The notes beneath the pieces are model-generated. The model was not told where the DNA came from. It did no database searches and worked only from the letters and a program-made list of their open reading frames with translations. From contig NZ_JAJNKB010000001.1 in NCBI RefSeq assembly GCF_021533195.1, positions 310,001 through 374,000 on the forward strand: a DNA stretch of 64,000 bases, written 5' to 3'. This stretch comes from Portibacter marinus (GTDB lineage: Bacteria > Bacteroidota > Bacteroidia > Chitinophagales > Saprospiraceae). The translations under genes were made by a program, and so were the position numbers. This document shows, piece after piece, positions 1 through 64,000 of this stretch. Each line of letters opens with the position of its first letter. The stretch's first letter is position 1.

Positions 1-684
1 TAAACCTGTAACAAAAGCGGATAGAAATCCAATACCTAGTTCAGCCATGTTGGCAGCATTAGCTGAAAAGCTACCATCCAATAGATCTTTAGCTATTTTT
101 CCAAATATTAGTGGAAGTACCATTAGAAAAGAAAATCTGGCAGCAGTTTCTCGATCCAGTCCCAGCAGTACGGATGTAGAAATGGTTGCTCCAGACCTGG
201 AAATACCAGGTAGAATGGCAATGGCCTGGGCAATACCTACTACAAGAGCATTGGTAAAATTCAGAGATCTATCAGTTTGTTTTGCACGATCTGCAACAAA
301 TAGTAAAAGACCCGTGATCATCAGCATTAACGCTACTAATATGATGTTCTTGTTAAAAAGCGATTCAAGTTGGTCTTCAAAAAACAAACCCACCACTACT
401 GCTGGTACCATCGATAAAATCACAAAACAAGTGAATTGGGTTTCTTTATTCCATTTAAATTTAAGCAAACCTTTAATCAATTCCCAAACCGTTTGACGAA
501 ACACCACAATGGTTGACAAAGCAGTTGCAAAATGAAGTACAACAGTCATCAGTAATGACTCCTCCCCCACCGCATCATCATTCAGAAAGTATTTAAAGAG
601 TTCGAGATGTCCACTACTACTCACTGGAAGAAACTCGGTCAGACCCTGCACAATACCAAGTATGGCAGCCTTGATCAATTCCAT
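1..684 (-). CDS. uppP: Undecaprenyl-diphosphatase UppP/BacA (3' end outside window)
   Basis: Integral inner-membrane phosphatase that dephosphorylates undecaprenyl pyrophosphate, recycling the lipid carrier for peptidoglycan and other surface glycans. Translating the minus strand from the ATG at 684 gives the family signature QGLTEFLPVSSSGHL at residues 13-27 and, further on, the second conserved block PGISRSGAT. The frame is still open at base 1, so about 228 residues are visible and roughly the last 35-40 of the usual ~265 are missing. The start lies 6 bp downstream of the stop of the DUF3098 gene, so the two are very probably cotranscribed, and ftsX lies just upstream of both. This is a common Bacteroidota neighbourhood. 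Confidence 0.95.
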   Translation of the reverse strand, partial: MELIKAAILGIVQGLTEFLPVSSSGHLELFKYFLNDDAVGEESLLMTVVLHFATALSTIVVFRQTVWELIKGLLKFKWNKETQFTCFVILSMVPAVVVGLFFEDQLESLFNKNIILVALMLMITGLLLFVADRAKQTDRSLNFTNALVVGIAQAIAILPGISRSGATISTSVLLGLDRETAARFSFLMVLPLIFGKIAKDLLDGSFSANAANMAELGIGFLSAFVTGL

Positions 685-690
685 TAAAAG

Positions 691-1011
691 CTATTTGAAG
701 ATGGCAAAAATCTCAACGACTAAACCAGCCAAGATAAAAATGGGTGCAATAAGCGTCCTCCTGGTGCTATAGATAATGCTGTCATCCCAGACATCAGGAG
801 AGGGCATTTGACCTCCGGACATCAAAAGCATGCCTATAAATATCAATCCAGCGCCGACTAGCATGTATATATAATTATCCTTTCCAAAACTTAATGCATT
901 TGCCGATGGCGTCTGTGCTCCCTTACCCAGCGTAGATTTTGTCGGTTTAAGTGTATTAGAAGACTTCGCCGGTTTTGACGTAGTCACCACTACTTTCTTC
1001 TTCTTAGCCAT
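691..1011 (-). CDS. DUF3098 family small membrane protein
   Basis: A 106-residue protein with a Lys/Ser/Thr/Pro-rich basic N-terminus (residues 1-40) followed by two hydrophobic segments at about 49-64 and 87-104. This matches the DUF3098 family, which in Bacteroidota is habitually encoded between ftsX and uppP. The function is unknown; the location suggests an accessory role in division or envelope assembly. It has its own -7 promoter element at 1028-1035, so it need not depend on ftsX transcription, and it is followed directly by uppP. The family assignment comes from the sequence pattern and the gene order. Confidence 0.8.
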   Translation of the reverse strand: MAKKKKVVVTTSKPAKSSNTLKPTKSTLGKGAQTPSANALSFGKDNYIYMLVGAGLIFIGMLLMSGGQMPSPDVWDDSIIYSTRRTLIAPIFILAGLVVEIFAIFK

Positions 1012-1027
1012 TTATATTAAGTTTTCG

Positions 1028-1035
1028 CAAATGTA
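1028..1035 (-). promoter_or_regulatory. Bacteroidota -7 promoter element (TACATTTG) for DUF3098-uppP
   Basis: On the minus strand this octamer fits TAnnTTTG exactly and sits 17 bp before the ATG at 1011. A TTTG lies further upstream (complement of 1059-1062) but with a 23-bp spacer, longer than the usual 19-21, so only the -7 element is convincing. Confidence 0.45.
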
Positions 1036-1049
1036 TAAATAATTTTACT

Positions 1050-1889
1050 TCATGAGTACAAATCCTCTTCTCTCATCGCCAAAAATCTGTTTAAAATTGC
1101 ATTGGTACTTAATAAATTGACTAAAAAACCTACCAACAACATGATTATTGCTACCAGCACAATATTCCAGACACTCACTATTTGCTGTATCGTTTGATTA
1201 GAATACATCAGATAAATGATGGCAATGATGAAAAGTAACACCGCTATTCCTCCAGATAAAAGACCAGAGTAAAATGCCCTTTGTAAAAATGGTCGTTTAA
1301 TAAAATTCCAATCTGAACCCAAAAGCTTGAGAGTATAGAACGAAGTTTTGGATTCCGCCAGGCTAAGTTTGATGGCATTAAAAATCAAAGTGAAAGCCAG
1401 AATAGAAAAGAAAACTCCAATTACCAATGCCAATCTAGAAAATTTTCTGACATTGGTTTGAATTTGATCTACATAGGAGGTTTGAGCATAGGCCTCCTTC
1501 ACTTCAGGCATGCGCTTGATTAGCTCAAGATTCAATTGGTCCTTAGAAATATTTAGCTGGTAGGTGTCGTAGAACGGGTTTTCTCCTTCGATATCAAGAA
1601 AAGCAGCTCCTAATTCTCGTTCCATGAGCCTTTTCGCATCCTCTCTGGAGGTATAACGGATTGTTGATTGTACGGCACCGGGGATTGCAGCAAGTTGAGG
1701 CGTTAAATCATTTTTAACATTTGGTTTCACTTCGATTAACACACTTGTTTCGTTCCTAAGCGTTTTCACAAGTGAATTGCTCTTAAAAGCAATCATAAAA
1801 TACACCCCTATAAAAAACAGCATCAAACTTGTGCATATAATTATGGGTATGGACCTGGAAGAAAATAAATACTTTATAACTTTGACCAT
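1050..1889 (-). CDS. ftsX: Cell-division permease-like protein FtsX
   Basis: FtsX pairs with the ATPase FtsE at the septum and transmits ATP hydrolysis to periplasmic peptidoglycan hydrolases. The 279-residue protein has the expected layout: a short basic N-terminus, a first transmembrane helix (about 15-35), a periplasmic domain of about 120 residues, then three transmembrane helices in the C-terminal half (about 155-175, 205-230, 245-265). I chose the ATG at 1889 rather than the TTG one codon upstream. ftsE is not in the window. The gene is divergent from the secreted-protein gene starting at about 1928, so both promoters must share the roughly 40 bp between them or overlap the coding ends. 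Confidence 0.9.
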   Translation of the reverse strand: MVKVIKYLFSSRSIPIIICTSLMLFFIGVYFMIAFKSNSLVKTLRNETSVLIEVKPNVKNDLTPQLAAIPGAVQSTIRYTSREDAKRLMERELGAAFLDIEGENPFYDTYQLNISKDQLNLELIKRMPEVKEAYAQTSYVDQIQTNVRKFSRLALVIGVFFSILAFTLIFNAIKLSLAESKTSFYTLKLLGSDWNFIKRPFLQRAFYSGLLSGGIAVLLFIIAIIYLMYSNQTIQQIVSVWNIVLVAIIMLLVGFLVNLLSTNAILNRFLAMREEDLYS

Positions 1890-1927
1890 CAATCATGACT
1901 CAATTATCTTGCGAAGATATTAGCAAA

Positions 1928-2518
1928 ATGCGATATATGAACATTAATGCACTTCTAATTTTACTGATCGTCGTCTTTAACGCCATTGCTCTAAAGGCAC
2001 AGATCACACTAAACAACCCGTCATTCGAAGATGAACCTGCCGATGCCACCGTACCAATGGGCTGGTTTCCTTGTGCCAAGGGTACGACGCCAGACATTCT
2101 GCCAGGTTTCTGGGGAGTCTATTCAGAAGCAAGCGAAGGTCAAACATTCGTTGGACTAATCACACGTTTCGATGGATCCTATGAAAGTATTGGACAGCGT
2201 TTTAGTGAAAGGCTGGATGAAGAAACATGCTATTCTTTTAAAATAGACCTGGCCCAATCCCTGAGTTATGCAGGTTATAATGAGCCTCTAAAAATTCGTA
2301 TCTGGGTCAGCAATCGTAAATGTGCGAAAGAGCAATTGGTTTTTGAGTCTAAATTCATAGAACATTCTAACTGGAAAACTTATGACATCAACTTTACTCC
2401 TGATTTTAGGGCAAAGTATATATTGATTGAAGCTTTTTACACAGAAGGTGAAATAAACCGTACTGGAAACATTCTTATTGATAACATTACACCCTTGATT
2501 CCATGCTCAAAAGTATAA
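1928..2518 (+). CDS. Secreted protein with jelly-roll (carbohydrate-binding-like) fold
   Basis: Not assigned to a named family. The product starts with a clear signal peptide (residues 1-25, ending in LKAQ). The mature part opens with a pattern NPSFEDEP...P.GW, which is typical of beta-sandwich modules of the carbohydrate-binding or discoidin type, and ends with ILIDNIT, the usual last strand of such modules. Four cysteines could form disulfides. An ATG at 1895 is also in frame, but it would put 11 extra polar residues before the signal peptide; 1928 or 1937 is more likely. The 3' end overlaps the next gene by 16 bp, which implies translational coupling with that lipoprotein. Confidence 0.6.
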   Translation: MRYMNINALLILLIVVFNAIALKAQITLNNPSFEDEPADATVPMGWFPCAKGTTPDILPGFWGVYSEASEGQTFVGLITRFDGSYESIGQRFSERLDEETCYSFKIDLAQSLSYAGYNEPLKIRIWVSNRKCAKEQLVFESKFIEHSNWKTYDINFTPDFRAKYILIEAFYTEGEINRTGNILIDNITPLIPCSKV

Positions 2519-3183
2519 TTCAATTTATCTTACTGTCATGCGCCCTCGTATTTCTTATGTCCTGTAAAAATGAGGAGGACCCTAAATCGTATCTGATCAA
2601 AGAAAAAAATCAGGTTTGGTCAGTAAAAGAGGTGGATGGTGAATTTTCTAAGGATCAGTTGACCTATCTCGAAACTTACGAATACGATAGCGATGGAAAC
2701 GAAATCGGCCATCTCATCTACAATACAGATGGAGAATTAAATGGCAAAGAGCTGTCAGTATTTGATGATAATCATACTCGACCTATTGGAACCAGGTATT
2801 ATACTCCCCAAGATTCATTGTTGAGCTATTACCATCTGACCTATAATGAAAAAGGTGAAAAAATAACAAGAAAGGGGTTTGATGCAGCCACAGATGAATT
2901 ACTGAGAATCGAAAGATTCTCTTACGATGATAAAGGAAATATGATCAGGAAAGAAATCCGTACACATGAAGATCAGCTTTTAGCATCCTATGTTTTTAAA
3001 TACGATGAATTTGGAAACAAAACGGACATGGCATCCTACAATGGTGAAGGCATTGAGAGGGTACGTGAAATTTATAAAATTACCAAAAGAGACAATGAAA
3101 ACCAGTGGTTAGAGAACTGGGGTTGGCAAGGTGAACGCCCAGTCACTTTTCGAACCAGAGAATTGATCTATTCGACTAATTAA
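2503..3183 (+). CDS. Lipoprotein with YD-type repeats
   Basis: A 226-residue exported lipoprotein: hydrophobic signal and lipobox LMSC with the lipid-carrying Cys at residue 21. The mature chain has at least three spaced repeats of the kind YEYDSDGNEIG, FSYDDKGNMIR and FKYDEFGNKTD, each predicting a beta-hairpin. They resemble RHS/YD or WG-type beta repeats found in many Bacteroidota surface proteins. The start lies inside the preceding gene (16-bp overlap), so the two secreted proteins are likely made together. No catalytic motif is seen and the function is unknown. Confidence 0.7.
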   Translation: MLKSIIQFILLSCALVFLMSCKNEEDPKSYLIKEKNQVWSVKEVDGEFSKDQLTYLETYEYDSDGNEIGHLIYNTDGELNGKELSVFDDNHTRPIGTRYYTPQDSLLSYYHLTYNEKGEKITRKGFDAATDELLRIERFSYDDKGNMIRKEIRTHEDQLLASYVFKYDEFGNKTDMASYNGEGIERVREIYKITKRDNENQWLENWGWQGERPVTFRTRELIYSTN

Positions 3184-3191
3184 ATCGTTTC

Positions 3192-3608
3192 TTACTGTTG
3201 GTCCGAGAGCCCTTCCAGTGATTTTTTGAGCTCCTCTAACAGGTCTTGCATTTCATTTTCAATCTTTCGTTTTTCCGCTTCGTTATCTGAGCCTTTCTGT
3301 TCCTTTAGTTGCTCCATGGACTTTTCCAGTTCTTTCTTTTGATCCTGTAATTTTTCCAGATCAATATTGGATAGACGATCCTTTAAGGAATTAATTAGCT
3401 CTGTAAACTTATCGATTGTCTCATCGTATTTGCCTTCATCATATCTTTCTTTTTCGGCTACAACCAATGATTTAATATCACTACCCAGATCCTTAACCTT
3501 TTCCACTATCCGCTCAGCTTGTTCTTGCTCATTTTCACTTCCAAAAAAATAATTATAACCTAAAATGATTAGGAGCACCAGAAATGCATATTTGATTAAC
3601 GTCCTCAT
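3192..3608 (-). CDS. Membrane-anchored coiled-coil protein
   Basis: A 138-residue protein with one N-terminal transmembrane helix (about residues 5-22) followed by a highly charged Glu/Lys-rich region. Heptad-like Leu/Ile spacing from about residue 30 to the end predicts a long coiled coil. It probably projects from the inner membrane and oligomerises. It ends 8 bp from the stop of the convergent lipoprotein gene. I do not recognise a family; the simple composition means database matches would be unreliable guides. Confidence 0.55.
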   Translation of the reverse strand: MRTLIKYAFLVLLIILGYNYFFGSENEQEQAERIVEKVKDLGSDIKSLVVAEKERYDEGKYDETIDKFTELINSLKDRLSNIDLEKLQDQKKELEKSMEQLKEQKGSDNEAEKRKIENEMQDLLEELKKSLEGLSDQQ

Positions 3609-3777
3609 AAGAAATAAATAAGTTTAGTTTTGTTTAAATGGTTACAATGCACGTGAGTCGCTACATTATATACTTTAATGCACCTCGTCCTTTAACCATT
3701 CCCATTTAGAACTGATTTTCGACAGAGATTATTTTTTGATCTACCAATGGTCACCTCCCTATCTGACAATATTTCAT

Positions 3778-3785
3778 TATTTTTG
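3778..3785 (+). promoter_or_regulatory. Bacteroidota -7 promoter element (TATTTTTG) for leuS
   Basis: Exact TAnnTTTG match 28 bp before the leuS ATG at 3814, giving a predicted transcript start near 3792 and a leader of about 22 nt. No TTTG is seen at the -33 spacing. Its position rules against the longer reading frame that begins at 3736. Confidence 0.5.
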
Positions 3786-3813
3786 CCCCTTCTTTAAATG
3801 GAAATATAGAAAT

Positions 3814-6651
3814 ATGCAATACAACGCATCAAAGATAGAGCGTAAGTGGAAAGATTACTGGAAAGAAAATAACATTTACCAGGTTGAAATAGACAAGAAC
3901 AAGCCGAAATATTATGTGTTAGATATGTTTCCATATCCATCTGGATCAGGACTGCATGTAGGTCATCCCCTTGGCTATATCGCATCAGACATCTACACCA
4001 GATATAAAAGGATGAATGGCTTTAACGTATTGCATCCTATGGGCTATGATGCTTTTGGTCTTCCTGCAGAACAATATGCCATACAGACAGGAGTTCATCC
4101 AGCTCAATCTACAGATGAAAATATTGAGCGCTATCGAGCCCAATTAGATAATATTGGATTCAGTTTTGACTGGGAGAGACAAGTGAAGACTTCGGATCCA
4201 TCCTACTACAAGTGGACTCAGTGGATCTTTCTTCAGCTCTTCGAGCACTACTACGATGTCGAAGCTGACAAGGCCAAACCAATAGAAGAGCTGAAAGCCC
4301 GATTTGCTCAAGAGGGCAATTCAGATGATGAATCTTCTTTTACTGCGCAGGAATGGCAGGCCATGAGCAAGAAAGAACAGGAAGATCTATTGATGAATTA
4401 TAGACTTGCCTATCGGAAAACAGGCTATGTGAATTGGTGCGAAGCTCTGGGTACCGTCTTAGCGAATGATGAAGTAAAAGACGGCGTTTCGGAAAGAGGG
4501 GGCCATCCTGTAGAACAACGAGCCATGATGCAATGGTCGCTAAGAATTACGGCATATGCTGAGCGGTTGCTTGATGGATTGGATCAGGTGGAATGGTCAA
4601 CTGCACTGGTAGCAATGCAGAATAATTGGATCGGAAAGTCAGAAGGAGCGCAGGTGTTTTTCGATATCGTCGGCCATGAAGGACAAATCGAGGTATTCAC
4701 CACTCGTCCTGATACCATTTTCGGTGCGACTTATATGGTCCTTGCACCTGAATTGGATTTGGTTCAGGACCTCACAACTGCTGAACAAAGTGCTGAAATA
4801 AATCAATATTTAGACTATGTGAAATCAAGGTCGGATCTGGACAGAATGTCAGAAAGTAAAACCGTTACGGGAGCATTCACCGGGTCTTACGCCATCAACC
4901 CTTTTACAGAGGAAAAGATTCCGATCTGGATCGGTGAATATGTCTTGAAAGACTATGGAACTGGAGCCATCATGGCGGTTCCTAGTGATGATGAAAGAGA
5001 TAAAGCATTTGCCATCAAGTTCAATCTCAAGATTGTCGATGTAGTCGACAAATCGGATTATCCAGGGGCCACATTGCATGATAAACTGGGAAAAATTATT
5101 AATTCAGACTTTCTCAATGGAATGGAAGTTCCCGAAGCCATTCAACACATGTTCAAGGAAATAGAAAGCAGAGGCCTAGGCAAAAAGAAAGTGAATTATA
5201 AATTGCGCGATGCTAATTTCAGCAGACAAAGGTACTGGGGCGAACCCTTTCCGATTAAATATGATGAGGATGGCATTGCACATCCGCTAGACTACGATGA
5301 ACTACCGTTGGAATTGCCGGATCTGGAAGATTACAAACCGACCAGTTCTGGTAAATCTCCTTTAGCCAGATTAGAAAACTGGGTGAAGACAGAGGATGGT
5401 ATGACCAGAGAAACAGACACCATGCCTGGATATGCGGGATCTTCATGGTACTTTTTAAGATATATGGATCCAAATAATGAGGAGGCATTTGCAAGTCAGG
5501 AGGCCGTAAACTATTGGCAGGATGTAGACTTATATATTGGAGGCACTGAACACGCTGTAGGTCACCTGATGTATTCCAGATTTTGGCATAAATTCTTGTA
5601 TGATTTGGGATTGGTACCTACTGAAGAACCGTTTAAAAAGCTAATCAATCAAGGCATGATTCAAGGTGTGATTGAATATGTCTATCTGAGTAAAGAGAAA
5701 GAAGATGGCCATTCAAAGTTTGTTTGCGCAAGAATTGTAGAAGAGCAAGGGAATGAGGAAGACTATGCAAAAATACCCGTGTATGTTGATTTTGTTCAAG
5801 GCTATGGATCGCCAAATTCTTACTTGAACGTTGAGTCCATTCATCGATTTGTAGAGTGGAGACCAGAATATGAGGATGCTATTTTTCAATGTGGTCAGGG
5901 AAAATACCAGAAAGGTAAAAACGAAAGTGTAAATAGTCATTTGGTGACCAGTTCAGAAATTGGTAAAATGTCCAAAAGGTATTTCAATGTTGTGAATCCA
6001 GATGATGTGGTTGCTGATTATGGCGCGGACTGCTTTAGAATGTATGAAATGTTTCTTGGGCCTATTGAGCAATCAAAACCCTGGGACACCAATGGAATCG
6101 ACGGTATTTCAAAGTTTATTCGCAAATACTGGTCTTTGTTTTTCGATGAAGAAGGAAAAGCCATTATTTCTGATTCCAAGCCCGATGATAAAGAGTTAAA
6201 AGTGTTGCATACGGTGATTAAGAAAGTCAATGAAGATGTAGAAAGATTTTCATTTAATACCGCTATCTCAGCATTCATGACAGCGGTTAACGAACTGAGA
6301 AAGTTAAAATGCCATAAACGTGAAATTCTGAATTCTTTAAATCACCTTCTGGCTCCATTTGCTCCCTTCTTAACGGAAGAAGTTCATGAGTTTCTGGGTG
6401 GAACGGAATCCATACATACACTTACATATCCTGAACACAATGAAGAGTATCTGATAGAATCTAGTGTCACTTACCCGATATGCTTCAATGGGAAAAAAAG
6501 AAGTGAGGAAAATTTTCCGGCGGATGCCACAAATGATGAGATTATGGCTGCGGTTAAAGAGTTGACAGTGTTTGACAAGTATACCGAAGGTAAAACAGTA
6601 AGAAAAATTATCGTGGTTCCAGGTAGAATGATCAATATTGTAGTCGGATAA
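3814..6651 (+). CDS. leuS: Leucyl-tRNA synthetase
   Basis: Class I aminoacyl-tRNA synthetase charging tRNA-Leu in the cytoplasm. The 945-residue product has the nucleotide-binding HIGH-type motif HVGH in the block PYPSGSGLHVGHPLGY (residues about 39-54), a CP1 editing domain with the threonine-rich segment TTRPDTIFGATYMV, and the second ATP-binding motif as KMSKR rather than KMSKS. Before KMSKR there is an extra block of about 70 residues (nucleotides ~5690-5900) that I expect in Bacteroidota LeuRS but not in the E. coli enzyme. The ATG at 3814 fits the normal family N-terminus; an in-frame start 26 codons upstream would cover the promoter. The sulfatase gene begins 4 bp after the stop. Confidence 0.97.
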   Translation: MQYNASKIERKWKDYWKENNIYQVEIDKNKPKYYVLDMFPYPSGSGLHVGHPLGYIASDIYTRYKRMNGFNVLHPMGYDAFGLPAEQYAIQTGVHPAQSTDENIERYRAQLDNIGFSFDWERQVKTSDPSYYKWTQWIFLQLFEHYYDVEADKAKPIEELKARFAQEGNSDDESSFTAQEWQAMSKKEQEDLLMNYRLAYRKTGYVNWCEALGTVLANDEVKDGVSERGGHPVEQRAMMQWSLRITAYAERLLDGLDQVEWSTALVAMQNNWIGKSEGAQVFFDIVGHEGQIEVFTTRPDTIFGATYMVLAPELDLVQDLTTAEQSAEINQYLDYVKSRSDLDRMSESKTVTGAFTGSYAINPFTEEKIPIWIGEYVLKDYGTGAIMAVPSDDERDKAFAIKFNLKIVDVVDKSDYPGATLHDKLGKIINSDFLNGMEVPEAIQHMFKEIESRGLGKKKVNYKLRDANFSRQRYWGEPFPIKYDEDGIAHPLDYDELPLELPDLEDYKPTSSGKSPLARLENWVKTEDGMTRETDTMPGYAGSSWYFLRYMDPNNEEAFASQEAVNYWQDVDLYIGGTEHAVGHLMYSRFWHKFLYDLGLVPTEEPFKKLINQGMIQGVIEYVYLSKEKEDGHSKFVCARIVEEQGNEEDYAKIPVYVDFVQGYGSPNSYLNVESIHRFVEWRPEYEDAIFQCGQGKYQKGKNESVNSHLVTSSEIGKMSKRYFNVVNPDDVVADYGADCFRMYEMFLGPIEQSKPWDTNGIDGISKFIRKYWSLFFDEEGKAIISDSKPDDKELKVLHTVIKKVNEDVERFSFNTAISAFMTAVNELRKLKCHKREILNSLNHLLAPFAPFLTEEVHEFLGGTESIHTLTYPEHNEEYLIESSVTYPICFNGKKRSEENFPADATNDEIMAAVKELTVFDKYTEGKTVRKIIVVPGRMINIVVG

Positions 6652-6655
6652 AATC

Positions 6656-8398
6656 ATGATAAAGTCAATCCTTCTATCGGTTCTGCTAAGTTTGATATCT
6701 CTCCATGGTAACGGACAAACGAAGGACAGGCCAAATGTTCTTCTGATCATAACCGATGATCAGGGCTATGGAGATCTTGGATCACACGGAAATCCTTATA
6801 TATCAACACCCCATCTTGACGCTTTTACAAAACAAAGTGTCCAATTTTATAACTTCTATGTTTCTCCTGTTTGTGCTCCCACACGCGCCAGTCTGATGAC
6901 AGGAAGGTACGCCCTAAGGACAGGAGTCCGCGATACTTACAACGGTGGATCCATCATGTCTACAGAAGAATATACATTGGCTGAATTATTTCGCGATGGT
7001 GGGTATCAAACCGGAATATTTGGCAAATGGCATTTAGGAGATAACTATCCGTCCAGACCGATAGACCAGGGATTTGATGAATCAGTTATACATCTATCAG
7101 GAGGTATTGGACAAGTGGGTGACTTTACCACCTATTTTCAAAAGGACAGCAGCTATTTAGATCCGGTTTTATGGCATAATGGAAGTCAAAAAAAATATCA
7201 GGGATATTGTTCTGACATTTTCACAAATGAAGCCATAAAGTTTATAGAAGCAAATGCACAAGCTCCATTTTTTTGCTATTTGTCCTTTAATGCTCCTCAT
7301 ACACCATTGCAGGTTCCAGAAAAATACTACCGAAAGTATAAGGATTTAGAGCCTAAATTTCCTGGAGATCTTGAAAAGACATCACAACTTTCAGAACGCA
7401 ATAAGGAAGATGCTAGAAAGGTATATGCTATGGTTGAAAACATTGATGATAACGTGGGAAAAGTGATGGCATTGCTTAAAAGCCTGGCAATTGAGAACAA
7501 TACCATTGTGATTTTCATGACGGACAATGGGCCGCAGCAGTTTAGATACAATGGTGAAATGAGGGGATTAAAAGGTAGCGTTTACAGAGGCGGCACGAGA
7601 GTACCATTCTATTTAAGATATCCCCAAATCAGCAATACCAGAGCTGTATATGAAAATGTTGCTCATATAGATGTTTTGCCTTCATTGGCAGAACTATGCG
7701 AAATTGAACCAGCTAAATCAAATGTATTAGATGGTAAGAGTTTTGTACCCCTAATAGTAGCGAGAGATCCTGAGTGGAATAAACGCTCCTTATTCTTTTA
7801 CTGGACCAGGAAGTATCCGGAGCGATATCAAAATATGGCCCTATTGAAAGACTCCTTAAAATTGATAGGCCACACATCATTCGATGCTGATGTGAGTCAA
7901 TTTGAGCTTTTCAATATCGAACAAGATCCTAGCGAATCGAAAAACATTCTTTTAGAAGAACTTGTCTCTGCCAGGTCACTCAAGGAAGAGTTGGATAGCA
8001 TTTTGTCTAACCTGATTCATTCAAAAAATTTAATGAAACCACCACTCATAGAAATTGGTACCAACTATGAAAACCCGACCTTTCTGAATCGCAATGATGC
8101 CGGAGGACAACGTGGAATATGGGCACAAGAGGAAATATTCGGTAAATGGTATGCCAAAATTCATCCCGGAACTTATGATATCGATCTTAAACTTATCAAT
8201 CCTCTAACAGGAAGTGTGACTGTACTTTTGGAGTTCAATGGTCAAATTCTAAGAAAGGAGTTTGTAGTGGACAACGAAGATATGATCACATTAGAGAATG
8301 TTTATCTCGCTGAAGGTTCCGGAGATATTATTCCTTCCCTCAGAATTGATGGTCGAAACATTTTACCATTTTGGGTCAGTTTTGATAGACACCAATAA
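6656..8398 (+). CDS. Secreted Cys-type sulfatase (arylsulfatase family)
   Basis: A 580-residue sulfatase with an N-terminal signal peptide (about residues 1-20, ending GNGQ). The metal-binding pair is at D34-D35 in ITDDQGYGD, and the formylglycine signature C73-x-P-x-R77 is followed by MTGR, so Cys73 would need conversion to formylglycine by an anSME-type maturase or FGE (not in this window). A conserved GKWHLG block follows. The C-terminal 120 residues form a beta-rich extension beyond the usual catalytic core. Such enzymes in marine Bacteroidota remove sulfate esters from algal polysaccharides; the substrate cannot be read from the sequence. It starts 4 bp after leuS and probably reads from the same transcript. 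Confidence 0.9.
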   Translation: MIKSILLSVLLSLISLHGNGQTKDRPNVLLIITDDQGYGDLGSHGNPYISTPHLDAFTKQSVQFYNFYVSPVCAPTRASLMTGRYALRTGVRDTYNGGSIMSTEEYTLAELFRDGGYQTGIFGKWHLGDNYPSRPIDQGFDESVIHLSGGIGQVGDFTTYFQKDSSYLDPVLWHNGSQKKYQGYCSDIFTNEAIKFIEANAQAPFFCYLSFNAPHTPLQVPEKYYRKYKDLEPKFPGDLEKTSQLSERNKEDARKVYAMVENIDDNVGKVMALLKSLAIENNTIVIFMTDNGPQQFRYNGEMRGLKGSVYRGGTRVPFYLRYPQISNTRAVYENVAHIDVLPSLAELCEIEPAKSNVLDGKSFVPLIVARDPEWNKRSLFFYWTRKYPERYQNMALLKDSLKLIGHTSFDADVSQFELFNIEQDPSESKNILLEELVSARSLKEELDSILSNLIHSKNLMKPPLIEIGTNYENPTFLNRNDAGGQRGIWAQEEIFGKWYAKIHPGTYDIDLKLINPLTGSVTVLLEFNGQILRKEFVVDNEDMITLENVYLAEGSGDIIPSLRIDGRNILPFWVSFDRHQ

Positions 8399-8457
8399 AG
8401 AGAGATACATTTTAAGATGACTCAATCAGCTTTCTTTGAAGAGAGGTAGCAACAGCC

Positions 8458-10410
8458 TTAGTAGGAAACTATTTTAAATGTAGTCCGTCTATTCTCCTGA
8501 TGCTCTTCTTCGGTACAAGTCTCGCAATAACAGTTGATGGCAGGACGTGTGTCTCCAAAACCTCTTGCACTTAATCTCTCCTGATCAATACCTTGAGAAA
8601 CCAAATAATTTACAGCAGCCTGTGCCCTGTTTTGCGATAGGGTTATATTGTAATCATCCTTTCCTCTGCAATCCGTGTGAGAATTCAATTCAATTTCTAT
8701 ATCGGGATTATTCTCCAAAAGCTCAGCCAATTCATTCAAGGAGGGCTTAGCGTCTTCCCTAATAAAATATTCATCCAGATCGTAGTAGATGTTCTCCAAC
8801 TCGAACTCCACTCCGGTGACAATAGGCTCAAGCAGCAAACTCACAGTATAGGTCTTCTCACCTTCTTCTGGAATTTTAGTCGGTTTAAAATCGATAGATT
8901 TACTCAAATATCCTTCTTTACTGGCCACAATTTCAAGATCATCACTCGGTAGGATGTCAATAACCAGCAAACCTTTTTCACCGGAATTCAGCTGCCGACC
9001 ATTGACCTGAACAGACACGTTTTGTAAATCCTCTCTTCCGGTTACACCACTCAGCGGATCACTTTGAACAAGGTATTTATTCTGATTGGTCTTAATGGCC
9101 AAATACAATTGAAGGTTCTTAGTATCTACCTCATCAGCTACCTCTTCAGTCGATACCGGATCACTTACTATCCGCGATGCAAAAGCATAAATATCATCTC
9201 TAGCACTTTCCTTTCTGGAGGAAGTGAAGTATCCGGTTAACTCACCAGTATTCGCTCGGCGTTCAACATCAATGACAAATCCAAAATCATCGGCACCGGA
9301 ATTTATTGGCGGCCTCATATTCTCTACCCTACTCCACGAACCATCTGCTTGAACATAAGTTCTAAAAATATCAAGACCTCCCATTCCTGGCCATCCATCC
9401 GAGCTAAAATAAAGTGTATCCCTATCGATAAAAGGGAATTTTTCGTGACCAATGGTATTTACGCCAGCACCCAGTATTTGTGGCACTGTCCAACCATTCT
9501 CCAACCTTTGAACATAATAAATATCGTAGCCGCCAAAGCCCTCCTCGATCTGTGCAGAGTAAAACAATATACTATCATTTTCGTGAAGTGTCGGATGTCC
9601 ATAATTGATTCTGTCTTCAATAAAATCCAACGGCTCCGGGTCTGTCCAACTCGAACCTGAACGCGTGGCAGACATCAATTTGCAATAATCATCATCTAAT
9701 TGACTTTCACACCGGGTAAAGATGATCTCCGTATAGTCTGAGTTAAAAGTGGCGGTTCCATCATTATGCTCACTATTGATCCTGGAATCGAAAGGAATGA
9801 CTTCTTTACTGAATTGATTCACGATATACAAATCGGAAAACCACAATCCAGTCCAATTATAGATATCTTCATTCTCGTTGCTCTTCCGATCAGAGGTGAA
9901 TACCAACTGCGAACCTTCAAAAATCTGAGGGGCATAATCTGAATACTCAGAATTCTGTGCCAATTTACTAACTTCATATGGCGAATTCTCCTTTTCCGCA
10001 AGCCATTGGGATGCATTGGTGCACTCCGTAATTTCCCTGGCGATCTGAGGACTGTTTCCTACCCTTTCCTGCACAGCTTGAAAAACTCTAACTGCCTCTA
10101 CATACTGTTCATTCTTCTTTAAAGCATAAGCTAATTTTTCCAGTGCCTTATCGCCATATTTTAAATCAAAGGCTTGTTTATACCATTCGATGGCATTGGG
10201 AATATCATTAATTTCATTGTATGATTCGGCTAGAAGGTAGGCTTTCCGAGCTTTGAGCTCAGGATATTCCGTACGGTCAAATTCATCTGTCAACATATGT
10301 ATGGCAACAGAAAATTGCTTTCGGTCATAAGCCATTTCACCATCTTTGATCTTCTGTGTGTATGTACAAGAAGCAAAAATGATGGTTACAATTAAAATTA
10401 TAATTCGCAT
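8458..10410 (-). CDS. PorE-like OmpA-family lipoprotein (TPR, beta-propeller, CRD, OmpA)
   Basis: A 650-residue outer-membrane-associated lipoprotein with lipobox FASC (Cys15). Domains in order: TPR-like helices (about 20-140), a WD40/PD40-type beta-propeller with repeats such as LVFTSDRKS, LYFSSDGWP and GYFTSSRK (about 150-410), a carboxypeptidase-regulatory-like beta-sandwich (about 450-530), and a C-terminal OmpA/MotB peptidoglycan-binding domain with the motif NSHTDCRGKDDYN and paired arginines near the end. This exact order is the one described for PorE of the type IX secretion system, thought to tie the machinery to peptidoglycan. Related OmpA-propeller proteins also exist outside T9SS, so the gene name is withheld. 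It is followed by no close partner gene. Confidence 0.8.
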   Translation of the reverse strand: MRIIILIVTIIFASCTYTQKIKDGEMAYDRKQFSVAIHMLTDEFDRTEYPELKARKAYLLAESYNEINDIPNAIEWYKQAFDLKYGDKALEKLAYALKKNEQYVEAVRVFQAVQERVGNSPQIAREITECTNASQWLAEKENSPYEVSKLAQNSEYSDYAPQIFEGSQLVFTSDRKSNENEDIYNWTGLWFSDLYIVNQFSKEVIPFDSRINSEHNDGTATFNSDYTEIIFTRCESQLDDDYCKLMSATRSGSSWTDPEPLDFIEDRINYGHPTLHENDSILFYSAQIEEGFGGYDIYYVQRLENGWTVPQILGAGVNTIGHEKFPFIDRDTLYFSSDGWPGMGGLDIFRTYVQADGSWSRVENMRPPINSGADDFGFVIDVERRANTGELTGYFTSSRKESARDDIYAFASRIVSDPVSTEEVADEVDTKNLQLYLAIKTNQNKYLVQSDPLSGVTGREDLQNVSVQVNGRQLNSGEKGLLVIDILPSDDLEIVASKEGYLSKSIDFKPTKIPEEGEKTYTVSLLLEPIVTGVEFELENIYYDLDEYFIREDAKPSLNELAELLENNPDIEIELNSHTDCRGKDDYNITLSQNRAQAAVNYLVSQGIDQERLSARGFGDTRPAINCYCETCTEEEHQENRRTTFKIVSY

Positions 10411-10510
10411 GAAAAAGATCTAGTCTTACTAATTAAACGCATTTATATAAATTTAGTTATCATCAAGGTAAAAATTATCTTACAAGTGCTGTATGATAAC
10501 CTAAAAACTA

Positions 10511-10543
10511 AAAAGGCCTCGAATCAAACATTCGAGGCCTTTT
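10511..10543. terminator. Bidirectional intrinsic terminator
   Basis: Perfect 13-bp inverted repeat AAAAGGCCTCGAA / TTCGAGGCCTTTT with a 7-nt loop, so A and T tracts flank the stem on both strands. It lies 23 bp past the secDF stop (minus strand) and also faces the upstream region of the PorE-like gene. Confidence 0.85.
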
Positions 10544-10565
10544 ATATCATGATAGGATTTTTACA

Positions 10566-13500
10566 TTATCGTGCATTAGCTGCAGCTTTTGAAAATCCTT
10601 TCTTTTCACTCTTAGCCTTAGCTTTCATACTCAAATCTTTGGTCAAATCTCTTACAACTGGCGTCGCTACAAATATCGATGAGTAAGTACCTATCAATAT
10701 TCCAATAAATAAAGCAAACGCAAATCCCTTAATCGCACTTCCACCAAAAACCAGGAGTATCGTTACGATCAATAAGGTAGTTAAAGAAGTGATGATGGTT
10801 CTGGAGAAGGTACTATTGATCGCTAAATTCAATACCTCATCAGTAGATTTACCTGTGTAGATCCCCAGATATTCACGAATCCTGTCGAAAACTACCACTG
10901 TATCATTGATGGAATAACCAATCACTGTTAATAATGCAGCTATAAAAGCCTGGTCAATCTCAAGACTGAACGGCAGCCTTCCCCAAAGCAGTGAGAATAC
11001 ACCCAACAAGATCAAAGAATCGTGGAAGAGTGCTGTAACCGCACCCAGTGAAAATTGCCACTTATTAAATCTGATAAAAATATAGGCAAAAATCAATACC
11101 AATGCTATAATTCCAGCGTAGAAGGAACTCTTCTTGATGTCATCTGCAATGGTAGGACCCACTTTCGAAGAACTGATGATGTGAGTCGTATTTACTGCAT
11201 CTTGTTCCACAAATTTTTCCATGTCTATCCTTCCTCCCACAATTTCATTAAGGCCTCTTCCCAATGTATTGGTCACCTGATTAATCGCATCATCATCAGT
11301 ATTATCAATCTGATATTGAGTGACAATGTTAAAAGTATTGTCGGTATCTACTGATTTGACCACCGGCTGACTTTCTAGTATGTCAGTTAATCCTGTCTTT
11401 AGGGTCTGTGCATCAATGTCAATTCCCTGCTCGAATTGAATATTGTAGGAATATCCTCCTTTAAAATCCACTCCCAGGTCTAAACCACGGGTAAATAAGG
11501 ACGCTAATCCCGCAATGATAAGAGCTCCAGAAACCACATAAGCAATCTTTCGCTTACCTACCCAATCTACGTTCAAATTTGCAAATGCATTCTTAGAAGG
11601 AGGTGTCCAGAAACTCAATTTTCCATTCCTGCCCATCCACCAATCGATGATTAGTTTACCAACCAATACAGCGGTGAACACAGAAGAAATTACACCAATA
11701 ATCAAAACAATGGCAAATCCCTTTATCGGACCAAGTCCGTAAAAATTAAGAACAAGTGCTACAAGAATTGTTGTGACGTTGGCATCTATGATTGCTGAAT
11801 ATGAGTTTTTAAATCCGTCAGAAATAGCTGCAAGAGAAGTCTTTCCTGCTCTTAATTCTTCACGGATCCGCTCAAATATAATCACGTTGGCATCCACCGC
11901 CATACCAATGGTCAAGACAATACCCGCCATCCCAGGAAGGGTCAAAACGGTATTAATCGAAGCCAACACTCCAAAGATAAATACTAAGTTAAGTAACAGA
12001 GCAATGATAGATACGATACCTCCACCTCCGTAGTAAAAAACCATAAATAAAAGGATCAGTAGTACACCGATAACCAGTGACATCAAACTCTTCCTGATAT
12101 TTTCCTTACCTAATGAAGGTCCTACCGTCGATTCCTGAATAATTCTGGTTTTTGCGGGTAATTTACCAATCTGAAGAATATTGGCTAAATCTACAGCCTC
12201 CTGCACAGAAAATCCTCCTGAAATCGAAGAACTTCCTCCTGTAATCGGTTGGTTTACTCTTGGGGCAGAAACTACTGTAGAGTCTAAAACAATGGCAATC
12301 TGTCGATTCCCATTTTGTGCAGCCTTTGTAGTCAAGTCAGCCCATATTTTTCTTCCTTTGGAATTCATCTGCAGTGACACCGTTGGTTCACCAGTTGAAG
12401 GATCCGGACTTTGAGAAGCATTGGTAACCACATCTCCTTCTAATGGTGCATTTCCATTCCCTCGAACCTTAATGGCATAAAGTTCATATTCTTTAGTCGG
12501 ATTGCCATCAATATCCACAGCCGGGTCCTGAGACCAACGGAATTCCATGTCTTTAGGGAATATAGATTTGATTTCCGGCTGGCGAAGCATGCTTAAAACG
12601 GCGTCTCTTTTGTTTCTTTCTGCAGTACCCATAGTGCTTGGACCATAAGCGATTTGCTGACCAGCTCCACCATTCAAATTAAAGATATTAAAGAGCGGCC
12701 CGTTGTCCACATTCAATGGATCTGCTATTTCTGTCGTCACCAGGTTCGAATCAACAACATTACCTACACTATCGTATTGATAGGTATAGGAGGTGTCAAA
12801 TTGAACTTCATTTGTAGTAGTATCTCCCTGAAGCTGTTTAAGTCGCTCGTTCGCCTGAATGAAAGCAGCCTGAACACCTGGATCACTGATCCAGTAAGTA
12901 TCCCAGAACTCCAATTTTGCGCTCGCCTGTAAGAAGTTTCTTGCTCGCTGAGGGTTTTCTATTCCCGGAATTTCCACAATGATCAAGTCTCTCCCAGCAT
13001 CCAGGAACACATTGGGCTGAGTAACTCCCAGCTTATCAATACGTTCTTTTAACCTGTCAAAAGTCAATTGTACCGTTTCGTTGGCCAATCGTCTTAACAC
13101 CTGTACCACCTCTCCATTCGAAGACTCCGTATTGATGTCTTCCCTCATACTCTCATTTCTAAGAAATATCCTGGAAAGGGGCTTTGCGCCCTCTATTTGT
13201 TGATATTCATTGGCAAATAAGGTAATGAAATCACTCTGAGAACTCTTCAACGCTTCATTGGCATTTTCCATAGCCCTCCTGAAGTCAGGATCATTGGAAT
13301 TGTTGGAAAGTGTCAGCAACAATTCGTTCAAATCCACTTGAAGCACCGCACTCATTCCTCCTTTCAAATCCAATCCCAGTCCCAATTGCTGTTTTTTCAA
13401 GTCGTCATAAGTGTATTCTTTGATCATTGGGATCTTAAATACCACCTCACTTGATACTGAATCTAAATACTGAATTCTGGCTGCTTTTTTGGCCGAAATC

Positions 13501-13655
13501 TGCCTTACTTCATCATTATATTGCGAAGCAACTCGCTCTGCGTACTCTTCTGCCTGATTTTCAATTTTATTGGTAGGAATGACAAATAAGTACTGAAAAG
13601 CACTCACTATGATCATTAATATCAAAAAAAACTTGATTAAGCCCTTCCCTTGCAT
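10566..13655 (-). CDS. secDF: Fused protein-export subunits SecD-SecF
   Basis: Proton-driven accessory component of the Sec translocon that pulls exported chains across the inner membrane. The 1029-residue protein is a SecD-SecF fusion, the normal arrangement in Bacteroidota. SecD: first TM helix at about 7-27, the DLGLDLKGG motif near residue 72-80, the large P1 periplasmic domain, then TM helices containing GMAVDANVIIFERI. SecF starts after about residue 690 with LGVDFKGGYSYNIQF and later GYSINDTVVVFDRIRE. The gene has its own -7 promoter element (13697-13704) and a strong terminator downstream, so it is probably monocistronic. Confidence 0.97.
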   Translation of the reverse strand: MQGKGLIKFFLILMIIVSAFQYLFVIPTNKIENQAEEYAERVASQYNDEVRQISAKKAARIQYLDSVSSEVVFKIPMIKEYTYDDLKKQQLGLGLDLKGGMSAVLQVDLNELLLTLSNNSNDPDFRRAMENANEALKSSQSDFITLFANEYQQIEGAKPLSRIFLRNESMREDINTESSNGEVVQVLRRLANETVQLTFDRLKERIDKLGVTQPNVFLDAGRDLIIVEIPGIENPQRARNFLQASAKLEFWDTYWISDPGVQAAFIQANERLKQLQGDTTTNEVQFDTSYTYQYDSVGNVVDSNLVTTEIADPLNVDNGPLFNIFNLNGGAGQQIAYGPSTMGTAERNKRDAVLSMLRQPEIKSIFPKDMEFRWSQDPAVDIDGNPTKEYELYAIKVRGNGNAPLEGDVVTNASQSPDPSTGEPTVSLQMNSKGRKIWADLTTKAAQNGNRQIAIVLDSTVVSAPRVNQPITGGSSSISGGFSVQEAVDLANILQIGKLPAKTRIIQESTVGPSLGKENIRKSLMSLVIGVLLILLFMVFYYGGGGIVSIIALLLNLVFIFGVLASINTVLTLPGMAGIVLTIGMAVDANVIIFERIREELRAGKTSLAAISDGFKNSYSAIIDANVTTILVALVLNFYGLGPIKGFAIVLIIGVISSVFTAVLVGKLIIDWWMGRNGKLSFWTPPSKNAFANLNVDWVGKRKIAYVVSGALIIAGLASLFTRGLDLGVDFKGGYSYNIQFEQGIDIDAQTLKTGLTDILESQPVVKSVDTDNTFNIVTQYQIDNTDDDAINQVTNTLGRGLNEIVGGRIDMEKFVEQDAVNTTHIISSSKVGPTIADDIKKSSFYAGIIALVLIFAYIFIRFNKWQFSLGAVTALFHDSLILLGVFSLLWGRLPFSLEIDQAFIAALLTVIGYSINDTVVVFDRIREYLGIYTGKSTDEVLNLAINSTFSRTIITSLTTLLIVTILLVFGGSAIKGFAFALFIGILIGTYSSIFVATPVVRDLTKDLSMKAKAKSEKKGFSKAAANAR

Positions 13656-13696
13656 CTAACTTTTCTTTAATTTATAATACGTTTGAAAAAACTGCG

Positions 13697-13704
13697 CAAA
13701 TATA
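13697..13704 (-). promoter_or_regulatory. Bacteroidota -7 promoter element (TATATTTG) for secDF
   Basis: Exact TAnnTTTG match on the minus strand, 42 bp upstream of the secDF ATG, predicting a leader of about 35 nt. No -33 TTTG is visible at normal spacing. Confidence 0.5.
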
Positions 13705-13906
13705 CGCCTTTTACTAAACTTATTGGCATTTAATTTATTAATCTTTAAATCTACCAGTTTTTCGGCTAAGTTCAGCATATTCAAATCCTTATATATTAGA
13801 TATTTATACAGACGATAATAAACCATCGATAACCGAACATTCGTATTAAAAAGTTTCTATATTAGATGCGAAACAAATTTGCATAACCAAAATTAAATTT
13901 AATCAA

Positions 13907-14374
13907 ATGGGTTTATTTTCATTTTTTAAAAAAGCCGGATCCAAGAAACTTAAAGAGGAAGAAGCCAAGGCCAAAGCTGAAGCGGATGCAGAAGCATATA
14001 AAGCCAAATTATTAGAAGACATCGTAGGAAGCCTTGACATAGATATAGAAGACCTTGATGTGAGCTTAAATGATGATGTCGTTACGGTGAAAGGAACAGC
14101 TGGATCTCAAGCCGATAAAGAAAAAGTGGTGCTTGCATTAGGTAACGTCGAAGGCATATCAGCCGTAGATGATCGCATAGAGGTAGAAGACAATACGCCT
14201 GCAGCTGTTTTCTATGAAGTTAAAAGCGGAGATTCCCTTTCTAAAATTGCTAAAGCACATTATGGTGATGCCATGAAGTATATGGAAATTTTTGAGGCCA
14301 ATCAGCCTCTCCTGAAAGATCCTAATGAAATTTATCCCGGGCAGGTACTCAGAATACCTCCTCTAGACCAATAA
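13907..14374 (+). CDS. BON-LysM domain protein (Kbp/YgaU-like)
   Basis: A 155-residue soluble protein without signal peptide. After a Lys/Glu/Ala-rich helix (about 8-37) comes a BON domain (about 38-96, motif DDVVTVKGTAGSQADKEKV) and then a LysM domain (about 103-151, motif YEVKSGDSLSKIAKAHYGDA ending in YPGQVLRIP). This order and size match E. coli Kbp (YgaU), a cytoplasmic potassium-binding protein linked to osmotic and envelope stress. Whether this homologue binds potassium cannot be seen. A strong terminator follows directly. Confidence 0.88.
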   Translation: MGLFSFFKKAGSKKLKEEEAKAKAEADAEAYKAKLLEDIVGSLDIDIEDLDVSLNDDVVTVKGTAGSQADKEKVVLALGNVEGISAVDDRIEVEDNTPAAVFYEVKSGDSLSKIAKAHYGDAMKYMEIFEANQPLLKDPNEIYPGQVLRIPPLDQ

Positions 14375-14381
14375 TAAATTG

Positions 14382-14410
14382 AAAGCGCACTTTTGTGCGC
14401 TTTTTTTTTC
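14382..14410 (+). terminator. Intrinsic terminator after the BON-LysM gene
   Basis: Stem AAAGCGCAC / GTGCGCTTT with a TTTT loop, followed by a run of nine or more T. It lies 8 bp past the stop codon, just before the start of the next gene at 14429. Confidence 0.9.
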
Positions 14411-14428
14411 TCATTTATAAAATCAGTA

Positions 14429-14968
14429 ATGACCGAAGTTTTTCTGCAATTATCATATCCTCAACTTTCAAGGTTAATTCAATCTGAAGCCAATAAACAA
14501 GAAATCAATGTCAAAGGATATGATTTAAAGATTGATAAACTGGTGATCAATAGCGAAGATGGCAGATTACGCATCACCGGTCAGATCGTCTCAAAATGGG
14601 ATGCTTATTTTGATTTTCAGGCTACGCCAATGTTTCTAAATTCAGAAAACAAGTTGGAGCTACAAGATATTAAATTGAAGTTGGATGCAACTAATTTGAT
14701 CTTTAAAGGCATCATCAAACTGGCAAAAGGAATGATTAAGTCCAGAATTGAAAAAATATTGGAGTCCCCATTGACTGAGCAAATAGAGGGTTTGAAACAA
14801 AATTTAGATCAAGAGCTATCTAAAGCACCGCTTCCCCATCAACTTCAATTAAATTCCAACACACATCATCTCTTAATTGAAACTATTCAAGCTTTGGAGC
14901 AGTATCTGCTTATAGCGCTAAAAATTGAACAAAAGATCAATATCTCATTCAAAGATCAAGAAGTATAA
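14429..14968 (+). CDS. Uncharacterised lipid-binding-like protein
   Basis: A 179-residue protein without signal peptide or obvious transmembrane helix. The N-terminal half alternates beta strands (YDLKIDKLVINSEDGRLRI, then IVSKWDAYFDFQATP); the middle is LELQDIKLKLDATNLIFKG, followed by helical amphipathic segments. This profile is reminiscent of TULIP/DUF4403-type or YceB-like hydrophobic-groove proteins, but the match is only by eye. The start at 14429 is chosen because the longer frame (from 14393) overlaps the terminator stem of the preceding gene. It is convergent with the dehydrogenase gene, with 1 bp between stops. Confidence 0.5.
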   Translation: MTEVFLQLSYPQLSRLIQSEANKQEINVKGYDLKIDKLVINSEDGRLRITGQIVSKWDAYFDFQATPMFLNSENKLELQDIKLKLDATNLIFKGIIKLAKGMIKSRIEKILESPLTEQIEGLKQNLDQELSKAPLPHQLQLNSNTHHLLIETIQALEQYLLIALKIEQKINISFKDQEV

Positions 14969-14969
14969 C

Positions 14970-15923
14970 CTACTGAACAACATGAATCGGTTCTCCATCT
15001 TTAAACTTTCTGACATTTTTGACGACAATATCCATCAGGTTTTGTCTGGCGCCAACTCCTGCCCAGGCAATATGCGGTGTAATAAAGCAATTTTTGCATT
15101 CGTATAAAGGATGATGAACTTCCGGAGGCTCATTACTTAAAACGTCCAATCCAGCCGCTCGAATAAGATTACGTTTCAATGTATTTGCCAGAGCAAACTC
15201 ATCGACCAGAGGACCTCTACCTGTGTTAATTAATACTGCAGACTTTTTCATGACGCTTAATCTATCCTGATTCACAATATGTTTGGTGGCCTCTGTTAAT
15301 GGCACATGTAGACTTAAGATATCTGAAGTTTCAAATAATGTTTCTATATCTACAAAACCAACATGTGGTTTGGCATCTCGCTTAGGGTGCTTGTGATGTG
15401 AAATAACCTTCATCCCGAAGGCCATTCCTATTTCTGCAACGCGCTGACCGATCTGACCGAATCCTAGAATTCCTAATGTTTTGCCTTTGATATTCTGAAT
15501 GGGTTCATTCGTGTAGGACCAGTCCCCTGCTGAGCTCCATTTACCATTTCTCACTTCGTCCGCATATTGTTCAACTTGATTAAAAATCGCAAAAATGAGT
15601 GCAAATACATGTTGGGCAACAGATTCATTACTGTAGCTGGGCGCATTACAAACAATGACATGATGCTCTGCTGCAGCTTTGGTATCGATAATGTTGTAAC
15701 CCGTCGCCGATACCACAATACATTTGAGATTCGGTAAAGCTTGTATGCGCTTTTGATCAAAAGGAACCTTATTCGTTATCAAGACCTCTGCTCCCTGGCA
15801 GCGATCCATCACCTCTTCTTCTGAAGATTCTGCATAGATCTCCACCGTTCCTAATTTCTTTAAATTTTCCCAACTTAGATCTCCGGGATTCAGCTGCGCA
15901 CCATCGAGTACTACTATTTTCAT
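14970..15923 (-). CDS. D-isomer-specific 2-hydroxyacid dehydrogenase (glycerate dehydrogenase-like)
   Basis: A 317-residue NAD(P)-dependent oxidoreductase interconverting 2-oxo and D-2-hydroxy acids. The Rossmann signature is LGILGFGQIGQRVAE (about 149-163). The catalytic Arg is in NTGRGPLVDE, the Glu in the DVLSNEPPE block, and the His in ITPHIAWAG near the end. Overall similarity in motif wording is to HprA-type glycerate/hydroxypyruvate reductases, but substrate choice in this family cannot be settled by motifs. No neighbouring gene gives a pathway. Confidence 0.88.
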   Translation of the reverse strand: MKIVVLDGAQLNPGDLSWENLKKLGTVEIYAESSEEEVMDRCQGAEVLITNKVPFDQKRIQALPNLKCIVVSATGYNIIDTKAAAEHHVIVCNAPSYSNESVAQHVFALIFAIFNQVEQYADEVRNGKWSSAGDWSYTNEPIQNIKGKTLGILGFGQIGQRVAEIGMAFGMKVISHHKHPKRDAKPHVGFVDIETLFETSDILSLHVPLTEATKHIVNQDRLSVMKKSAVLINTGRGPLVDEFALANTLKRNLIRAAGLDVLSNEPPEVHHPLYECKNCFITPHIAWAGVGARQNLMDIVVKNVRKFKDGEPIHVVQ

Positions 15924-15953
15924 ATAGTGAAAATAACAAATCCCGTGGTCTTT

Positions 15954-17033
15954 CTAATTATTGAGTGACCAATCATATTCGGTATAACTTATCGCGGCGT
16001 CGGCGTCGATTTTAGTATCGCTGTACTTGTTCAGGAAAGCAATTTTATCATCAAAGTCTTTTCCATACCAATCAAATATTTTAGAAACTTCGATTTTCTT
16101 TTTCTGAATTTTGTTGTATTTATCATTATTGATAAAGGATTTGGTCTGCTTTTCCAAAAGACTATTCATATTATCTGCAGTGAAAGCTTTATTGGCCAAA
16201 GGCGGACACGATTGAGCCGCACAATTAACCGCAAAGTGAATTCTGGGTTCATTGAACTGAGGTCTGATGATTTCATTTTCTATTTGATTCAAACTATAAG
16301 TCTGACCACCTAACTCAATCCACTTTTTATCCCAGGGCTCTCCATTTGAAATGTCACGTATAGATTGTACGGGATAATGATCTAATATTAATTTGACGGT
16401 AAAAGCGTTGTAGGCATTGATCCAGTAAGCCAACTGTTCATTGCGAGACCAACTGCCTTGAACAGGGTGACTGGACAAATCATCAAGATATTGATCCAAC
16501 TTGGCTTCATCAGCTTGAAATCCCTTGTAATTAACAACTCCAGTTGCAGAAACATGCTTGGAAAGCAGCTGATCAAATAACTGATGATCGGGCTTTGCGG
16601 AATTAGAAGATTTTTCATCATCTGAATTCAAATCACCTTTTAGCACCTCTTCTTCTGATGTTTCTTCCTGCGAGACTTCTTTTCTCGTTTCGGTATCCAT
16701 TTTCTTTTCGATAGGCCACTCCCGATCTTTTTCGACATCTTCGGTTTTCAAGTCTGTCTTAGCCTTAGCCTCTGCCTCTATGATTTCTTTATCCTCTGAT
16801 TTAGGTTGGTCCTCATCGTCGATCGGAGGTGTAGAGCTATCTTCGAATTGACTTCGCTCCTCTTTTGCAACTTCTACTTCCTCATTTAAGTCAAGGGTTT
16901 CATTTACAACTTCAGCAGGCTTATCGGCAGTCTGTTCCATGAATTCAGCACTTTGATTTTGCTCTTGCCTCTGATCACATGAAGCATTGATCATTGTAAG
17001 CATAATGGTTATGAGTATTGTCATTCTTATCAT
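15954..17033 (-). CDS. DUF547 lipoprotein with long acidic linker
   Basis: A 359-residue lipoprotein: signal with lipobox INASC (Cys19), then about 125 residues of Glu/Asp/Lys/Ser-rich low-complexity sequence, then a DUF547 domain (about 150-345). The domain is recognised from QLAYWINAYNAFTVKLILDHY, from the Cys-containing block HFAVNCAAQSCPP, and from a tryptophan-rich end. DUF547 is widespread in Bacteroidota and its chemistry is unknown; the conserved NC..SCP pair hints at a metal or thiol site. The linker would hold the domain away from the membrane. It lies 30 bp downstream of no clear partner and is separated from the TonB receptor gene by about 100 bp. Confidence 0.85.
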   Translation of the reverse strand: MIRMTILITIMLTMINASCDQRQEQNQSAEFMEQTADKPAEVVNETLDLNEEVEVAKEERSQFEDSSTPPIDDEDQPKSEDKEIIEAEAKAKTDLKTEDVEKDREWPIEKKMDTETRKEVSQEETSEEEVLKGDLNSDDEKSSNSAKPDHQLFDQLLSKHVSATGVVNYKGFQADEAKLDQYLDDLSSHPVQGSWSRNEQLAYWINAYNAFTVKLILDHYPVQSIRDISNGEPWDKKWIELGGQTYSLNQIENEIIRPQFNEPRIHFAVNCAAQSCPPLANKAFTADNMNSLLEKQTKSFINNDKYNKIQKKKIEVSKIFDWYGKDFDDKIAFLNKYSDTKIDADAAISYTEYDWSLNN

Positions 17034-17141
17034 TTTACTGTTTAGTCTTAATCTACGAATTAGTGGATATGTTTTGCTATCAAAGGCTTTTCATCACCAA
17101 AAGTTCGGCAAAGGACATTTGAGCTAGTGCTAATACCTCGT

Positions 17142-19391
17142 CTAGAAACTACCATCCATTCTCAGCGAAAAATTTCGGGGCGCTTCCAATAGCGCAGGAC
17201 GAACTGCATAGGATGCATTCAAAACATTACCAATTATAAAGCTCAATTTGTAATTCTTCCATTGATATCCCGTCCTAAAGTTCAACAAATAATAACCGCT
17301 GTCATTGGCTTCTCGGAAGTTCTTTAGTCCTGGAATAAATAAGTTAAATTCTTCATCAATGGCAACCATGTGACTTACAAAACGAAAATTCCCGCCTACA
17401 AAAGCACCATACCCCGAAACCTGAATATCGGCCTTCGCTGTATGTTGAGACCGGTATTTTAAGATATTGTAGTCTACAGAAGAGGATGCTCGCGTTCGGT
17501 CATCAAATTCCTTATACCGTGGATCTAAAAAAGTGTACCCCATTAAAAAATTGACCGGAAACCGCTGACTTCCCAATACACCCGCAAAATTAAGATCCAC
17601 TCCTCTGATCCTCGTGTCCCCGATATTGCTGGACTGAAACCCAAATACACCGCTTTTAGCAGTGAGTAAAAATTCCATCATATTAAGATACTCTGACCAA
17701 AAAATGGCCAAATCAAAAAAGGCACCATTTCCTCCCATTCGTACACCCTGTTTTAATCCGATCTCCGCCGACCATCCTGTCTCCGATTGTAAATCTTCAT
17801 TGGTGAAAATCCTGAAATTAGCCAATCCTACCGTGGTGAATTTTTCAGCTATCGTGGGAAATCGGTAGCCTTGACCAATCGAACTTCGTATATATGTAGC
17901 TTTAGCCATCTGGTAATTGGCTCCAAATCTGAAAACAGGTTTACCTTCCTGAGTTTGTGCTGCATCCACCTGTTCTCTAAAATCTCCATCCTCAATTAGA
18001 ATTTCAGAATTTCTCAAACTATTGTATTCATACCTGCCACCAAGAGAAAGTCGCCACCGTTCACCGATTTCCTTGTCTATTTGAAGATAGGTGCCTGCAT
18101 TATTCGATCGATATCTTGCCCCTCCATATAAGCCGGCAATAATATTGGTCACCGTTCCACTGATTCCTGTTGTCAACTTTAATTTTAAAGAAGGAAAAGC
18201 CGTCTGAAATTGATATTCGCCGTAGTTCAGAAGACTAAAATTATCCAGACCATTACTCGCACCGTTATCTGTATAATACAGCCTGCCTTGCAGTCTGTGT
18301 TTGTTTCCTTTTTGATCGAAGTAGGTATAGTGTGGATCGAATATCCAACGATTGTTGAAAGAAACTACTTCAGTTCCCGCAAAAGGTTGATACGCCCCTC
18401 TTACCCCATTTTCCCAAAAAATAAATGACGCGTTATCTGAAAGATTGCCTACTACATTTAGTCCGAGGGTACTTCTCTCATTGATACGATATCGATTGCT
18501 AACGGTAATTCGCCCTCTACGTTGGTAGGTTTCTGCACGGAAGCTTTCTAATTGGTAGTACTGTACACCTGCCACAAGATCAAACTTGCCCATTTTTCTT
18601 TTATGCAAAAAGTGTGTTCCAATGGCATATGGGGCGGAATCCCACCATTTTGTTCTGAGATCACTAGGATTTGCATAATAAGTAGTATTGATGGAAAAGT
18701 TGGTCTCTGGTTCCGATCCAGGCATGGCATACCTTACATTAATCACTCCGTTTAATGCACTAGAACCATACAACGCCGATGCAGCCCCTTTAACCACTTC
18801 CACTTGTGCTACGTTTTCCAGGGCGATATCATTCCAATTGGGAAAGCCTGCGTCAGGTTGAAGAGCCGGAATATTATCGATCAGCAATAAGACTCGACTT
18901 CCTGCACCATAAGAATATCCGGAACCGCCACGGATTGAGGCTTGCCCATCAATAATTTCGACACCAGGTAGTAAATTCAGCGCCTGATCAAGGCTTTGGC
19001 TATTGCTATTTTCTATGATCGAAGGCTTTAACACCTCTAGAGAAACCGTACTTTCAGCAATGTTTTGTTCCACCATTGACGCTGAAATAACCGCCGTTTC
19101 CAAAATATTATTGGAGGTTTTCAGCACTACAGTAATAAAGGTATCTGTTTTATTGATTTCAATGTCCTCACTGGCAAACCCAACATATTGAACTGAAATA
19201 CGAGTTGGTGAATTTTCACACGCTATTGTAAATCTGCCTTCTATATTTGTAATCACAGTGTCCACCGATGAAATAATCGTAGCACCAATCAAAGCTGACT
19301 GATCAGATGCAGCAATTACTTTACCTTCTACGCTGCGAACCTGAGCGAATATTCCATTGGTCCAAAGAAATAATAAAATTATGATTCTCAC
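17142..19391 (-). CDS. TonB-dependent receptor with carboxypeptidase-regulatory-like N-domain
   Basis: Outer-membrane active transporter of 749 residues. A signal peptide (1-16, ending FAQ) is followed by a CarboxypepD_reg-like beta-sandwich (about 20-95), a plug domain with LNLLPGVEIIDGQASIRGGSGYSYGAGSRVLLLIDNIP-type wording around 130-175 (shown in parts: PGVEIIDGQASIRGGSG, LLLIDNIPAL), and a long beta-barrel ending in Phe. No STN domain is present, so this one is a transporter without the surface-signalling module. The start is GTG at 19391; the codon two before it is a stop, so no ATG alternative exists upstream. The ligand is unknown, though the size and plug resemble BtuB/colicin I-type receptors. 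Confidence 0.92.
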   Translation of the reverse strand: MRIIILLFLWTNGIFAQVRSVEGKVIAASDQSALIGATIISSVDTVITNIEGRFTIACENSPTRISVQYVGFASEDIEINKTDTFITVVLKTSNNILETAVISASMVEQNIAESTVSLEVLKPSIIENSNSQSLDQALNLLPGVEIIDGQASIRGGSGYSYGAGSRVLLLIDNIPALQPDAGFPNWNDIALENVAQVEVVKGAASALYGSSALNGVINVRYAMPGSEPETNFSINTTYYANPSDLRTKWWDSAPYAIGTHFLHKRKMGKFDLVAGVQYYQLESFRAETYQRRGRITVSNRYRINERSTLGLNVVGNLSDNASFIFWENGVRGAYQPFAGTEVVSFNNRWIFDPHYTYFDQKGNKHRLQGRLYYTDNGASNGLDNFSLLNYGEYQFQTAFPSLKLKLTTGISGTVTNIIAGLYGGARYRSNNAGTYLQIDKEIGERWRLSLGGRYEYNSLRNSEILIEDGDFREQVDAAQTQEGKPVFRFGANYQMAKATYIRSSIGQGYRFPTIAEKFTTVGLANFRIFTNEDLQSETGWSAEIGLKQGVRMGGNGAFFDLAIFWSEYLNMMEFLLTAKSGVFGFQSSNIGDTRIRGVDLNFAGVLGSQRFPVNFLMGYTFLDPRYKEFDDRTRASSSVDYNILKYRSQHTAKADIQVSGYGAFVGGNFRFVSHMVAIDEEFNLFIPGLKNFREANDSGYYLLNFRTGYQWKNYKLSFIIGNVLNASYAVRPALLEAPRNFSLRMDGSF

Positions 19392-19407
19392 GAATCAAAG
19401 CTAAACA

Positions 19408-19887
19408 TTATTCCTCAGTTTCTGGGAACTCGATAGGAGTGATCATAGGCAGCTCTACCCAGGCTGCTTCTTCAGAGCTAATCGCCCAGACTCTCAATAT
19501 TCCGCCCGAGGCTCTGGCCACATGAGTTGCAAGGGTTCTTAGACTCTCATAGTAAGTAGCTGCAACGTCTTGAGGAAGTTTTGCTAAGATTGGGTTAATG
19601 TTTCTCAAACTGGTGGCTAGTTTCACATTTCGCTTTTCAACATGCTGTGGAAGTTTTTTGATTTTATCATCTAAATGTTTTTCAAAATAACCATCAATTT
19701 CTGCATAAAATTGACGCAATACTTCCGGTCCCGTATAGGTCCTGATGTGCGTAATTTTGTCTGCCCACTCCTTTTCATTCGGATCTATTTCACCATCAGC
19801 TCCGGCAATTAAAATGGTAACATCGAATACTGCTTCTTGAAGCATTTCGTATTCTTCCTTAGATATATTTTTGAAATATGGATTCAT
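19408..19887 (-). CDS. TerB-like small helical protein
   Basis: A 159-residue cytoplasmic protein, helical throughout. The segment VTILIAGADGEIDPNEKEWADKI (residues about 22-44, quoted in part: LIAGADGEIDPNEKEW) resembles the acidic first helix-turn of TerB/DjlA-type domains, which may bind metal. The C-terminus has a conserved-looking Gly-Gly stretch (ASGGILRVWAISSEEAAW). An in-frame TTG at 19905 lies inside the promoter element at 19903-19910, so the ATG at 19887 is taken. It shares a divergent promoter region of about 110 bp with mutS. Function unknown. Confidence 0.6.
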   Translation of the reverse strand: MNPYFKNISKEEYEMLQEAVFDVTILIAGADGEIDPNEKEWADKITHIRTYTGPEVLRQFYAEIDGYFEKHLDDKIKKLPQHVEKRNVKLATSLRNINPILAKLPQDVAATYYESLRTLATHVARASGGILRVWAISSEEAAWVELPMITPIEFPETEE

Positions 19888-19902
19888 CTTTGAAATTTGA
19901 TG

Positions 19903-19910
19903 CAAATTTA
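19903..19910 (-). promoter_or_regulatory. Bacteroidota -7 promoter element (TAAATTTG) for the TerB-like gene
   Basis: Exact TAnnTTTG match on the minus strand 16 bp before the ATG at 19887; predicted leader of about 9 nt. Confidence 0.4.
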
Positions 19911-19982
19911 AATTTTATTCAATATCCTGAGAATTATTGCACATTAATTTATCCATTCACATAAAAATATTTAATATATGTG

Positions 19983-19990
19983 TAATTTTG
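19983..19990 (+). promoter_or_regulatory. Bacteroidota -7 promoter element (TAATTTTG) for mutS
   Basis: Exact TAnnTTTG match with its last base 12 bp before the mutS ATG, so the predicted transcript starts about 5 nt before the start codon and would be nearly leaderless. No -33 TTTG is seen. Confidence 0.4.
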
Positions 19991-20001
19991 CTATTTAAGT
20001 T

Positions 20002-22638
20002 ATGACCAAGACAGCTAAAGTAAAAAAACAACACAAGCAGACACCACTCATGAAGCAATACTTTGCGATGAAAGCAAAGTATCCCGACGCCATACTTCTT
20101 TTCCGGGTCGGTGATTTTTACGAGACCTTCGGAGAGGACGCAGAAAAAGTAGCGAATGTTCTGGGCATTATTCTGACCAAAAGAAACAACGGCGGTTCAG
20201 ATATTCCTCTGGCTGGTTTCCCCTATCATTCTTTAGATCTCTACCTACCCAGACTTATAAAAGCAGGGTTCAGAGTGGCCATCTGTGAACAGCTGGAAAA
20301 ACCGAGCAAAGAGAAAAAAATCGTAAAGCGTGGAGTTACTGAAGTAATCACTCCAGGGTTGACAGTTGATGAAAAGCTGCTGGACCACAAGAACAATAAT
20401 TTTCTTTGTGCCATCCATCGGATAAATGAGAAATTTGGTATTGCATTCCTGGACCTTTCTACGGGTGAGTTTATCATTAGCCAGGGAAATCAACTAAGGA
20501 TTGAAAAATTAATTCAAAGTTTCCAACCTTCAGAAATCATTTTCGCAAAGTCTCACAAAGATCGAATCGAATCATTTACGGGATCAGATTTTTACAAATA
20601 TCACCTTGATGAATGGATTTTCAGCACTGACTTTGCAACTGAAAAATTACGGGATCATTTCAAGGTCCAAAGCTTGAAAGGTTTTGGTATTGAAGAGGTT
20701 CATGAAGGTCAGGTGGCCGCAGGAGCGATATTGCACTACCTTGAAAGTACGGAGAACACTAAGCTGGACCACATTAATAGCATTAGTAGAATTCAACTGG
20801 ATGAATACGTTTGGTTAGATAGGTTTACCATTAGGAATCTTGAATTGGTTCATAGCAACCATCCCACTGGCATTCCCCTTATCCAGATTTTGGACAAAAC
20901 TGTGAGTCCCATGGGTTCCAGAATGATGCGAAAATGGGTATTGCTTCCACTTTTATCTGTGCAGGCGATTCATCAACGGTTATCCATCGTTGATTTTTTT
21001 AAAGAACAGGTAGAAAAAGGTGAAAGGTTACGAAGTTATCTGGAGCAGATAGGTGATCTGGAACGATTAGTGGCAAAAATCAGTACAGGAAAGATAGCAC
21101 CTAGGGAACTTAAGCAATTGGAATCAGCTCTAAACCAGATTCCACATATAAATGAACTTTGTAATCAGACTGATCAAGAAACACTATGTGAAATAGCGTC
21201 CTCCCTGAGCTACTGTGAACAGGTCAGAGACGCCATCGCGGAGCAAATTATTATTGACCCTCCTTCTATGATCTCTAAAGGAGGAGTCATTAGTGAAGGT
21301 GTTCATGAAGAATTAGATGATTTACGCCACGTCGTAAAAAACAGCAAAAGCTTACTGGCTGAAATTCAAGAGTCCGAAGCAGAAAAGACAGGGATAACCA
21401 ATCTCAAAATCGGATTCAACAATGTTTTTGGTTACTATCTGGAAGTCACCAACAAGTATAAGAATCAAGGATTGGTCCCTGAAAATTGGGTTAGAAAACA
21501 AACCTTGACCGGCTCAGAACGCTATATCACTGACGAACTGAAAAAGCTTGAAACCAAAATTTTGGGCGCGGAAGAAAAGATTCTAGTAATCGAAGAACAA
21601 ATTTACCTTGATCTCATTGCTTCCCTATTCGACTATATTCCAGCTATTCAGAAAAATGCGCAGGTTATCGCAAAGTTAGATTGTCTGCAAAGTCTGGCAT
21701 TGGTAGCGGAGGAGAACAACTATTGCAAGCCCATAGTTGATGAATCATTTAGCATTGATATTAAAGATGGACGACATCCAGTCATAGAAAAACATATGGA
21801 GATAGGAGAATCATATGTGCCCAATGACGTTTTCCTGGATACAAAAGAAACTCAGATCATGATGATCACGGGTCCGAATATGTCTGGTAAATCTGCCATT
21901 CTTCGTCAAACGGCCTTAATATGCCTTATGGCGCAAATGGGTTCGTTTGTACCTGCCAGCTCTGCAAGATTGGGATTTCTAGACAAACTCTTCACAAGAG
22001 TAGGCGCCTCTGATAATATTAGCTCCGGTGAATCTACCTTTATGGTAGAAATGAATGAGACTGCTTCCATCATGAATAATATTTCTGATCGAAGCCTGAT
22101 ACTTTTAGATGAAATTGGCCGGGGCACCAGTACTTATGATGGAATTTCTATAGCATGGTCACTTGCTGAATACCTTTATAATAATCAAAAATGCTGTCCG
22201 AAAACCCTTTTCGCCACGCACTATCACGAGTTGAATAAATTAGCAGATCGCTACGACCGCATCAAAAACTATAGTGTCTCCACAAAAGAAATTGGGCAAA
22301 AAGTCATTTTCCTTCGGAAATTAATACCGGGAGGCAGTAATCATAGTTTTGGAATTCATGTTGCTCAGATGGCCGGGATGCCGAGATCTGTGATAGCCCG
22401 AGCGCAGGAAATTCTCTTGGAGCTGGAACAAAAGTCCTTCGAAGCTGCAAAAACGCAAGGAGACATCAGTTCCAGATTAGACAATGTCAGTTCGGCGATG
22501 CAATTATCGATTTTTGAAACAGTGGATCCTACAGCCGGAAAACTGAAAGCTGCTTTGATGGAGGTGGATATTCACCGGATGACGCCGATCGACTGTATGA
22601 TGAAACTCAATGAACTTAAAAAAATGATGGAAGAATGA
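20002..22638 (+). CDS. mutS: DNA mismatch repair protein MutS
   Basis: Mismatch-recognition ATPase of 878 residues. The N-terminal mismatch-binding domain has the canonical TPLMKQYFAMKAKYPDA and the Phe-x-Glu wedge in RVGDFYETFGEDA. The C-terminal ABC ATPase has Walker A GPNMSGKSA, the signature-like region SSGESTFMVEM, Walker B LILLDEIGRGTSTYDG and the His switch in FATHYHEL. The C-terminus ends in short helices consistent with the dimerisation tail. The 17 residues before TPLMKQY are lysine-rich. Its stop overlaps the ATG of the next lipoprotein gene by ATGA. Confidence 0.98.
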   Translation: MTKTAKVKKQHKQTPLMKQYFAMKAKYPDAILLFRVGDFYETFGEDAEKVANVLGIILTKRNNGGSDIPLAGFPYHSLDLYLPRLIKAGFRVAICEQLEKPSKEKKIVKRGVTEVITPGLTVDEKLLDHKNNNFLCAIHRINEKFGIAFLDLSTGEFIISQGNQLRIEKLIQSFQPSEIIFAKSHKDRIESFTGSDFYKYHLDEWIFSTDFATEKLRDHFKVQSLKGFGIEEVHEGQVAAGAILHYLESTENTKLDHINSISRIQLDEYVWLDRFTIRNLELVHSNHPTGIPLIQILDKTVSPMGSRMMRKWVLLPLLSVQAIHQRLSIVDFFKEQVEKGERLRSYLEQIGDLERLVAKISTGKIAPRELKQLESALNQIPHINELCNQTDQETLCEIASSLSYCEQVRDAIAEQIIIDPPSMISKGGVISEGVHEELDDLRHVVKNSKSLLAEIQESEAEKTGITNLKIGFNNVFGYYLEVTNKYKNQGLVPENWVRKQTLTGSERYITDELKKLETKILGAEEKILVIEEQIYLDLIASLFDYIPAIQKNAQVIAKLDCLQSLALVAEENNYCKPIVDESFSIDIKDGRHPVIEKHMEIGESYVPNDVFLDTKETQIMMITGPNMSGKSAILRQTALICLMAQMGSFVPASSARLGFLDKLFTRVGASDNISSGESTFMVEMNETASIMNNISDRSLILLDEIGRGTSTYDGISIAWSLAEYLYNNQKCCPKTLFATHYHELNKLADRYDRIKNYSVSTKEIGQKVIFLRKLIPGGSNHSFGIHVAQMAGMPRSVIARAQEILLELEQKSFEAAKTQGDISSRLDNVSSAMQLSIFETVDPTAGKLKAALMEVDIHRMTPIDCMMKLNELKKMMEE

Positions 22639-23432
22639 GAGCTTTAGTGGCCTTTATTCTCATGTCAATACTCCTTACTTCATGCCTCAAAGATTTGAGA
22701 CCCCAAGCATGGAAAGATAATTCGGCATTCCGTGAAGCTCAGTATCAAAAAGGTAAAGCCATTTTAGAGAAATATGCACAAGTCTCCGGTCAAGAACAAT
22801 GGTCGGACATTCAGTCTTACAGGATTTATATTAGTGATGTTTTCTTTGGATGGAGAGGTAGAATGAAACAACCCTACGGACAAAGAATAAATCAATTTAT
22901 TCTGGACTTTTATGCGAAAGAAAATTCCGGGACCCTTCTTTTTTTAAATGGTAAAAAGAAAGGCATGCTTTGGGGTTACAACGAAGGAAACACCTATACC
23001 AAAGAATCTGTAAATGGTCCTATAAAGGATGTTGATAGCAAGAAAATAAAAGCCTGGATTCCATTCTACCAACGTTTCATAGAAATGCCCTTTCGCGCAA
23101 CCGCTGCAGACCAGATTTATCATATGGGTGAAGAGAAATACGGGCTTTACAATTATGATAAGGTTTATACGGCCTGGAAAACGGAAGAATCAGAGCAAAA
23201 ACTGGAACAATACGTCCTTTGGGTTAATCAAAGTACCGGACTGGTCGATAAATTTCAATTTTCTTCTAGAAATCAAGGAGCAGTTTTGACAGGGACAGTT
23301 ATTATAAGTGAACAAACCGTTTATGACGGAGTCATTATTCCTGGAATGTTTAAAGTGTATGCTCGAGAAGGATCTAGGCAGCCACTACATATTATCAGAC
23401 CCCACAATTTTCAGGTGGTGACAAGAGAGTAA
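22635..23432 (+). CDS. Uncharacterised lipoprotein translationally coupled to mutS
   Basis: A 265-residue lipoprotein with lipobox LTSC (Cys17). The mature protein is beta-rich with many Tyr/Trp (KMLWGYNEGN, YGLYNYDKVYTAW), compatible with a LolA/LolB-like or DUF-type beta-barrel that binds a hydrophobic ligand, but no specific family is recognised. Translation start overlaps the mutS stop by 4 bp, so expression is coupled to mismatch repair even though a functional link is not obvious. About 90 bp separates it from the CreD-like gene. Confidence 0.6.
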   Translation: MRALVAFILMSILLTSCLKDLRPQAWKDNSAFREAQYQKGKAILEKYAQVSGQEQWSDIQSYRIYISDVFFGWRGRMKQPYGQRINQFILDFYAKENSGTLLFLNGKKKGMLWGYNEGNTYTKESVNGPIKDVDSKKIKAWIPFYQRFIEMPFRATAADQIYHMGEEKYGLYNYDKVYTAWKTEESEQKLEQYVLWVNQSTGLVDKFQFSSRNQGAVLTGTVIISEQTVYDGVIIPGMFKVYAREGSRQPLHIIRPHNFQVVTRE

Positions 23433-23525
23433 ATGAACTACGAATAGTAATCGGTCAACTACGTTTAATAATCTACATTCGACACAAGGTCTTGTAGTCC
23501 ATAATTTGTATGAAAACAATGAATC

Positions 23526-24854
23526 ATGCAAGAAGATCAAAGAAACCTTTCCCAATTTAGAAACTGGATAAAGCAGTCTGTTTCACTCAAACTTTTGACC
23601 ATCTCATTATTGGCACTATGCCTACTAATTCCAGGTTCTATGGTAAAATCCATCATTCACGAAAGGACTGGTATGAATCACGCTGCAAATATGGATGTCA
23701 GGTCTAAATGGGCACTCGATCAAGTAGTCACTTCTCCCATCCTCAGTGTACCTATCTCAATATCTGAAATCATTGATGAAAAGGAGCATGTTTATAAATC
23801 ATATTATCATTTCCTTCCTGAAGACCTTCATATCCAAGCTTCTGTATCACCAAAAACTTTAAGTCGAGGGATTTTCGAAGTAATCGTCTATGAAGCTAAA
23901 TTGAATATTAAAGGGAACTTTAAGGATATAGTAACTAAGGATTTATCCCATATCAAGGATGTTTTGTGGGAAGAAGCATTTATAACTGTAGGATTTTCTG
24001 ATCTACGCGGAATTCAAAATGACCATCCTTTAATCTGGAACGAAGATGAGATTGCCTCAGTTCCCGGTACGAAGATTACTCATCTGAGTGCAGGTTTGAC
24101 CTTTCCTTTGGAAGATTTTAACCCGGATTTACAAGAAAGCCATTCATTTAATATGGTTGTAGAGCTTCAAGGAAGTGAAAATCTTTCCTTTGTTCCCACC
24201 GGAAAAGTGACCACAGCTTCTATACAATCTGGATGGACGAGCCCAAGTTTTAGTGGCGCTTTTTTACCTGATGAGCGTCATGTAACCAACACAGGATTCA
24301 AAGCACAATGGCAAGTACTTCAGGTTAACAGGAATTTTCCGCAGAACTGGGAAGGTCATCATACAACAGCACAACTCCACCGTTCTGCATTTGGCGTGAA
24401 TTTTATTTTGCCTTCAGACTCATACCAAAAATCAATAAGAGCCATCAAGTATGCACTGATGAATATCGCTATGACCTTTTTAATCTTTTTTTTAGTTGAG
24501 GTTATAACAAAATCACCAATCCATCCTTTTCAATATATCATGGTAGGATTATCGATCATACTTTTTTATGTATTGCTGGTTTCCCTAAGTGAACATCTGT
24601 CATTTGATAGGTCTTATCTCATAGCTGGAACTGCAGTCGTATCCATGATTTATCTGTACAGTCTATCCATATTTAAATCCCTGAAATTTTCCATATACCT
24701 GCTTGCCCTATCCATCCTTAATTTTGTATTCCTTTACATTATTTTGCAAATGACAGATTACGCCTTACTGATCGGAGGAATCAGTATGACAGGAATCTTA
24801 GCGGCTGTGATGTATGGAACCAGAAAGATCGACTGGTATAATATTCAAAAATAG
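23526..24854 (+). CDS. creD: CreD-like inner-membrane protein
   Basis: A 442-residue protein with one N-terminal transmembrane helix (about 20-38), a periplasmic domain of about 260 residues, then five closely spaced transmembrane helices (about 305-435). This layout, the motif LKLLTISLLALCLLIPGSMV near the start, and wording such as LSFVPTGK and YQKSIRAIKYALMNIAMTFLIFFLVE match the CreD family, whose E. coli member belongs to the CreBC regulon and protects against colicin and beta-lactam stress. No creB/creC genes are present, so regulation must differ here. Confidence 0.85.
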   Translation: MQEDQRNLSQFRNWIKQSVSLKLLTISLLALCLLIPGSMVKSIIHERTGMNHAANMDVRSKWALDQVVTSPILSVPISISEIIDEKEHVYKSYYHFLPEDLHIQASVSPKTLSRGIFEVIVYEAKLNIKGNFKDIVTKDLSHIKDVLWEEAFITVGFSDLRGIQNDHPLIWNEDEIASVPGTKITHLSAGLTFPLEDFNPDLQESHSFNMVVELQGSENLSFVPTGKVTTASIQSGWTSPSFSGAFLPDERHVTNTGFKAQWQVLQVNRNFPQNWEGHHTTAQLHRSAFGVNFILPSDSYQKSIRAIKYALMNIAMTFLIFFLVEVITKSPIHPFQYIMVGLSIILFYVLLVSLSEHLSFDRSYLIAGTAVVSMIYLYSLSIFKSLKFSIYLLALSILNFVFLYIILQMTDYALLIGGISMTGILAAVMYGTRKIDWYNIQK

Positions 24855-24889
24855 GATACTGATCAAATAAAACAATCATTTTCACCTAC

Positions 24890-24924
24890 TGACCGGCAGA
24901 TATCACAAGTGGAGCTGCCGGTCA
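24890..24924. repeat. Perfect 10-bp inverted repeat downstream of creD
   Basis: TGACCGGCAG at 24890-24899 and CTGCCGGTCA at 24915-24924 form a GC-rich hairpin with a 15-nt loop, 35 bp past the creD stop. There is no T-run directly after it on either strand, so it is either a factor-dependent terminator/mRNA 3' stabiliser or a protein-binding site. Confidence 0.5.
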
Positions 24925-25067
24925 GACTATTGTATCACATTTGAGTAAAAAAAAGATCTAAAAAATTTTTTTTTCAAAGGAGATGTTATATTCATTTATT
25001 ATTTAATATTGCCTCATCGAACGTTTAAAAGAAATATTTGATTAAGCAATCAGATAAGCAGACAAAA

Positions 25068-25451
25068 ATGAGTAAACCTAGAGTAGTAAAAGATTACGAC
25101 AAGCTTGACCAGGATATCCAGGAGCAAATCAAACTGACCTATCCCCACGGCTTTGACAAGCATCTCATCACATTCAAAAACATTAAGAATGCCTTTGTGA
25201 GTGCACTTCCCTATGAAACTGAAGAAAAGTATTATTTAGTGAGAATGACTCGTGAAGAAGCCATCGCCATCATCGCAGATGATGATGACTACAAGGAAGG
25301 AAAACTTCGTAAAGCAGTCATGGAAGAGCTTTCTATAAAGCACGATTTTGATGATGATGACGACGACGATGAAGATGACGATGATTTGATAGATGATGAA
25401 ATTCTCGAATTCAATGAAGATGAAATGTCGGGCGAAGAGGATGACGACTAG
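25068..25451 (+). CDS. Small protein with polyaspartate-rich C-terminal tail
   Basis: A 127-residue soluble protein. Residues 1-90 are ordinary folded-looking sequence with a block KYYLVRMTREEAIAIIADDDDY, quoted here in two parts (KYYLVRMTREEAIA, IIADDDDY). Residues about 92-127 are a tail made almost only of Asp and Glu, with a run of seven Asp. The start at 25068 is the first ATG; a TTG 10 codons upstream is less likely. It is the first gene of a four-gene cassette: 3 bp separates it from the first ATP-grasp gene. The tail could be a substrate for acidic-side-chain ligation by those enzymes or a cation-binding region; this is inference. No known family recognised. Confidence 0.6.
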   Translation: MSKPRVVKDYDKLDQDIQEQIKLTYPHGFDKHLITFKNIKNAFVSALPYETEEKYYLVRMTREEAIAIIADDDDYKEGKLRKAVMEELSIKHDFDDDDDDDEDDDDLIDDEILEFNEDEMSGEEDDD

Positions 25452-25454
25452 TTC

Positions 25455-26894
25455 ATGAGAGATCTTAAAATTTACACACCAGGTTCCTTTGAGCCGGAAA
25501 ACCATTGGTACGACAAAGCCCTCAACGCTACTTTACATCCGATGGTTAGCTTTTTTCTGAATCTGGGCAATGATCGAATCGTTGAAAGATACTGCCATCT
25601 TAATCCAAGGGTCAGAAAGTCCGCGCTTGAAGACTTGTTAAAGGCAAGGCCAAAGTATTTCCGATGGGCAGGAGCTGACTTGATTAATGTTACCAGCGCA
25701 AGTGGCAATCGTAACATGGTGGTTATAGAAAACAACAGCTGTCCCTCCGGTCAGAAATCCATGCCTTTACTGCAAGATCATGAGGAAAAGGGAGGTTACA
25801 AAGAACTGATCGAAAGAACATTTTTACCCAGCTTAAAAGGCCAGAGGTTAATTACAGAAGGGAAGCTGGCGGTCCTCTTTGACAAAAATCCAATGGAAGC
25901 TTCTGGCTATGCCGCCACCATTGCTGATGTTTTAGACGAAAATGTTTACTATTTGCCCTTCACATTTGCAGATCTGGGTAAAACCCTAAAATATAAAAAA
26001 GGTGTGCTCTACTTTCTGGATGAAAAAGAAAATTGGACTCCAATTAAAGCGGCCTTTAGATATGTTACTCAAAAGCCCTGGAACCGGATCCCTATTGAGA
26101 CTAAAACGAAAATCCTGAATCCGGTTCTGGCATGTCTATCAGGTGGCAGAAACAAAATGATGGCGGCTAAGGCATATGATATTTACAATGCTGAATTGAG
26201 AGGAACCGGCTTGAAAATCGTGACTCCAGAAACCATTTGGGATGTCAGTAAAAATGAAATACCGCTTTGGGTCAGAAAAATGGGCGGACAAGCCGTGATT
26301 AAAGTTCCATATAGCAATGCAGGACAGGGAGTGTATACCATTGTCAACCAGTCCGAGTTGGATCACTTCATGTCTCAGGATTTTGAATATGATCGATTTA
26401 TCGTTCAAAGCCTAATAGGAAATTACAACTGGAGTTCATCAGGGTCAAAGGGAAAACTCTTCCATGTAGGTACCATCCCCAATCTGAAAGGACAAACCTT
26501 CGTAACTGATGTGCGAATGATGGTTAGTGCCAGCCCGGAAGGAATAAGACCATTGTGTGTTTATTCTCGAAGATCAAAGGAACCACTTTTAAATGAACTG
26601 AAGGAAGGTAGTGCGTCATGGGACATGCTGGGTACGAACCTTTCTGTCAAGTTGGGAGAAAATGAATGGGGCAGTGAAACCAATCGTTTGGTACTCATGG
26701 ACAGAAGAGATTTCAATAAATTGGGAATAGGTGTAGATGACTTGATCGAAGGATACATTCAGACCGTATTGTCCATGCTGGCTATAGATTCTATGAGCAA
26801 GAACTTGATCAACGCCAATGGAAAATTTAGAAAGCGACTTTTTGCCTCTCTAAATGATGATCCGCATTTGATTTCTGAAATTTATAAGGAATGA
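25455..26894 (+). CDS. ATP-grasp-like ligase (circularly permuted-type features)
   Basis: A 479-residue cytoplasmic protein. The block VIKVPYSNAGQGVYTI (about 281-296) looks like an ATP-grasp nucleotide loop, with Lys283 and the Gly-rich SNAGQG. Earlier, IENNSCPSGQKSMP (about 91-104) resembles the ENxxxPSG motif of circularly permuted ATP-grasp families. A late DVRMMVSASPEG segment is compatible with the metal-binding region. ATP-grasp enzymes join a carboxylate to an amine or thiol through an acyl phosphate. Its stop overlaps the start of the second ATP-grasp gene by ATGA. The family assignment is by motif only and should be tested by profile search. Confidence 0.6.
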   Translation: MRDLKIYTPGSFEPENHWYDKALNATLHPMVSFFLNLGNDRIVERYCHLNPRVRKSALEDLLKARPKYFRWAGADLINVTSASGNRNMVVIENNSCPSGQKSMPLLQDHEEKGGYKELIERTFLPSLKGQRLITEGKLAVLFDKNPMEASGYAATIADVLDENVYYLPFTFADLGKTLKYKKGVLYFLDEKENWTPIKAAFRYVTQKPWNRIPIETKTKILNPVLACLSGGRNKMMAAKAYDIYNAELRGTGLKIVTPETIWDVSKNEIPLWVRKMGGQAVIKVPYSNAGQGVYTIVNQSELDHFMSQDFEYDRFIVQSLIGNYNWSSSGSKGKLFHVGTIPNLKGQTFVTDVRMMVSASPEGIRPLCVYSRRSKEPLLNELKEGSASWDMLGTNLSVKLGENEWGSETNRLVLMDRRDFNKLGIGVDDLIEGYIQTVLSMLAIDSMSKNLINANGKFRKRLFASLNDDPHLISEIYKE

Positions 26895-27880
26895 AAATTC
26901 TTATTCTGACTGATCATCTCACTCATTCTGACACCAACTCTTTTTATCTAATAGCCAATAGTCTTTACAACAACGATTCCATTTCAGAAGTCCACATATG
27001 CAGTCGTAGTCAGAAAGAAAATGAGGGCTTTTTCGATGGTGAACAACACTTATTTCGAAGTAAGCAGCTTGACTCCAATATCGATTACGCATCTTTTGAC
27101 AACTGGATTCGAAATCAACCCCCTGTCAGGGAGGACATTTCCTATTTTGACTATATTTTACTTCGATTACCAAGACCCATACACCCTTCTTTCTTTGACT
27201 TCCTGGTAAAGATCTTCGATGAAAAAAAGATCATAAACAGACCATCGGGTATCAAAAAGATAGGGAACAAAGCATTTTTAACTGAAATCTCCAGGTTTAC
27301 TGCTCCTGTTAAGTTATTAAGGGATATTAATGATATAGAACAGTTTCGCGGGAAGTTTCCGGTTGTACTGAAACCTCTGGAAGAGTATGGCGGCAAAGGA
27401 ATCATCAAAATTGAAAATGATCTGGTTTACATTGGAAATGATCGGCAATTATCATTCCCCGAATTCAAGAATTTATATCGAAGCCAACCTCAACAATACC
27501 TGGGAATGAAATTTCTCAGGAATGTCAAAAATGGTGATAAGAGAATTGTAGTAGCGAACCGTCGAATTCTTGCCGCTACTTTGCGTTTTCCGGCTGCAGA
27601 CTCGTGGCTTTGCAATGTTGCTCAAGGCGGATCTGCTGCACTAAGTGGAATTACTGAAGAAGAAAAAGACATGATTTCATTTTTGGACCCCATTATGATT
27701 AAAGAAGGTATCTTTATGTATGGTCTGGACACACTAGAGAATGACCAGGGGCAACGAGTCATTTCTGAAATCAATGTTTTGAGTGTGGGCGGACTAGCCC
27801 CATCAGCAGAATTGTCAGGTCAAAACTTGGGAGACACATATGCAGAATTATTTGTAAACTTTGTTAAAAGAATTGGGTAG
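26891..27880 (+). CDS. GshB/RimK-type ATP-grasp ligase
   Basis: A 329-residue enzyme with the glutathione-synthetase-like ATP-grasp order: NRPSGIKKIGNKAF (about 116-129, the region preceding the ATP-grasp), PVVLKPLEEYGGKGI (about 157-171, with ATP-binding Lys161 and the Gly-rich loop), GDKRIVVANRR (about 215-225) and the Mg2+-binding SEINVLSVGG (about 292-301). Family members form peptide or amide bonds at acidic or amino-acid carboxylates. True glutathione synthetase seems unlikely because no glutamate-cysteine ligase is adjacent. It overlaps the previous gene by 4 bp and is 3 bp from the zinc-hydrolase gene. Confidence 0.8.
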   Translation: MKILILTDHLTHSDTNSFYLIANSLYNNDSISEVHICSRSQKENEGFFDGEQHLFRSKQLDSNIDYASFDNWIRNQPPVREDISYFDYILLRLPRPIHPSFFDFLVKIFDEKKIINRPSGIKKIGNKAFLTEISRFTAPVKLLRDINDIEQFRGKFPVVLKPLEEYGGKGIIKIENDLVYIGNDRQLSFPEFKNLYRSQPQQYLGMKFLRNVKNGDKRIVVANRRILAATLRFPAADSWLCNVAQGGSAALSGITEEEKDMISFLDPIMIKEGIFMYGLDTLENDQGQRVISEINVLSVGGLAPSAELSGQNLGDTYAELFVNFVKRIG

Positions 27881-27883
27881 CCA

Positions 27884-28846
27884 ATGATACACTCACACAT
27901 AAAGAAGATTGATCTTGACATATTAGGTAAGGGTAAAATTTACCATTTTTGGTTTGACCTCGTTTCTGGCCCCTTTGGCGAATATATATCACTCCCACTT
28001 ATCATTGCTAAGGGTGTGGAGCCTGGACCTACCCTTGGATTAACTGCAGCGATTCACGGTAATGAGCTCAATGGCATACCTGTTATTCATAAGGTTCTGA
28101 AAAACATTGACCCCAAAGCTTTAAAAGGGAACATCATTGCCATTCCAGTAGTAAATATCCCTTCTTTTCAGCGAAAAAAACGAAGATTCATTGATGGTAC
28201 TGACTTGAATCACATCATGCCAGGCAAGAAAAATGGAAATGTCAGCCAGGTTTATGCCTATAGGTTCACTGAACTCATCTTGCCTCATTTTGATTACCTG
28301 GTGGATTTACATACTGCCAGTTTCGGACGAGTCAACTCTTATTATGTGCGAGCAGACATGAAACAGGATACCACCCGTAAAATGGCGCTTTTTCAAGGAC
28401 CACAAATCATTGTTCATAACCCACCATCTGATGGAACACTAAGAGGAGTCGCGGCTGAAAGAAATATTCCGGCTATTACCGTCGAAGCAGGAAATCCCAA
28501 CACTTTTCAAAGAGGTATGATCAAAGACGGCAGCGAAGGTATCATGAATATTGCTATAGACCTGGGAATGATCAGCGGCAACATTATAGAAGAAGATGTC
28601 GAACCGATAATTTGCAATTCATCATATTGGATCTATACGGAACACGGCGGTTTGCTAACCGTCTATCCAAGACTTGTAGACAGAGTCATGAAGAACGATC
28701 TCATTGCAAAGCAACACAACATATTTGGAGACACCAAACAAGAATATCATGCACCTGAAGACGGTGTCATCATTGGTAAAAGCGTCAGCCCTGTGAACCA
28801 AACTGGGGGTAGAATTCTACATCTGGGCATTCCAGCCCAGACATAG
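27884..28846 (+). CDS. AstE/aspartoacylase-like zinc hydrolase (M14 family)
   Basis: A 320-residue metallohydrolase of the succinylglutamate desuccinylase/aspartoacylase group. The zinc ligands are visible as H58-G-N-E61 and H143 in DLHTASFG, the substrate-binding segment as GTDLNH (about 105-110), and the catalytic Glu as E201 in ITVEAGNP. Such enzymes cleave an amide bond next to an acidic amino acid. Placed last in an operon with two ATP-grasp ligases and an acidic-tail protein, it could trim or reverse what the ligases add. It ends 10 bp from the convergent M16 protease gene. Confidence 0.88.
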   Translation: MIHSHIKKIDLDILGKGKIYHFWFDLVSGPFGEYISLPLIIAKGVEPGPTLGLTAAIHGNELNGIPVIHKVLKNIDPKALKGNIIAIPVVNIPSFQRKKRRFIDGTDLNHIMPGKKNGNVSQVYAYRFTELILPHFDYLVDLHTASFGRVNSYYVRADMKQDTTRKMALFQGPQIIVHNPPSDGTLRGVAAERNIPAITVEAGNPNTFQRGMIKDGSEGIMNIAIDLGMISGNIIEEDVEPIICNSSYWIYTEHGGLLTVYPRLVDRVMKNDLIAKQHNIFGDTKQEYHAPEDGVIIGKSVSPVNQTGGRILHLGIPAQT

Positions 28847-28856
28847 AAGAGTATTC

Positions 28857-31800
28857 TTAATTACTGGGTTGATCACCAGGTTGCATTACGATTCTCATAT
28901 AATTGCCAGATCCAAAATATTTAGAGGCGGCATCTTTAATATCATCAGAATCTAGTTCATGAATCGATTGCTCTAGTTTATCCAAACTGATGGTAGTAGG
29001 ACTCAAGTCATTAGAATAGACATACTCCAATCTTGATCTCCAGTAATTGTTTTCCTTTAGATTCTTAATCATTGACTGTCGTTGAGTTTCTTTCACCTTG
29101 GTCAGATCTTTTTCTTCTGCACCTGACTGCACTGCATTCTGTACGTCCTGCATTGCTGTAGTAATTAATTCTTCTGTATTCTCAGGATCACAATTGAAAG
29201 AAACAGTGATGGTATATCTCTCTTCTGGAATTTTGCTGGCATTTCCACTCACACGGACTCCGTATACACCACCTTTATCCTCCCTCATAGACTCTCTCAT
29301 TTTGATTCGTAGTACGTCAAGCATCGCATTGAAATGATAACTATTCTCCGGTGTCCATTCGAAAGGGCCATGGAAAAATAATTCTACCTGAGTCTTAGGC
29401 GCTTCACCCATCTTAAATTCATCTTTGATTTCACCTTCTACGTAATCTATATTTCTATTCTTCCAGGTTTCCTCCATGCCCTTTGATGGTAAATTACCAA
29501 GGTACTTCTGAGCCAATTCTTTTAATCGATCTTCTTCAAAATTTCCCACAAAAATGAATGTAAATCCACTGGCATCTGCAAATCTTTCATTGTATATTTC
29601 CAAAGCCCGATCAAGATCTATACTCATAATGTCATCAACAGACGGAAATCCAACTCGTGGATGATTGTCCGTTTTTTTCTTCATGGCATAATCCATAAAA
29701 TAATATTGTGGATTAGACATCAAATTCTTATAAATGTTAGACTGTTTATTGATAAAAGACTTAAAAGCCTGCTCATCCCTTCTCACATCCGTGAAGTACA
29801 TGTAAATCAGCTGCATCAGTGTTTCTAAGTCTTTAGGAGCACTGGACCCTGATAGTCCTTCGAAATTGGTACCGATATATGGATAGACGCCTACTGTTTT
29901 ACCTGTCAACAATTTTTCAAGATCAGTCGTAGTAAAATCACCAAGACCGGATTCATTGACAATTCTAGCAGCATTAGAGGCATTAAAATAGTCTGCATCA
30001 TCATATAGACTGGTACCACCTTCACTGGAAGCCGTCATCAAAATCTCGTCATTTTTGAAATCAGTCGGCTTCATGACCACTCTAACACCATTGGCCAGCT
30101 CAAATTCCTTGACATCTACCTCTTCAAAGTGTTCGACCTCTTCAATGGCGACAGGGTCTAATTCCTCATCAAAAAGAGGAACATCAATGACTTTATCTTC
30201 ATAAGGCTCAATTTCTTTTTCTTCTATACTCTCAACAATAGCCAATAAATCTTCTTCCGAAGGCAAAGGAACATCCTCCTTTTTAGGAGCGGTAACAACA
30301 ATGACTCTGTTCTCAGGTGTAATCCAATTTTCTGCAAGTCGATTAATTTCATCCACTGTTATGGTTGGTAGATATTCTTCGTAGTATTCTAGTTGTTGGT
30401 CAATCGAAGGGATCGGATTATCTCTTAAGTAATGATAAACATACCTGGTTACTAATCTTCGGGAATCTATCTTATCCTGCTCCTTAGCCTGCCTTTTAAT
30501 ATTTTCCATCATGGCTATCTTTTGGCGCTCTAATTCAGATTCATTAAAGCCATGCCTGAGCGCCCTTTCATTTTCAGTTAATAAAACCTCAAGTGCACTT
30601 TCCACCTTACCTTCCGGCACATTCGCAAATGAAGTATAGGTATCTAAATCTCCAACATCACGACCATATCCTGAATAAGCAAAGATAAATGGCGGTTCTG
30701 CCTGCTTGGTGATTTCATCCAGACGATTGTTCAACATCCGATTGTACAGTTGGCGCACCAGTGATTCTCTGTAATCCCTGTCTGTTCTTACGGCAATGTG
30801 ATCATGTTTGTACATTAATCTCAATATGGTGAAAGCTGCTTCTTTATCAGAATTGATAGAAACAAAAGTTTCTTCATGTTTAGGCACTACATTATCTTTC
30901 TTTTCTCGCTTAACTGTAGCAGGTGGGATTGGTGCAAAGAGTTCTTTTATTTTTTGCTCAGTTTCCTTCACATCTATGTCCCCTACCACCGCAACTGCCA
31001 TCAAATCTGGTCGATACCAATCTCTGTAAAATCTCCTGATGGTCTCGTAATCCGCATTATTAATAATTTCTGGATCCCCAATAGGCAATCTCTCAGCATA
31101 TCGCGATCCATGGTACATGATGGGAAAGTAATTCTTTTGCATTCTTTGCTCACCACTTAATCTGGTCCTCCATTCTGATGTCACCACACCCCTTTCTTTA
31201 TCTATCTCTTCTTCATCAAAAGATATTCCATTTGCCCAGTCTGAAAGTACCAATAATCCCTTATCAAAGAGCTCCATACTATCTGTTCTGACCTGTAACA
31301 TGTAAACGGTTTCGTCAAAACTTGTATAAGCATTTAAATCAGGACCAAACTTTGTTCCAATGCTTTCAAGAAAGTCTACCAATTCATTCTTTTCAAAATT
31401 CTTTGAGCCATTAAAGGCCATATGCTCAACAAAATGAGCAACGCCCAATTGGTCATCATCTTCTTGCATCGATCCCGCATCTACGATCAAACGAAGTTCT
31501 GCACGATCATCTGGCTTTTGATTACTCTGAATGTAGTAGCGCATACCGTTAGCTAAGCTTCCGATTACGACGTCATCGTCAGCTGGTATGGGATCTTCGC
31601 TTAAATCCTCAATACCTTCTTCAACCATCTCCATAGTTTCATCTACCTCAACGACCACAGTCTTAGCAGCCTGATCCATTCCTTCCATGGCTTCTTCAGC
31701 TTCTTCTGAAATAGCTTCACCAGCTTCATCCAAGGCCTCTTCTGCATCATCAGCAGTCTGTGTAAGATCTTCTTCGACCTCTTCGACAGTGTTGTCTATT

Positions 31801-31880
31801 TTTTGGGAAGTCTTTGGGGAACAGGAATTGATTAGGAAGACAAGTAGTAATAATATAAGTGTGTTCAATTTGAAATTCAT
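28857..31880 (-). CDS. M16 family zinc metalloprotease (tandem domains, lipoprotein)
   Basis: A 1007-residue periplasmic/outer-membrane lipoprotein (lipobox INSC, Cys20). Residues about 31-95 are an almost uninterrupted acidic helix of Glu, Asp and Ala. The first M16 domain carries the inverted zinc motif HFVEH (149-153) with the third ligand Glu in the EEEIDKERGVV region; the second half repeats the M16 fold without a motif and completes the clamshell (pitrilysin/insulinase type). Such enzymes degrade medium-length peptides. The acidic linker is unusual for the family. Confidence 0.93.
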   Translation of the reverse strand: MNFKLNTLILLLLVFLINSCSPKTSQKIDNTVEEVEEDLTQTADDAEEALDEAGEAISEEAEEAMEGMDQAAKTVVVEVDETMEMVEEGIEDLSEDPIPADDDVVIGSLANGMRYYIQSNQKPDDRAELRLIVDAGSMQEDDDQLGVAHFVEHMAFNGSKNFEKNELVDFLESIGTKFGPDLNAYTSFDETVYMLQVRTDSMELFDKGLLVLSDWANGISFDEEEIDKERGVVTSEWRTRLSGEQRMQKNYFPIMYHGSRYAERLPIGDPEIINNADYETIRRFYRDWYRPDLMAVAVVGDIDVKETEQKIKELFAPIPPATVKREKKDNVVPKHEETFVSINSDKEAAFTILRLMYKHDHIAVRTDRDYRESLVRQLYNRMLNNRLDEITKQAEPPFIFAYSGYGRDVGDLDTYTSFANVPEGKVESALEVLLTENERALRHGFNESELERQKIAMMENIKRQAKEQDKIDSRRLVTRYVYHYLRDNPIPSIDQQLEYYEEYLPTITVDEINRLAENWITPENRVIVVTAPKKEDVPLPSEEDLLAIVESIEEKEIEPYEDKVIDVPLFDEELDPVAIEEVEHFEEVDVKEFELANGVRVVMKPTDFKNDEILMTASSEGGTSLYDDADYFNASNAARIVNESGLGDFTTTDLEKLLTGKTVGVYPYIGTNFEGLSGSSAPKDLETLMQLIYMYFTDVRRDEQAFKSFINKQSNIYKNLMSNPQYYFMDYAMKKKTDNHPRVGFPSVDDIMSIDLDRALEIYNERFADASGFTFIFVGNFEEDRLKELAQKYLGNLPSKGMEETWKNRNIDYVEGEIKDEFKMGEAPKTQVELFFHGPFEWTPENSYHFNAMLDVLRIKMRESMREDKGGVYGVRVSGNASKIPEERYTITVSFNCDPENTEELITTAMQDVQNAVQSGAEEKDLTKVKETQRQSMIKNLKENNYWRSRLEYVYSNDLSPTTISLDKLEQSIHELDSDDIKDAASKYFGSGNYMRIVMQPGDQPSN

Positions 31881-31946
31881 CGCTCTAAGTTTAAATGGTT
31901 CTATTATTCAACGGGGTTAAGGTAAAAAAAGTTTGCAGTTGGTTGC

Positions 31947-32684
31947 TTACATACGTCTGATCCAAATATTCCGGTACTTGACCAAGTTGCTATGATCTTG
32001 TAGTGTAATAGGAGCATCACCATGTGGTTCGTTGCTTGGCAGGCCTTTGTATTGAGTGGTTCCCCAAATTTCGAAATCATTTAAGGTCACGACCCCATTG
32101 TGAAGAACGGTGACTTTCGCATTGCTGATTTTCCTGCCATTGTCATTGAAACGTGGTGCTGTATAAATGATGTCATAAGTTTGCCATTCACCTGGTGGTT
32201 TGCATGCGTTCACTAGCGGAATGGCCTGCTTGTAAATAGCACTTGCCTGCCCATTGGAATAAGTCCGACTTTCATAACTGTCTAGAACCTGCACTTCGTA
32301 GCGATTTTGTAAGAAAATACCGCTGTTCCCACGTCCCTGACCTTCGCCCGTAATGACTTCCGGAGATGCCCATTCAATATGTAATTGAAAATCACCAAAA
32401 CTGTCTCTTGTTGTAATTCCGCCTGTTCCAAGCTTGACCGTCATGGCATCACCTACCAGGTCCCATTGAACGTCACCCCCGTTTATCCCTATCCAGTTTG
32501 AAAAGTCACTTCCATCAAACAATACTTGAGCATCTGAAGGAACGCCATTCACGATGTTTACTTTTGGTGGAATAGGTTCCCAAACTTCTGTCACTTCCGG
32601 ATCCAGTGACGCTCTGTCCTTACCTTGTCCAAATCCCATATTAGTAGCTATACAAAGGGCTATACATACATATAAATACTTCAT
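31947..32684 (-). CDS. DUF1080 (3-keto-disaccharide hydrolase-type) secreted protein
   Basis: A 245-residue secreted protein with signal peptide 1-20 (ending GFGQ). The lectin-like jelly-roll fold of DUF1080 is recognised from LFDGSDFSNWIGINGGDVQW, the block GRGNSGIFLQNRYEVQVLDSY, and a WQTYDIIYTAPRF segment (quoted in pieces under the length limit). Members act on glycosides, including 3-keto sugars, or bind carbohydrate. I chose the ATG at 32684; an upstream start would add 13 residues before the signal peptide. Substrate unknown. Confidence 0.88.
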   Translation of the reverse strand: MKYLYVCIALCIATNMGFGQGKDRASLDPEVTEVWEPIPPKVNIVNGVPSDAQVLFDGSDFSNWIGINGGDVQWDLVGDAMTVKLGTGGITTRDSFGDFQLHIEWASPEVITGEGQGRGNSGIFLQNRYEVQVLDSYESRTYSNGQASAIYKQAIPLVNACKPPGEWQTYDIIYTAPRFNDNGRKISNAKVTVLHNGVVTLNDFEIWGTTQYKGLPSNEPHGDAPITLQDHSNLVKYRNIWIRRM

Positions 32685-32753
32685 AAATGTTAGATTAATT
32701 TCTGGAAATATAATAATTATCATTTGGAAATTATGAAAGGTAAGATAAAGCGT

Positions 32754-34199
32754 TTAAATCTTCTTTAATTTCCATTTCCCTCTTCGAAATAAAAAAATAA
32801 GCATGACCGCCAAGAAAGCTTCTGCGATAGCGATGGAAGCGTACACACCCTGAGAACCAAAACCCAACGTCTTAGCAAGGGCATACGCCAGTGGTATCTC
32901 AATCAGCCAAAATGCAATAAAGTTGGTCACTGTTGGTGTCACCGTATCTCCGGCGCCATTAAATGCGTTACCCAAAACCATTCCGTATGAAAATACAATA
33001 TAACCTAATGTAATAATTCTCAATGCCCGCACTCCTTCCCTAATCACTTCAACCTCTTGCGTAAAGAAGGCGATGATTTCGGGTGCAAAAATCCAAAAGA
33101 TTATGCTTACAAATACTAGAAATACAGCGTTATAAAAAGATGCTGTCCATGCAGACTTTTCAGCTCGATCCGGTTTCCCTGCTCCCAGATTTTGGCCAAC
33201 TAATGTGGCGACTGCATTCGCTAATCCCCATGAAGGCAGAATTGTGAAAACAATGACTCTGAAGGCAACCGTATATCCTGCAACCGCCGTATTACCGAAT
33301 TCACTTACAATTCTGACCAGAAAGATCCATGAAAAAGTAGCTATAATATACTGTCCAATGCCACCCAAAGAAAGTTTGATCAATTCCCAGATTACATTGA
33401 TATCTAATTTGATATCATGCCAAATCAATTTGATTGCGGAGCTCCCTCTAATTAAAATAAATAATTGCATCAGCACCCCGAATCCACGACCAATACAGGT
33501 AGCAGTCGCTGCTCCATTGATCCCCATCTCCGGGAATGGTCCGTAGCCAAAGATGAGCAATGGATCAAGAATGATGTTAATGGAATTCGCAAAGATTAAG
33601 GAATACATAGCGATTGCGGCATCACCGGCGCCTCGAAAAATGGCATTGAGAAGGTAGAGCAGGAATATGATGATGTTAAAACTCAGTAAAATTCTAGTAT
33701 ATCCCACTCCTTCTGCAATCAGAACCTCATCTCCACCCATCAATCTCAGAACCTCTTCCGCATAAATGTAGCCAAAGAGTCCTACAGCAATAGCTATGGT
33801 AGAACTCAGGATTATGGACTGAACGGCGACATTACTTGCACCTTTTCTATTCTTTTCCCCTGTTCTTCGAGCTATTAAAGCTGTGGTTCCGGCGCTTAGA
33901 CCTATAGCCAGAGAATAAATGATAAACATAAAGGTCTCCGTCAAACCTACAGTTGCAATCGCATTCACGGAAATTTTTGAAACAAAATAGATGTCGACTA
34001 CAGCAAAGATAGATTCCATGATTTGCTCAAGCATCATGGGAATGGCAAGCATGATAATAGCGGTGTTGATACTCCCTTCAGTAAAGTCTCTATCCTTGAC
34101 CTGAATACTGCTCTTTATGGTTCTTATGACCTTTCTTAAACCCAATTGGTAATTTTTGCGGACCACAAATGTACGCAATAGACCATCAATAATTTCCAT
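32754..34199 (-). CDS. MATE family efflux transporter
   Basis: A 481-residue multidrug/toxic-compound extrusion protein with about twelve transmembrane helices in two homologous halves. Recognised motifs include [21 protein letters not shown] (first helix, in parts: [13 protein letters not shown]), [19 protein letters not shown] and [21 protein letters not shown]. The family exports cationic drugs and metabolites in exchange for Na+ or H+. A hydrophilic N-terminal stretch of about 40 residues precedes the first helix. The substrate cannot be inferred. It is divergent from the ferredoxin gene. Confidence 0.92.
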
Positions 34200-34237
34200 T
34201 TTTCTTTCTTCCGTGTCATCTTATATTGCATTATGCT

Positions 34238-34245
34238 TATATTTG
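34238..34245 (+). promoter_or_regulatory. Bacteroidota -7 promoter element (TATATTTG) for ferredoxin
   Basis: Exact TAnnTTTG match 27 bp before the ATG at 34273, predicting a leader of about 21 nt and excluding the longer upstream frame. Confidence 0.5.
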
Positions 34246-34272
34246 CGTTTTATAAAAGAGAATAGAAATCCT

Positions 34273-34620
34273 ATGGCTATTTATATCACTGATGAATGTA
34301 TTAATTGTGGAGCATGTGAACCAGAGTGCCCTAATAATGCCATTTACGAAGGCGGGGTCAACTGGCAGATCGCTGAAGGCACTGGAGTTACAGGCAAGTA
34401 CGAGTTAGAAACAGGAGAGTTCGTAGATGCAGAACATGATAACGAACCTGTAAGCGATGAGTTTTATTATATCGCACCAGATAAATGTACGGAGTGCAAG
34501 GGCTTTCATGATGAGCCTCAATGTGCCGCAGTGTGTCCCGTAGACTGTTGTTTGCCGGACCCGGAAAGGGAAGAATCGGAGGAAGAATTGCTAGCCAGAA
34601 AGGCAAGACTACACCTTTAA
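34273..34620 (+). CDS. 2[4Fe-4S] ferredoxin (Alvin/Fdx type)
   Basis: A 115-residue soluble electron carrier with two 4Fe-4S clusters. The first ligand set is C9-x2-C12-x2-C15-x3-C19 in [13 protein letters not shown]; the second is the modified CTEC...C...C pattern ([22 protein letters not shown], of which CTEC and AVCPVDC hold the ligands), with an insertion between the second and third Cys as in the Allochromatium-type ferredoxins. A roughly 40-residue insert between the clusters and an acidic C-terminus fit. The start at 34273 is chosen because the upstream frame begins inside the MATE gene. Its 3' end overlaps the dual-membrane anti-sigma gene by 4 bp. Confidence 0.92.
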
Positions 34621-36008
34621 AGTCTATAGTCTATTCCCAAACTCAAGTAAGTTGCCGTATTTTTTACTCCCTGACTTTCAGTGGTATGTATGATTTCATT
34701 TAAACCAAGATTAAAACCAGCATTCAAGCCTAAATTTTTCATCAATTCATAACGATATTTGGTTTGAAAGCTAAATAAATGCCGATTCATCGTGAAGATT
34801 ACTGCTTCGTTGTATTGAAAGCTACCAAGACTACTTTCTAATCCTCTATTTCCATCACGCAGACTGCCTTCATCAGATTGAGCACCTAAGGTGTAATGAT
34901 AGGACGCACCTAGTCCCAATGATTGCTTCCTTGTCAGTTTATAATTGACAACTAAGGGAACACTTAACATTGAGATGCGATTGATACTTTGGTTAACCGC
35001 TTTAAAAACCTCGCCAGACACTTTGGTATCCATATCGTTTTCAATTTCAGGCACAAACCCACCCGGGTCTGACGCAGGATCTGTTTGCTCATTAAACAAT
35101 TCAAAGTTATTTGCTAGTCCAATATTTCTAAGAATCCCTTTGGAACTAAATCTGATATATTTTACACCAGTCTGGAGGGACCACCTTCTGCCCAAGTAGT
35201 ATTCTATTCCCATGCCGGCATAAACCCCCCGATTGGTATTGAACGATGAAAACAATGCGCCTGCCTCCAATATAACATCGGTGTCTGGCTTGTATTTGTA
35301 TTTTTCAGGAATGAGGTGTATGTTAATGGCATCATTCTCTCTACTATCATTAACGCGAGAAAGAGCAGGTTTATCAAGTAAAGTAACCATAATGGGAAGT
35401 CTAACTCGTTCAGACCCAATTTTCTCTTCATCAATGGCAGAAACATGTTTTGCTACTTCAGTTTTACTGAATTCTTTTGAGTTGCTCTCATTTTGATCAA
35501 GATTTGATAAAGTCTCGTCTCCGACAACATCCATATTGCCTAAGCTTCCTTCCTTGTTGATCTTTTTTTCATCAGTTCGTTTTTCTGCTAAGAGTTGATC
35601 ATTTAGTTTGGTGTTTATTGGTGCTGAACTGACATTGTTAGAAACCAATTCTTTATTTTTGTTTTTAACACTAGCTTTCTGCTTTAGAACATGTTCATTT
35701 TTATTTTTTGCTAAGAAAGCCTCCGTGTCATTGAACTCCTTTTTCAATGGTTCTTTAATACCTTGGTCCAGTCTATCTGATTTATTTTCTGTACTTTCTA
35801 TCTGTGAATGATCTATGGCAATCTCCTCCGATCGCTTGGCAGAATGCTCTAAATTCATAAGCCACCAACCACCGAGGCCTATTATGCCCAATAGCAATAA
35901 GAGGGGGACCATATATCTTCTTCTCTTAACCGGCATCTCACTGTCCAGCAAAGTCTCCATGTCTTTCCACCCTTGCTTCGCCAATCGTTTGTAATTTTTA
36001 TCCTGCAT
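34617..36008 (-). CDS. Dual membrane-spanning anti-sigma factor (Dma-like)
   Basis: A 463-residue protein with an unusual three-compartment layout: a short cytoplasmic N-terminus (1-30), one transmembrane helix (about 33-51), a long Lys/Asn/Ser/Glu-rich disordered periplasmic stretch (about 55-225), and a C-terminal eight-stranded-like outer-membrane beta-barrel (about 245-463, strands such as [20 protein letters not shown] and [12 protein letters not shown]). This is the layout of the dual membrane-spanning anti-sigma factors (Dma) described in Bacteroides, where one chain links an outer-membrane barrel to a cytoplasmic sigma-binding segment. It overlaps its sigma-factor gene by 11 bp. Confidence 0.7.
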
Positions 36009-36546
36009 GATTAATGGTTGTCTTTGTGTTGCGAATCATTGCCTTGAGTTTTTTACGCGCTTCTGAAAGATGCCATTTCGAAGTACCCTCACTGATATCC
36101 AACATTTCTGCGATTTCTTTATGATTGAAACCTTCTATTGCATATAGACTGAATACCTTGTGGGTATTGCCGGGCAGTTTATTGACCAGCCGCAGCAAAT
36201 CATCATAGAATAAGGAGTCTAAAACCAATTCATCTGACCGCTTCTCTTTTTCTTCGAATACCATTAGTTTCAGATACTTATTTTCTTTTCTAAAATGATC
36301 TGAGATACAATTAAATATCAATCTTCTGACCCAACCTTCGAAGGACCCTTTAAACTCAAAGGTGTGAATGTTCTTAAATACTTTCAGAAAGCCATCGTTA
36401 AGTATCATCATGGCCTTATCTTCATCCGATGTGTATCGAAAACACATGGCAATCATCTTAGGAAAATATAGATTATATAACTCCTGCTGGGATTTTCTTT
36501 TATTCTTAATGCACCCCTCGATGATTCGATCTAATGATGACTTCAT
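35998..36546 (-). CDS. ECF-type RNA polymerase sigma factor (cognate of Dma-like protein)
   Basis: A 182-residue extracytoplasmic-function sigma factor. Region 2 is seen in QELYNLYFPKMIAMCFRYTSDEDKA and FEGWVRRLIFNCISDHFRK (quoted in pieces), and region 4 in LFSLYAIEGFNHKEIAEMLDISEGT, where GFNHKEIAEMLDISEGTSK is the helix-turn-helix. Its stop lies inside the start of the anti-sigma gene, so both proteins are made from one message in fixed ratio. Regulation is expected to be by sequestration at the inner membrane until the outer-membrane barrel senses a cue. Confidence 0.92.
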   Translation of the reverse strand: MKSSLDRIIEGCIKNKRKSQQELYNLYFPKMIAMCFRYTSDEDKAMMILNDGFLKVFKNIHTFEFKGSFEGWVRRLIFNCISDHFRKENKYLKLMVFEEKEKRSDELVLDSLFYDDLLRLVNKLPGNTHKVFSLYAIEGFNHKEIAEMLDISEGTSKWHLSEARKKLKAMIRNTKTTINHAG

Positions 36547-36589
36547 TGTTTATGTAGACGGAGGGAAAGGAGGAAAGGGTTGGTCTTTA

Positions 36590-36624
36590 ACAAAAAAAAG
36601 GTTAGGAAAATTAAATTCCTAACC
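36590..36624 (-). terminator. Intrinsic terminator of the small 38-codon gene
   Basis: On the minus strand: stem GGTTAGGAA / TTCCTAACC, 7-nt loop, then eight T. The upstream stem arm overlaps the last codons and stop of the small gene at 36611-36727, so the terminator belongs to that short transcript, not to rmuC alone. Confidence 0.8.
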
Positions 36625-36727
36625 ATCTTTCATAATCTTCTTCTGTGCTTATGGCGATTTTTCTTCTTCTCGAGCTTATGAAGAGAAAGCTGAAAAATGC
36701 TCTTAGCATTCTTTTAAGTCTTTCCAT
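36611..36727 (-). CDS. Putative small basic protein (38 residues)
   Basis: An ATG-to-TAA frame of 38 codons that fills the space between rmuC and the sigma-factor gene. The peptide begins MERLKRMLRAFFSFLFISS (basic, with an aromatic hydrophobic helix), continues with RRRK and ends STEEDYERWLGI. It looks like a membrane-associating amphipathic helix with an acidic C-terminal tail. The strongest support is the intrinsic terminator whose stem begins in its last codons, which marks a transcript ending exactly here. There is no clear promoter match. Alternatively the transcript is a small RNA and the frame is chance. No known family recognised. Confidence 0.4.
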   Translation of the reverse strand: MERLKRMLRAFFSFLFISSRRRKIAISTEEDYERWLGI

Positions 36728-36965
36728 TACTAAAGGATTATAATTATTAAATAAATAGTTTTCTGCAGTGTGCTATGGTTACAGACCGAAATACATTTGT
36801 GAAATTACTTTTAACTCCTAAAAATGTTCTGCGAATCTCGGTATCTGTGGTATTTGTATAAGAACGATTTTAATGCACTATTTGTTGATGTAGAATTCGA
36901 AATAATTTTAATTTTTTCTTATTTGTCTGCTAAACGCAGTAACATCATATCCTTAAAATTTGTCC

Positions 36966-38105
36966 TTAATCCAGAAAACTAATTTTTTCCATTCCTTTTA
37001 GTTTTCTTTCAATGGTCCTACTTTTAGAACTGGCTGTTTCAATTATTTTATTCGCTTCTAATATTTTCTTTTGTGTCTTATCCAGAATATCCCCAAATCT
37101 TCCAAATTCTGTTCTAACTGTGCTCAGCAGCTTCCAGACCTCATCTGTACGTTTTTCAATGGCCAGGCTTTTGAAGCCTTGCTGTAATGAAGTAAGGAAT
37201 GCTCCCAGGTTGTTAGGCCCCACCATCATTATCTTATTATCATTTTGTATATCCATAATCAAGCCAGGAATTCTCAAAACTTCAGCATAAAGACTTTCTG
37301 TGGGTAAAAACATAATCGCAAATTCCGTCGTGTATGGCGGATATATATACTTACGTTGAATATCACCGGCCATGGTTTTCACAGCATTGGAAAGTTTCTT
37401 TTTAGCGACCATTACTTCTTGCTTGTCTCCGTCCTCATAAGCATCCAATAACTGCTCATAAACATCTAAAGGGAACTTAGAATCAATAGGCAGCCATATA
37501 TAAGGTAACTTTTCATTGTTCCCCGGAAACTTTATGGCAAACTCCACGTGGTTTCGGGTATTAGGAATGGTAGAAACATTTAAGGCATATTGTTCCTGCG
37601 TCAATAATTGCTCAAGAATACTACTCAACTGAATTTCTCCCAGGACACCGCGAGACTTCGTATTGGATAAAACACGCTTCAAATCCCCTACTCCATTGGC
37701 CAACACCTGCATTTCACCTAAACCTTTCTGGACCTTTGTCAGTGAGTCTGAAACGAGCTTGAAGGAATGTGATAGCCGGTTCTCCAATGTTTTGTGCAAT
37801 TTTTCTTCAACTATTTCCCTCATTTCACCCAGGTTCTTACTTACATTTTCGTGCAGGTTTTTTTGGTCTTTGTTGATTTGATTGAAAATAAATTGTCGTT
37901 GTGATTCCTGCTGATCTAATTGGCGCAAAATGACACTCTGAAAATTAAAGAAATTTTCTTGAATGTGCTTATTCAATACCAGTTCTAATTCAGCGTTTTT
38001 GCTTAGCAAAGATTTGTTAACATTTTGAATCTGTAGCAGATTGTAAATCAACATTCCTACAACAATCATAACTAAGACTACCAATACAACAAATAATTGA
38101 TCCAT
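36966..38105 (-). CDS. rmuC: DNA recombination protein RmuC
   Basis: A 379-residue protein with an N-terminal transmembrane helix (about 2-22), a long coiled coil (about 25-130), then the nuclease-like RmuC core with GVLGEIQLSSILEQLL, the block VEFAIKFPG, LPIDSKFPLD (catalytic-like Asp and Lys), and FLPTESLYAEVL. RmuC limits inversions between short inverted repeats and acts in DNA repair. The membrane anchor is a usual family feature. Transcription runs on toward the small gene and terminator at 36590. Confidence 0.93.
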   Translation of the reverse strand: MDQLFVVLVVLVMIVVGMLIYNLLQIQNVNKSLLSKNAELELVLNKHIQENFFNFQSVILRQLDQQESQRQFIFNQINKDQKNLHENVSKNLGEMREIVEEKLHKTLENRLSHSFKLVSDSLTKVQKGLGEMQVLANGVGDLKRVLSNTKSRGVLGEIQLSSILEQLLTQEQYALNVSTIPNTRNHVEFAIKFPGNNEKLPYIWLPIDSKFPLDVYEQLLDAYEDGDKQEVMVAKKKLSNAVKTMAGDIQRKYIYPPYTTEFAIMFLPTESLYAEVLRIPGLIMDIQNDNKIMMVGPNNLGAFLTSLQQGFKSLAIEKRTDEVWKLLSTVRTEFGRFGDILDKTQKKILEANKIIETASSKSRTIERKLKGMEKISFLD

Positions 38106-38187
38106 AGTGTAAATATATATTAAATTTAATCATCATATGAATGAATTACATTTTTTTCATAACTTGAACAAGCTTAAATAAAAAGTA

Positions 38188-38907
38188 ATGGTTCTAAAGC
38201 GACTTTTTTCTAAAAAACCTGATGAGGGAATTGAACATTCTATTCAGTTGAAAGCATTGTCAAAAGTGCCTTTGTCTCATAGAGATCTGGAATGGGACAG
38301 GTCTTTTATGGCGCATTTAGGTAAAGCTAAATTGGCATGTCGAACGCCTCAGATCGCAAAAGGAGAAGATGGTTTTACCTATTTCGAATTAGAAATTCCA
38401 GATGTCGGTGCCCCTTTCCAAGCTTATACTGTTGAAAATTTAATCTCCGACCACTTATTGAGAGATGGACATGGAGTAAAAGTTTTTTCATATAGTCGGG
38501 AAGAGGATCGGAGATTTTCGTATGGTGAATTACTCAATTACTACTACAGGCAAGAGTTCAGAAGTCATATTCAGAATTGGCTTAAGCCAACGCCTGACCA
38601 GTTTTCGGGAGAATTAAACATTATGGGTGGAGATCCGGCAGAATCTGTCCTACATCCCTTTACACGAAAATTAATTTTAGCTTACCTGGTGAAAAATGGC
38701 TTTCACTTTCCAAAAATTTCTCATATTAACGTCATGACCAAAGATGGAATCATGAATCAGCTGGTTTTAAACCTGGAACCATCCATGTTTCTTAATCAGA
38801 AACATTTTCAAGATGTATTGAGTAGTTTAAAGTGGTACTTCCCTGTTCATTACACGTACACTTCAGTTCCAGAACACTATCTTTCCAATATTTTTTATGA
38901 TTTATAA
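38188..38907 (+). CDS. Uncharacterised cytoplasmic protein
   Basis: A 239-residue protein without signal peptide or transmembrane helix; mixed alpha/beta with many aromatic residues (LLNYYYRQEFRSHIQNWL, SSLKWYFPVHYTYTSVPEHYL). I do not recognise the family and see no catalytic motif. It stands 13 bp before the amidohydrolase gene, so the two may be cotranscribed, and it is divergent from rmuC. Confidence 0.5.
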   Translation: MVLKRLFSKKPDEGIEHSIQLKALSKVPLSHRDLEWDRSFMAHLGKAKLACRTPQIAKGEDGFTYFELEIPDVGAPFQAYTVENLISDHLLRDGHGVKVFSYSREEDRRFSYGELLNYYYRQEFRSHIQNWLKPTPDQFSGELNIMGGDPAESVLHPFTRKLILAYLVKNGFHFPKISHINVMTKDGIMNQLVLNLEPSMFLNQKHFQDVLSSLKWYFPVHYTYTSVPEHYLSNIFYDL

Positions 38908-38920
38908 TAAACTACTTTAG

Positions 38921-40510
38921 ATGAAGATCATTCTAACCAATCTCTTTACTCTTTACCTCGTTTTTTCATTTGCACAGGTGAAAGAATCTCCTTTGTTGAA
39001 AGAGGGTGAAGGTCCTTACAGTCAGTTGATTCTGAGAGGTGTTAATCTAATAGATGGTACTGGAGCACCCATGCGCGGTCCAATAGATATCGTCATTGAA
39101 AATAATATCATAACCGGAATACATAATGTGGGTTATCCCGGAGTAGTCATTAAAGACAGTGATCGACCGAAGTTGAAAGAGGGGGGAAGGTCTATCGATT
39201 TAGAAGGGCACTATGTCTTGCCTGGTTTTATAGACATGCACGGCCATATAGGAGGAAAAACGCAAGCACCTGATGGTGAATACGTCTTTAAGTTATGGAT
39301 GGCGCACGGAATTACTACTGTCCGTGATCCAGCCTGTGGTAATGGACTGGACTGGGTATTAAAGCACAAAGAACTTTCCAAAGAAAACAAAATTACTGCA
39401 CCGAGAATTTTCGCCTATACTTCCTTTGGACAAGGTGCCGAAACCCCTATTTCTACACCAGATCAGGCCAAAGAATGGGTCAGAAGTAATAAAGTAAAAG
39501 GTGCTGATGGCATCAAATTCTTCGGCGCAGCGCCGGAACTCATGGAGGCAGCATTACAGGAAAATAAAAAGTTGGGACTGAGATCTGCTTGTCATCATGC
39601 GCAGCTAGCTGTCACCAGATGGAACGTTCTCAATTCGGCAAGAGCAGGTCTAACCAGTATGGAACACTGGTATGGCTTGCCTGAGGCTTTATTTGAAGAC
39701 CGAATCATTCAGGATTACCCGGCTGATTATAATTATCAAAACGAACAAGATCGTTTCGGTGAAGCGGGCAGATTGTGGAAGCAAGCTGCAAAACCTTATT
39801 CTGACCATTGGAATAAAGTTATGGAAGAACTTCTTGAACTAGATTTTACCCTGGATCCTACTTTTAACATTTACGAAGCGAGCAGGGACCTTCACAGAGC
39901 AAGAAGAGCAGAATGGCATGAAGACTACACGTTACCTTCACTCTGGAGGTTTTATCTTCCAAGTAAAATCAGTCATGGTTCATATTGGCATAACTGGGGC
40001 ACGGAACAAGAGGTGAATTGGCGTGAGAATTATAATCTATGGATGACTTTTGTCAATGAATATAAAAACAGAGGAGGTCGGGTAACTACGGGCTCAGATT
40101 CCGGATTTATATTCCAATTGTATGGATTCGCCTATATCCGGGAACTTGAATTGTTGCGAGAAGCTGGTTTTCACCCCCTGGAAGTTGTGATGAGCGCGAC
40201 ACTCAATGGCGCAGAAGCTTTAGGGGCAGCCGATGTTATTGGTTCTGTCGAAATTGGTAAATATGCAGATTTGGTAGTAGTAGAAGAAAATCCGCTGGCC
40301 AATTTTAAAGTATTATACGGAACAGGTGCTATAAAATTAACGGATGATAATGAAGTCGTTAGGGTCGGTGGGGTAAAATACACCATCAAGGATGGAATAG
40401 TTTATGATGCGAAGCAACTGCTCAATGACGTCAAATCTATTGTAGACAAGGCAAAAAGCGAAGAAGAATTTGAAATTGAACAGCCGGGAATGAAAAGCTC
40501 TGAAAATTGA
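38921..40510 (+). CDS. Secreted amidohydrolase
   Basis: A 529-residue metal-dependent hydrolase of the amidohydrolase superfamily with signal peptide (1-18, ending SFAQ). The binuclear metal site begins with GFIDMHGHIG (HxH), continues with Lys/His in the ADGIKFFGAAPE and SACHHAQ regions, and ends with the Asp in TTGSDSGF. The N-terminal and C-terminal beta-sandwich halves flank the barrel, as in imidazolonepropionase- or Xaa-Pro dipeptidase-type relatives; exact substrate unknown. A 29-codon frame overlaps its TGA by one TTGA. Confidence 0.85.
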   Translation: MKIILTNLFTLYLVFSFAQVKESPLLKEGEGPYSQLILRGVNLIDGTGAPMRGPIDIVIENNIITGIHNVGYPGVVIKDSDRPKLKEGGRSIDLEGHYVLPGFIDMHGHIGGKTQAPDGEYVFKLWMAHGITTVRDPACGNGLDWVLKHKELSKENKITAPRIFAYTSFGQGAETPISTPDQAKEWVRSNKVKGADGIKFFGAAPELMEAALQENKKLGLRSACHHAQLAVTRWNVLNSARAGLTSMEHWYGLPEALFEDRIIQDYPADYNYQNEQDRFGEAGRLWKQAAKPYSDHWNKVMEELLELDFTLDPTFNIYEASRDLHRARRAEWHEDYTLPSLWRFYLPSKISHGSYWHNWGTEQEVNWRENYNLWMTFVNEYKNRGGRVTTGSDSGFIFQLYGFAYIRELELLREAGFHPLEVVMSATLNGAEALGAADVIGSVEIGKYADLVVVEENPLANFKVLYGTGAIKLTDDNEVVRVGGVKYTIKDGIVYDAKQLLNDVKSIVDKAKSEEEFEIEQPGMKSSEN

Positions 40511-40596
40511 AAAAGAAAACATATCTGAGGAACTGGGGGCTTGGTATCTTGTTTGGATACCTTATTTATAAACTTATCCTTGCATTTATCAGCTAA
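40507..40596 (+). CDS. Possible 29-residue single-pass membrane peptide
   Basis: A TTG-start frame whose start overlaps the amidohydrolase stop as TTGA, a coupling arrangement. The peptide is MKKKTYLRN followed by a hydrophobic helix GLGILFGYLIYKLILAFIS, a positive-inside single-pass pattern. Against it: the start is TTG, no homologue is known to me, and the frame contains the promoter of the M24 gene (40552-40582), so the sequence may be constrained for that reason instead. Confidence 0.25.
   Translation: MKKKTYLRNWGLGILFGYLIYKLILAFIS
40552..40582 (+). promoter_or_regulatory. Bacteroidota promoter (TTTG, N19, TATCCTTG) for the M24 peptidase
   Basis: TTTG at 40552-40555, a 19-bp spacer, and TATCCTTG at 40575-40582 (one mismatch to TAnnTTTG). 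Predicted transcript start is near 40589, giving a leader of about 22 nt to the ATG at 40611. It is the best full-length promoter match I found in the window. Confidence 0.55.
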
Positions 40597-40610
40597 ACGA
40601 AACTAAAATT

Positions 40611-41975
40611 ATGAAGCTAAGTCAATTTAAGAAAGAGGTCTACGTAGATAGAAGGAAGAAACTGGCCCATAAAATTCCGGGAGGAAAAATATTTCTGCAG
40701 GGAAATAGAGAGAGTTCTGTTAATTTCAAAGACAATTGGTACCCCTTTCGACAAGACAGTACATTTCTATATTATTGCGGATTGAATATTGCCAATCTAG
40801 ACGTCATTATCGATGCCAATACAGGCGAAACAACTTTATATGGTAATGATTTGAGCATAGATGATATAGTGTGGACCGGCCCTTTACCCAATCTGGAAGA
40901 ACTTGCTGAGCGAGTTGGAATTGAAAAGGTAAAACCATTGGCAAACCTTAATAAAGATTTGGACGGTAACTTGCATTTTCTCCCTCCCTACAGACCCTTA
41001 CATGAAATGCGACTTCAAGGTTTGGGTGAGCCTTCCGAAGAATTAATTGAAGCGGTCGTCAACCAAAGGAACAAGAAATCGCCAGAGGAAATCGAAGCCC
41101 TTCACGAAGCATGTACCAGAACCAGTAGAATGCACTTTGAAGTAATGGCTAATGCAAAACGGTCTATGAAAGAATACGAATTGATCGCCATTGCGCAAGC
41201 CTATGCAAGGGGCCAGAATGCCGACTTCAGCTTTCTACCCATTTGCACCACCCAGGGTCATATACTGCACAATCATTCTTATGACAACACCCTGAATTCG
41301 GGCGATATGGTTTTGTTTGACGGTGGATTAGAATCTAATCAACTGTACGCCGGAGACATGACCAGGACCTTTCCAGTCGATCGCAAATTTACTGCGATGC
41401 AAGCTGATCTTTATCAAATCGTTTTAAATGCACAAAAAACAGCTATCAGAAACTGCAAAGCAGGAGCCAAATTTGTGGATATACATCTTGCATCCTCCAA
41501 AACATTGGCAGCAGGATTGATAGAATTAGGAATCATGAAAGGCGATGCCGAAGAAGCTGTCGCTCAGGGAGCTCACACCATGTTCTTTCAATGCGGCTTA
41601 GGTCATTTGATGGGATTGGATGTGCACGATATGGAAAACCTGGGAGAACAGTTTGTAGGCTACGGTGGCGGCATGCTGAAATCTAAAGAATTTGGACTTA
41701 AATCTTTAAGATTAGGACGTTCTCTTGAAGAAGGATTTGTCATTACCATAGAGCCGGGCATTTATATTATTCCACAATTGATCGACATGTGGGAAGCTGA
41801 AGGAAAATACTCAGATTTCATAGATTATAAAGCCCTGAATCATCTGAGTGATTTTGGTGGAATCAGAATCGAAGATGATTATGTCATAACGGAAAGTGGA
41901 TTACAACTTTTGGGGGAACCCCTGGCTAAGGAAATTAAGGAAGTAGAAGAAATCAGAGCTGCTGCTAATCAATAG
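40611..41975 (+). CDS. pepP: M24 family aminopeptidase P
   Basis: A 454-residue cytoplasmic Xaa-Pro aminopeptidase. The N-terminal domain (about 1-165) precedes the pita-bread catalytic domain, whose five metal ligands are visible: Asp in LFDGGLESNQLYAGDMTRTF (two Asp in the full block), His in GLGHLMGLDVHDM, Glu in TIEPGIYI, and Glu in GIRIEDDYV. The enzyme removes an N-terminal residue preceding proline and needs Mn2+ or Co2+. Its end overlaps the convergent HAD gene by 11 bp. Confidence 0.93.
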   Translation: MKLSQFKKEVYVDRRKKLAHKIPGGKIFLQGNRESSVNFKDNWYPFRQDSTFLYYCGLNIANLDVIIDANTGETTLYGNDLSIDDIVWTGPLPNLEELAERVGIEKVKPLANLNKDLDGNLHFLPPYRPLHEMRLQGLGEPSEELIEAVVNQRNKKSPEEIEALHEACTRTSRMHFEVMANAKRSMKEYELIAIAQAYARGQNADFSFLPICTTQGHILHNHSYDNTLNSGDMVLFDGGLESNQLYAGDMTRTFPVDRKFTAMQADLYQIVLNAQKTAIRNCKAGAKFVDIHLASSKTLAAGLIELGIMKGDAEEAVAQGAHTMFFQCGLGHLMGLDVHDMENLGEQFVGYGGGMLKSKEFGLKSLRLGRSLEEGFVITIEPGIYIIPQLIDMWEAEGKYSDFIDYKALNHLSDFGGIRIEDDYVITESGLQLLGEPLAKEIKEVEEIRAAANQ

Positions 41976-42831
41976 CTATACTGGGACAAATATAGTTAGG
42001 TATGATACCGGTACTTTTGATATACGTACGCATTTGAGTTTCAGAAGTATTCCCTGAAAGGACCAGCGCAGTGGACATCCCAAATTTATTTCCTCCCATA
42101 ATGTCCGTTCTGAGCGTATCGCCGACCATTAGAATTTCATTCCGTTCTACTCTTATCTTCTTGCTTAGACGCTCATAGGCATAGATAAACATCTGAGAAT
42201 CGGGCTTACCGAAGTAAATAAATTTTTTCTTACTGATTTTCTCTACCATTCTTGCAATTGCTCCCGTTGCAATATTAACTTCTCTCGTACTAACTGGATA
42301 AGTATTATCTGTGTTGGCTACAATAACAGGAATACTTTTAAGCCGCAAAAGATTAACGCATTTGTTGATATGAGTTTGCCACTCGAAACCTTCATCATCG
42401 AGAAAAACAAGTGCAGAAACTTCTTCTATTTGGTCAATGTCCAGATCATTAATAGGAACTGTCGGCCTGCCCAGGCCTTGGACATAAAATGATGAACCCG
42501 GCGTTCCTACATAGACAATGGTTCCTTTCTTGATCTTATTTCTGAGGAATGCGCGAGCCATCATACCTGAACTGATTATATCCTCTTCATCCACCAATTC
42601 CAGACCAAGCCTATGAAAATTAGCTGCTAGTTCTTTAGGACTTCTCGAAGAATCATTGGTCAAAATGATGATTTCTTTATCCAGTGACCTCATGTGTTTA
42701 ACGCTTTCAACGACGCCTTCGATGATACCATGAGCATTCTTTATTACTCCAAAAGAGTCTAAAAAAATAGCTTTATACTTTCTTTGTACAGCTTCAAAAC
42801 TGCTCAATTTCATCCTATGTCCCGCACTCAT
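41965..42831 (-). CDS. HAD-IIA family phosphatase
   Basis: A 288-residue haloacid-dehalogenase-type hydrolase of subfamily IIA (NagD-like, with large cap). Motif I is FLDSFGVI, in which the second Asp of DxD is replaced by Phe, as in the hyp4-type IIA subgroup. Motif II is ILTNDSSRSP, the Lys of motif III is in YFGKPDSQMF, and motif IV is MVGDTLRTDIMGG. It probably dephosphorylates a small phosphometabolite. Start overlaps the stop of the upstream APH-fold gene as ATGA, so a kinase-like and a phosphatase are made together. Confidence 0.85.
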   Translation of the reverse strand: MSAGHRMKLSSFEAVQRKYKAIFLDSFGVIKNAHGIIEGVVESVKHMRSLDKEIIILTNDSSRSPKELAANFHRLGLELVDEEDIISSGMMARAFLRNKIKKGTIVYVGTPGSSFYVQGLGRPTVPINDLDIDQIEEVSALVFLDDEGFEWQTHINKCVNLLRLKSIPVIVANTDNTYPVSTREVNIATGAIARMVEKISKKKFIYFGKPDSQMFIYAYERLSKKIRVERNEILMVGDTLRTDIMGGNKFGMSTALVLSGNTSETQMRTYIKSTGIIPNYICPSIAID

Positions 42832-43859
42832 AAATTCAACTTTTTAAGATATATATTTGTATCTAATTGATCGTCCAAATGGGGCAAGAATTGATAAGAT
42901 TCTGATTGTAATTTATAACTATAATCATCATGGAAAAACCTTCGACCTTCTCGAACTACATAATTTAGAATAAAAAATCGATAGCCCTCTTTAATAAAAT
43001 GAAGTTCATTAGGGTCCAGCGGAAATACTTCATGGTAGTTCTTCAGAAAAAGCAAAAACCTGTCTTCTTTCAATATATCAAAGTTATAGTGAAACACAGT
43101 TTGATCACCAATATTCGACACAACTCTTGCCAGAAAATAGAAATCCAAGATTCTTGAATCTACTCTGAACCAATCATAGTCCCATCTTGAAAACAATGCG
43201 AAATTTTCAGAGACACTGAAATTACCAATGTTCCAATCAAGAAAAACAGGAATTTTGTTGAATGCTCTATAATGAAGATCATCGCATCTGGACAAGAATA
43301 TCGAGATTTGCTCTTTGACTAAGTTACTGTTATGTGAAAAATGCGAATGACCATCACTTAAGTCTCTTTTCAGATGTCTGATGTCATCAAATATATCCTT
43401 GTTGGACTCGGGAAGCGTCTTACGAATCTGGTTGCAGCAAAGATGAAAATGGGCAATGCTTCTTGCTAATTTTACAATTTGCGTTTCATCTAATCTTCTG
43501 GGCGGCCTTTTATTAATTTTGACAGGGAGATAAAAAACCAAAGAGGCGTCAACATCCGCATCTTTATATCGATATATATAAAGACTTCTACCTTTCATTA
43601 GTGACCTGGCCAAAAATCCATCAAAAGGTAATCCGAGATTATTGCTCAAGGCATTGATAATCACATGATCGTTAGAAAATGCTTCATGCATGCCGAAGTA
43701 AGATAGTTTAGCAAACAAGATATTTCTATCATCCAGATCAATTTTATAAACTGCATTAGTAGAAACCTCGACACTAATATTAGTAACCTTCTTAATGCTT
43801 CTGATATCTCCGTAGCCTTCCCAGGCTTTCTTAATAATGGCGGTGTAATCTATGTTCAC
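42828..43859 (-). CDS. APH-fold small-molecule kinase-like protein
   Basis: A 343-residue protein with the aminoglycoside phosphotransferase/choline-kinase fold. The catalytic loop reads VFLDWNIGNF (residues 205-214): the base Asp (D208) and the Mg-binding Asn (N213) keep the usual spacing, but the preceding His-Gly of HGD is Phe-Leu. The metal-binding segment is RWDYDWF (D227, D229). An N-lobe Lys is present in the LFAKLSYFG segment. So it is likely active as a kinase despite the changed HGD. Start is GTG at 43859. It is translationally coupled to a HAD phosphatase. Substrate unknown. Confidence 0.7.
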   Translation of the reverse strand: MNIDYTAIIKKAWEGYGDIRSIKKVTNISVEVSTNAVYKIDLDDRNILFAKLSYFGMHEAFSNDHVIINALSNNLGLPFDGFLARSLMKGRSLYIYRYKDADVDASLVFYLPVKINKRPPRRLDETQIVKLARSIAHFHLCCNQIRKTLPESNKDIFDDIRHLKRDLSDGHSHFSHNSNLVKEQISIFLSRCDDLHYRAFNKIPVFLDWNIGNFSVSENFALFSRWDYDWFRVDSRILDFYFLARVVSNIGDQTVFHYNFDILKEDRFLLFLKNYHEVFPLDPNELHFIKEGYRFFILNYVVREGRRFFHDDYSYKLQSESYQFLPHLDDQLDTNIYLKKLNL

Positions 43860-43907
43860 GATGTCCGAATGTAATATAAAAAATTCGTAAGTAGAAAGGA
43901 GCGCATA

Positions 43908-43939
43908 AATAAAAAGAGCCGTCCATGAAGACAGCTCTT
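43908..43939 (-). terminator. Intrinsic terminator after tRNA-Ser
   Basis: On the minus strand: AAGAGCTGTC / GACGGCTCTT (10-bp stem with one G-T pair), 6-nt loop, then TTTTTATTT. It lies 9 nt past the tRNA 3' end. Confidence 0.8.
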
Positions 43940-43948
43940 ATTGCTATG

Positions 43949-44036
43949 CGGAGGAGGAGGGATTCGAACCCCCGGTACGCGTTAACGCACGCCGGTTTTC
44001 AAGACCGGTGCATTCAACCAGCTCTGCCACTCCTCC
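43949..44036 (-). tRNA. tRNA-Ser (anticodon TGA)
   Basis: An 88-nt cloverleaf with long variable arm, as expected for serine. Acceptor GGAGGAG pairs with CTCCTCC, discriminator G; anticodon stem CCGGT/ACCGG with loop CTTGAAA, giving anticodon TGA for UCA codons and wobble partners; T-loop TTCGAAT. CCA is not encoded. The promoter element TACTTTTG lies 13 bp upstream and a terminator directly downstream, so the gene is monocistronic. Confidence 0.97.
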
Positions 44037-44048
44037 TTGAAGCGGACA

Positions 44049-44056
44049 CAAAAGTA
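44049..44056 (-). promoter_or_regulatory. Bacteroidota -7 promoter element (TACTTTTG) for tRNA-Ser
   Basis: Exact TAnnTTTG match on the minus strand, with 12 bp between it and the tRNA 5' end. The -33 region is only T-rich. Confidence 0.55.
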
Positions 44057-44112
44057 CATTTCATTTCTGAAAGGAAAAATAATTTATAAAGTTTTTTGTG
44101 GCCTTAAAAAGG

Positions 44113-44146
44113 AAAAAGGCACTCGATCTTTTTCGGGCGCCTTTTT
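44113..44146. terminator. Intrinsic terminator between Crp/Fnr gene and tRNA-Ser
   Basis: Outer stem AAAAAGGC / GCCTTTTT, with an inner CTCGA/TCGGG pairing that extends the hairpin. A and T runs on both sides allow function in either direction. It would end transcripts from the Crp/Fnr gene about 80 bp past its stop. Confidence 0.7.
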
Positions 44147-44158
44147 AACTCGTTTAAA

Positions 44159-44174
44159 GTAGCTGAGCAGCTAC
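44159..44174. repeat. 16-bp palindrome GTAGCTG-AG-CAGCTAC
   Basis: Perfect 7-bp arms around a 2-bp centre, 50 bp past the stop of the Crp/Fnr gene. Could be a small 3' hairpin or a protein-binding palindrome. It does not match the classic Crp/Fnr site. Confidence 0.35.
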
Positions 44175-44226
44175 ATGAAAACATTAACTAAACCTAATTA
44201 CTAATTACTACTTACTTTTTTATATC

Positions 44227-44934
44227 TTATACTAATGCTGCCATATCCCTGATAAGAATACTCTTACGCTTGAAATATATCAGATTAGATTTTTTCAAAT
44301 CATTTAATACTGAAGTCACCGTTTGCCGGCTTGTACCAGTAAAGTTTGCAATATCCTGTTGTGTTAAACTGTGCTTCAGCAACATTTCAAACCCTACTTT
44401 TCGACCTTGATTTCTTGCATTATCCTTGAGAAAATCAATAATTCTTGCTCTTGCATCCTTGATGATGAGCGATTCTAGTCTCCTTTCAGTATTTTTCAGC
44501 TTTCTGCCTAACATCGAAATCAACTTCATGCTCAATTTGGAATTGTTTCTCACCACTTCCTTAAAATCGTCAACTTTCATGACATAGTAGAAAGTAGCCG
44601 AGTCCATTGTTTTGGCAAAGTCACTTCTCTTTTCCTCTCCAAGCAAGGACAATTCTCCAAACATTGCTTTCGGATGCAATATGGCTTTAATCACTTCCTT
44701 TCCTTCGCTGGAATGTGTTCCTATTTTCACGGTTCCCTTTTCCAGAAAAAATATACTATCTGTCAGATCACCAGCCTGGTAGATAAAATGATATTTAGGA
44801 GATTCTTTTTTATCTATTATACTTGCCAGCTTAACTAACTCTGAATGGGGGAGGTCCTCAAAAAGAGGAAAATTTCTCAAAAAATCTGCTTTGATCTGAA
44901 TTTCCACGTCACTTTTTTTTCTTGTTTCAAACAC
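44227..44934 (-). CDS. Crp/Fnr family transcription regulator
   Basis: A 235-residue regulator: cyclic-nucleotide-binding-like beta-roll (about 20-130) followed by a Crp-type helix-turn-helix (LTQQDIANFTGTSRQTVTSVLNDL, here in pieces: LTQQDIANFTGTSRQTV). The beta-roll lacks clear iron-sulfur cysteines, so it is more Crp- than Fnr-like; the nucleotide-binding Arg/Glu pair cannot be confirmed by eye. Start is GTG at 44934, directly after TAA TAA, so no upstream alternative exists. A 420-bp spacer separates it from the DUF4249 gene. Confidence 0.9.
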   Translation of the reverse strand: MFETRKKSDVEIQIKADFLRNFPLFEDLPHSELVKLASIIDKKESPKYHFIYQAGDLTDSIFFLEKGTVKIGTHSSEGKEVIKAILHPKAMFGELSLLGEEKRSDFAKTMDSATFYYVMKVDDFKEVVRNNSKLSMKLISMLGRKLKNTERRLESLIIKDARARIIDFLKDNARNQGRKVGFEMLLKHSLTQQDIANFTGTSRQTVTSVLNDLKKSNLIYFKRKSILIRDMAALV

Positions 44935-45360
44935 TTATTACTTATTGATAAGGTCTTCATAATTGCGTCTGAATTAAAGACACTCACTCAGTGGCACTCC
45001 CCTACTGGTTCTTTTTAAATTGGAAGATAGTTGACAATCTCCCAACATAACTCACTGATATACAATTGTTATAATTCTTACAAACTAAAAATTATAATAT
45101 GTAAATTTTATATATATTGAAAATACTATCAGGATCTCCTCACCATGAAGCGTAGGACTTTGGCCAAAAACACCAGCTGAATGTAGGAAAGCTAATATAT
45201 TATTGATATGAGCGTACAAAATAAACGGCCCTGATAGTAGTGGAGAGATTTAAGCAGGAATTAATCAACGGCAAAAGACTAATCACTGAAGAAAATAGCT
45301 GTTCTCAGCAATTACTAAACCAAAGTATATATCCGTGAAATTCGTTGTTTACAGTTAGAA
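44935..45360. other. 426-bp AT-rich intergenic region with distant inverted repeat
   Basis: No open frame of note. It holds the upstream region of the Crp/Fnr gene and the downstream region of the DUF4249 gene. The most structured part is 45124-45239, bounded by a perfect 10-bp inverted repeat (TACTATCAGG ... CCTGATAGTA) with a 96-nt interior. No tRNA, riboswitch or IS end recognised. Confidence 0.6.
45124..45239. repeat. Inverted repeat (10-bp arms) enclosing a possible structured RNA
   Basis: Arms at 45124-45133 and 45230-45239 are exact complements; the interior contains GGCC and an agcgta direct repeat. This could be the closing stem of a ~116-nt non-coding RNA or a mobile remnant. No transposase or target duplication supports the latter. 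Confidence 0.3.
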
Positions 45361-46251
45361 TTAGTATAATTCGATCGTATTGATCGTACTCGAGTAACCT
45401 GTAAATAAGCCTAATCCATTTTCAAAATTACTATACGAAATGACTGGTTCTGATAAAGAAACCGTTTGTGAAGCCACCTGCTTGGAGTAAGATTTATAAT
45501 ATTGATAAGCATGACCAGTTATGGTCACCAATTCAAAATGGATCTCTTCTAGTTCAAATTGTACTGGAATAAATTTTTCATTGACGAGCGTTAGTGCAAT
45601 GTCATCTGATATTTTATCTGTATCGACGAGGAGACCTTCATTGAACTTAGAATAATAGCAACCATTTTTACCAGATCTTATTTCCTTGATTAACAAATCT
45701 TCTCTTTCACCATCTGCATTTCTAAAAAATGGTTTGACTACAAAGTACCGATGCTCAGACTCTTTAAGAGGGACTCTTATTTGGACTTCAAGATTTTTAT
45801 GCTTTGGGTTAAATTGCTCAGTACTATACTTTTCTAACAAGTACTTACTTATAAAGTTGGGATCTGGGATGACAGTTGTTCCTACAATAGGTGAAATACT
45901 ATTGTCATCTTTTAGAGAAATTTTCAAACCGTATTCAACACCCGGTTCAGGTCGAAATGATCCTTGTGAAACAAACGCTTTTTCCCTTGATAAATAACGG
46001 AACCCAGGGTCATCTAATGGTTTTCCGTCTTTTAGCAGCACTACTTTAGCATCTGCCTGCTTGGGATAAAAATAATCATCTTCTGTATTCAGTCCGGGTG
46101 CAACATTGACTTTAACTTTAATTTTGTCCTCAGGAGTAATCTCTGAAAATGCATAAAGTTTCGTATGTCCTCCTTCTACATTAAAGAAGGCATCTTGCTC
46201 ACAGGAATAAAAAAACAGAAGGCCGAATAAAAAGTAAGTTAGTCGCTTCAC
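45361..46251 (-). CDS. DUF4249 outer-membrane lipoprotein of the FecR/TonB locus
   Basis: A 296-residue lipoprotein (lipobox FYSC) with a DUF4249 beta-rich mature part, recognised by the pattern of strands including VKVNVAPGL, ADAKVVLLKDG and SFRPEPGVEYGLKISL. In Bacteroidota, DUF4249 genes typically follow STN-TonB receptors and probably form an extracellular or periplasmic lid or partner. I chose GTG at 46251; a TTG 10 codons upstream would give an N-terminus poorly suited to a signal peptide. It lies about 200 bp downstream of the receptor. Confidence 0.82.
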   Translation of the reverse strand: MKRLTYFLFGLLFFYSCEQDAFFNVEGGHTKLYAFSEITPEDKIKVKVNVAPGLNTEDDYFYPKQADAKVVLLKDGKPLDDPGFRYLSREKAFVSQGSFRPEPGVEYGLKISLKDDNSISPIVGTTVIPDPNFISKYLLEKYSTEQFNPKHKNLEVQIRVPLKESEHRYFVVKPFFRNADGEREDLLIKEIRSGKNGCYYSKFNEGLLVDTDKISDDIALTLVNEKFIPVQFELEEIHFELVTITGHAYQYYKSYSKQVASQTVSLSEPVISYSNFENGLGLFTGYSSTINTIELY

Positions 46252-46454
46252 TGTAATCCTAGTTGGTTTCAAATTTCTCAATTGTAAATGTACAAATTAC
46301 ATTTGGATTCTCATTATTTTTAACATATTACAAATTCTTCATAAGTGTCTGATAATCATATATATAAAGATACGAATCTTATGTCCAATGGGGTGGATAA
46401 AATAGACTTCTGCAAGCCTCGTTACTTATTTAATTTATACCTAATACATAAGTT

Positions 46455-49097
46455 TTAGAATGTCAGACTGTAGCTAACAGAGGGAAGTATAGGTAAAATT
46501 GATATTTGTTTTTTCTGTGGGGTTTCTTCAGGGTTTTCACTTCTTCTTACATAGAAGAATAATGGATTTCTCCAGTCGAAAACATTGTACACACCAATAG
46601 AAAGCTTTTGCCTTCCCCAGCTATATTTGTTGTAAATGTTGACAGACACATCGATTCTTTTGTAATCTGGCAACTGTGTATTGTTCTTTTTCAGAAAAAT
46701 ATTGACAAAGAGTGGTTCATCTTCGCTCGGTTTTATGGTATTAGATGGGACAGTCACCCAATTTCCGGTGAGATAGATTGCATTGGCAGCCAATTCAATA
46801 TTTTTATTGACTCTATATGTAAAATTTGAATTAATCATATGTCTTCGATCGTATCTAAATGGATACACTTCACCATTATTGATCTCCGCAAATTGTCGGG
46901 ATGCCTTCGACCAGGTATATGAGACAGTGTTCTTAAATTTGCCAACATTCTTAACTAAAGTAGATTCAAATCCATAACTTAACCCGGTGCCTACCGGAAT
47001 TTCTGTTTCCCAATCTACCCCACTGTTGATATCCAGGACTGGTCCTTCACGCAAGGTTAAAATTCTATTTAACCTTTTGAAAAAGCCACCGATTTCCAGA
47101 TAACCAAATTCAGTAAATCTGCTTAAAAAGCTACCACTAACTTGCCAAGCTGATTCCGGTCTTAGTCTGTCAGTGGTGGGCAACCATATGTCAGTTGGTA
47201 ATCCGAGTCCAGAGGTGGTCAGTAAGTGCAAAAACTGGTTGGATCTTGAAAATGTAAATCTAAGCAAGTGATCTTCGGTCAATTCTGAATTGATAATGAT
47301 AGAAGGTAACAAAGCATAAAAGTTTGTTCCCCTGGATCTTATTAATGATGACCTAAGACCTAAAGTCACATCAATAGCTTCAGTAGCCTTTATTCGGTCT
47401 TCGACGTATACATTGGCTTCAAATCCGACTTCCTTGATTGGTTGTAAATTATCTACAAGATTTTCACGAGTCAGGATTTCGTCTATTCCTATCAAAGAAT
47501 CCGCCTCACTAATGACCGCTAATCCAGGATCGAATTGATGCCTGACCAGATCAGTACCAAATTGCAGTTGATGTCGGTTCGTGGCATTGTAGTTAAAATC
47601 CATTCTAAAACCAGCATCTGTTATTTTACTTTGAAACAAACTTCCATTGTAAATCAAATCGATTGGCCTCCTTTCAATCTCCCACTTGGTCTGTTCATTC
47701 TTGAAAGCATCGAATGCGAATTGCGAATAATAGGCAGTGGTATTAAGAAAGAGTTTCTTCCCAGCTTTTGAACTCAATCTCGCCGAAACAATTCTATTAC
47801 CCCAGCTCCAAGAAGTTTCAAAATTATCGAAAGTGTCTAGAGAATCTTTTCTGGCTTCAATGATGGTATTGTCACTAAATCCATCGCTTCCTTCATAATA
47901 GCTGAGGTAAAAAGTAGAACTCTTACCCACTTGAAATTTTAATTTACCATTGATGTCATAAAAAGTATAGTCTACCTGGCCATTATTGCCTTGTGCATTT
48001 TTAAAGGCTCTGGAACCGGATCTTATCCATGCATCCACGATGGACCTTCTTCCTGATATGATAAATGAACTTTTATCTTTGACTATAGGGCCCTCCAATG
48101 TAAACTTCGCAGAAATGGTTCCCAGCGAGAAGTCACCTGAATATTTTTGGAGATTACCCTCTTTGGTCCTTATATCCATTACTGAAGATAATCTTCCACC
48201 ATATTTTGCAGGAAAAGCGTCTTTATAGAGTTTTGCACTTTTGATCATGGATGTATTAAAAATTGAAAACATTCCCAGAGTATGACCGGTATTGTATACC
48301 GGTACACCATCAAGCAGTATGAGGTTTTGATCTACCGAGCCTCCACGAACATTGATGCCACCCAAACCATCTGCACCAGTAGAAACTCCTGGCTGCATTC
48401 CTGCCAATCTTATTATATCAGGATCTCCTCCTAATGCTGTCATATTATTTAATATGTGAATTGGAAAGGTATTAACGTCCTGAATGTTGTTTTTCTTTAC
48501 CAATCTGGTATCTTCGATAATGATTTCATTAAGAAGAATATTAGGTGTCATTTTAATGACATGGTTCTTTTCCTTTGAATCTAGAATGGCTGTATTGGCC
48601 TCGTAGCCCAGATAGGTAAATCGAAGACTGACCAATGAGTCCTTAGAAGAAAAACTAAAAAAGCCATATTCGTTAGTAAAAACACCAATGTTGGCTTTAC
48701 TGCTATATACATTGGCATACGCCAGGCGCTCTCTACTGTTGGCATCTTCAATATAACCTGAGAAAATAAACTTACCCTCTTCGTCTTTATTTTCGTTTTT
48801 GGTGATCACGACCTGACCAGCTATGTATTCAAATTCTAAATTGGTATCTGCAAGTAATACCGTCAGTACATCAGATAAGGTCTCTTCCCGTATATTAATA
48901 GAAACAATGTAGTCTGGAGAAATAATAGTGGGGTCAAAAGCAATATTAATATTTGTAAGGGTACTGATATCGACTAAAACCTTGTTAAGTGGTTTCTCAT
49001 AACAGGTATATGACACCTTTTTCTCCGCAAGCTCAATTTGTGATTGCAGAATCCAGGGAAAAAGTATCAAGAATAGTAGTAATATTTTTTTTGCCAT
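46455..49097 (-). CDS. STN-domain TonB-dependent receptor (surface-signalling type)
   Basis: An outer-membrane transporter of 880 residues with signal peptide 1-20 (ending LQSQ), STN/secretin domain (about 25-95), carboxypeptidase-regulatory-like domain (about 105-185), plug with INVRGGSVDQNLILLDGVP (about 245-265) and a C-terminal barrel ending in LTF. STN domains transmit ligand occupancy to a FecR anti-sigma factor, here encoded directly upstream. The ATG at 49097 is taken; a longer frame adds 23 residues before the signal peptide. The ligand is unknown. Confidence 0.93.
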   Translation of the reverse strand: MAKKILLLFLILFPWILQSQIELAEKKVSYTCYEKPLNKVLVDISTLTNINIAFDPTIISPDYIVSINIREETLSDVLTVLLADTNLEFEYIAGQVVITKNENKDEEGKFIFSGYIEDANSRERLAYANVYSSKANIGVFTNEYGFFSFSSKDSLVSLRFTYLGYEANTAILDSKEKNHVIKMTPNILLNEIIIEDTRLVKKNNIQDVNTFPIHILNNMTALGGDPDIIRLAGMQPGVSTGADGLGGINVRGGSVDQNLILLDGVPVYNTGHTLGMFSIFNTSMIKSAKLYKDAFPAKYGGRLSSVMDIRTKEGNLQKYSGDFSLGTISAKFTLEGPIVKDKSSFIISGRRSIVDAWIRSGSRAFKNAQGNNGQVDYTFYDINGKLKFQVGKSSTFYLSYYEGSDGFSDNTIIEARKDSLDTFDNFETSWSWGNRIVSARLSSKAGKKLFLNTTAYYSQFAFDAFKNEQTKWEIERRPIDLIYNGSLFQSKITDAGFRMDFNYNATNRHQLQFGTDLVRHQFDPGLAVISEADSLIGIDEILTRENLVDNLQPIKEVGFEANVYVEDRIKATEAIDVTLGLRSSLIRSRGTNFYALLPSIIINSELTEDHLLRFTFSRSNQFLHLLTTSGLGLPTDIWLPTTDRLRPESAWQVSGSFLSRFTEFGYLEIGGFFKRLNRILTLREGPVLDINSGVDWETEIPVGTGLSYGFESTLVKNVGKFKNTVSYTWSKASRQFAEINNGEVYPFRYDRRHMINSNFTYRVNKNIELAANAIYLTGNWVTVPSNTIKPSEDEPLFVNIFLKKNNTQLPDYKRIDVSVNIYNKYSWGRQKLSIGVYNVFDWRNPLFFYVRRSENPEETPQKKQISILPILPSVSYSLTF

Positions 49098-49164
49098 AAT
49101 CCTCAACTTAAATGCGGGCAAAATCATGCCAAAGTCATCAGGTTTCGAATACTTCAGTCTGGGC

Positions 49165-49195
49165 AAAAAAAAAGCTTCTGATCAACAGAAGCTTT
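49165..49195 (-). terminator. Terminator/attenuator between FecR and receptor genes
   Basis: Minus strand: stem AAAGCTTCTG / CAGAAGCTTT with a TTGAT loop, then nine T. It lies 20 bp past the FecR-type stop and 68 bp before the receptor ATG, inside what is otherwise one operon, so it should reduce or gate readthrough into the receptor gene. Confidence 0.8.
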
Positions 49196-49215
49196 AAATA
49201 GTATTGCTTATACTT

Positions 49216-50244
49216 TTAATTACATGGGTCCGCATTGATAGAGTACTTTGCATCACCTTGCTTAGTGATGGTCAAATTTCTATTCTTGTATGCAGCCTCA
49301 ATGACTTTAATAGTGTTATTAATATTTTCTTTATCAAATTCTATAGGACTGGTAAACGTGCAATTTTCAAGGCCCTCAGATTCGAATTCGAAATCCACAT
49401 CATAAACTCTTTCTAAAATTCCAAATACATAAGTATACTTAGAATCTTCAAAACGATACTTATTGGTTACAAAGAAATCAGCGTTGGAAACTGCCAACTG
49501 TTCTTTGGCGAGAAACATTTTCTCTGAAGTATCGTAGTACAATTTCTCATTCATCGTGACATCCATTGACATGCTACTTCCTTCCGGGGTTACCCTTACA
49601 GTGCCTTCTTTCACTTCCACTTCCATCAAACCATCTTTATTGGCTGTATTCACGGAAAAAGAAGTACCAAGTACCTGGACATTAGCTGCTTCAGTTCTGA
49701 TGATAAAAGGTTTTTTCTTATTTTCTTCGACATCAAAGAAAGCTTCACCTTCTAAAATCACTTCCCTATTTCCATTTATAAATTTGCTAGGATAGGTAAA
49801 AGTAGATTTTTCATTTACCCAAACTTTAGTTCCATCCACCAAATCAATCGACTTCACTTCATTTGTGATGGTTGAAACCATTAGCTGATCAACATTAAGC
49901 GAGTTAGAAACTTGCCAGACTATAAGCGCTCCTATGAGAATAACACCGATCGCAGCGTATTTCATCCAATCCTTAATAGGATTTAATGGAATTACTTTAG
50001 CCGGTTGTTGTGAAGGAAGATCGGCCTGTAGCCTTTTTTGAAATTTTTGAAAACTCTTATCTACGTCAGGTTCGTACGTAGGAGTATAACCCTTAGATAA
50101 TTCCCACACCTGGGAAACTTTCTGCTGCTCTTCTACATTTTGTGAAGAATGGGCTAACCAATCAATCAAAAGCTGCCTGTCGGCACCGTCTAACTGATCA
50201 GTAAGTTGCCTGTGCAGCAACGTCATTACTGATTTGTCATGCAT
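49216..50244 (-). CDS. FecR-type anti-sigma factor
   Basis: A 342-residue inner-membrane regulator: cytoplasmic anti-sigma N-terminus (about 1-85, with DQLDGADRQLLIDWL), transmembrane helix (about 93-110), FecR periplasmic domain (about 120-220, with VDGTKVWVNEKSTFTYPSKF, quoted in parts, and FIIRTEAANVQVLGTSF) and a C-terminal DUF4974 domain (about 255-340). It holds the sigma factor until the STN receptor signals. Sits 68 bp downstream of the sigma gene. Confidence 0.93.
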   Translation of the reverse strand: MHDKSVMTLLHRQLTDQLDGADRQLLIDWLAHSSQNVEEQQKVSQVWELSKGYTPTYEPDVDKSFQKFQKRLQADLPSQQPAKVIPLNPIKDWMKYAAIGVILIGALIVWQVSNSLNVDQLMVSTITNEVKSIDLVDGTKVWVNEKSTFTYPSKFINGNREVILEGEAFFDVEENKKKPFIIRTEAANVQVLGTSFSVNTANKDGLMEVEVKEGTVRVTPEGSSMSMDVTMNEKLYYDTSEKMFLAKEQLAVSNADFFVTNKYRFEDSKYTYVFGILERVYDVDFEFESEGLENCTFTSPIEFDKENINNTIKVIEAAYKNRNLTITKQGDAKYSINADPCN

Positions 50245-50312
50245 AATTTTAAGCGTATATTAACAGTAAGACACTACTTATCAAATGTCCCCCTACTCAA
50301 ATTAAGAAATTT

Positions 50313-50867
50313 TTATATCTCTTTATCCAAATAAGGATTTACTGCTATCTTTAATATCTTCAAAGCCTTTGAAATCTGATTCTCTACGGTTTTAATAGAA
50401 ATTTCAAGTGCGGCTGCTATTTCCTTATAGCTCATTTCTTCAAATCTACTCATCATAAATACGATTCGACATTTCTCTGGTAGAGTGTCAATCGCATCAT
50501 TGATAATCTCTTGAAGCTCCATAGCTTCTAAACTCTTTTCAGAGCTCCTAACGGAAATATTAACCACTGCATCGTCATCGTCGTTATCAAACTTCATCTT
50601 TTTACTACGTATGTAGTTCAAAGCTTTGTTGATAGCGGCGCGTTTCAGATAGGCTTTCAAAGAACTGGTAATCTGAATTTTTTCCCTCTTTCTCCACAAC
50701 TCATAAAACACATCTTGAGCTAGATCTTCTGTAAGATTTGGATCAGGAATTATCTTATAAACAGCACTACAAATGTAAGAATAATACTGTTTAAAAATCT
50801 TCTCTATCGCTCCATCATCCGAATCATTCAGAAACGCAACAAGCTCTTTGTCTGTGTAGTTGCTCAT
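50313..50867 (-). CDS. ECF sigma factor of the FecI type
   Basis: A 184-residue ECF sigma factor with region 2 (NLTEDLAQDVFYELWRKREK) and region 4 (EEMSYKEIAAALEISIKTVENQISKAL, in parts: YKEIAAALEISIKTVENQI). Together with FecR, the STN receptor and DUF4249 it forms a complete surface-signalling locus, most likely controlling uptake of the receptor's ligand. The acidic Asp-rich linker between the two regions is typical. Confidence 0.94.
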   Translation of the reverse strand: MSNYTDKELVAFLNDSDDGAIEKIFKQYYSYICSAVYKIIPDPNLTEDLAQDVFYELWRKREKIQITSSLKAYLKRAAINKALNYIRSKKMKFDNDDDDAVVNISVRSSEKSLEAMELQEIINDAIDTLPEKCRIVFMMSRFEEMSYKEIAAALEISIKTVENQISKALKILKIAVNPYLDKEI

Positions 50868-51183
50868 ATAGCCACCTTGGTCAAAGGTTTATAAATTTAA
50901 TTATTCAGAAAGTAAAAAATGTACTTATGTAAACTATTTACCTAAAAAAATTCTTCAATCCTATAATAAGCAACAATCATGCAATTTAACATGAAATCAA
51001 TATATTACAAAATTAAATAATATAAAAATTGAAGTTAATCAGTGCATTCTTACACTTAAAAATATAAAATAAAATTTGGTTGACGAAATTCACGAACAAT
51101 CTGAGCACAATTTTCATTATTGTAGTAGAGAAGAAACTGAATTTCTTCACTACTTTTAATTAATTGCAATTAAACTACTTAAA
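50868..51183. other. 316-bp AT-rich intergenic region with a hairpin
   Basis: No convincing gene. It contains the divergent upstream regions of the FecI-type gene (minus) and the lipoprotein at 51184 (plus). Near the right end lies the hairpin 51124-51154. No exact TAnnTTTG element was found for either gene. Confidence 0.6.
51124..51154 (+). repeat. Hairpin in the leader of the lipoprotein gene
   Basis: Arms AGTAGAGAAGAAA and TTTCTTCACTACT (12 of 13 pairs) with a 5-nt loop, followed by TTTAATTAATT, 29 bp before the ATG at 51184. Terminator-like, so it may be an attenuator or a structured 5' leader. Confidence 0.45.
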
Positions 51184-51984
51184 ATGAATTCTAAATTTAT
51201 AGCCTTTCTTTTTGTGATCTCATTTCTAACCTTGTCTTGTAAGAATACTTCTGAAACAGAGAATGTTTCAGATGAAAATATGGAAATGAATTCGGAGGAA
51301 AAGAAATTTACCATCAGCCCTTTCTCAGACTCTCCTGCGTTTCCGGATGCAGAGATTACCTCTGTCAACTATCAAAATAGTAAATTTAGCTTTGGCATCG
51401 AAGCAACAGATTATCAATTGGGAGAGCAGACCTCGGATGCATCAACTAAGATGTGTGCTAATTCGGATAAAGGTCAACACATCCATCTGATTGTCGACAA
51501 CGAACCTTATGCTGCGAAATACACTGCAGATTTTGACTACGAAATTGAAGACGGTGAGCATCACATGCTTGCTTTTCTTAGTAGATCATATCACGAATCC
51601 ATCAAAACTGATGCTGCTCATGTAGCAAAGAAAATAACGGTGAATGGTAACAGTATCACAGAGGAGTCCGACATCGAAGAGCCCATGCTGTTTTATAGCA
51701 GACCTAAAGGAAGCTATGTAGGAAAAGACACTGAAAAGATCATGTTAGATTTCTACCTGGTCAATACTAATTTGTCAGCGGATGGTTACAAAGTGAAAGC
51801 TGAAATCAATGGGGAGGAACACATGCTTGATACTTGGCAGCCCTACTTTGTAGAAGGTCTGCCCATGGGTATCAACTCCATCAGATTAACACTGGTAGAT
51901 AAAGACGGCAATAGAGTAGATACCCCTCTTAATCCCGTGACCAGAACATTTGAATTAATGGAGGATCCGGCACCTGCAGATTAA
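51184..51984 (+). CDS. Uncharacterised lipoprotein
   Basis: A 266-residue lipoprotein with lipobox LTLSC (Cys19). The mature protein is beta-rich with a duplicated look: GQHIHLIVDNEPYAAKYTADF (in part: GQHIHLIVDNEPY) and later HMLDTWQPYFVEGLP. The HxH and several other histidines could bind metal. Residues 20-40 are Glu/Ser-rich linker. The family is not recognised. A strong terminator follows 40 bp after the stop, so it is probably monocistronic. Confidence 0.6.
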   Translation: MNSKFIAFLFVISFLTLSCKNTSETENVSDENMEMNSEEKKFTISPFSDSPAFPDAEITSVNYQNSKFSFGIEATDYQLGEQTSDASTKMCANSDKGQHIHLIVDNEPYAAKYTADFDYEIEDGEHHMLAFLSRSYHESIKTDAAHVAKKITVNGNSITEESDIEEPMLFYSRPKGSYVGKDTEKIMLDFYLVNTNLSADGYKVKAEINGEEHMLDTWQPYFVEGLPMGINSIRLTLVDKDGNRVDTPLNPVTRTFELMEDPAPAD

Positions 51985-52025
51985 ATGAGCTGGTCTGGAA
52001 AACTATAAGAAGTGTAATAACAATT

Positions 52026-52058
52026 AGCCTCCTTCATCAGAAGGAGGCTTTTTTTTTA
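52026..52058 (+). terminator. Intrinsic terminator after the lipoprotein gene
   Basis: AGCCTCCTT / AAGGAGGCT stem (9 bp), CATCAG loop, followed by nine T. Confidence 0.9.
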
Positions 52059-52149
52059 TAAACCAGGCTTTACTTGAACCTAAAATCGCATTGCGAAAAA
52101 AAATTAAAATTTGAAGGCTGCCAAATTCAATTTAATAAAGTAAAAACTG

Positions 52150-52157
52150 TATTTTTG
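52150..52157 (+). promoter_or_regulatory. Bacteroidota -7 promoter element (TATTTTTG) for tRNA-His
   Basis: Exact TAnnTTTG match with its last base 29 bp before the tRNA 5' end, predicting a transcript start near 52164. Confidence 0.55.
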
Positions 52158-52185
52158 CCGTCGCTTTTGACAAAAAGTGCAAAAT

Positions 52186-52260
52186 GGTGGTTGTAGCTCA
52201 GTTGGTTAGAGCGCCTGATTGTGGTTCAGGAAGTCGTGGGTTCAAATCCCATCTTCCACC
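52186..52260 (+). tRNA. tRNA-His (anticodon GTG)
   Basis: A 75-nt cloverleaf including the extra G at position -1 that marks histidine tRNA, facing discriminator C73. Anticodon stem CCTGA/TCAGG with loop TTGTGGT gives GTG. T-arm GTGGG-TTCAAAT-CCCAT. The acceptor stem GTGGTTG pairs with CTTCCAC except at two adjacent positions (5-68 and 6-67), which are T-T. CCA is not encoded. A terminator follows at 52267. Confidence 0.96.
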
Positions 52261-52266
52261 CTTTAA

Positions 52267-52298
52267 AAAAAGACATCTCCATACTGGAGATGTCTTTT
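52267..52298. terminator. Bidirectional terminator between tRNA-His and the T9SS cargo gene
   Basis: Perfect stem AAAAGACATCTCC / GGAGATGTCTTTT (13 bp) with a 5-nt loop. It ends the tRNA-His transcript and the convergent cargo gene, whose last codon it overlaps. Confidence 0.88.
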
Positions 52299-55089
52299 AA
52301 TTTTTTACAAACTTCTTTACATAGTTTCCTAACTGAATCACATATAATCCAGGCAAAAGATTATAAATATCAATAGTGTCTTCGTTTATGTGTCCTTTCT
52401 GTATGATCTGACCTTGATAATTAAAGATGAAATAAGAAAGATGGTCTTTTGTGACATTTACCTTTAGATATTCATTGGCCGGGTTGGGTGAGATTTCTAG
52501 TAATGAACTCTGATCATTCTGTATACGACTACTTCTATCCACAAATGCCTTTACCTCTACCCTATCAGAGGTACACGATAGCGCGAATTCCTGGAAGATG
52601 GGTTCAAAAAAGGAATAGTAGACATCCTGGCCGCCTGTAGAACCACGTAATATTACGTTTTTAGTATTGGAAAAAAGAGGATATATTCCCTCGTCATAAG
52701 AGCTCCGTTCAAATCTGGGCGACTTGTGACCAAAGTTTTCGATATTCAATTTAGAATCAGTTTTTAACTGATAGTAATTAGAAGGCGCCAGGGCAAAGTC
52801 TAAATAAACCAGAGATTCACCGGGACCGACCAATACTTCCTTTTCGGCTATCACCCTTCCCCAATAGTCCACCACCTGAAATCTTCTGACTGCAGATCTA
52901 TCTGTGTAGCACTTTACTGAAATGAGTTTAGTGTGAAAACTATCTATGGAAAAAATTAAGCCTCCATTGATCTGATCCGGAGGAAATCCCATTTCTATTT
53001 CGGGTATATCGATTTCAAATGAATCCAGTAGGATGGAATCTACTCTATTTACCGCATAAAAAAAAGTGTCATTAAGCACTTTATGAACAGTGAAATGGTT
53101 TCCTTCAGCAATCACTTCGTCTGAAGAGGGATCTGTGTACCATAGGATTTGTTTACCCGATGCCACGAGTTCAAGATTTTCACCAGCTTCGATGGTACCT
53201 ATGACCCACCCCGGCGTATCCACTTCCATAATGGGTAACTCTAATAGAGGTGTAACGTATTCTTGCGAACAGCTTTCATAATTCAGATAAATGCTGTCGG
53301 TGACTTGAAATACTTGGCTTAATTCATTTGATCCATTGGGCCACCAACTGTCCAGATCATGCTTTATTGCTGTCACTGTAGCATCTTTGCAGTATATTCT
53401 CTGTGGTGTGTCCAAATCTACTGTAGGTACAGCATAGTTTTCCTCAGATTCAATGCAAATTAATCCAGTCCTGAGCTCTATATTTTCCAAAAAAAGAAAG
53501 CCACTATAGCATCCCGGGACATCAGTAACAAATTCACAAGAAGTACTGAAGTCCGGCCAAAAGTACTGTTCGTATCCATAAGCGGATATTGAAAACGTCT
53601 CTTCTGGACATAATACTTGCTTGTCTGTCCATATGATTTCAGGGAAATTGATTGGTCCTGAGTTTTGCACTATGAGATGATGGTGATTAGTGACTAAGTC
53701 ATGAAATATATCAGTTGTACCATCCGGCCATTCTACAATTACGGAGTCAATGATTCCTATGCCCGGTAGCCCGAAAATAATATGCCTGGAATTTCCTGTT
53801 CCATAACTCACCCCAGATTTCAATTCATATATCTGTTGGCCATTTTTATACTTGATCACCACTTTTGTGCCTATGGCATCTCTATTGACTGCAGTGCCAA
53901 TGAGACTTAGTTTTAAATATTGATTTTGATTGCCCTGGTTAAAGAAAATTTCATCTGGTTCATATTCATTGATGTTAATAAGGGTTTCATTAAAGCTGGC
54001 GTAAATGTCCAGAAAGCCATCATTATTAAGATCTCCTACGGCTAATGATCTGGCTTCTTTTTCATCTAAAAAAGTCTGATCCTCAGTAAAGCTAAAGTCT
54101 CCTTGATTCCAAAAAATCTTTGACCCATATCCTCCTATCAGTATATCTTTATAACCATTGTTATCGAAATCCCTAACGATCAGTTGGATCCCTTCTAGTA
54201 TTTCATTCCAGTAGTCCCCTATTGCCTTCTTTGTATACTGACCGTCTCCCATGTTTTCATAAATGAAATTTCCACCGGTGTGATTAAGCATGATCACATC
54301 CAAATCGAGGTCGTTGTCCAAGTCAGCAAATTCCGTCACCCAGGTTTGTTCACCTACATTTAACTGATAATTAGCTGCATTTTCTACAAATACACCCTCG
54401 ACATTTTCCCACAGTTGATTTACCCTCCTGGGGTCGAGTGCATCCTCTACGCCCAATCTACATTTGGAAATATACAGGTCTCGATCTCCATCCAGATCAA
54501 AATCAGTCCAAATGGCACCATAGTTTCCAGACGCTTCTTCACCTATCGCTTTAAAATCAATAGGAAAAAAAGTCTGAAACTGCATTCCGTTCTTACTTTC
54601 CCAAAGCTTGGGAGCACCTTCATCGTCATTGACAAGAATATCGACTAATCCATCCTGATTAATATCATTCAAAGCAATATTCTGTGTATAGAAATCAGAA
54701 GAACTTTTGAAAGCTTGCAAATAGTTTTCAGTGCCAAAAAATTTCTTGTAAATCTTAAGACCATCGTAGTATCCTCCCAACAGTACCTCCCCTATCCCAT
54801 CGTTATCTAAATCTGCAACATTGATCCCATATTGAGATCCATTTGCTACTCTGCCAAAGTTGTGAAATGAAAATTGATCTCTGTTGAGTGTTTGGTAGAA
54901 CATCTTTAATCGATTTCCCTGATCTAACAGTACTATATCATCTAAGAAATCACCATTAATATCTGCTACTGCAATCGGTGTAATTGAATTCACGAGATCT
55001 TGTCCAAAAGGCATGCGAGAGCCTTCAAATTCACTTTGAGCTAATGTGAGTATGGGTAGGAATAGGCACAGTAAAAGTCTAATGTTCAA
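52297..55089 (-). CDS. T9SS-exported FG-GAP/ASPIC protein
   Basis: A 930-residue secreted protein: signal peptide 1-17 (ending TLAQ), a beta-propeller of FG-GAP/VCBS-type repeats with acidic Ca-binding loops (DINGDFLDDIVLLD, DLDNDGIGEVLLGG, DFDLDGDRDLYISK, DLNNDGFLDIYASF), an ASPIC/UnbV-like domain (about 385-475, with GTAVNRDAIGTKV and IVEWPDGTTD), about 350 residues of beta-sandwich sequence, and a C-terminal type IX sorting domain ending NYVKKFVKN. It would be exported by T9SS and displayed on the surface. Start is TTG at 55089; the nearest in-frame stop upstream leaves no ATG. Confidence 0.88.
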   Translation of the reverse strand: MNIRLLLCLFLPILTLAQSEFEGSRMPFGQDLVNSITPIAVADINGDFLDDIVLLDQGNRLKMFYQTLNRDQFSFHNFGRVANGSQYGINVADLDNDGIGEVLLGGYYDGLKIYKKFFGTENYLQAFKSSSDFYTQNIALNDINQDGLVDILVNDDEGAPKLWESKNGMQFQTFFPIDFKAIGEEASGNYGAIWTDFDLDGDRDLYISKCRLGVEDALDPRRVNQLWENVEGVFVENAANYQLNVGEQTWVTEFADLDNDLDLDVIMLNHTGGNFIYENMGDGQYTKKAIGDYWNEILEGIQLIVRDFDNNGYKDILIGGYGSKIFWNQGDFSFTEDQTFLDEKEARSLAVGDLNNDGFLDIYASFNETLININEYEPDEIFFNQGNQNQYLKLSLIGTAVNRDAIGTKVVIKYKNGQQIYELKSGVSYGTGNSRHIIFGLPGIGIIDSVIVEWPDGTTDIFHDLVTNHHHLIVQNSGPINFPEIIWTDKQVLCPEETFSISAYGYEQYFWPDFSTSCEFVTDVPGCYSGFLFLENIELRTGLICIESEENYAVPTVDLDTPQRIYCKDATVTAIKHDLDSWWPNGSNELSQVFQVTDSIYLNYESCSQEYVTPLLELPIMEVDTPGWVIGTIEAGENLELVASGKQILWYTDPSSDEVIAEGNHFTVHKVLNDTFFYAVNRVDSILLDSFEIDIPEIEMGFPPDQINGGLIFSIDSFHTKLISVKCYTDRSAVRRFQVVDYWGRVIAEKEVLVGPGESLVYLDFALAPSNYYQLKTDSKLNIENFGHKSPRFERSSYDEGIYPLFSNTKNVILRGSTGGQDVYYSFFEPIFQEFALSCTSDRVEVKAFVDRSSRIQNDQSSLLEISPNPANEYLKVNVTKDHLSYFIFNYQGQIIQKGHINEDTIDIYNLLPGLYVIQLGNYVKKFVKN

Positions 55090-55226
55090 ACTGTAATATA
55101 TTTAAACAAATAAAGATATAATTTTATCTTCGCTTTGAATAAAAACCTACTTTCATTTCTCACATCGCAAAATATTTAAAATTTTTACTGCTGGCACAAA
55201 GTGGGCCTTCGCTGGAATCAGAATTT

Positions 55227-55958
55227 ATGGCTGATCTCCATCAAAATGTAATTAAAGACGATAAATGGTTTTATGCATTTCGCGACTATGAAGGTATCAG
55301 AGCAAGTCTTAAAAGGAATAAGCATGTCATCCATTTTCAAGAATTTGGAGCAGGAAGTGCATCGCACAACGCAGGTGAACGTACCATTTCAAAGATAGCT
55401 CAAAATGCACTTTCTTATCCATACCAATGCCGATTAATGTTCAGGTTGGTTCATTTTCTGGAATGTCAGCATATTTTGGAACTGGGAACTTCATTAGGCG
55501 TAAGCAGTCTTTATCTTGGAGGCGCCAGAAAGGATGCCGTGGTTTACACCCTGGAAGGTGATCCTGCGTCATTTCAAATGGCCAATCATATCTTCAGTCA
55601 AATGGAAATGGATAACATACGCCCTATATTAGGTCAATTTTCTAAAACAGTTCCACAAGTTATAAGTGACCTACCAAAAATAGATCTGGCATTTATAGAT
55701 GGACATCATGATGGTCTGGCCACTTCAGAATATTATCACCAAATTAAAGAGAAAACACATGAGCAATCTGTTATCATCATAGATGATATTTACTGGTCAG
55801 ACGACATGAATAGTGCATGGATTGAAATTACAAAAAGACCAGAGGTGACTTTCAGTATTGATCTGTTCTTCTGCGGAATAATATTCTTTCGACCTTTTTC
55901 TAATGCTTCAAAAACAAGCTTTAAAGTTCGACCAGATAAAGTGATCTTTCATTTATAA
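55227..55958 (+). CDS. Class I SAM-dependent methyltransferase (start probably further upstream)
   Basis: A methyltransferase of the class I fold, motif I as ILELGTSLGVSSLYLG and motif II/III with VYTLEGDPASF; the metal-dependent O-methyltransferase-type Asp is in LAFIDGHHDG and IDDIYWSDDM. 243 residues are counted from the ATG at 55227. In-frame coding-like sequence continues upstream to about 55155 (IAKYLKFLLLAQSG...), matching the KYLxxxxxAxxxHxVHSPFVxDL-like start of Bacteroidota homologues, but offers only ATT, ATC or CTG as initiators after the stop at 55140. So the true start may be a rare ATT. It ends overlapping the CoA-transferase B gene by 6 bp. Confidence 0.8.
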   Translation: MADLHQNVIKDDKWFYAFRDYEGIRASLKRNKHVIHFQEFGAGSASHNAGERTISKIAQNALSYPYQCRLMFRLVHFLECQHILELGTSLGVSSLYLGGARKDAVVYTLEGDPASFQMANHIFSQMEMDNIRPILGQFSKTVPQVISDLPKIDLAFIDGHHDGLATSEYYHQIKEKTHEQSVIIIDDIYWSDDMNSAWIEITKRPEVTFSIDLFFCGIIFFRPFSNASKTSFKVRPDKVIFHL

Positions 55959-56606
55959 TTGCATTTCTGGAATTTCTCCACCTACTATAAGTGCTCCCTC
56001 TGTTGATCCTTTAATCTCTTCGACGCTTACTCCAGGGGCCCTTTCCAGCAGATGAAAAGCTCCATCCTTAATTTCCAGGACAGCAAGATTGGTCACCACT
56101 TTGCTGACGCACTTCACTCCGGTAATGGGTAGTGTACACGCTTTTAATAATTTAGAGGCACCACTCCGGTTCGTATGCATCATAGCTACAATGATATTTT
56201 CAGCAGATGCTACGAGGTCCATTGCGCCGCCCATGCCTTTCACCATTTTACCAGGAATTTTCCAGTTGGCAATATCACCATCCTGGGAAACTTCCATGGC
56301 CCCTAAAACTGTCAGTTGGATATGTTGACCTCGAATCATGGCAAAGCTTGTAGATGAATCGAATACTGATGCACCAGGCTTTAAGGTTACGGTTTGTTTC
56401 CCAGCATTGATCATGTCCGCATCCTCTTCCCCTTCATATGGAAATGGGCCCATGCCCAGTATTCCATTTTCAGATTGAAATTCAACATTGATATCATCAG
56501 GCACATAATTGGCTACTAAAGTAGGAATACCAATTCCAAGGTTCACATACCATCCATCTCGTAACTCCTGAGCAATTCTTTGGGCAATTTGATTTTTATT
56601 TAGCAT
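55953..56606 (-). CDS. scoB: CoA-transferase subunit B (3-oxoacid CoA-transferase)
   Basis: A 217-residue subunit of a succinyl-CoA:3-ketoacid (acetoacetate) CoA-transferase. The active-site Glu is in SENGILGMGPFP, and the family start pattern WYVNLGIGIPTLVANYVP is present (residues about 19-36). The complex moves CoA between acyl groups, using ketone bodies or acetoacetate. ATG at 56606 is taken; a TTG 10 codons upstream is inside the A-subunit gene. It overlaps subunit A by 11 bp, so the two are coupled. Confidence 0.93.
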   Translation of the reverse strand: MLNKNQIAQRIAQELRDGWYVNLGIGIPTLVANYVPDDINVEFQSENGILGMGPFPYEGEEDADMINAGKQTVTLKPGASVFDSSTSFAMIRGQHIQLTVLGAMEVSQDGDIANWKIPGKMVKGMGGAMDLVASAENIIVAMMHTNRSGASKLLKACTLPITGVKCVSKVVTNLAVLEIKDGAFHLLERAPGVSVEEIKGSTEGALIVGGEIPEMQL

Positions 56607-57303
56607 CTTTTTTTGGTCTAACTGTTCTTTGTTCAATTCTTTTCTCGTAGTTGGTTCCTTGAAAAATCCTTTGGACGAAAACGCCAGGGGTATGAATAAA
56701 ATAAGGATCTAAAACTCCGGGCTCTACTAATTCTTCCACTTCAGCAACCGTTATCTTACCTGCCATGGCCATTACCGGATTAAAATTTCTGGCTGTTCCT
56801 TTGTAGATGAGGTTCCCGTACTTATCACCTTTCCAGGCTTTTACAAAAGCGAAATCGGCTGTCAATGCAGTTTCCAGAATATGTGGTTTTCCATTAAAAT
56901 AGCGCATTTCCTTCCCTTCAGAGACCTCCGTTCCATAACCTGCGGGCGTGAAAAATGCAGGTATACCTGCACCACCAGCCCGACATCTTTCAGCAAGTGA
57001 CCCTTGAGGAATTAAATCAACTTCCAGTTCACCAGACAGCATTTGTCTTTCAAATTCATCATTTTCACCAACATATGATGAAATCATTTTTTTTATTTGC
57101 CTCTTCTGCAAAAGCAAGCCCAGACCAAAATCATCCACCCCGGCGTTGTTAGAAATACAGGTCAAACCTTTGATTCCTCGTCTGACCAATTCTGAAATGG
57201 CATTCTCCGGAATACCACATAATCCAAATCCACCTAGCATAAATGTCATATCCGAATTCACTCCCTCTAAAGCCTCAGCGGCATTCTTGTATACCTTATT
57301 CAT
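56596..57303 (-). CDS. scoA: CoA-transferase subunit A (3-oxoacid CoA-transferase)
   Basis: A 235-residue partner of scoB. The N-terminal MLGGFGLCGIPENAI and the block LTCISNNAGVDDFGLG are characteristic of the CoA-transferase alpha subunit family. ATG at 57303 is chosen over a TTG two codons upstream. It is the first gene of the pair, divergent from the amidase gene, with 63 bp between starts. Confidence 0.93.
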   Translation of the reverse strand: MNKVYKNAAEALEGVNSDMTFMLGGFGLCGIPENAISELVRRGIKGLTCISNNAGVDDFGLGLLLQKRQIKKMISSYVGENDEFERQMLSGELEVDLIPQGSLAERCRAGGAGIPAFFTPAGYGTEVSEGKEMRYFNGKPHILETALTADFAFVKAWKGDKYGNLIYKGTARNFNPVMAMAGKITVAEVEELVEPGVLDPYFIHTPGVFVQRIFQGTNYEKRIEQRTVRPKKDAK

Positions 57304-57354
57304 ATCCAATTTTGTGTTTGCTAATTTAGGAAGTATTCGGTTAAAAACTCTTAT

Positions 57355-57362
57355 TATCTTTG
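57355..57362 (+). promoter_or_regulatory. Bacteroidota -7 promoter element (TATCTTTG) for the amidase gene
   Basis: Exact TAnnTTTG match ending 5 bp before the ATG at 57367, so the transcript would begin at or within a few bases of the start codon: a leaderless or nearly leaderless message. Confidence 0.35.
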
Positions 57363-57366
57363 CGAT

Positions 57367-58923
57367 ATGAGAATATCCATTTTTTATTTGCTTTTGATCC
57401 TCATTGTCTTAGGGTCGTGTGAATCGGTTTCAAATTCAAAAGAGAGTCCTTTGTATCTAGATCCCGAAGTAACGATCGATGATTTACACAACGGTTATCG
57501 CAACGGTGACTTTTCCGTACGTGATGTAGTTGATTTTTACTTAAGAAGAATAGACAGTATAGATCAAAATGGTGTAAATCTTAATGCTGTAATTACCATT
57601 AATCCAAGGGTAAGGGAACAGGCTCAATCTTTAGATAAAATGGAGTTTTCAGGACCATTATACGGAATTCCTATATTACTTAAAGACAACATTGATACCG
57701 GTGATAGTATGCCTAACACAGCTGGCTCAATCGTTATGAAAGACGCTTATCCTAATGCGGATGCTCCGTTAGTACAACAACTGAAGGAAGCTGGAGCAAT
57801 CATCCTGGGAAAAACCAACTTAAGTGAATGGGCTAATTTTCATTCCAATGTATCATCTAGTGGATGGAGTGGATTAGGAGGTCAAACTAAAAACCCATAT
57901 AGACTGAATCACAATCCATGTGGATCTTCAGCCGGTTCGGGTGTAGCAGTTGCCGCCAACTTATGTGTCGTGGCCATTGGAACAGAAACCAACGGATCCA
58001 TAGTTTGTCCCTCTAACAATAATGGCATCGTAGGGATAAAACCGACAGTTGGTCTAATTAGTAGAACTGGTATCATTCCTATTTCTGATCATCATGATAC
58101 TGCCGGTCCGATGGCCCGTACAGTAAGAGATGCGGTGCTCACTTTATCAAGTATGACAGGGTTAGACGAAGCTGATAAAGCAACGCAGCAGGATGAAAGG
58201 AGTATTGAAGAGGATTACACCCAGTTTTTGAGGACTGATGGCATTTCGGGTAAAAGGATAGGCTTTTACCTTAAGCCATTGGCTGAAGATAGTTCAGAAC
58301 TTACGCTAATCATGAATCAAGCCATTCAGGAATTAAAAGAAGCAGGAGCTGAGATAATAGAAATTGAAGAAATCTTGCATCCAAGAACTGAATATTTATC
58401 ATTTACAGTCATGCAATATGAATTTAAAGATGGGGTAAATCAATATTTGAGGGGATTGGCAGAAAAATCTCCGGTGGCCAATCTAGGAGAGATCATCGAT
58501 CAAACCTTTAAGGATTCTGTAGAAATGCAATTTGATCACCAACTCCTCAAACGTTCAAATGAAAGAGGAGATTTGTCGAGTAAGGAGTATCGAAGCGCAT
58601 TAGATTCTATTGTGCTTACCAGTAGAAAAGAGGGCATCGACAGGGTCATGGATCAATTCAATTTAGATGCCATCGTTGCACCCACCGGTGGACCAGCATG
58701 GAAAACGGATCACGAAAACGGGGACGCTTACGATATTTACAGCAGTTCGCCGGCAGCAATTTCAGGTTATCCCAATATCACCGTACCTATGGGTTTTATT
58801 GACGAATTGCCAGTAGGAATGTCAATATTTGGTCGACCCTGGACGGAGGGTAAATTGATAGAAATTGCGTATGATTTCGAGCAAAGAACAAATCACCGAA
58901 AGTCGCCAAAATATTTAGACTAG
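57367..58923 (+). CDS. Lipoprotein amidase (amidase signature family)
   Basis: A 518-residue exported amidase with lipobox LGSC (Cys18). The Ser-cisSer-Lys catalytic set is visible: Lys in [11 protein letters not shown], the cis-Ser in [15 protein letters not shown] and the nucleophile Ser in [15 protein letters not shown]. It hydrolyses amide bonds of an unknown substrate in the periplasm or on the surface. Located 3 bp before the pseudouridine-synthase gene, so cotranscription is likely, without an obvious functional link. Confidence 0.92.
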
Positions 58924-58926
58924 AGC

Positions 58927-60591
58927 ATGTTTTTTAAATTTGAGACTGATGTATCGGCAATACCACTACCCGATCGATTTACTTTTCCATTTTACTATTC
59001 TCCGCATCCGATTGCGGAATTAGCTGCCAAAGAATTACAGGATTACCTAAAGCAACAAAGCGATTTTGATCATAACTTTGGGTTAGATCCATCTCATAAA
59101 GGATTGGTCATTGGAAAGATGTTTGGTGTGCTGGTTGTTCGGGATCTGGCAGGTGATTTGGGTTATTTGAGAGCTTTCAGCGGAAAATTAGCAGACAGTA
59201 ATCACCACTATGGTTTTGTACCACCGGTATTTGACATGCTGGAGGAAGATGGATTTTACAAGCGAGAAGAATCAACATTAAATCAGCTTAACATTGACAT
59301 AAAGAAACTAGAAAATGATTCTGAATACTTAGAGGCGATAGATCATTTAGAAGCATTAAAACAGAAGGCCGAGATCAGTATTAAAGAAGAAAGAAAGCGT
59401 TTAAAGCAAGGTAAAAAAGAGCGGAAAATTTTAAGAGAAAAAGCTGCACTGGAATATGAAGCCAACGATGCAGATTACCATGATTACCTCGAAACACTAA
59501 GTAAAGAGAGTGTCCAAAGCAACTACAGACTTAGAGATGCAATAAAGTATTGGAAAAATAGAGTGTTTGAAGCCCAAAAGCTGGTTCAGGAACTTACTAC
59601 GCCGATTCAAAACTTAAAAAAAGAAAGGAAACAGCGATCTTCCGGTTTACAAAATCGCCTTTTTAGTAGCTATACTTTTCTTAATCAAAAGGGGCAAGAG
59701 AAATCCATCAGTGAAATATTCAAACATTCTAATCCTCCAGCCGGTGCAGGTGAATGTGCAGCGCCGAAATTACTCCAATATGCATTTCTCTATAACTATC
59801 AACCAATTGCTCTTGCTGAATTTTGGTGGGGTGCGTCACCTGATTCAGAGATTAGGAAAAGTGGGAATTATTACCCTGCGTGTCAAAGCAAATGCAAACC
59901 CATACTCAGCCATATGTTGAGTGCTACTAAAACTGACCCTAATCCATTGTTATTTAGTACTGAAGAAAATATTCATATTGAAACGGTTTTCGAGGATAAT
60001 GCCATCATCATCATTAATAAGCCGGCTGATTTGCTTTCTGTTCCGGGAAAAAACATCAAAGATTCAGTGCTTACCAGAATGAAAGATCTGTATCCCGATG
60101 CCTCTGGTCCTATGGTAGTTCATCGTCTAGACATGTCAACATCGGGTCTAATGGTGGTTACTAAAAATTTGGAAGCATATAGGAAAATCCAGCGGCAGTT
60201 CGCCGAAAGAACCGTATATAAGAGATATGTAGCAATATTAGATGGGCATCTGGATCACAATGAAGGAGTGATTGAATTACCACTACGGGTTGATCTTGAC
60301 GACCGTCCGCGGCAATTGGTATGTTATGAACACGGACGACATGCACTGACAAGTTGGCTCAAAGTGTCACAATCCGACGGCAACACCAGGGTTCATTTTT
60401 TCCCAAAGACGGGGCGAACCCATCAGCTTCGAGTTCATGCAGCTCATCATCTTGGTCTGAATGCACCCATTAAAGGCGATGACTTATATGGACACAAGGC
60501 CGACAGATTGCATTTACATGCTGAAGAATTAGCCTTTATGCATCCTTTTAATGGTCAACGTATTACCTTTTATAAGAAAGCGCCATTTTAA
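58927..60591 (+). CDS. RluA-family pseudouridine synthase with long N-terminal domain
   Basis: A 554-residue RNA pseudouridine synthase. The C-terminal third is the catalytic RluA domain: VFEDNAIIIINKPADLLSVPG (in part: IIINKPADLLSVPG) and the active-site HRLDMSTSG, with catalytic Asp at residue 402; GRTHQLRVHAAH follows. The N-terminal ~330 residues hold a charged coiled coil (about 110-200) and a Cys-containing region (PPAGAGECAAPK, YPACQSKCKP) that may bind zinc. This longer class is found in Bacteroidota and gammaproteobacteria. The target RNA position cannot be inferred. Confidence 0.9.
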   Translation: MFFKFETDVSAIPLPDRFTFPFYYSPHPIAELAAKELQDYLKQQSDFDHNFGLDPSHKGLVIGKMFGVLVVRDLAGDLGYLRAFSGKLADSNHHYGFVPPVFDMLEEDGFYKREESTLNQLNIDIKKLENDSEYLEAIDHLEALKQKAEISIKEERKRLKQGKKERKILREKAALEYEANDADYHDYLETLSKESVQSNYRLRDAIKYWKNRVFEAQKLVQELTTPIQNLKKERKQRSSGLQNRLFSSYTFLNQKGQEKSISEIFKHSNPPAGAGECAAPKLLQYAFLYNYQPIALAEFWWGASPDSEIRKSGNYYPACQSKCKPILSHMLSATKTDPNPLLFSTEENIHIETVFEDNAIIIINKPADLLSVPGKNIKDSVLTRMKDLYPDASGPMVVHRLDMSTSGLMVVTKNLEAYRKIQRQFAERTVYKRYVAILDGHLDHNEGVIELPLRVDLDDRPRQLVCYEHGRHALTSWLKVSQSDGNTRVHFFPKTGRTHQLRVHAAHHLGLNAPIKGDDLYGHKADRLHLHAEELAFMHPFNGQRITFYKKAPF

Positions 60592-60605
60592 AGTGAGCCT
60601 ATATA

Positions 60606-60770
60606 TTAGAGATAGTAATAGGCGTATTTTAAAGGCAAAACAGTTTCGAGGTAGGATCGATTCATAATCACCGGTACTTTGGAGAAAGTAAAGAAAACTT
60701 TATACTCACCAGTTTGAAGTGGTATAATTTTAAGAATCTGTGAAGAGTTAATTTCGCTGGAATTTTTCAT
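60606..60770 (-). CDS. Small protein A of a tandem paralogous pair (54 residues)
   Basis: A 54-codon frame from ATG 60770 to TAA. The product has IxKIxxL...VF...K-P-I...LE..L...K..YYxL and no signal or transmembrane helix. It aligns without gaps to small protein B at 60888-61055: 15 identical positions over the 43 C-terminal residues, including both Tyr pairs at the end. Homology between two adjacent, same-strand frames is strong evidence that both are genes. An upstream in-frame ATG would add 15 residues unlike B. The function is unknown; no regulator or toxin motif is seen. Confidence 0.6.
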   Translation of the reverse strand: MKNSSEINSSQILKIIPLQTGEYKVFFTFSKVPVIMNRSYLETVLPLKYAYYYL

Positions 60771-60887
60771 AATACTTTCTTTAAAAGTTACTATGGAAAA
60801 ACTAAACATTGCCAAGCAATATTGTCACAGAATTTCATTTTGTTGATTTGTCGAATTCATTTGTCTTGCAGAGAACAAGAAGGCAGA

Positions 60888-61055
60888 TCAAAAAAAGTAG
60901 TAAATTTCTTTCGGAGATAACAGGGCTTCCAGATCATACTTATCAATAATTAAAGGTGTTTTCAAATTACTTAAAAACACTTCACATTTTTCATTATCCA
61001 GTAAATCAATTTTAGTAATCCTCTTAGTGTCAAAATCTATAGGAATGTGTTTCAT
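60888..61055 (-). CDS. Small protein B of a tandem paralogous pair (55 residues)
   Basis: A 55-codon frame from ATG 61055 to TGA. The product begins MKHIPIDFDTKRITKIDLL, contains one Cys and ends EIYYFF. Its paralogue A lies 117 bp downstream on the same strand. Both end in an aromatic cluster and carry ITKI..L/ILKI..L, VF, K-P and LE..L at matching positions. An imperfect 24-bp palindrome at 61151-61174 lies upstream and could be an operator. The family is not known to me. Confidence 0.6.
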   Translation of the reverse strand: MKHIPIDFDTKRITKIDLLDNEKCEVFLSNLKTPLIIDKYDLEALLSPKEIYYFF

Positions 61056-61150
61056 AGTGAAGAAGTTTAGTATAACACTACAACAAATCAGACCAAACTA
61101 TAGTTCGCTATTTGATATAATATATTCATAAATTTGCATAAGATATATTT

Positions 61151-61174
61151 ATGCAGACATAAGTATGCCTGTAT
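61151..61174. promoter_or_regulatory. Imperfect 24-bp palindrome (possible operator)
   Basis: ATGCAGACATAA and GTATGCCTGTAT are complementary at 9 of 12 positions with no spacer, a symmetric pattern typical of dimeric regulator sites. It lies between the KDPG aldolase stop and the first small-protein gene, about 96 bp upstream of that start. Confidence 0.3.
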
Positions 61175-61197
61175 AATAGTTATACCAAATAATAATT

Positions 61198-61827
61198 TTA
61201 TGTAAGCAAGTTTCTAAAGACAGATGCCTTCCTAGAAATTTCATCGTATTTCTGATCACTAATCAAGTCTGGATGGACAATAGAACTGCCTAAACCAAAA
61301 GCCACTGCACCTGAATCTTGCCATTCCTGAATATTCGTTTCATTTATACCACCAGTAGGTACGAAATTCATTGCTCCAAGCGGGGCAGCTACATCGCTCA
61401 AATACTTTGGAGACAAATGGCTTGCCGGAAAGACCTTGATAAAATCAGCTCCCCAATACCAGGCTCTGTATATTTCTGATGGACTGAATGCCCCCATGAC
61501 CACCGGGACGTCCCTCGAGTTTGCATACACCAGAACATCTCTTGATAAAATGGGTGTTACTAAAAATTGGGCTCCAGCTGCAATAGCCTCCCCGGCTTGT
61601 GTAGCCGTGAGAATGGTGCCTGCCCCCATTAAGATTCCAGAATGACCCCTTTTTACCTCTTTGATGATTTCCAGGTAATCAGGTGTATTTGAAGTCACCT
61701 CTATGATCGGAAGTCCACCTTCGTAGACAGCATGACATGTATGGGCCACATGATCTGATAGCGAGGATCGAATGATGACTATGGATTTATACTCACATAT
61801 CATATCAATTACGTCAGCCTTCTTCAT
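61198..61827 (-). CDS. eda: KDPG/KHG aldolase (Eda family)
   Basis: A 209-residue class I aldolase cleaving 2-keto-3-deoxy-6-phosphogluconate (or 4-hydroxy-2-oxoglutarate) to pyruvate and an aldehyde. The Schiff-base Lys131 is in ADFIKVFPAS; the catalytic Glu43 is in PIIEVTSNTP; GAGTILTATQA and VPTGGI (phosphate-binding) fit. No KDG kinase or dehydratase gene is nearby, so the role (uronate catabolism or other) is not fixed by context. Confidence 0.92.
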   Translation of the reverse strand: MKKADVIDMICEYKSIVIIRSSLSDHVAHTCHAVYEGGLPIIEVTSNTPDYLEIIKEVKRGHSGILMGAGTILTATQAGEAIAAGAQFLVTPILSRDVLVYANSRDVPVVMGAFSPSEIYRAWYWGADFIKVFPASHLSPKYLSDVAAPLGAMNFVPTGGINETNIQEWQDSGAVAFGLGSSIVHPDLISDQKYDEISRKASVFRNLLT

Positions 61828-61970
61828 CTCTTAAATTTTTATTGCAACGGCGGTGTATTGCACAGTAATATAACTTAAATGTCAGATAATTTCATTGAGA
61901 TTTTATGTCAATTATCATTTCTACCATGTTCATAGTATATTGCTTTTATTTATACAAAATTGAAGTTAAG

Positions 61971-63236
61971 ATGAAAGTATTACGGTTGGCTCTATTTCTG
62001 ATTCCATTCCTGGCAAATGCTCAGGTAAACCATGAATTCATTTTTGGAGACGCATTGCCGGATGCCCCCACCCTTGCGGAAAGAGGGGAATTCCAGGTAG
62101 GTGTTCGCACTCTTGACTTTATAAATAAAAATCAAATTGACATCTTAAATACAGATAAAGATGGCAATGCCGCGATGTACGATCGTGATTTCAAGGTAGA
62201 GGTTTGGTATCCCGCAACATTGCGCACCGGTCAAAAAGAAATAGTAGAGTACGAACAAGTAATGGGCTCTTCCAATGCTGAAGACAGGCCTATTGTACCA
62301 TTTACATTTAAGGGGAGAGCTGCAAGGGACGCTGCTCCTCAAGACGGAAAGTTTCCTCTCATTATCGTATCCCATGGCTACTTAGGCTCAAGAGTACTGA
62401 TGACGTATCTTACTGAAAATCTTGCTTCAAAAGGCTACATCGTTGCCGCAATTGATCATAAAGAATCTACTTTTCAGGATGCCAAGGGTTTTATTTCGAC
62501 GCTCCTCAACCGACCAAAGGATATTCTTTTTATTTTGAATAGCATGATTGATAAGGCGCATTTTGCTTCAGAAATGATCGACCAGGAACAAATAGGGCTG
62601 ATTGGTTACTCTATGGGTGGTTATGGTGTGCTCAACGTGGGCGGCGCAGGCTACAGTGATGCACTAGCCCAGTTTGTAAAAGGCAGGAGCAATGGCAATA
62701 ATGCAATTGCGTCCCTGATAGCCGGTCATCCTGACCATCAAGCTATGATGGATCCGAAGATAAAATGCATCGTAGCCTTCGCCCCCTGGGGAATGAATGC
62801 TGGGATGTGGGATGAAGAAGGATTGAGTGGCTTGCGCTTTCCAACTTTATTTATTGCCGGTAGCGAAGATGATATTTCTGGTTATGAGAATGGTGTTAAG
62901 GCCATCTATGAAGGTGCTGTCAATACGGATAGGTATATGTTAACTTACATGAACGCCAGACACAATGTGGCTCCTAATCCACCTGCGCCAATTACTATGC
63001 AGAAAGGCCTACACTTTGATGAATATTATCGATATGCAGAACCATCCTGGGATGAGCGAAGAATCAATAACATTAATCAACACTTTATAACGGCTTTTCT
63101 GGGTACTCATTTAAAAAACGAAGATTACAGCAAATATCTTGATCTTCCTACCGACTCAAATAAAAAAACATGGGAAGGGTTTTTAAATCGTACTTCGACA
63201 GGTATGTTATGGCATTCAAATAAAAAATCTAAGTAA
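61971..63236 (+). CDS. Secreted alpha/beta hydrolase
   Basis: A 421-residue alpha/beta-hydrolase of the dienelactone hydrolase/PAF-acetylhydrolase-like group with signal peptide 1-18 (ending ANAQ). The nucleophile elbow is GYSMGG with Ser214; the oxyanion region is PLIIVSHGYLGSRV; the Asp is likely in LFIAGSEDDISG and the His in MNARHNVAP. The ATG at 61971 is taken because the longer frame adds a second hydrophobic segment. It ends with TAATG overlapping the next start. Confidence 0.85.
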   Translation: MKVLRLALFLIPFLANAQVNHEFIFGDALPDAPTLAERGEFQVGVRTLDFINKNQIDILNTDKDGNAAMYDRDFKVEVWYPATLRTGQKEIVEYEQVMGSSNAEDRPIVPFTFKGRAARDAAPQDGKFPLIIVSHGYLGSRVLMTYLTENLASKGYIVAAIDHKESTFQDAKGFISTLLNRPKDILFILNSMIDKAHFASEMIDQEQIGLIGYSMGGYGVLNVGGAGYSDALAQFVKGRSNGNNAIASLIAGHPDHQAMMDPKIKCIVAFAPWGMNAGMWDEEGLSGLRFPTLFIAGSEDDISGYENGVKAIYEGAVNTDRYMLTYMNARHNVAPNPPAPITMQKGLHFDEYYRYAEPSWDERRINNINQHFITAFLGTHLKNEDYSKYLDLPTDSNKKTWEGFLNRTSTGMLWHSNKKSK

Positions 63237-63688
63237 TGAAATCTAAAGGATTTTACAGATCAATTTCAATTATACACACTTCATTATTTATTGGTCAATT
63301 GATGCTCTTTGCCATTTTGCTATACCTCAAGCAAGATTTTGAATTAAAAACAGATTTTCAGGAGGATATTTTTCTGCTAATCTTGCCTGCCTTGATTTTG
63401 AGCGTATACTTCCTCGGTAATTACATTTATCAAAGTAGAATTAAAAGCATTATTCCCAGTGAGTCATTAGATCAAAAATTGATCACCTATCGATCTGCTG
63501 TGATCATAAGACTAGCTTTAATAGAAGGAGTAACCTTACTTGCGCTCATGATCTATTTTATCAATGGGAATTCAATGTACCTTATCATGGCGCTTATTTT
63601 ACTGGTCTACTTTTATAGCTTGAAACCAGGGAAAGATAAGCTCAATGACAAAGCACAATTAAGCGCGCAGGAAAGGCAACAGATTTAG
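63236..63688 (+). CDS. Four-helix membrane protein
   Basis: A 150-residue inner-membrane protein with four predicted transmembrane helices (about 9-30, 45-66, 82-104, 108-125) and a charged C-terminal tail. Its ATG overlaps the hydrolase TAA (TAATG), so the two are coupled. No family recognised. Confidence 0.6.
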   Translation: MKSKGFYRSISIIHTSLFIGQLMLFAILLYLKQDFELKTDFQEDIFLLILPALILSVYFLGNYIYQSRIKSIIPSESLDQKLITYRSAVIIRLALIEGVTLLALMIYFINGNSMYLIMALILLVYFYSLKPGKDKLNDKAQLSAQERQQI

Positions 63689-63897
63689 CAATTTCCATAA
63701 TACCAGAAGTGCAACTCTTGTTGTAAATCATTCAAATATTCATTTATATTTTCAACCCCACAGACCTCAACCTTGCCTTCCTGTAAGGTTGGTACTTTCT
63801 CATGTGTATGACTCACCTCATGACTCAAGGACATTGCTTTGATCCTTTCATGTATAGCTTTATGTGATCGTATTTCTGGGTTGATATTAATTTTCAT
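63685..63897 (-). CDS. Small uncharacterised protein
   Basis: A 70-residue frame from ATG 63897, overlapping the convergent membrane-protein stop by 4 bp. It is His/Glu-rich in the middle (SHEVSHTHEK) and ends with an aromatic stretch HFWYYGNC. The presence of several His could indicate metal binding. No family recognised; the tail recalls, but does not align with, the tandem small-protein pair. Confidence 0.4.
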   Translation of the reverse strand: MKININPEIRSHKAIHERIKAMSLSHEVSHTHEKVPTLQEGKVEVCGVENINEYLNDLQQELHFWYYGNC

Positions 63898-64000
63898 TTC
63901 GCACACACATTTTAATAGTTACACTAATGTTTAATTCTGTGTATTATCAGTTTTGGCATATATAATCACTATCTTTATTTGTAATGTAAAATTTAATTTT

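Follow-up and report, generated by a model that had tools for sequence, protein, structure and literature searches.

A conserved ATP-grasp gene cassette of Portibacter marinus and its possible role in polyamine conjugation

Four packed genes

In the window analysed here, a stretch of 64,000 nucleotides of Portibacter marinus, four intact open reading frames follow one another on the + strand with intergenic distances of 3, -4 and 3 bp (P1/P2, P2/P3 and P3/P4, respectively). They encode a small acidic protein made up of an N-terminal domain and an Asp/Glu tail (P1, 25068-25451, 127 aa), a predicted ATP-grasp ligase without a Pfam family, in which a circular permutation is possible (P2, 25455-26894, 479 aa), a GshB-like ATP-grasp ligase (P3, 26891-27880, 329 aa) and a predicted zinc amidohydrolase of the AstE/aspartoacylase family, with DoeB among its nearest solved relatives (P4, 27884-28846, 320 aa). 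The original prediction had described the same packing, which the ORF coordinates bear out, and the same series of products (acidic protein, ATP-grasp enzyme, GshB/RimK-type ligase, AstE-type hydrolase), which proved right by profiles and by the P2 model. It had also proposed that the acidic protein and both ligases be sought together in other genomes. In one scan of the fetched DNA, a GshB-like gene was found in 72 and an AstE-like gene in 71 of 80 P2 loci, so that the set is conserved and not the product of chance; P1 adjoins P2 in a subset of loci only.

The tail of P1 was said to be almost pure Asp/Glu, a somewhat strong wording for 25 acidic residues among the last 36. In the structural model, a folded N-terminal domain covers approximately residues 1-90 and the tail has low confidence, suggesting that it is probably disordered. 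Among the aligned rows P1 varies from 82 to 147 aa, and a search of these rows for conservation at the C-terminus found none, tail length and last residues varying freely. A fold search gave a best Z of 4.7 and no Foldseek match at E ≤ 0.001, for a model with a pTM of only 0.59. No analysis lent support to the label "ribosomal" previously given to this protein, and we reject it.

P3 matches PF02955 (GSH-S_ATP) at 4.9e-22 and RimK at 7.4e-5 in Pfam, and its family profile matches E. coli GshB (1gsa) at 7.5e-30. Residues K161, E293 and N295 are invariant in 10 of 10 rows. These profiles place P3 nearer to GshB than to RimK, at scores below the equivalog cut-offs (PRK05246, 107.4 vs 272 bits; TIGR01380, 96.2 vs 299.05). 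Elsewhere in the genome, PF02955 matches only a RimK (PF08443, 3.1e-57). P4 carries the AstE_AspA_cat domain (PF24827, 9e-33, 113.9 bits vs a cut-off of 25), and the H58-E61-H143-E201 set, earlier described as intact, is invariant in 12 of 12 aligned rows; by catalytic domain and predicted zinc and catalytic residues, P4 belongs to the AstE/aspartoacylase family. It aligns over residues 37-308 of its 320 with DoeB, N2-acetyl-2,4-diaminobutyrate deacetylase (6twl, 2.7e-20; 6twm, 3.7e-20), but stays far under the DoeB equivalog cut-off (90.6 vs 402.7 bits). Judging by its name, DoeB deacetylates a diamino acid.

In pairing an ATP-grasp ligase with an AstE-type hydrolase, the cassette recalls the RimK-AstE pairs. 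Nevertheless, the genome has its own separate RimK-AstE pair on another contig (C22), and P3 is nearer to GshB; we therefore reject the cassette as an ordinary pair of this kind.

Fold and motifs of P2

P2 has no Pfam match at E ≤ 1. Despite this, its description as ATP-grasp-like is upheld by the AlphaFold model (pLDDT 82.5, pTM 0.88), which has 14 Foldseek matches at E ≤ 0.001, by name glutathione synthetases, GspS/YgiC, RimK, LysX/ArgX and Ddl; they include 3n6x (putative GspS), human glutathione synthetase and YgiC (7uka). In structure comparison (VIA Z), the best match was GshA 3k1t, with a Z of 16.6 over 327 aligned residues; GspS/A 2ioa and YjfC 7uk6 had 12.9 each. As modelled, then, P2 has an ATP-grasp fold over most of its length, and the opposite outcome, which the original prediction had named as evidence against itself, was not what the comparison gave.

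Hhalign found no significant similarity between P2 and the single sequences of YgiC and Gss, so that kinship with them rests on a fold common to ATP-grasp ligases of many specificities. By sequence, P2 does not belong to PF03738 (glutathionylspermidine synthetase)/YgiC, as seen from the missing Pfam match and the hhalign result. A PDB sequence search with the P2 profile returned three chance-like matches only.

An E92-x-N94 motif (25728-25736, + strand), which by analogy we take to be the metal-binding E-x-N, lies N-terminal to K283 (26301-26303, + strand), which stands in AVIKVPYSNAGQGV and is presumably, again by analogy, the ATP-binding lysine before a glycine-rich loop. E92, N94 and K283 are invariant in 26 of 26 rows of one alignment and in 10 of 10 of another. 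Additionally, the C-terminal end of the MptN profile weakly matches P2 residues 70-100, and residues 1-231 of the 281 of LysX 3vpd align to P2 137-446, the C-terminal end of 3vpd being unmatched. P2 may be circularly permuted: the order of its motifs, whose catalytic residues are assigned by analogy, fits the permutation features of the original prediction, and is consistent with the permutation itself without proving it.

P2 matches its own genome once, in the window, and a plasmid search with it gave no match. Of 120 genomes sampled from the window's family, 71 have P2, in one case as a fragment; in the class of G109, 197 genomes gave one full match and one weak partial match. For this ATP-grasp family, which is highly conserved and has no match in Pfam, the gene neighbours suggest a concrete and testable pathway.

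Linkage to polyamine genes

The recurrent link of P2 and P1 to polyamine genes is invisible from the window alone, where queries for the arginine decarboxylase gene speA, for agmatinase and for DHS, a deoxyhypusine-synthase-like gene of the homospermidine type, had no match. The genome of P. marinus has speA, agmatinase, a GNAT/nitrilase gene and DHS as a group on another contig (C33), and the cassette is not clustered with them.

Elsewhere, speA, agmatinase or DHS stood beside P2 in 29 of 92 loci within the fetched flank, in 21 gene orders and with some loci cut by contig ends; the remaining 63 showed no polyamine link in the fetched DNA. Not counted among the 92 are L002-L007 and L015, which are copies of L009-L014, and the doubtful fragment L008. 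Linkage was seen in 19 of 50 loci of at least 13.3 kb and in 10 of 42 shorter ones; all these counts are lower bounds, because contig ends cut many loci. On the P2 tree, which is of the "quick" type and carries a flag for long branches that meet, the linked state requires at least 22 changes, 12 of them forced by starred branches, a count inflated by the contig-cut loci. When the labels were shuffled, the mean was 25.0 changes, and 44 of 500 shuffles needed no more than the observed 22, so that linkage is barely clustered on the tree.

Besides P2-P4, the commonest neighbours in 80 loci were speA (24), arginase-family agmatinase (19), DHS (15), P1 (13) and a DksA/TraR-like gene (13), as named by eye with some names checked by profile; the DksA/TraR label scores 22.6 against a Pfam cut-off of 24.9. 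Profiles identified agmatinase (195.4 vs 174.3 bits), DS PF01916 (144.2 vs 27) and nspC (500.8 vs 409.05), and the speA genes are decarboxylases by PF02784, yet lie under the speA equivalog cut-offs. One recurrent neighbour cluster (in at least 6 of the 80 P2 loci) is a mechanosensitive channel.

A later search in the family of G084 found P2 in six of 249 genomes, at seven places, only that of G084 being previously known. Four of the six new places (L154, L155, L157 and L158), and likewise the place in G084, lie in or beside a speA-speB-DHS-P1 operon, with P1 not found in L157. In one new place the order is speA-speB-P2-DHS-P1 and ORF ends overlap; in L158, P2 spans 7981-9402, between a speB that ends at 7981 and a DHS that starts at 9399, and P4 was not seen in that neighbourhood. 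Unlinked copies of P2 include the second copy of G441, the divergent copy of G502 and that of G269 (L014).

Among the 120 family genomes, P2 and DHS occur together in 27, lie at most 12 kb apart in 17 and share a strand in 14 of these. DHS or nspC was present in 63 of 71 P2-positive vs 28 of 49 P2-negative genomes; the 44 P2-positive genomes without DHS had nspC instead in 36 cases and neither in eight. These genomes are related, and Fisher values for the family-sample counts overstate their independence. Physical linkage to nspC is weak, with three loci carrying a convergent agmatinase and nspC seen in two of them.

Moreover, of 19 loci outside the window's family, 13 have P1 at most 70 bp from a DHS-like gene; if the polyamine reading is right, this neighbourhood of a homospermidine-type gene would provide a first functional lead for P1. 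Clustering with speA, agmatinase and DHS/SpeY recurs across lineages, and the genetic association of P2 and P1 with speA, agmatinase and the DHS-like homospermidine gene is well supported.

Possible functions of the cassette

We propose, with a probability of about 0.55, that the cassette is an operon for polyamine conjugation and deconjugation, an add-on to polyamine metabolism in which P1 is not the substrate. Gene context and the predicted fold make P2 a candidate peptide-polyamine ligase, which would couple, at the expense of ATP, a carboxylate (in the likeliest case an amino acid or short peptide) to a primary amine on putrescine, homospermidine or spermidine. P3 would add or build another residue in the peptide so conjugated, P4 would hydrolyse the amide again and free the polyamine, and P1, as a protein of the polyamine operon, is perhaps a polyanionic polyamine-binding or regulatory protein. 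We infer here the polyamine as amine substrate, the identity of the acyl group, the order of P2 and P3 and the role of P1. If true, this would be a new bacterial way to store, mask or functionalise polyamines.

More tentatively, and at somewhat less than even odds, the cassette may represent an undescribed pathway of the Bacteroidota, in which a new permuted ATP-grasp family makes peptidyl-homospermidine or peptidyl-spermidine, a zinc amidase releases it and the polyanionic P1 handles the free polyamine. Such a pathway could replace glutathionylspermidine where a canonical glutathione synthetase gene is not found. The titles and starts of abstracts among the literature matches listed describe no such operon, and an earlier mention is possible.

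P2 as a GshA-like first ligase and P3 as a GshB-like second one might instead make a glutathione-like tripeptide or another small peptide, degraded by P4, the polyamine linkage reflecting shared regulation. We regard this as unlikely, even if P2 reaches its highest structural Z with a GshA and P3 is nearest to GshB in a genome whose only other PF02955 match is a RimK. P3 is absent in L011, L012, L013, L155 and L157, loci with P2 and P4, so that P2 acts there without an adjacent GshB-like partner, and the linkage to polyamine biosynthesis takes many orders, with P2 even placed between speB and DHS. In addition, a further protein of the GCS2 family, one with CBS domains (PF04107, 34.8 bits vs 21), is encoded in the genome, and a first ligase for such a peptide may therefore already exist.

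Less probable still is a role in secondary metabolism, in which the product would be a polyamine-based amide resembling, for example, a siderophore or an inhibitor, and not a reversible storage or redox conjugate. There is a precedent in E-64 biosynthesis (PMC12568646): the pseudodipeptide is made by an ATP-grasp enzyme with homoglutathione synthetase, YgiC and YjfC as nearest folds, which shares with an ANL-family enzyme the amide-forming steps through which a polyamine also enters. Against it, no tailoring enzyme was seen by eye among the neighbour clusters found in at least 6 of 80 loci, and the wide and conserved presence of P2 in one family better suits core metabolism.

The working model of the original prediction, in which ligases of the P2-P4 set extend the acidic tail of P1 by further residues and P4 trims it back, has in its favour that RimK-type ligases modify protein tails and that P1 and P2 are neighbours in the window and in some loci elsewhere, among them that of Portibacter lacus (L015), but we reject it as highly improbable: 23 of the 27 P1 genomes in a 296-genome phylum sample had no P2 match (E ≤ 0.001), the wide occurrence without the ligases that was to count against the model; P1 was not found in 40 of the 71 P2-positive family genomes, by a search that can miss divergent copies such as that of G109; the tail is free to vary; and a separate RimK-AstE pair exists. 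A better fit is the alternative offered with it, that the cassette makes a free metabolite and P1 serves as carrier or regulator.

For the proposed conjugation of polyamines, the closest known system is perhaps E. coli GspS/A (Gss), with which the cassette would share the logic of making and breaking a polyamine conjugate, and P2 the ATP-grasp fold. The cassette differs in consisting of separate proteins of different families, with no significant sequence similarity to Gss in P2, and in its place with the agmatinase/homospermidine pathway. Furthermore, the hydrolase of GspS/A is a cysteine amidase, whereas that of the cassette is of the AstE type. GshA 3k1t is a gamma-glutamylcysteine synthetase and not a polyamine ligase, unlike what the polyamine-operon context suggests for P2. 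YgiC and YjfC are of the same fold class and among the top matches of P2, with YgiC alone compared by sequence; YgiC is annotated as a peptide-spermidine ligase.

The cassette and its products

All four open reading frames of the original prediction were borne out, lying on one strand (window 25068-28846, plus strand) at the positions claimed and with gaps of 3, -4 and 3 bp. The first encodes an acidic protein of 127 aa (P1), whose two Pfam matches are both far under the cut-off, and the second a protein of 479 aa (P2) with no Pfam match. P3 (329 aa) carries GSH-S_ATP and RimK domains and is closest to E. coli GshB (family profile, 7.5e-30), reaching no equivalog cut-off. P4 (320 aa) has an AstE_AspA_cat domain; its closest structures belong to the AstE family, DoeB (N-acetyl-diaminobutyrate deacetylase) among them, and none of its four catalytic residues varies among the 12 aligned rows. 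A convergent gene (window 28857-31880, minus strand) encodes an M16-type peptidase (PF00675, 2.4e-32; PF05193, 1.4e-38) with, by eye, a start resembling that of a lipoprotein and then a long acidic linker.

Fold and spread of P2

Judged from its AlphaFold model (built from 26 sequences; pLDDT 82.5, pTM 0.88), P2 is an ATP-grasp enzyme. Foldseek ranked 3n6x (a putative glutathionylspermidine synthase), human glutathione synthetase and E. coli YgiC at the top, and the best VIA-align match was GshA 3k1t (Z 16.6 over 327 residues), followed by LysX, ArgX, Ddl, YjfC, GspS/A and the plant and human glutathione synthetases (Z 12-14) and by 3n6x (Z 11.5). By sequence, P2 falls outside every family tested; hhalign comparisons with YgiC and Gss were not significant. 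E92-x-N94 and K283 are invariant in the aligned relatives. The E-x-N motif is C-terminal in canonical ATP-grasp proteins; in P2 it lies upstream of the lysine segment. VIA-align paired residues 1-231 of the 281 of LysX (3vpd) with P2 137-446, leaving the C-terminal end of LysX unpaired, and the sole NCBIfam hint, a weak one, was a C-terminal piece of MptN at P2 70-100. Both agree, short of proof, with the circular permutation previously proposed for P2.

A scan of genome contigs with P2 found 208 relatives, the best 80 of which were used for neighbourhood counts. Of these 80 loci, 72 have P3 close to P2 and 71 have P4, several of the missing cases being contig ends. The P2-P3-P4 set is conserved, with P1 present only in part. 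P2 and P4 occur without P3 at several loci (L011, L012, L013, L155 and L157), and P2 without the other cassette genes at six.

The window's genome is closely related to Portibacter lacus: its P2 is 87% identical to a record of that species and equally so to the counterpart in a same-genus genome (G154). NCBI taxonomy places Portibacter in Saprospirales, family Haliscomenobacteraceae; most P2 relatives carry the label Saprospiraceae. Outside the group covered by the 80-locus scan P2 is rare: the phylum sample of 296 genomes gave 8 with P2 (one is the window's genome, another a doubtful fragment), the family of genome G084 gave 6 of 249, and the class of genome G109 one full match in 197 genomes. 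A divergent clade (L014 and L159; 46-49% identity to the window's P2) adjoins a TauE/SafE-type permease and a response regulator, recognized by Pfam at L014 and by eye at L159; P3, P4 and polyamine genes were not seen in these two stretches.

Association with polyamine genes

The link first came to light at L012 and L013. Each of these two distant loci groups P2, P4 and a relative of P1 with genes for arginine decarboxylase (speA) and agmatinase (speB), joined at L013 by a deoxyhypusine-synthase-like (homospermidine) gene, DHS. At the loci of the best 80 of the 208 relatives, the top neighbours besides P2-P4 were speA (24), agmatinase (19) and DHS (15). The order is, for example, P2-speA-speB-DHS-P1-P3-P4 at L042, L051 and L066 and speA-speB-DHS-P1-P2-P3-P4 at L082, while speA-speB-DHS is divergent from the cassette at L033, L058 and L073 and convergent at L090. 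In family searches agmatinase, the DHS domain and nspC, an alternative triamine gene, each scored over the family cut-off; the decarboxylase has its Pfam domain but did not reach the speA equivalog cut-offs.

Altogether 29 of 92 P2 loci were linked, in 21 gene orders. On the P2 tree, linkage must have changed no fewer than 22 times, and starred branches force 12 of these changes; with the linkage labels shuffled, the mean was 25.0. Some links are hidden by contig ends, which inflates the count of changes and makes 29 a minimum; when the loci are limited to those of at least 13.3 kb, 19 of 50 were linked.

Of 120 genomes sampled from the window's family (group code f1), 71 have P2 (one a fragment), 43 P1, 37 DHS and 54 nspC (52 over the cut-off, 2 partial). 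The split between the DHS-like gene and nspC was clean, no genome having both, as expected if they serve alternative triamine routes. One or the other was present in 63 of 71 P2-positive versus 28 of 49 P2-negative genomes. P2 and DHS co-occurred in 27 genomes (17 within 12 kb), P1 and DHS in 22 (14), and P2 and P1 in 31 (17). Two observations count against a polyamine role: eight P2-positive genomes have neither triamine route, and in the window's own genome speA, agmatinase, a GNAT/nitrilase gene and DHS lie together on another contig, the speA, agmatinase and DHS queries having no match within the window. We put the probability of the polyamine link at about 0.9.

Once the polyamine idea existed, we turned to the G084 family (code f5, presumably flavobacterial) and searched 249 of its genomes. 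The six positive genomes held seven P2 places, one being the already known L013, and four of the six new places (L154, L155, L157, L158) are in or beside a polyamine operon. At L158 the neighbours of P2 are agmatinase on one side and DHS on the other, with ORF ends overlapping; P4 was not seen around it. The unlinked places are L159, the divergent copy, and L156, a second copy standing alone in the genome of L158 (G441). Relatives of an 86-aa protein of L013, which has no Pfam family, occur near P1 or polyamine genes at L013, L124, L132, L154 and L157, and glyoxalase-family genes recur at L012, L013, L137, L140, L141, L142 and L154.

The phylum sample held 28 P1 places in 27 genomes, and 20 neighbourhoods were fetched. 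No polyamine gene was seen at L123, from the window's family; DHS was present in 14 of the other 19, within 70 bp of P1 in 13, and in the remaining five the queries for speA, agmatinase and DHS found nothing. The P1 domain is conserved, whereas its acidic tail is free in length and its final residues are not conserved. Proximity to DHS, mostly without P2, and the variable tail end tie P1 to polyamine synthesis rather than to the ligases. The predicted model of P1 showed no convincing structural resemblance. In its working model, the original prediction had the ligases act on the acidic tail of P1 and the hydrolase trim it; its interpretation is partly supported, but the mechanism has to be redirected, given that 23 of the 27 genomes with P1 show no P2.

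Possible chemistry and a glutathione-like alternative

The simplest view is that the cassette makes and breaks a polyamine amide. From what is known of the families, P2 would activate a carboxylate as an acyl phosphate and transfer it onto a polyamine amine, P3, in lineages that have it, would extend or prepare the acyl peptide, and P4 would hydrolyze the amide; the acidic surface of P1 may serve to bind or sense polyamines. We consider this conjugation mechanism slightly favoured. There are precedents: hss-gss clustering has been interpreted as a potential for glutathionylhomospermidine, homospermidine is the product of the DHS-like SpeY (PMC9992855; PMC10407285), and YgiC and YjfC have been called peptidylpolyamine synthetases (PMC12568646).

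A glutathione-like product is possible, GshA being the top fold match of P2 and the sole other PF02955 match in the window's genome being a RimK, although this genome also has a GCS2-family protein with CBS domains. In that protein (639 aa; L160, G000:C44, ~380 kb) the GCS2-like domain is fused to the CBS domains. Elsewhere in the genome (L162, G000:C22, ~185 kb) a separate RimK (PF08443, 3.1e-57) directly adjoins an AstE-type hydrolase (PF24827, 4.9e-33), an ordinary pair with which the cassette could be confused.
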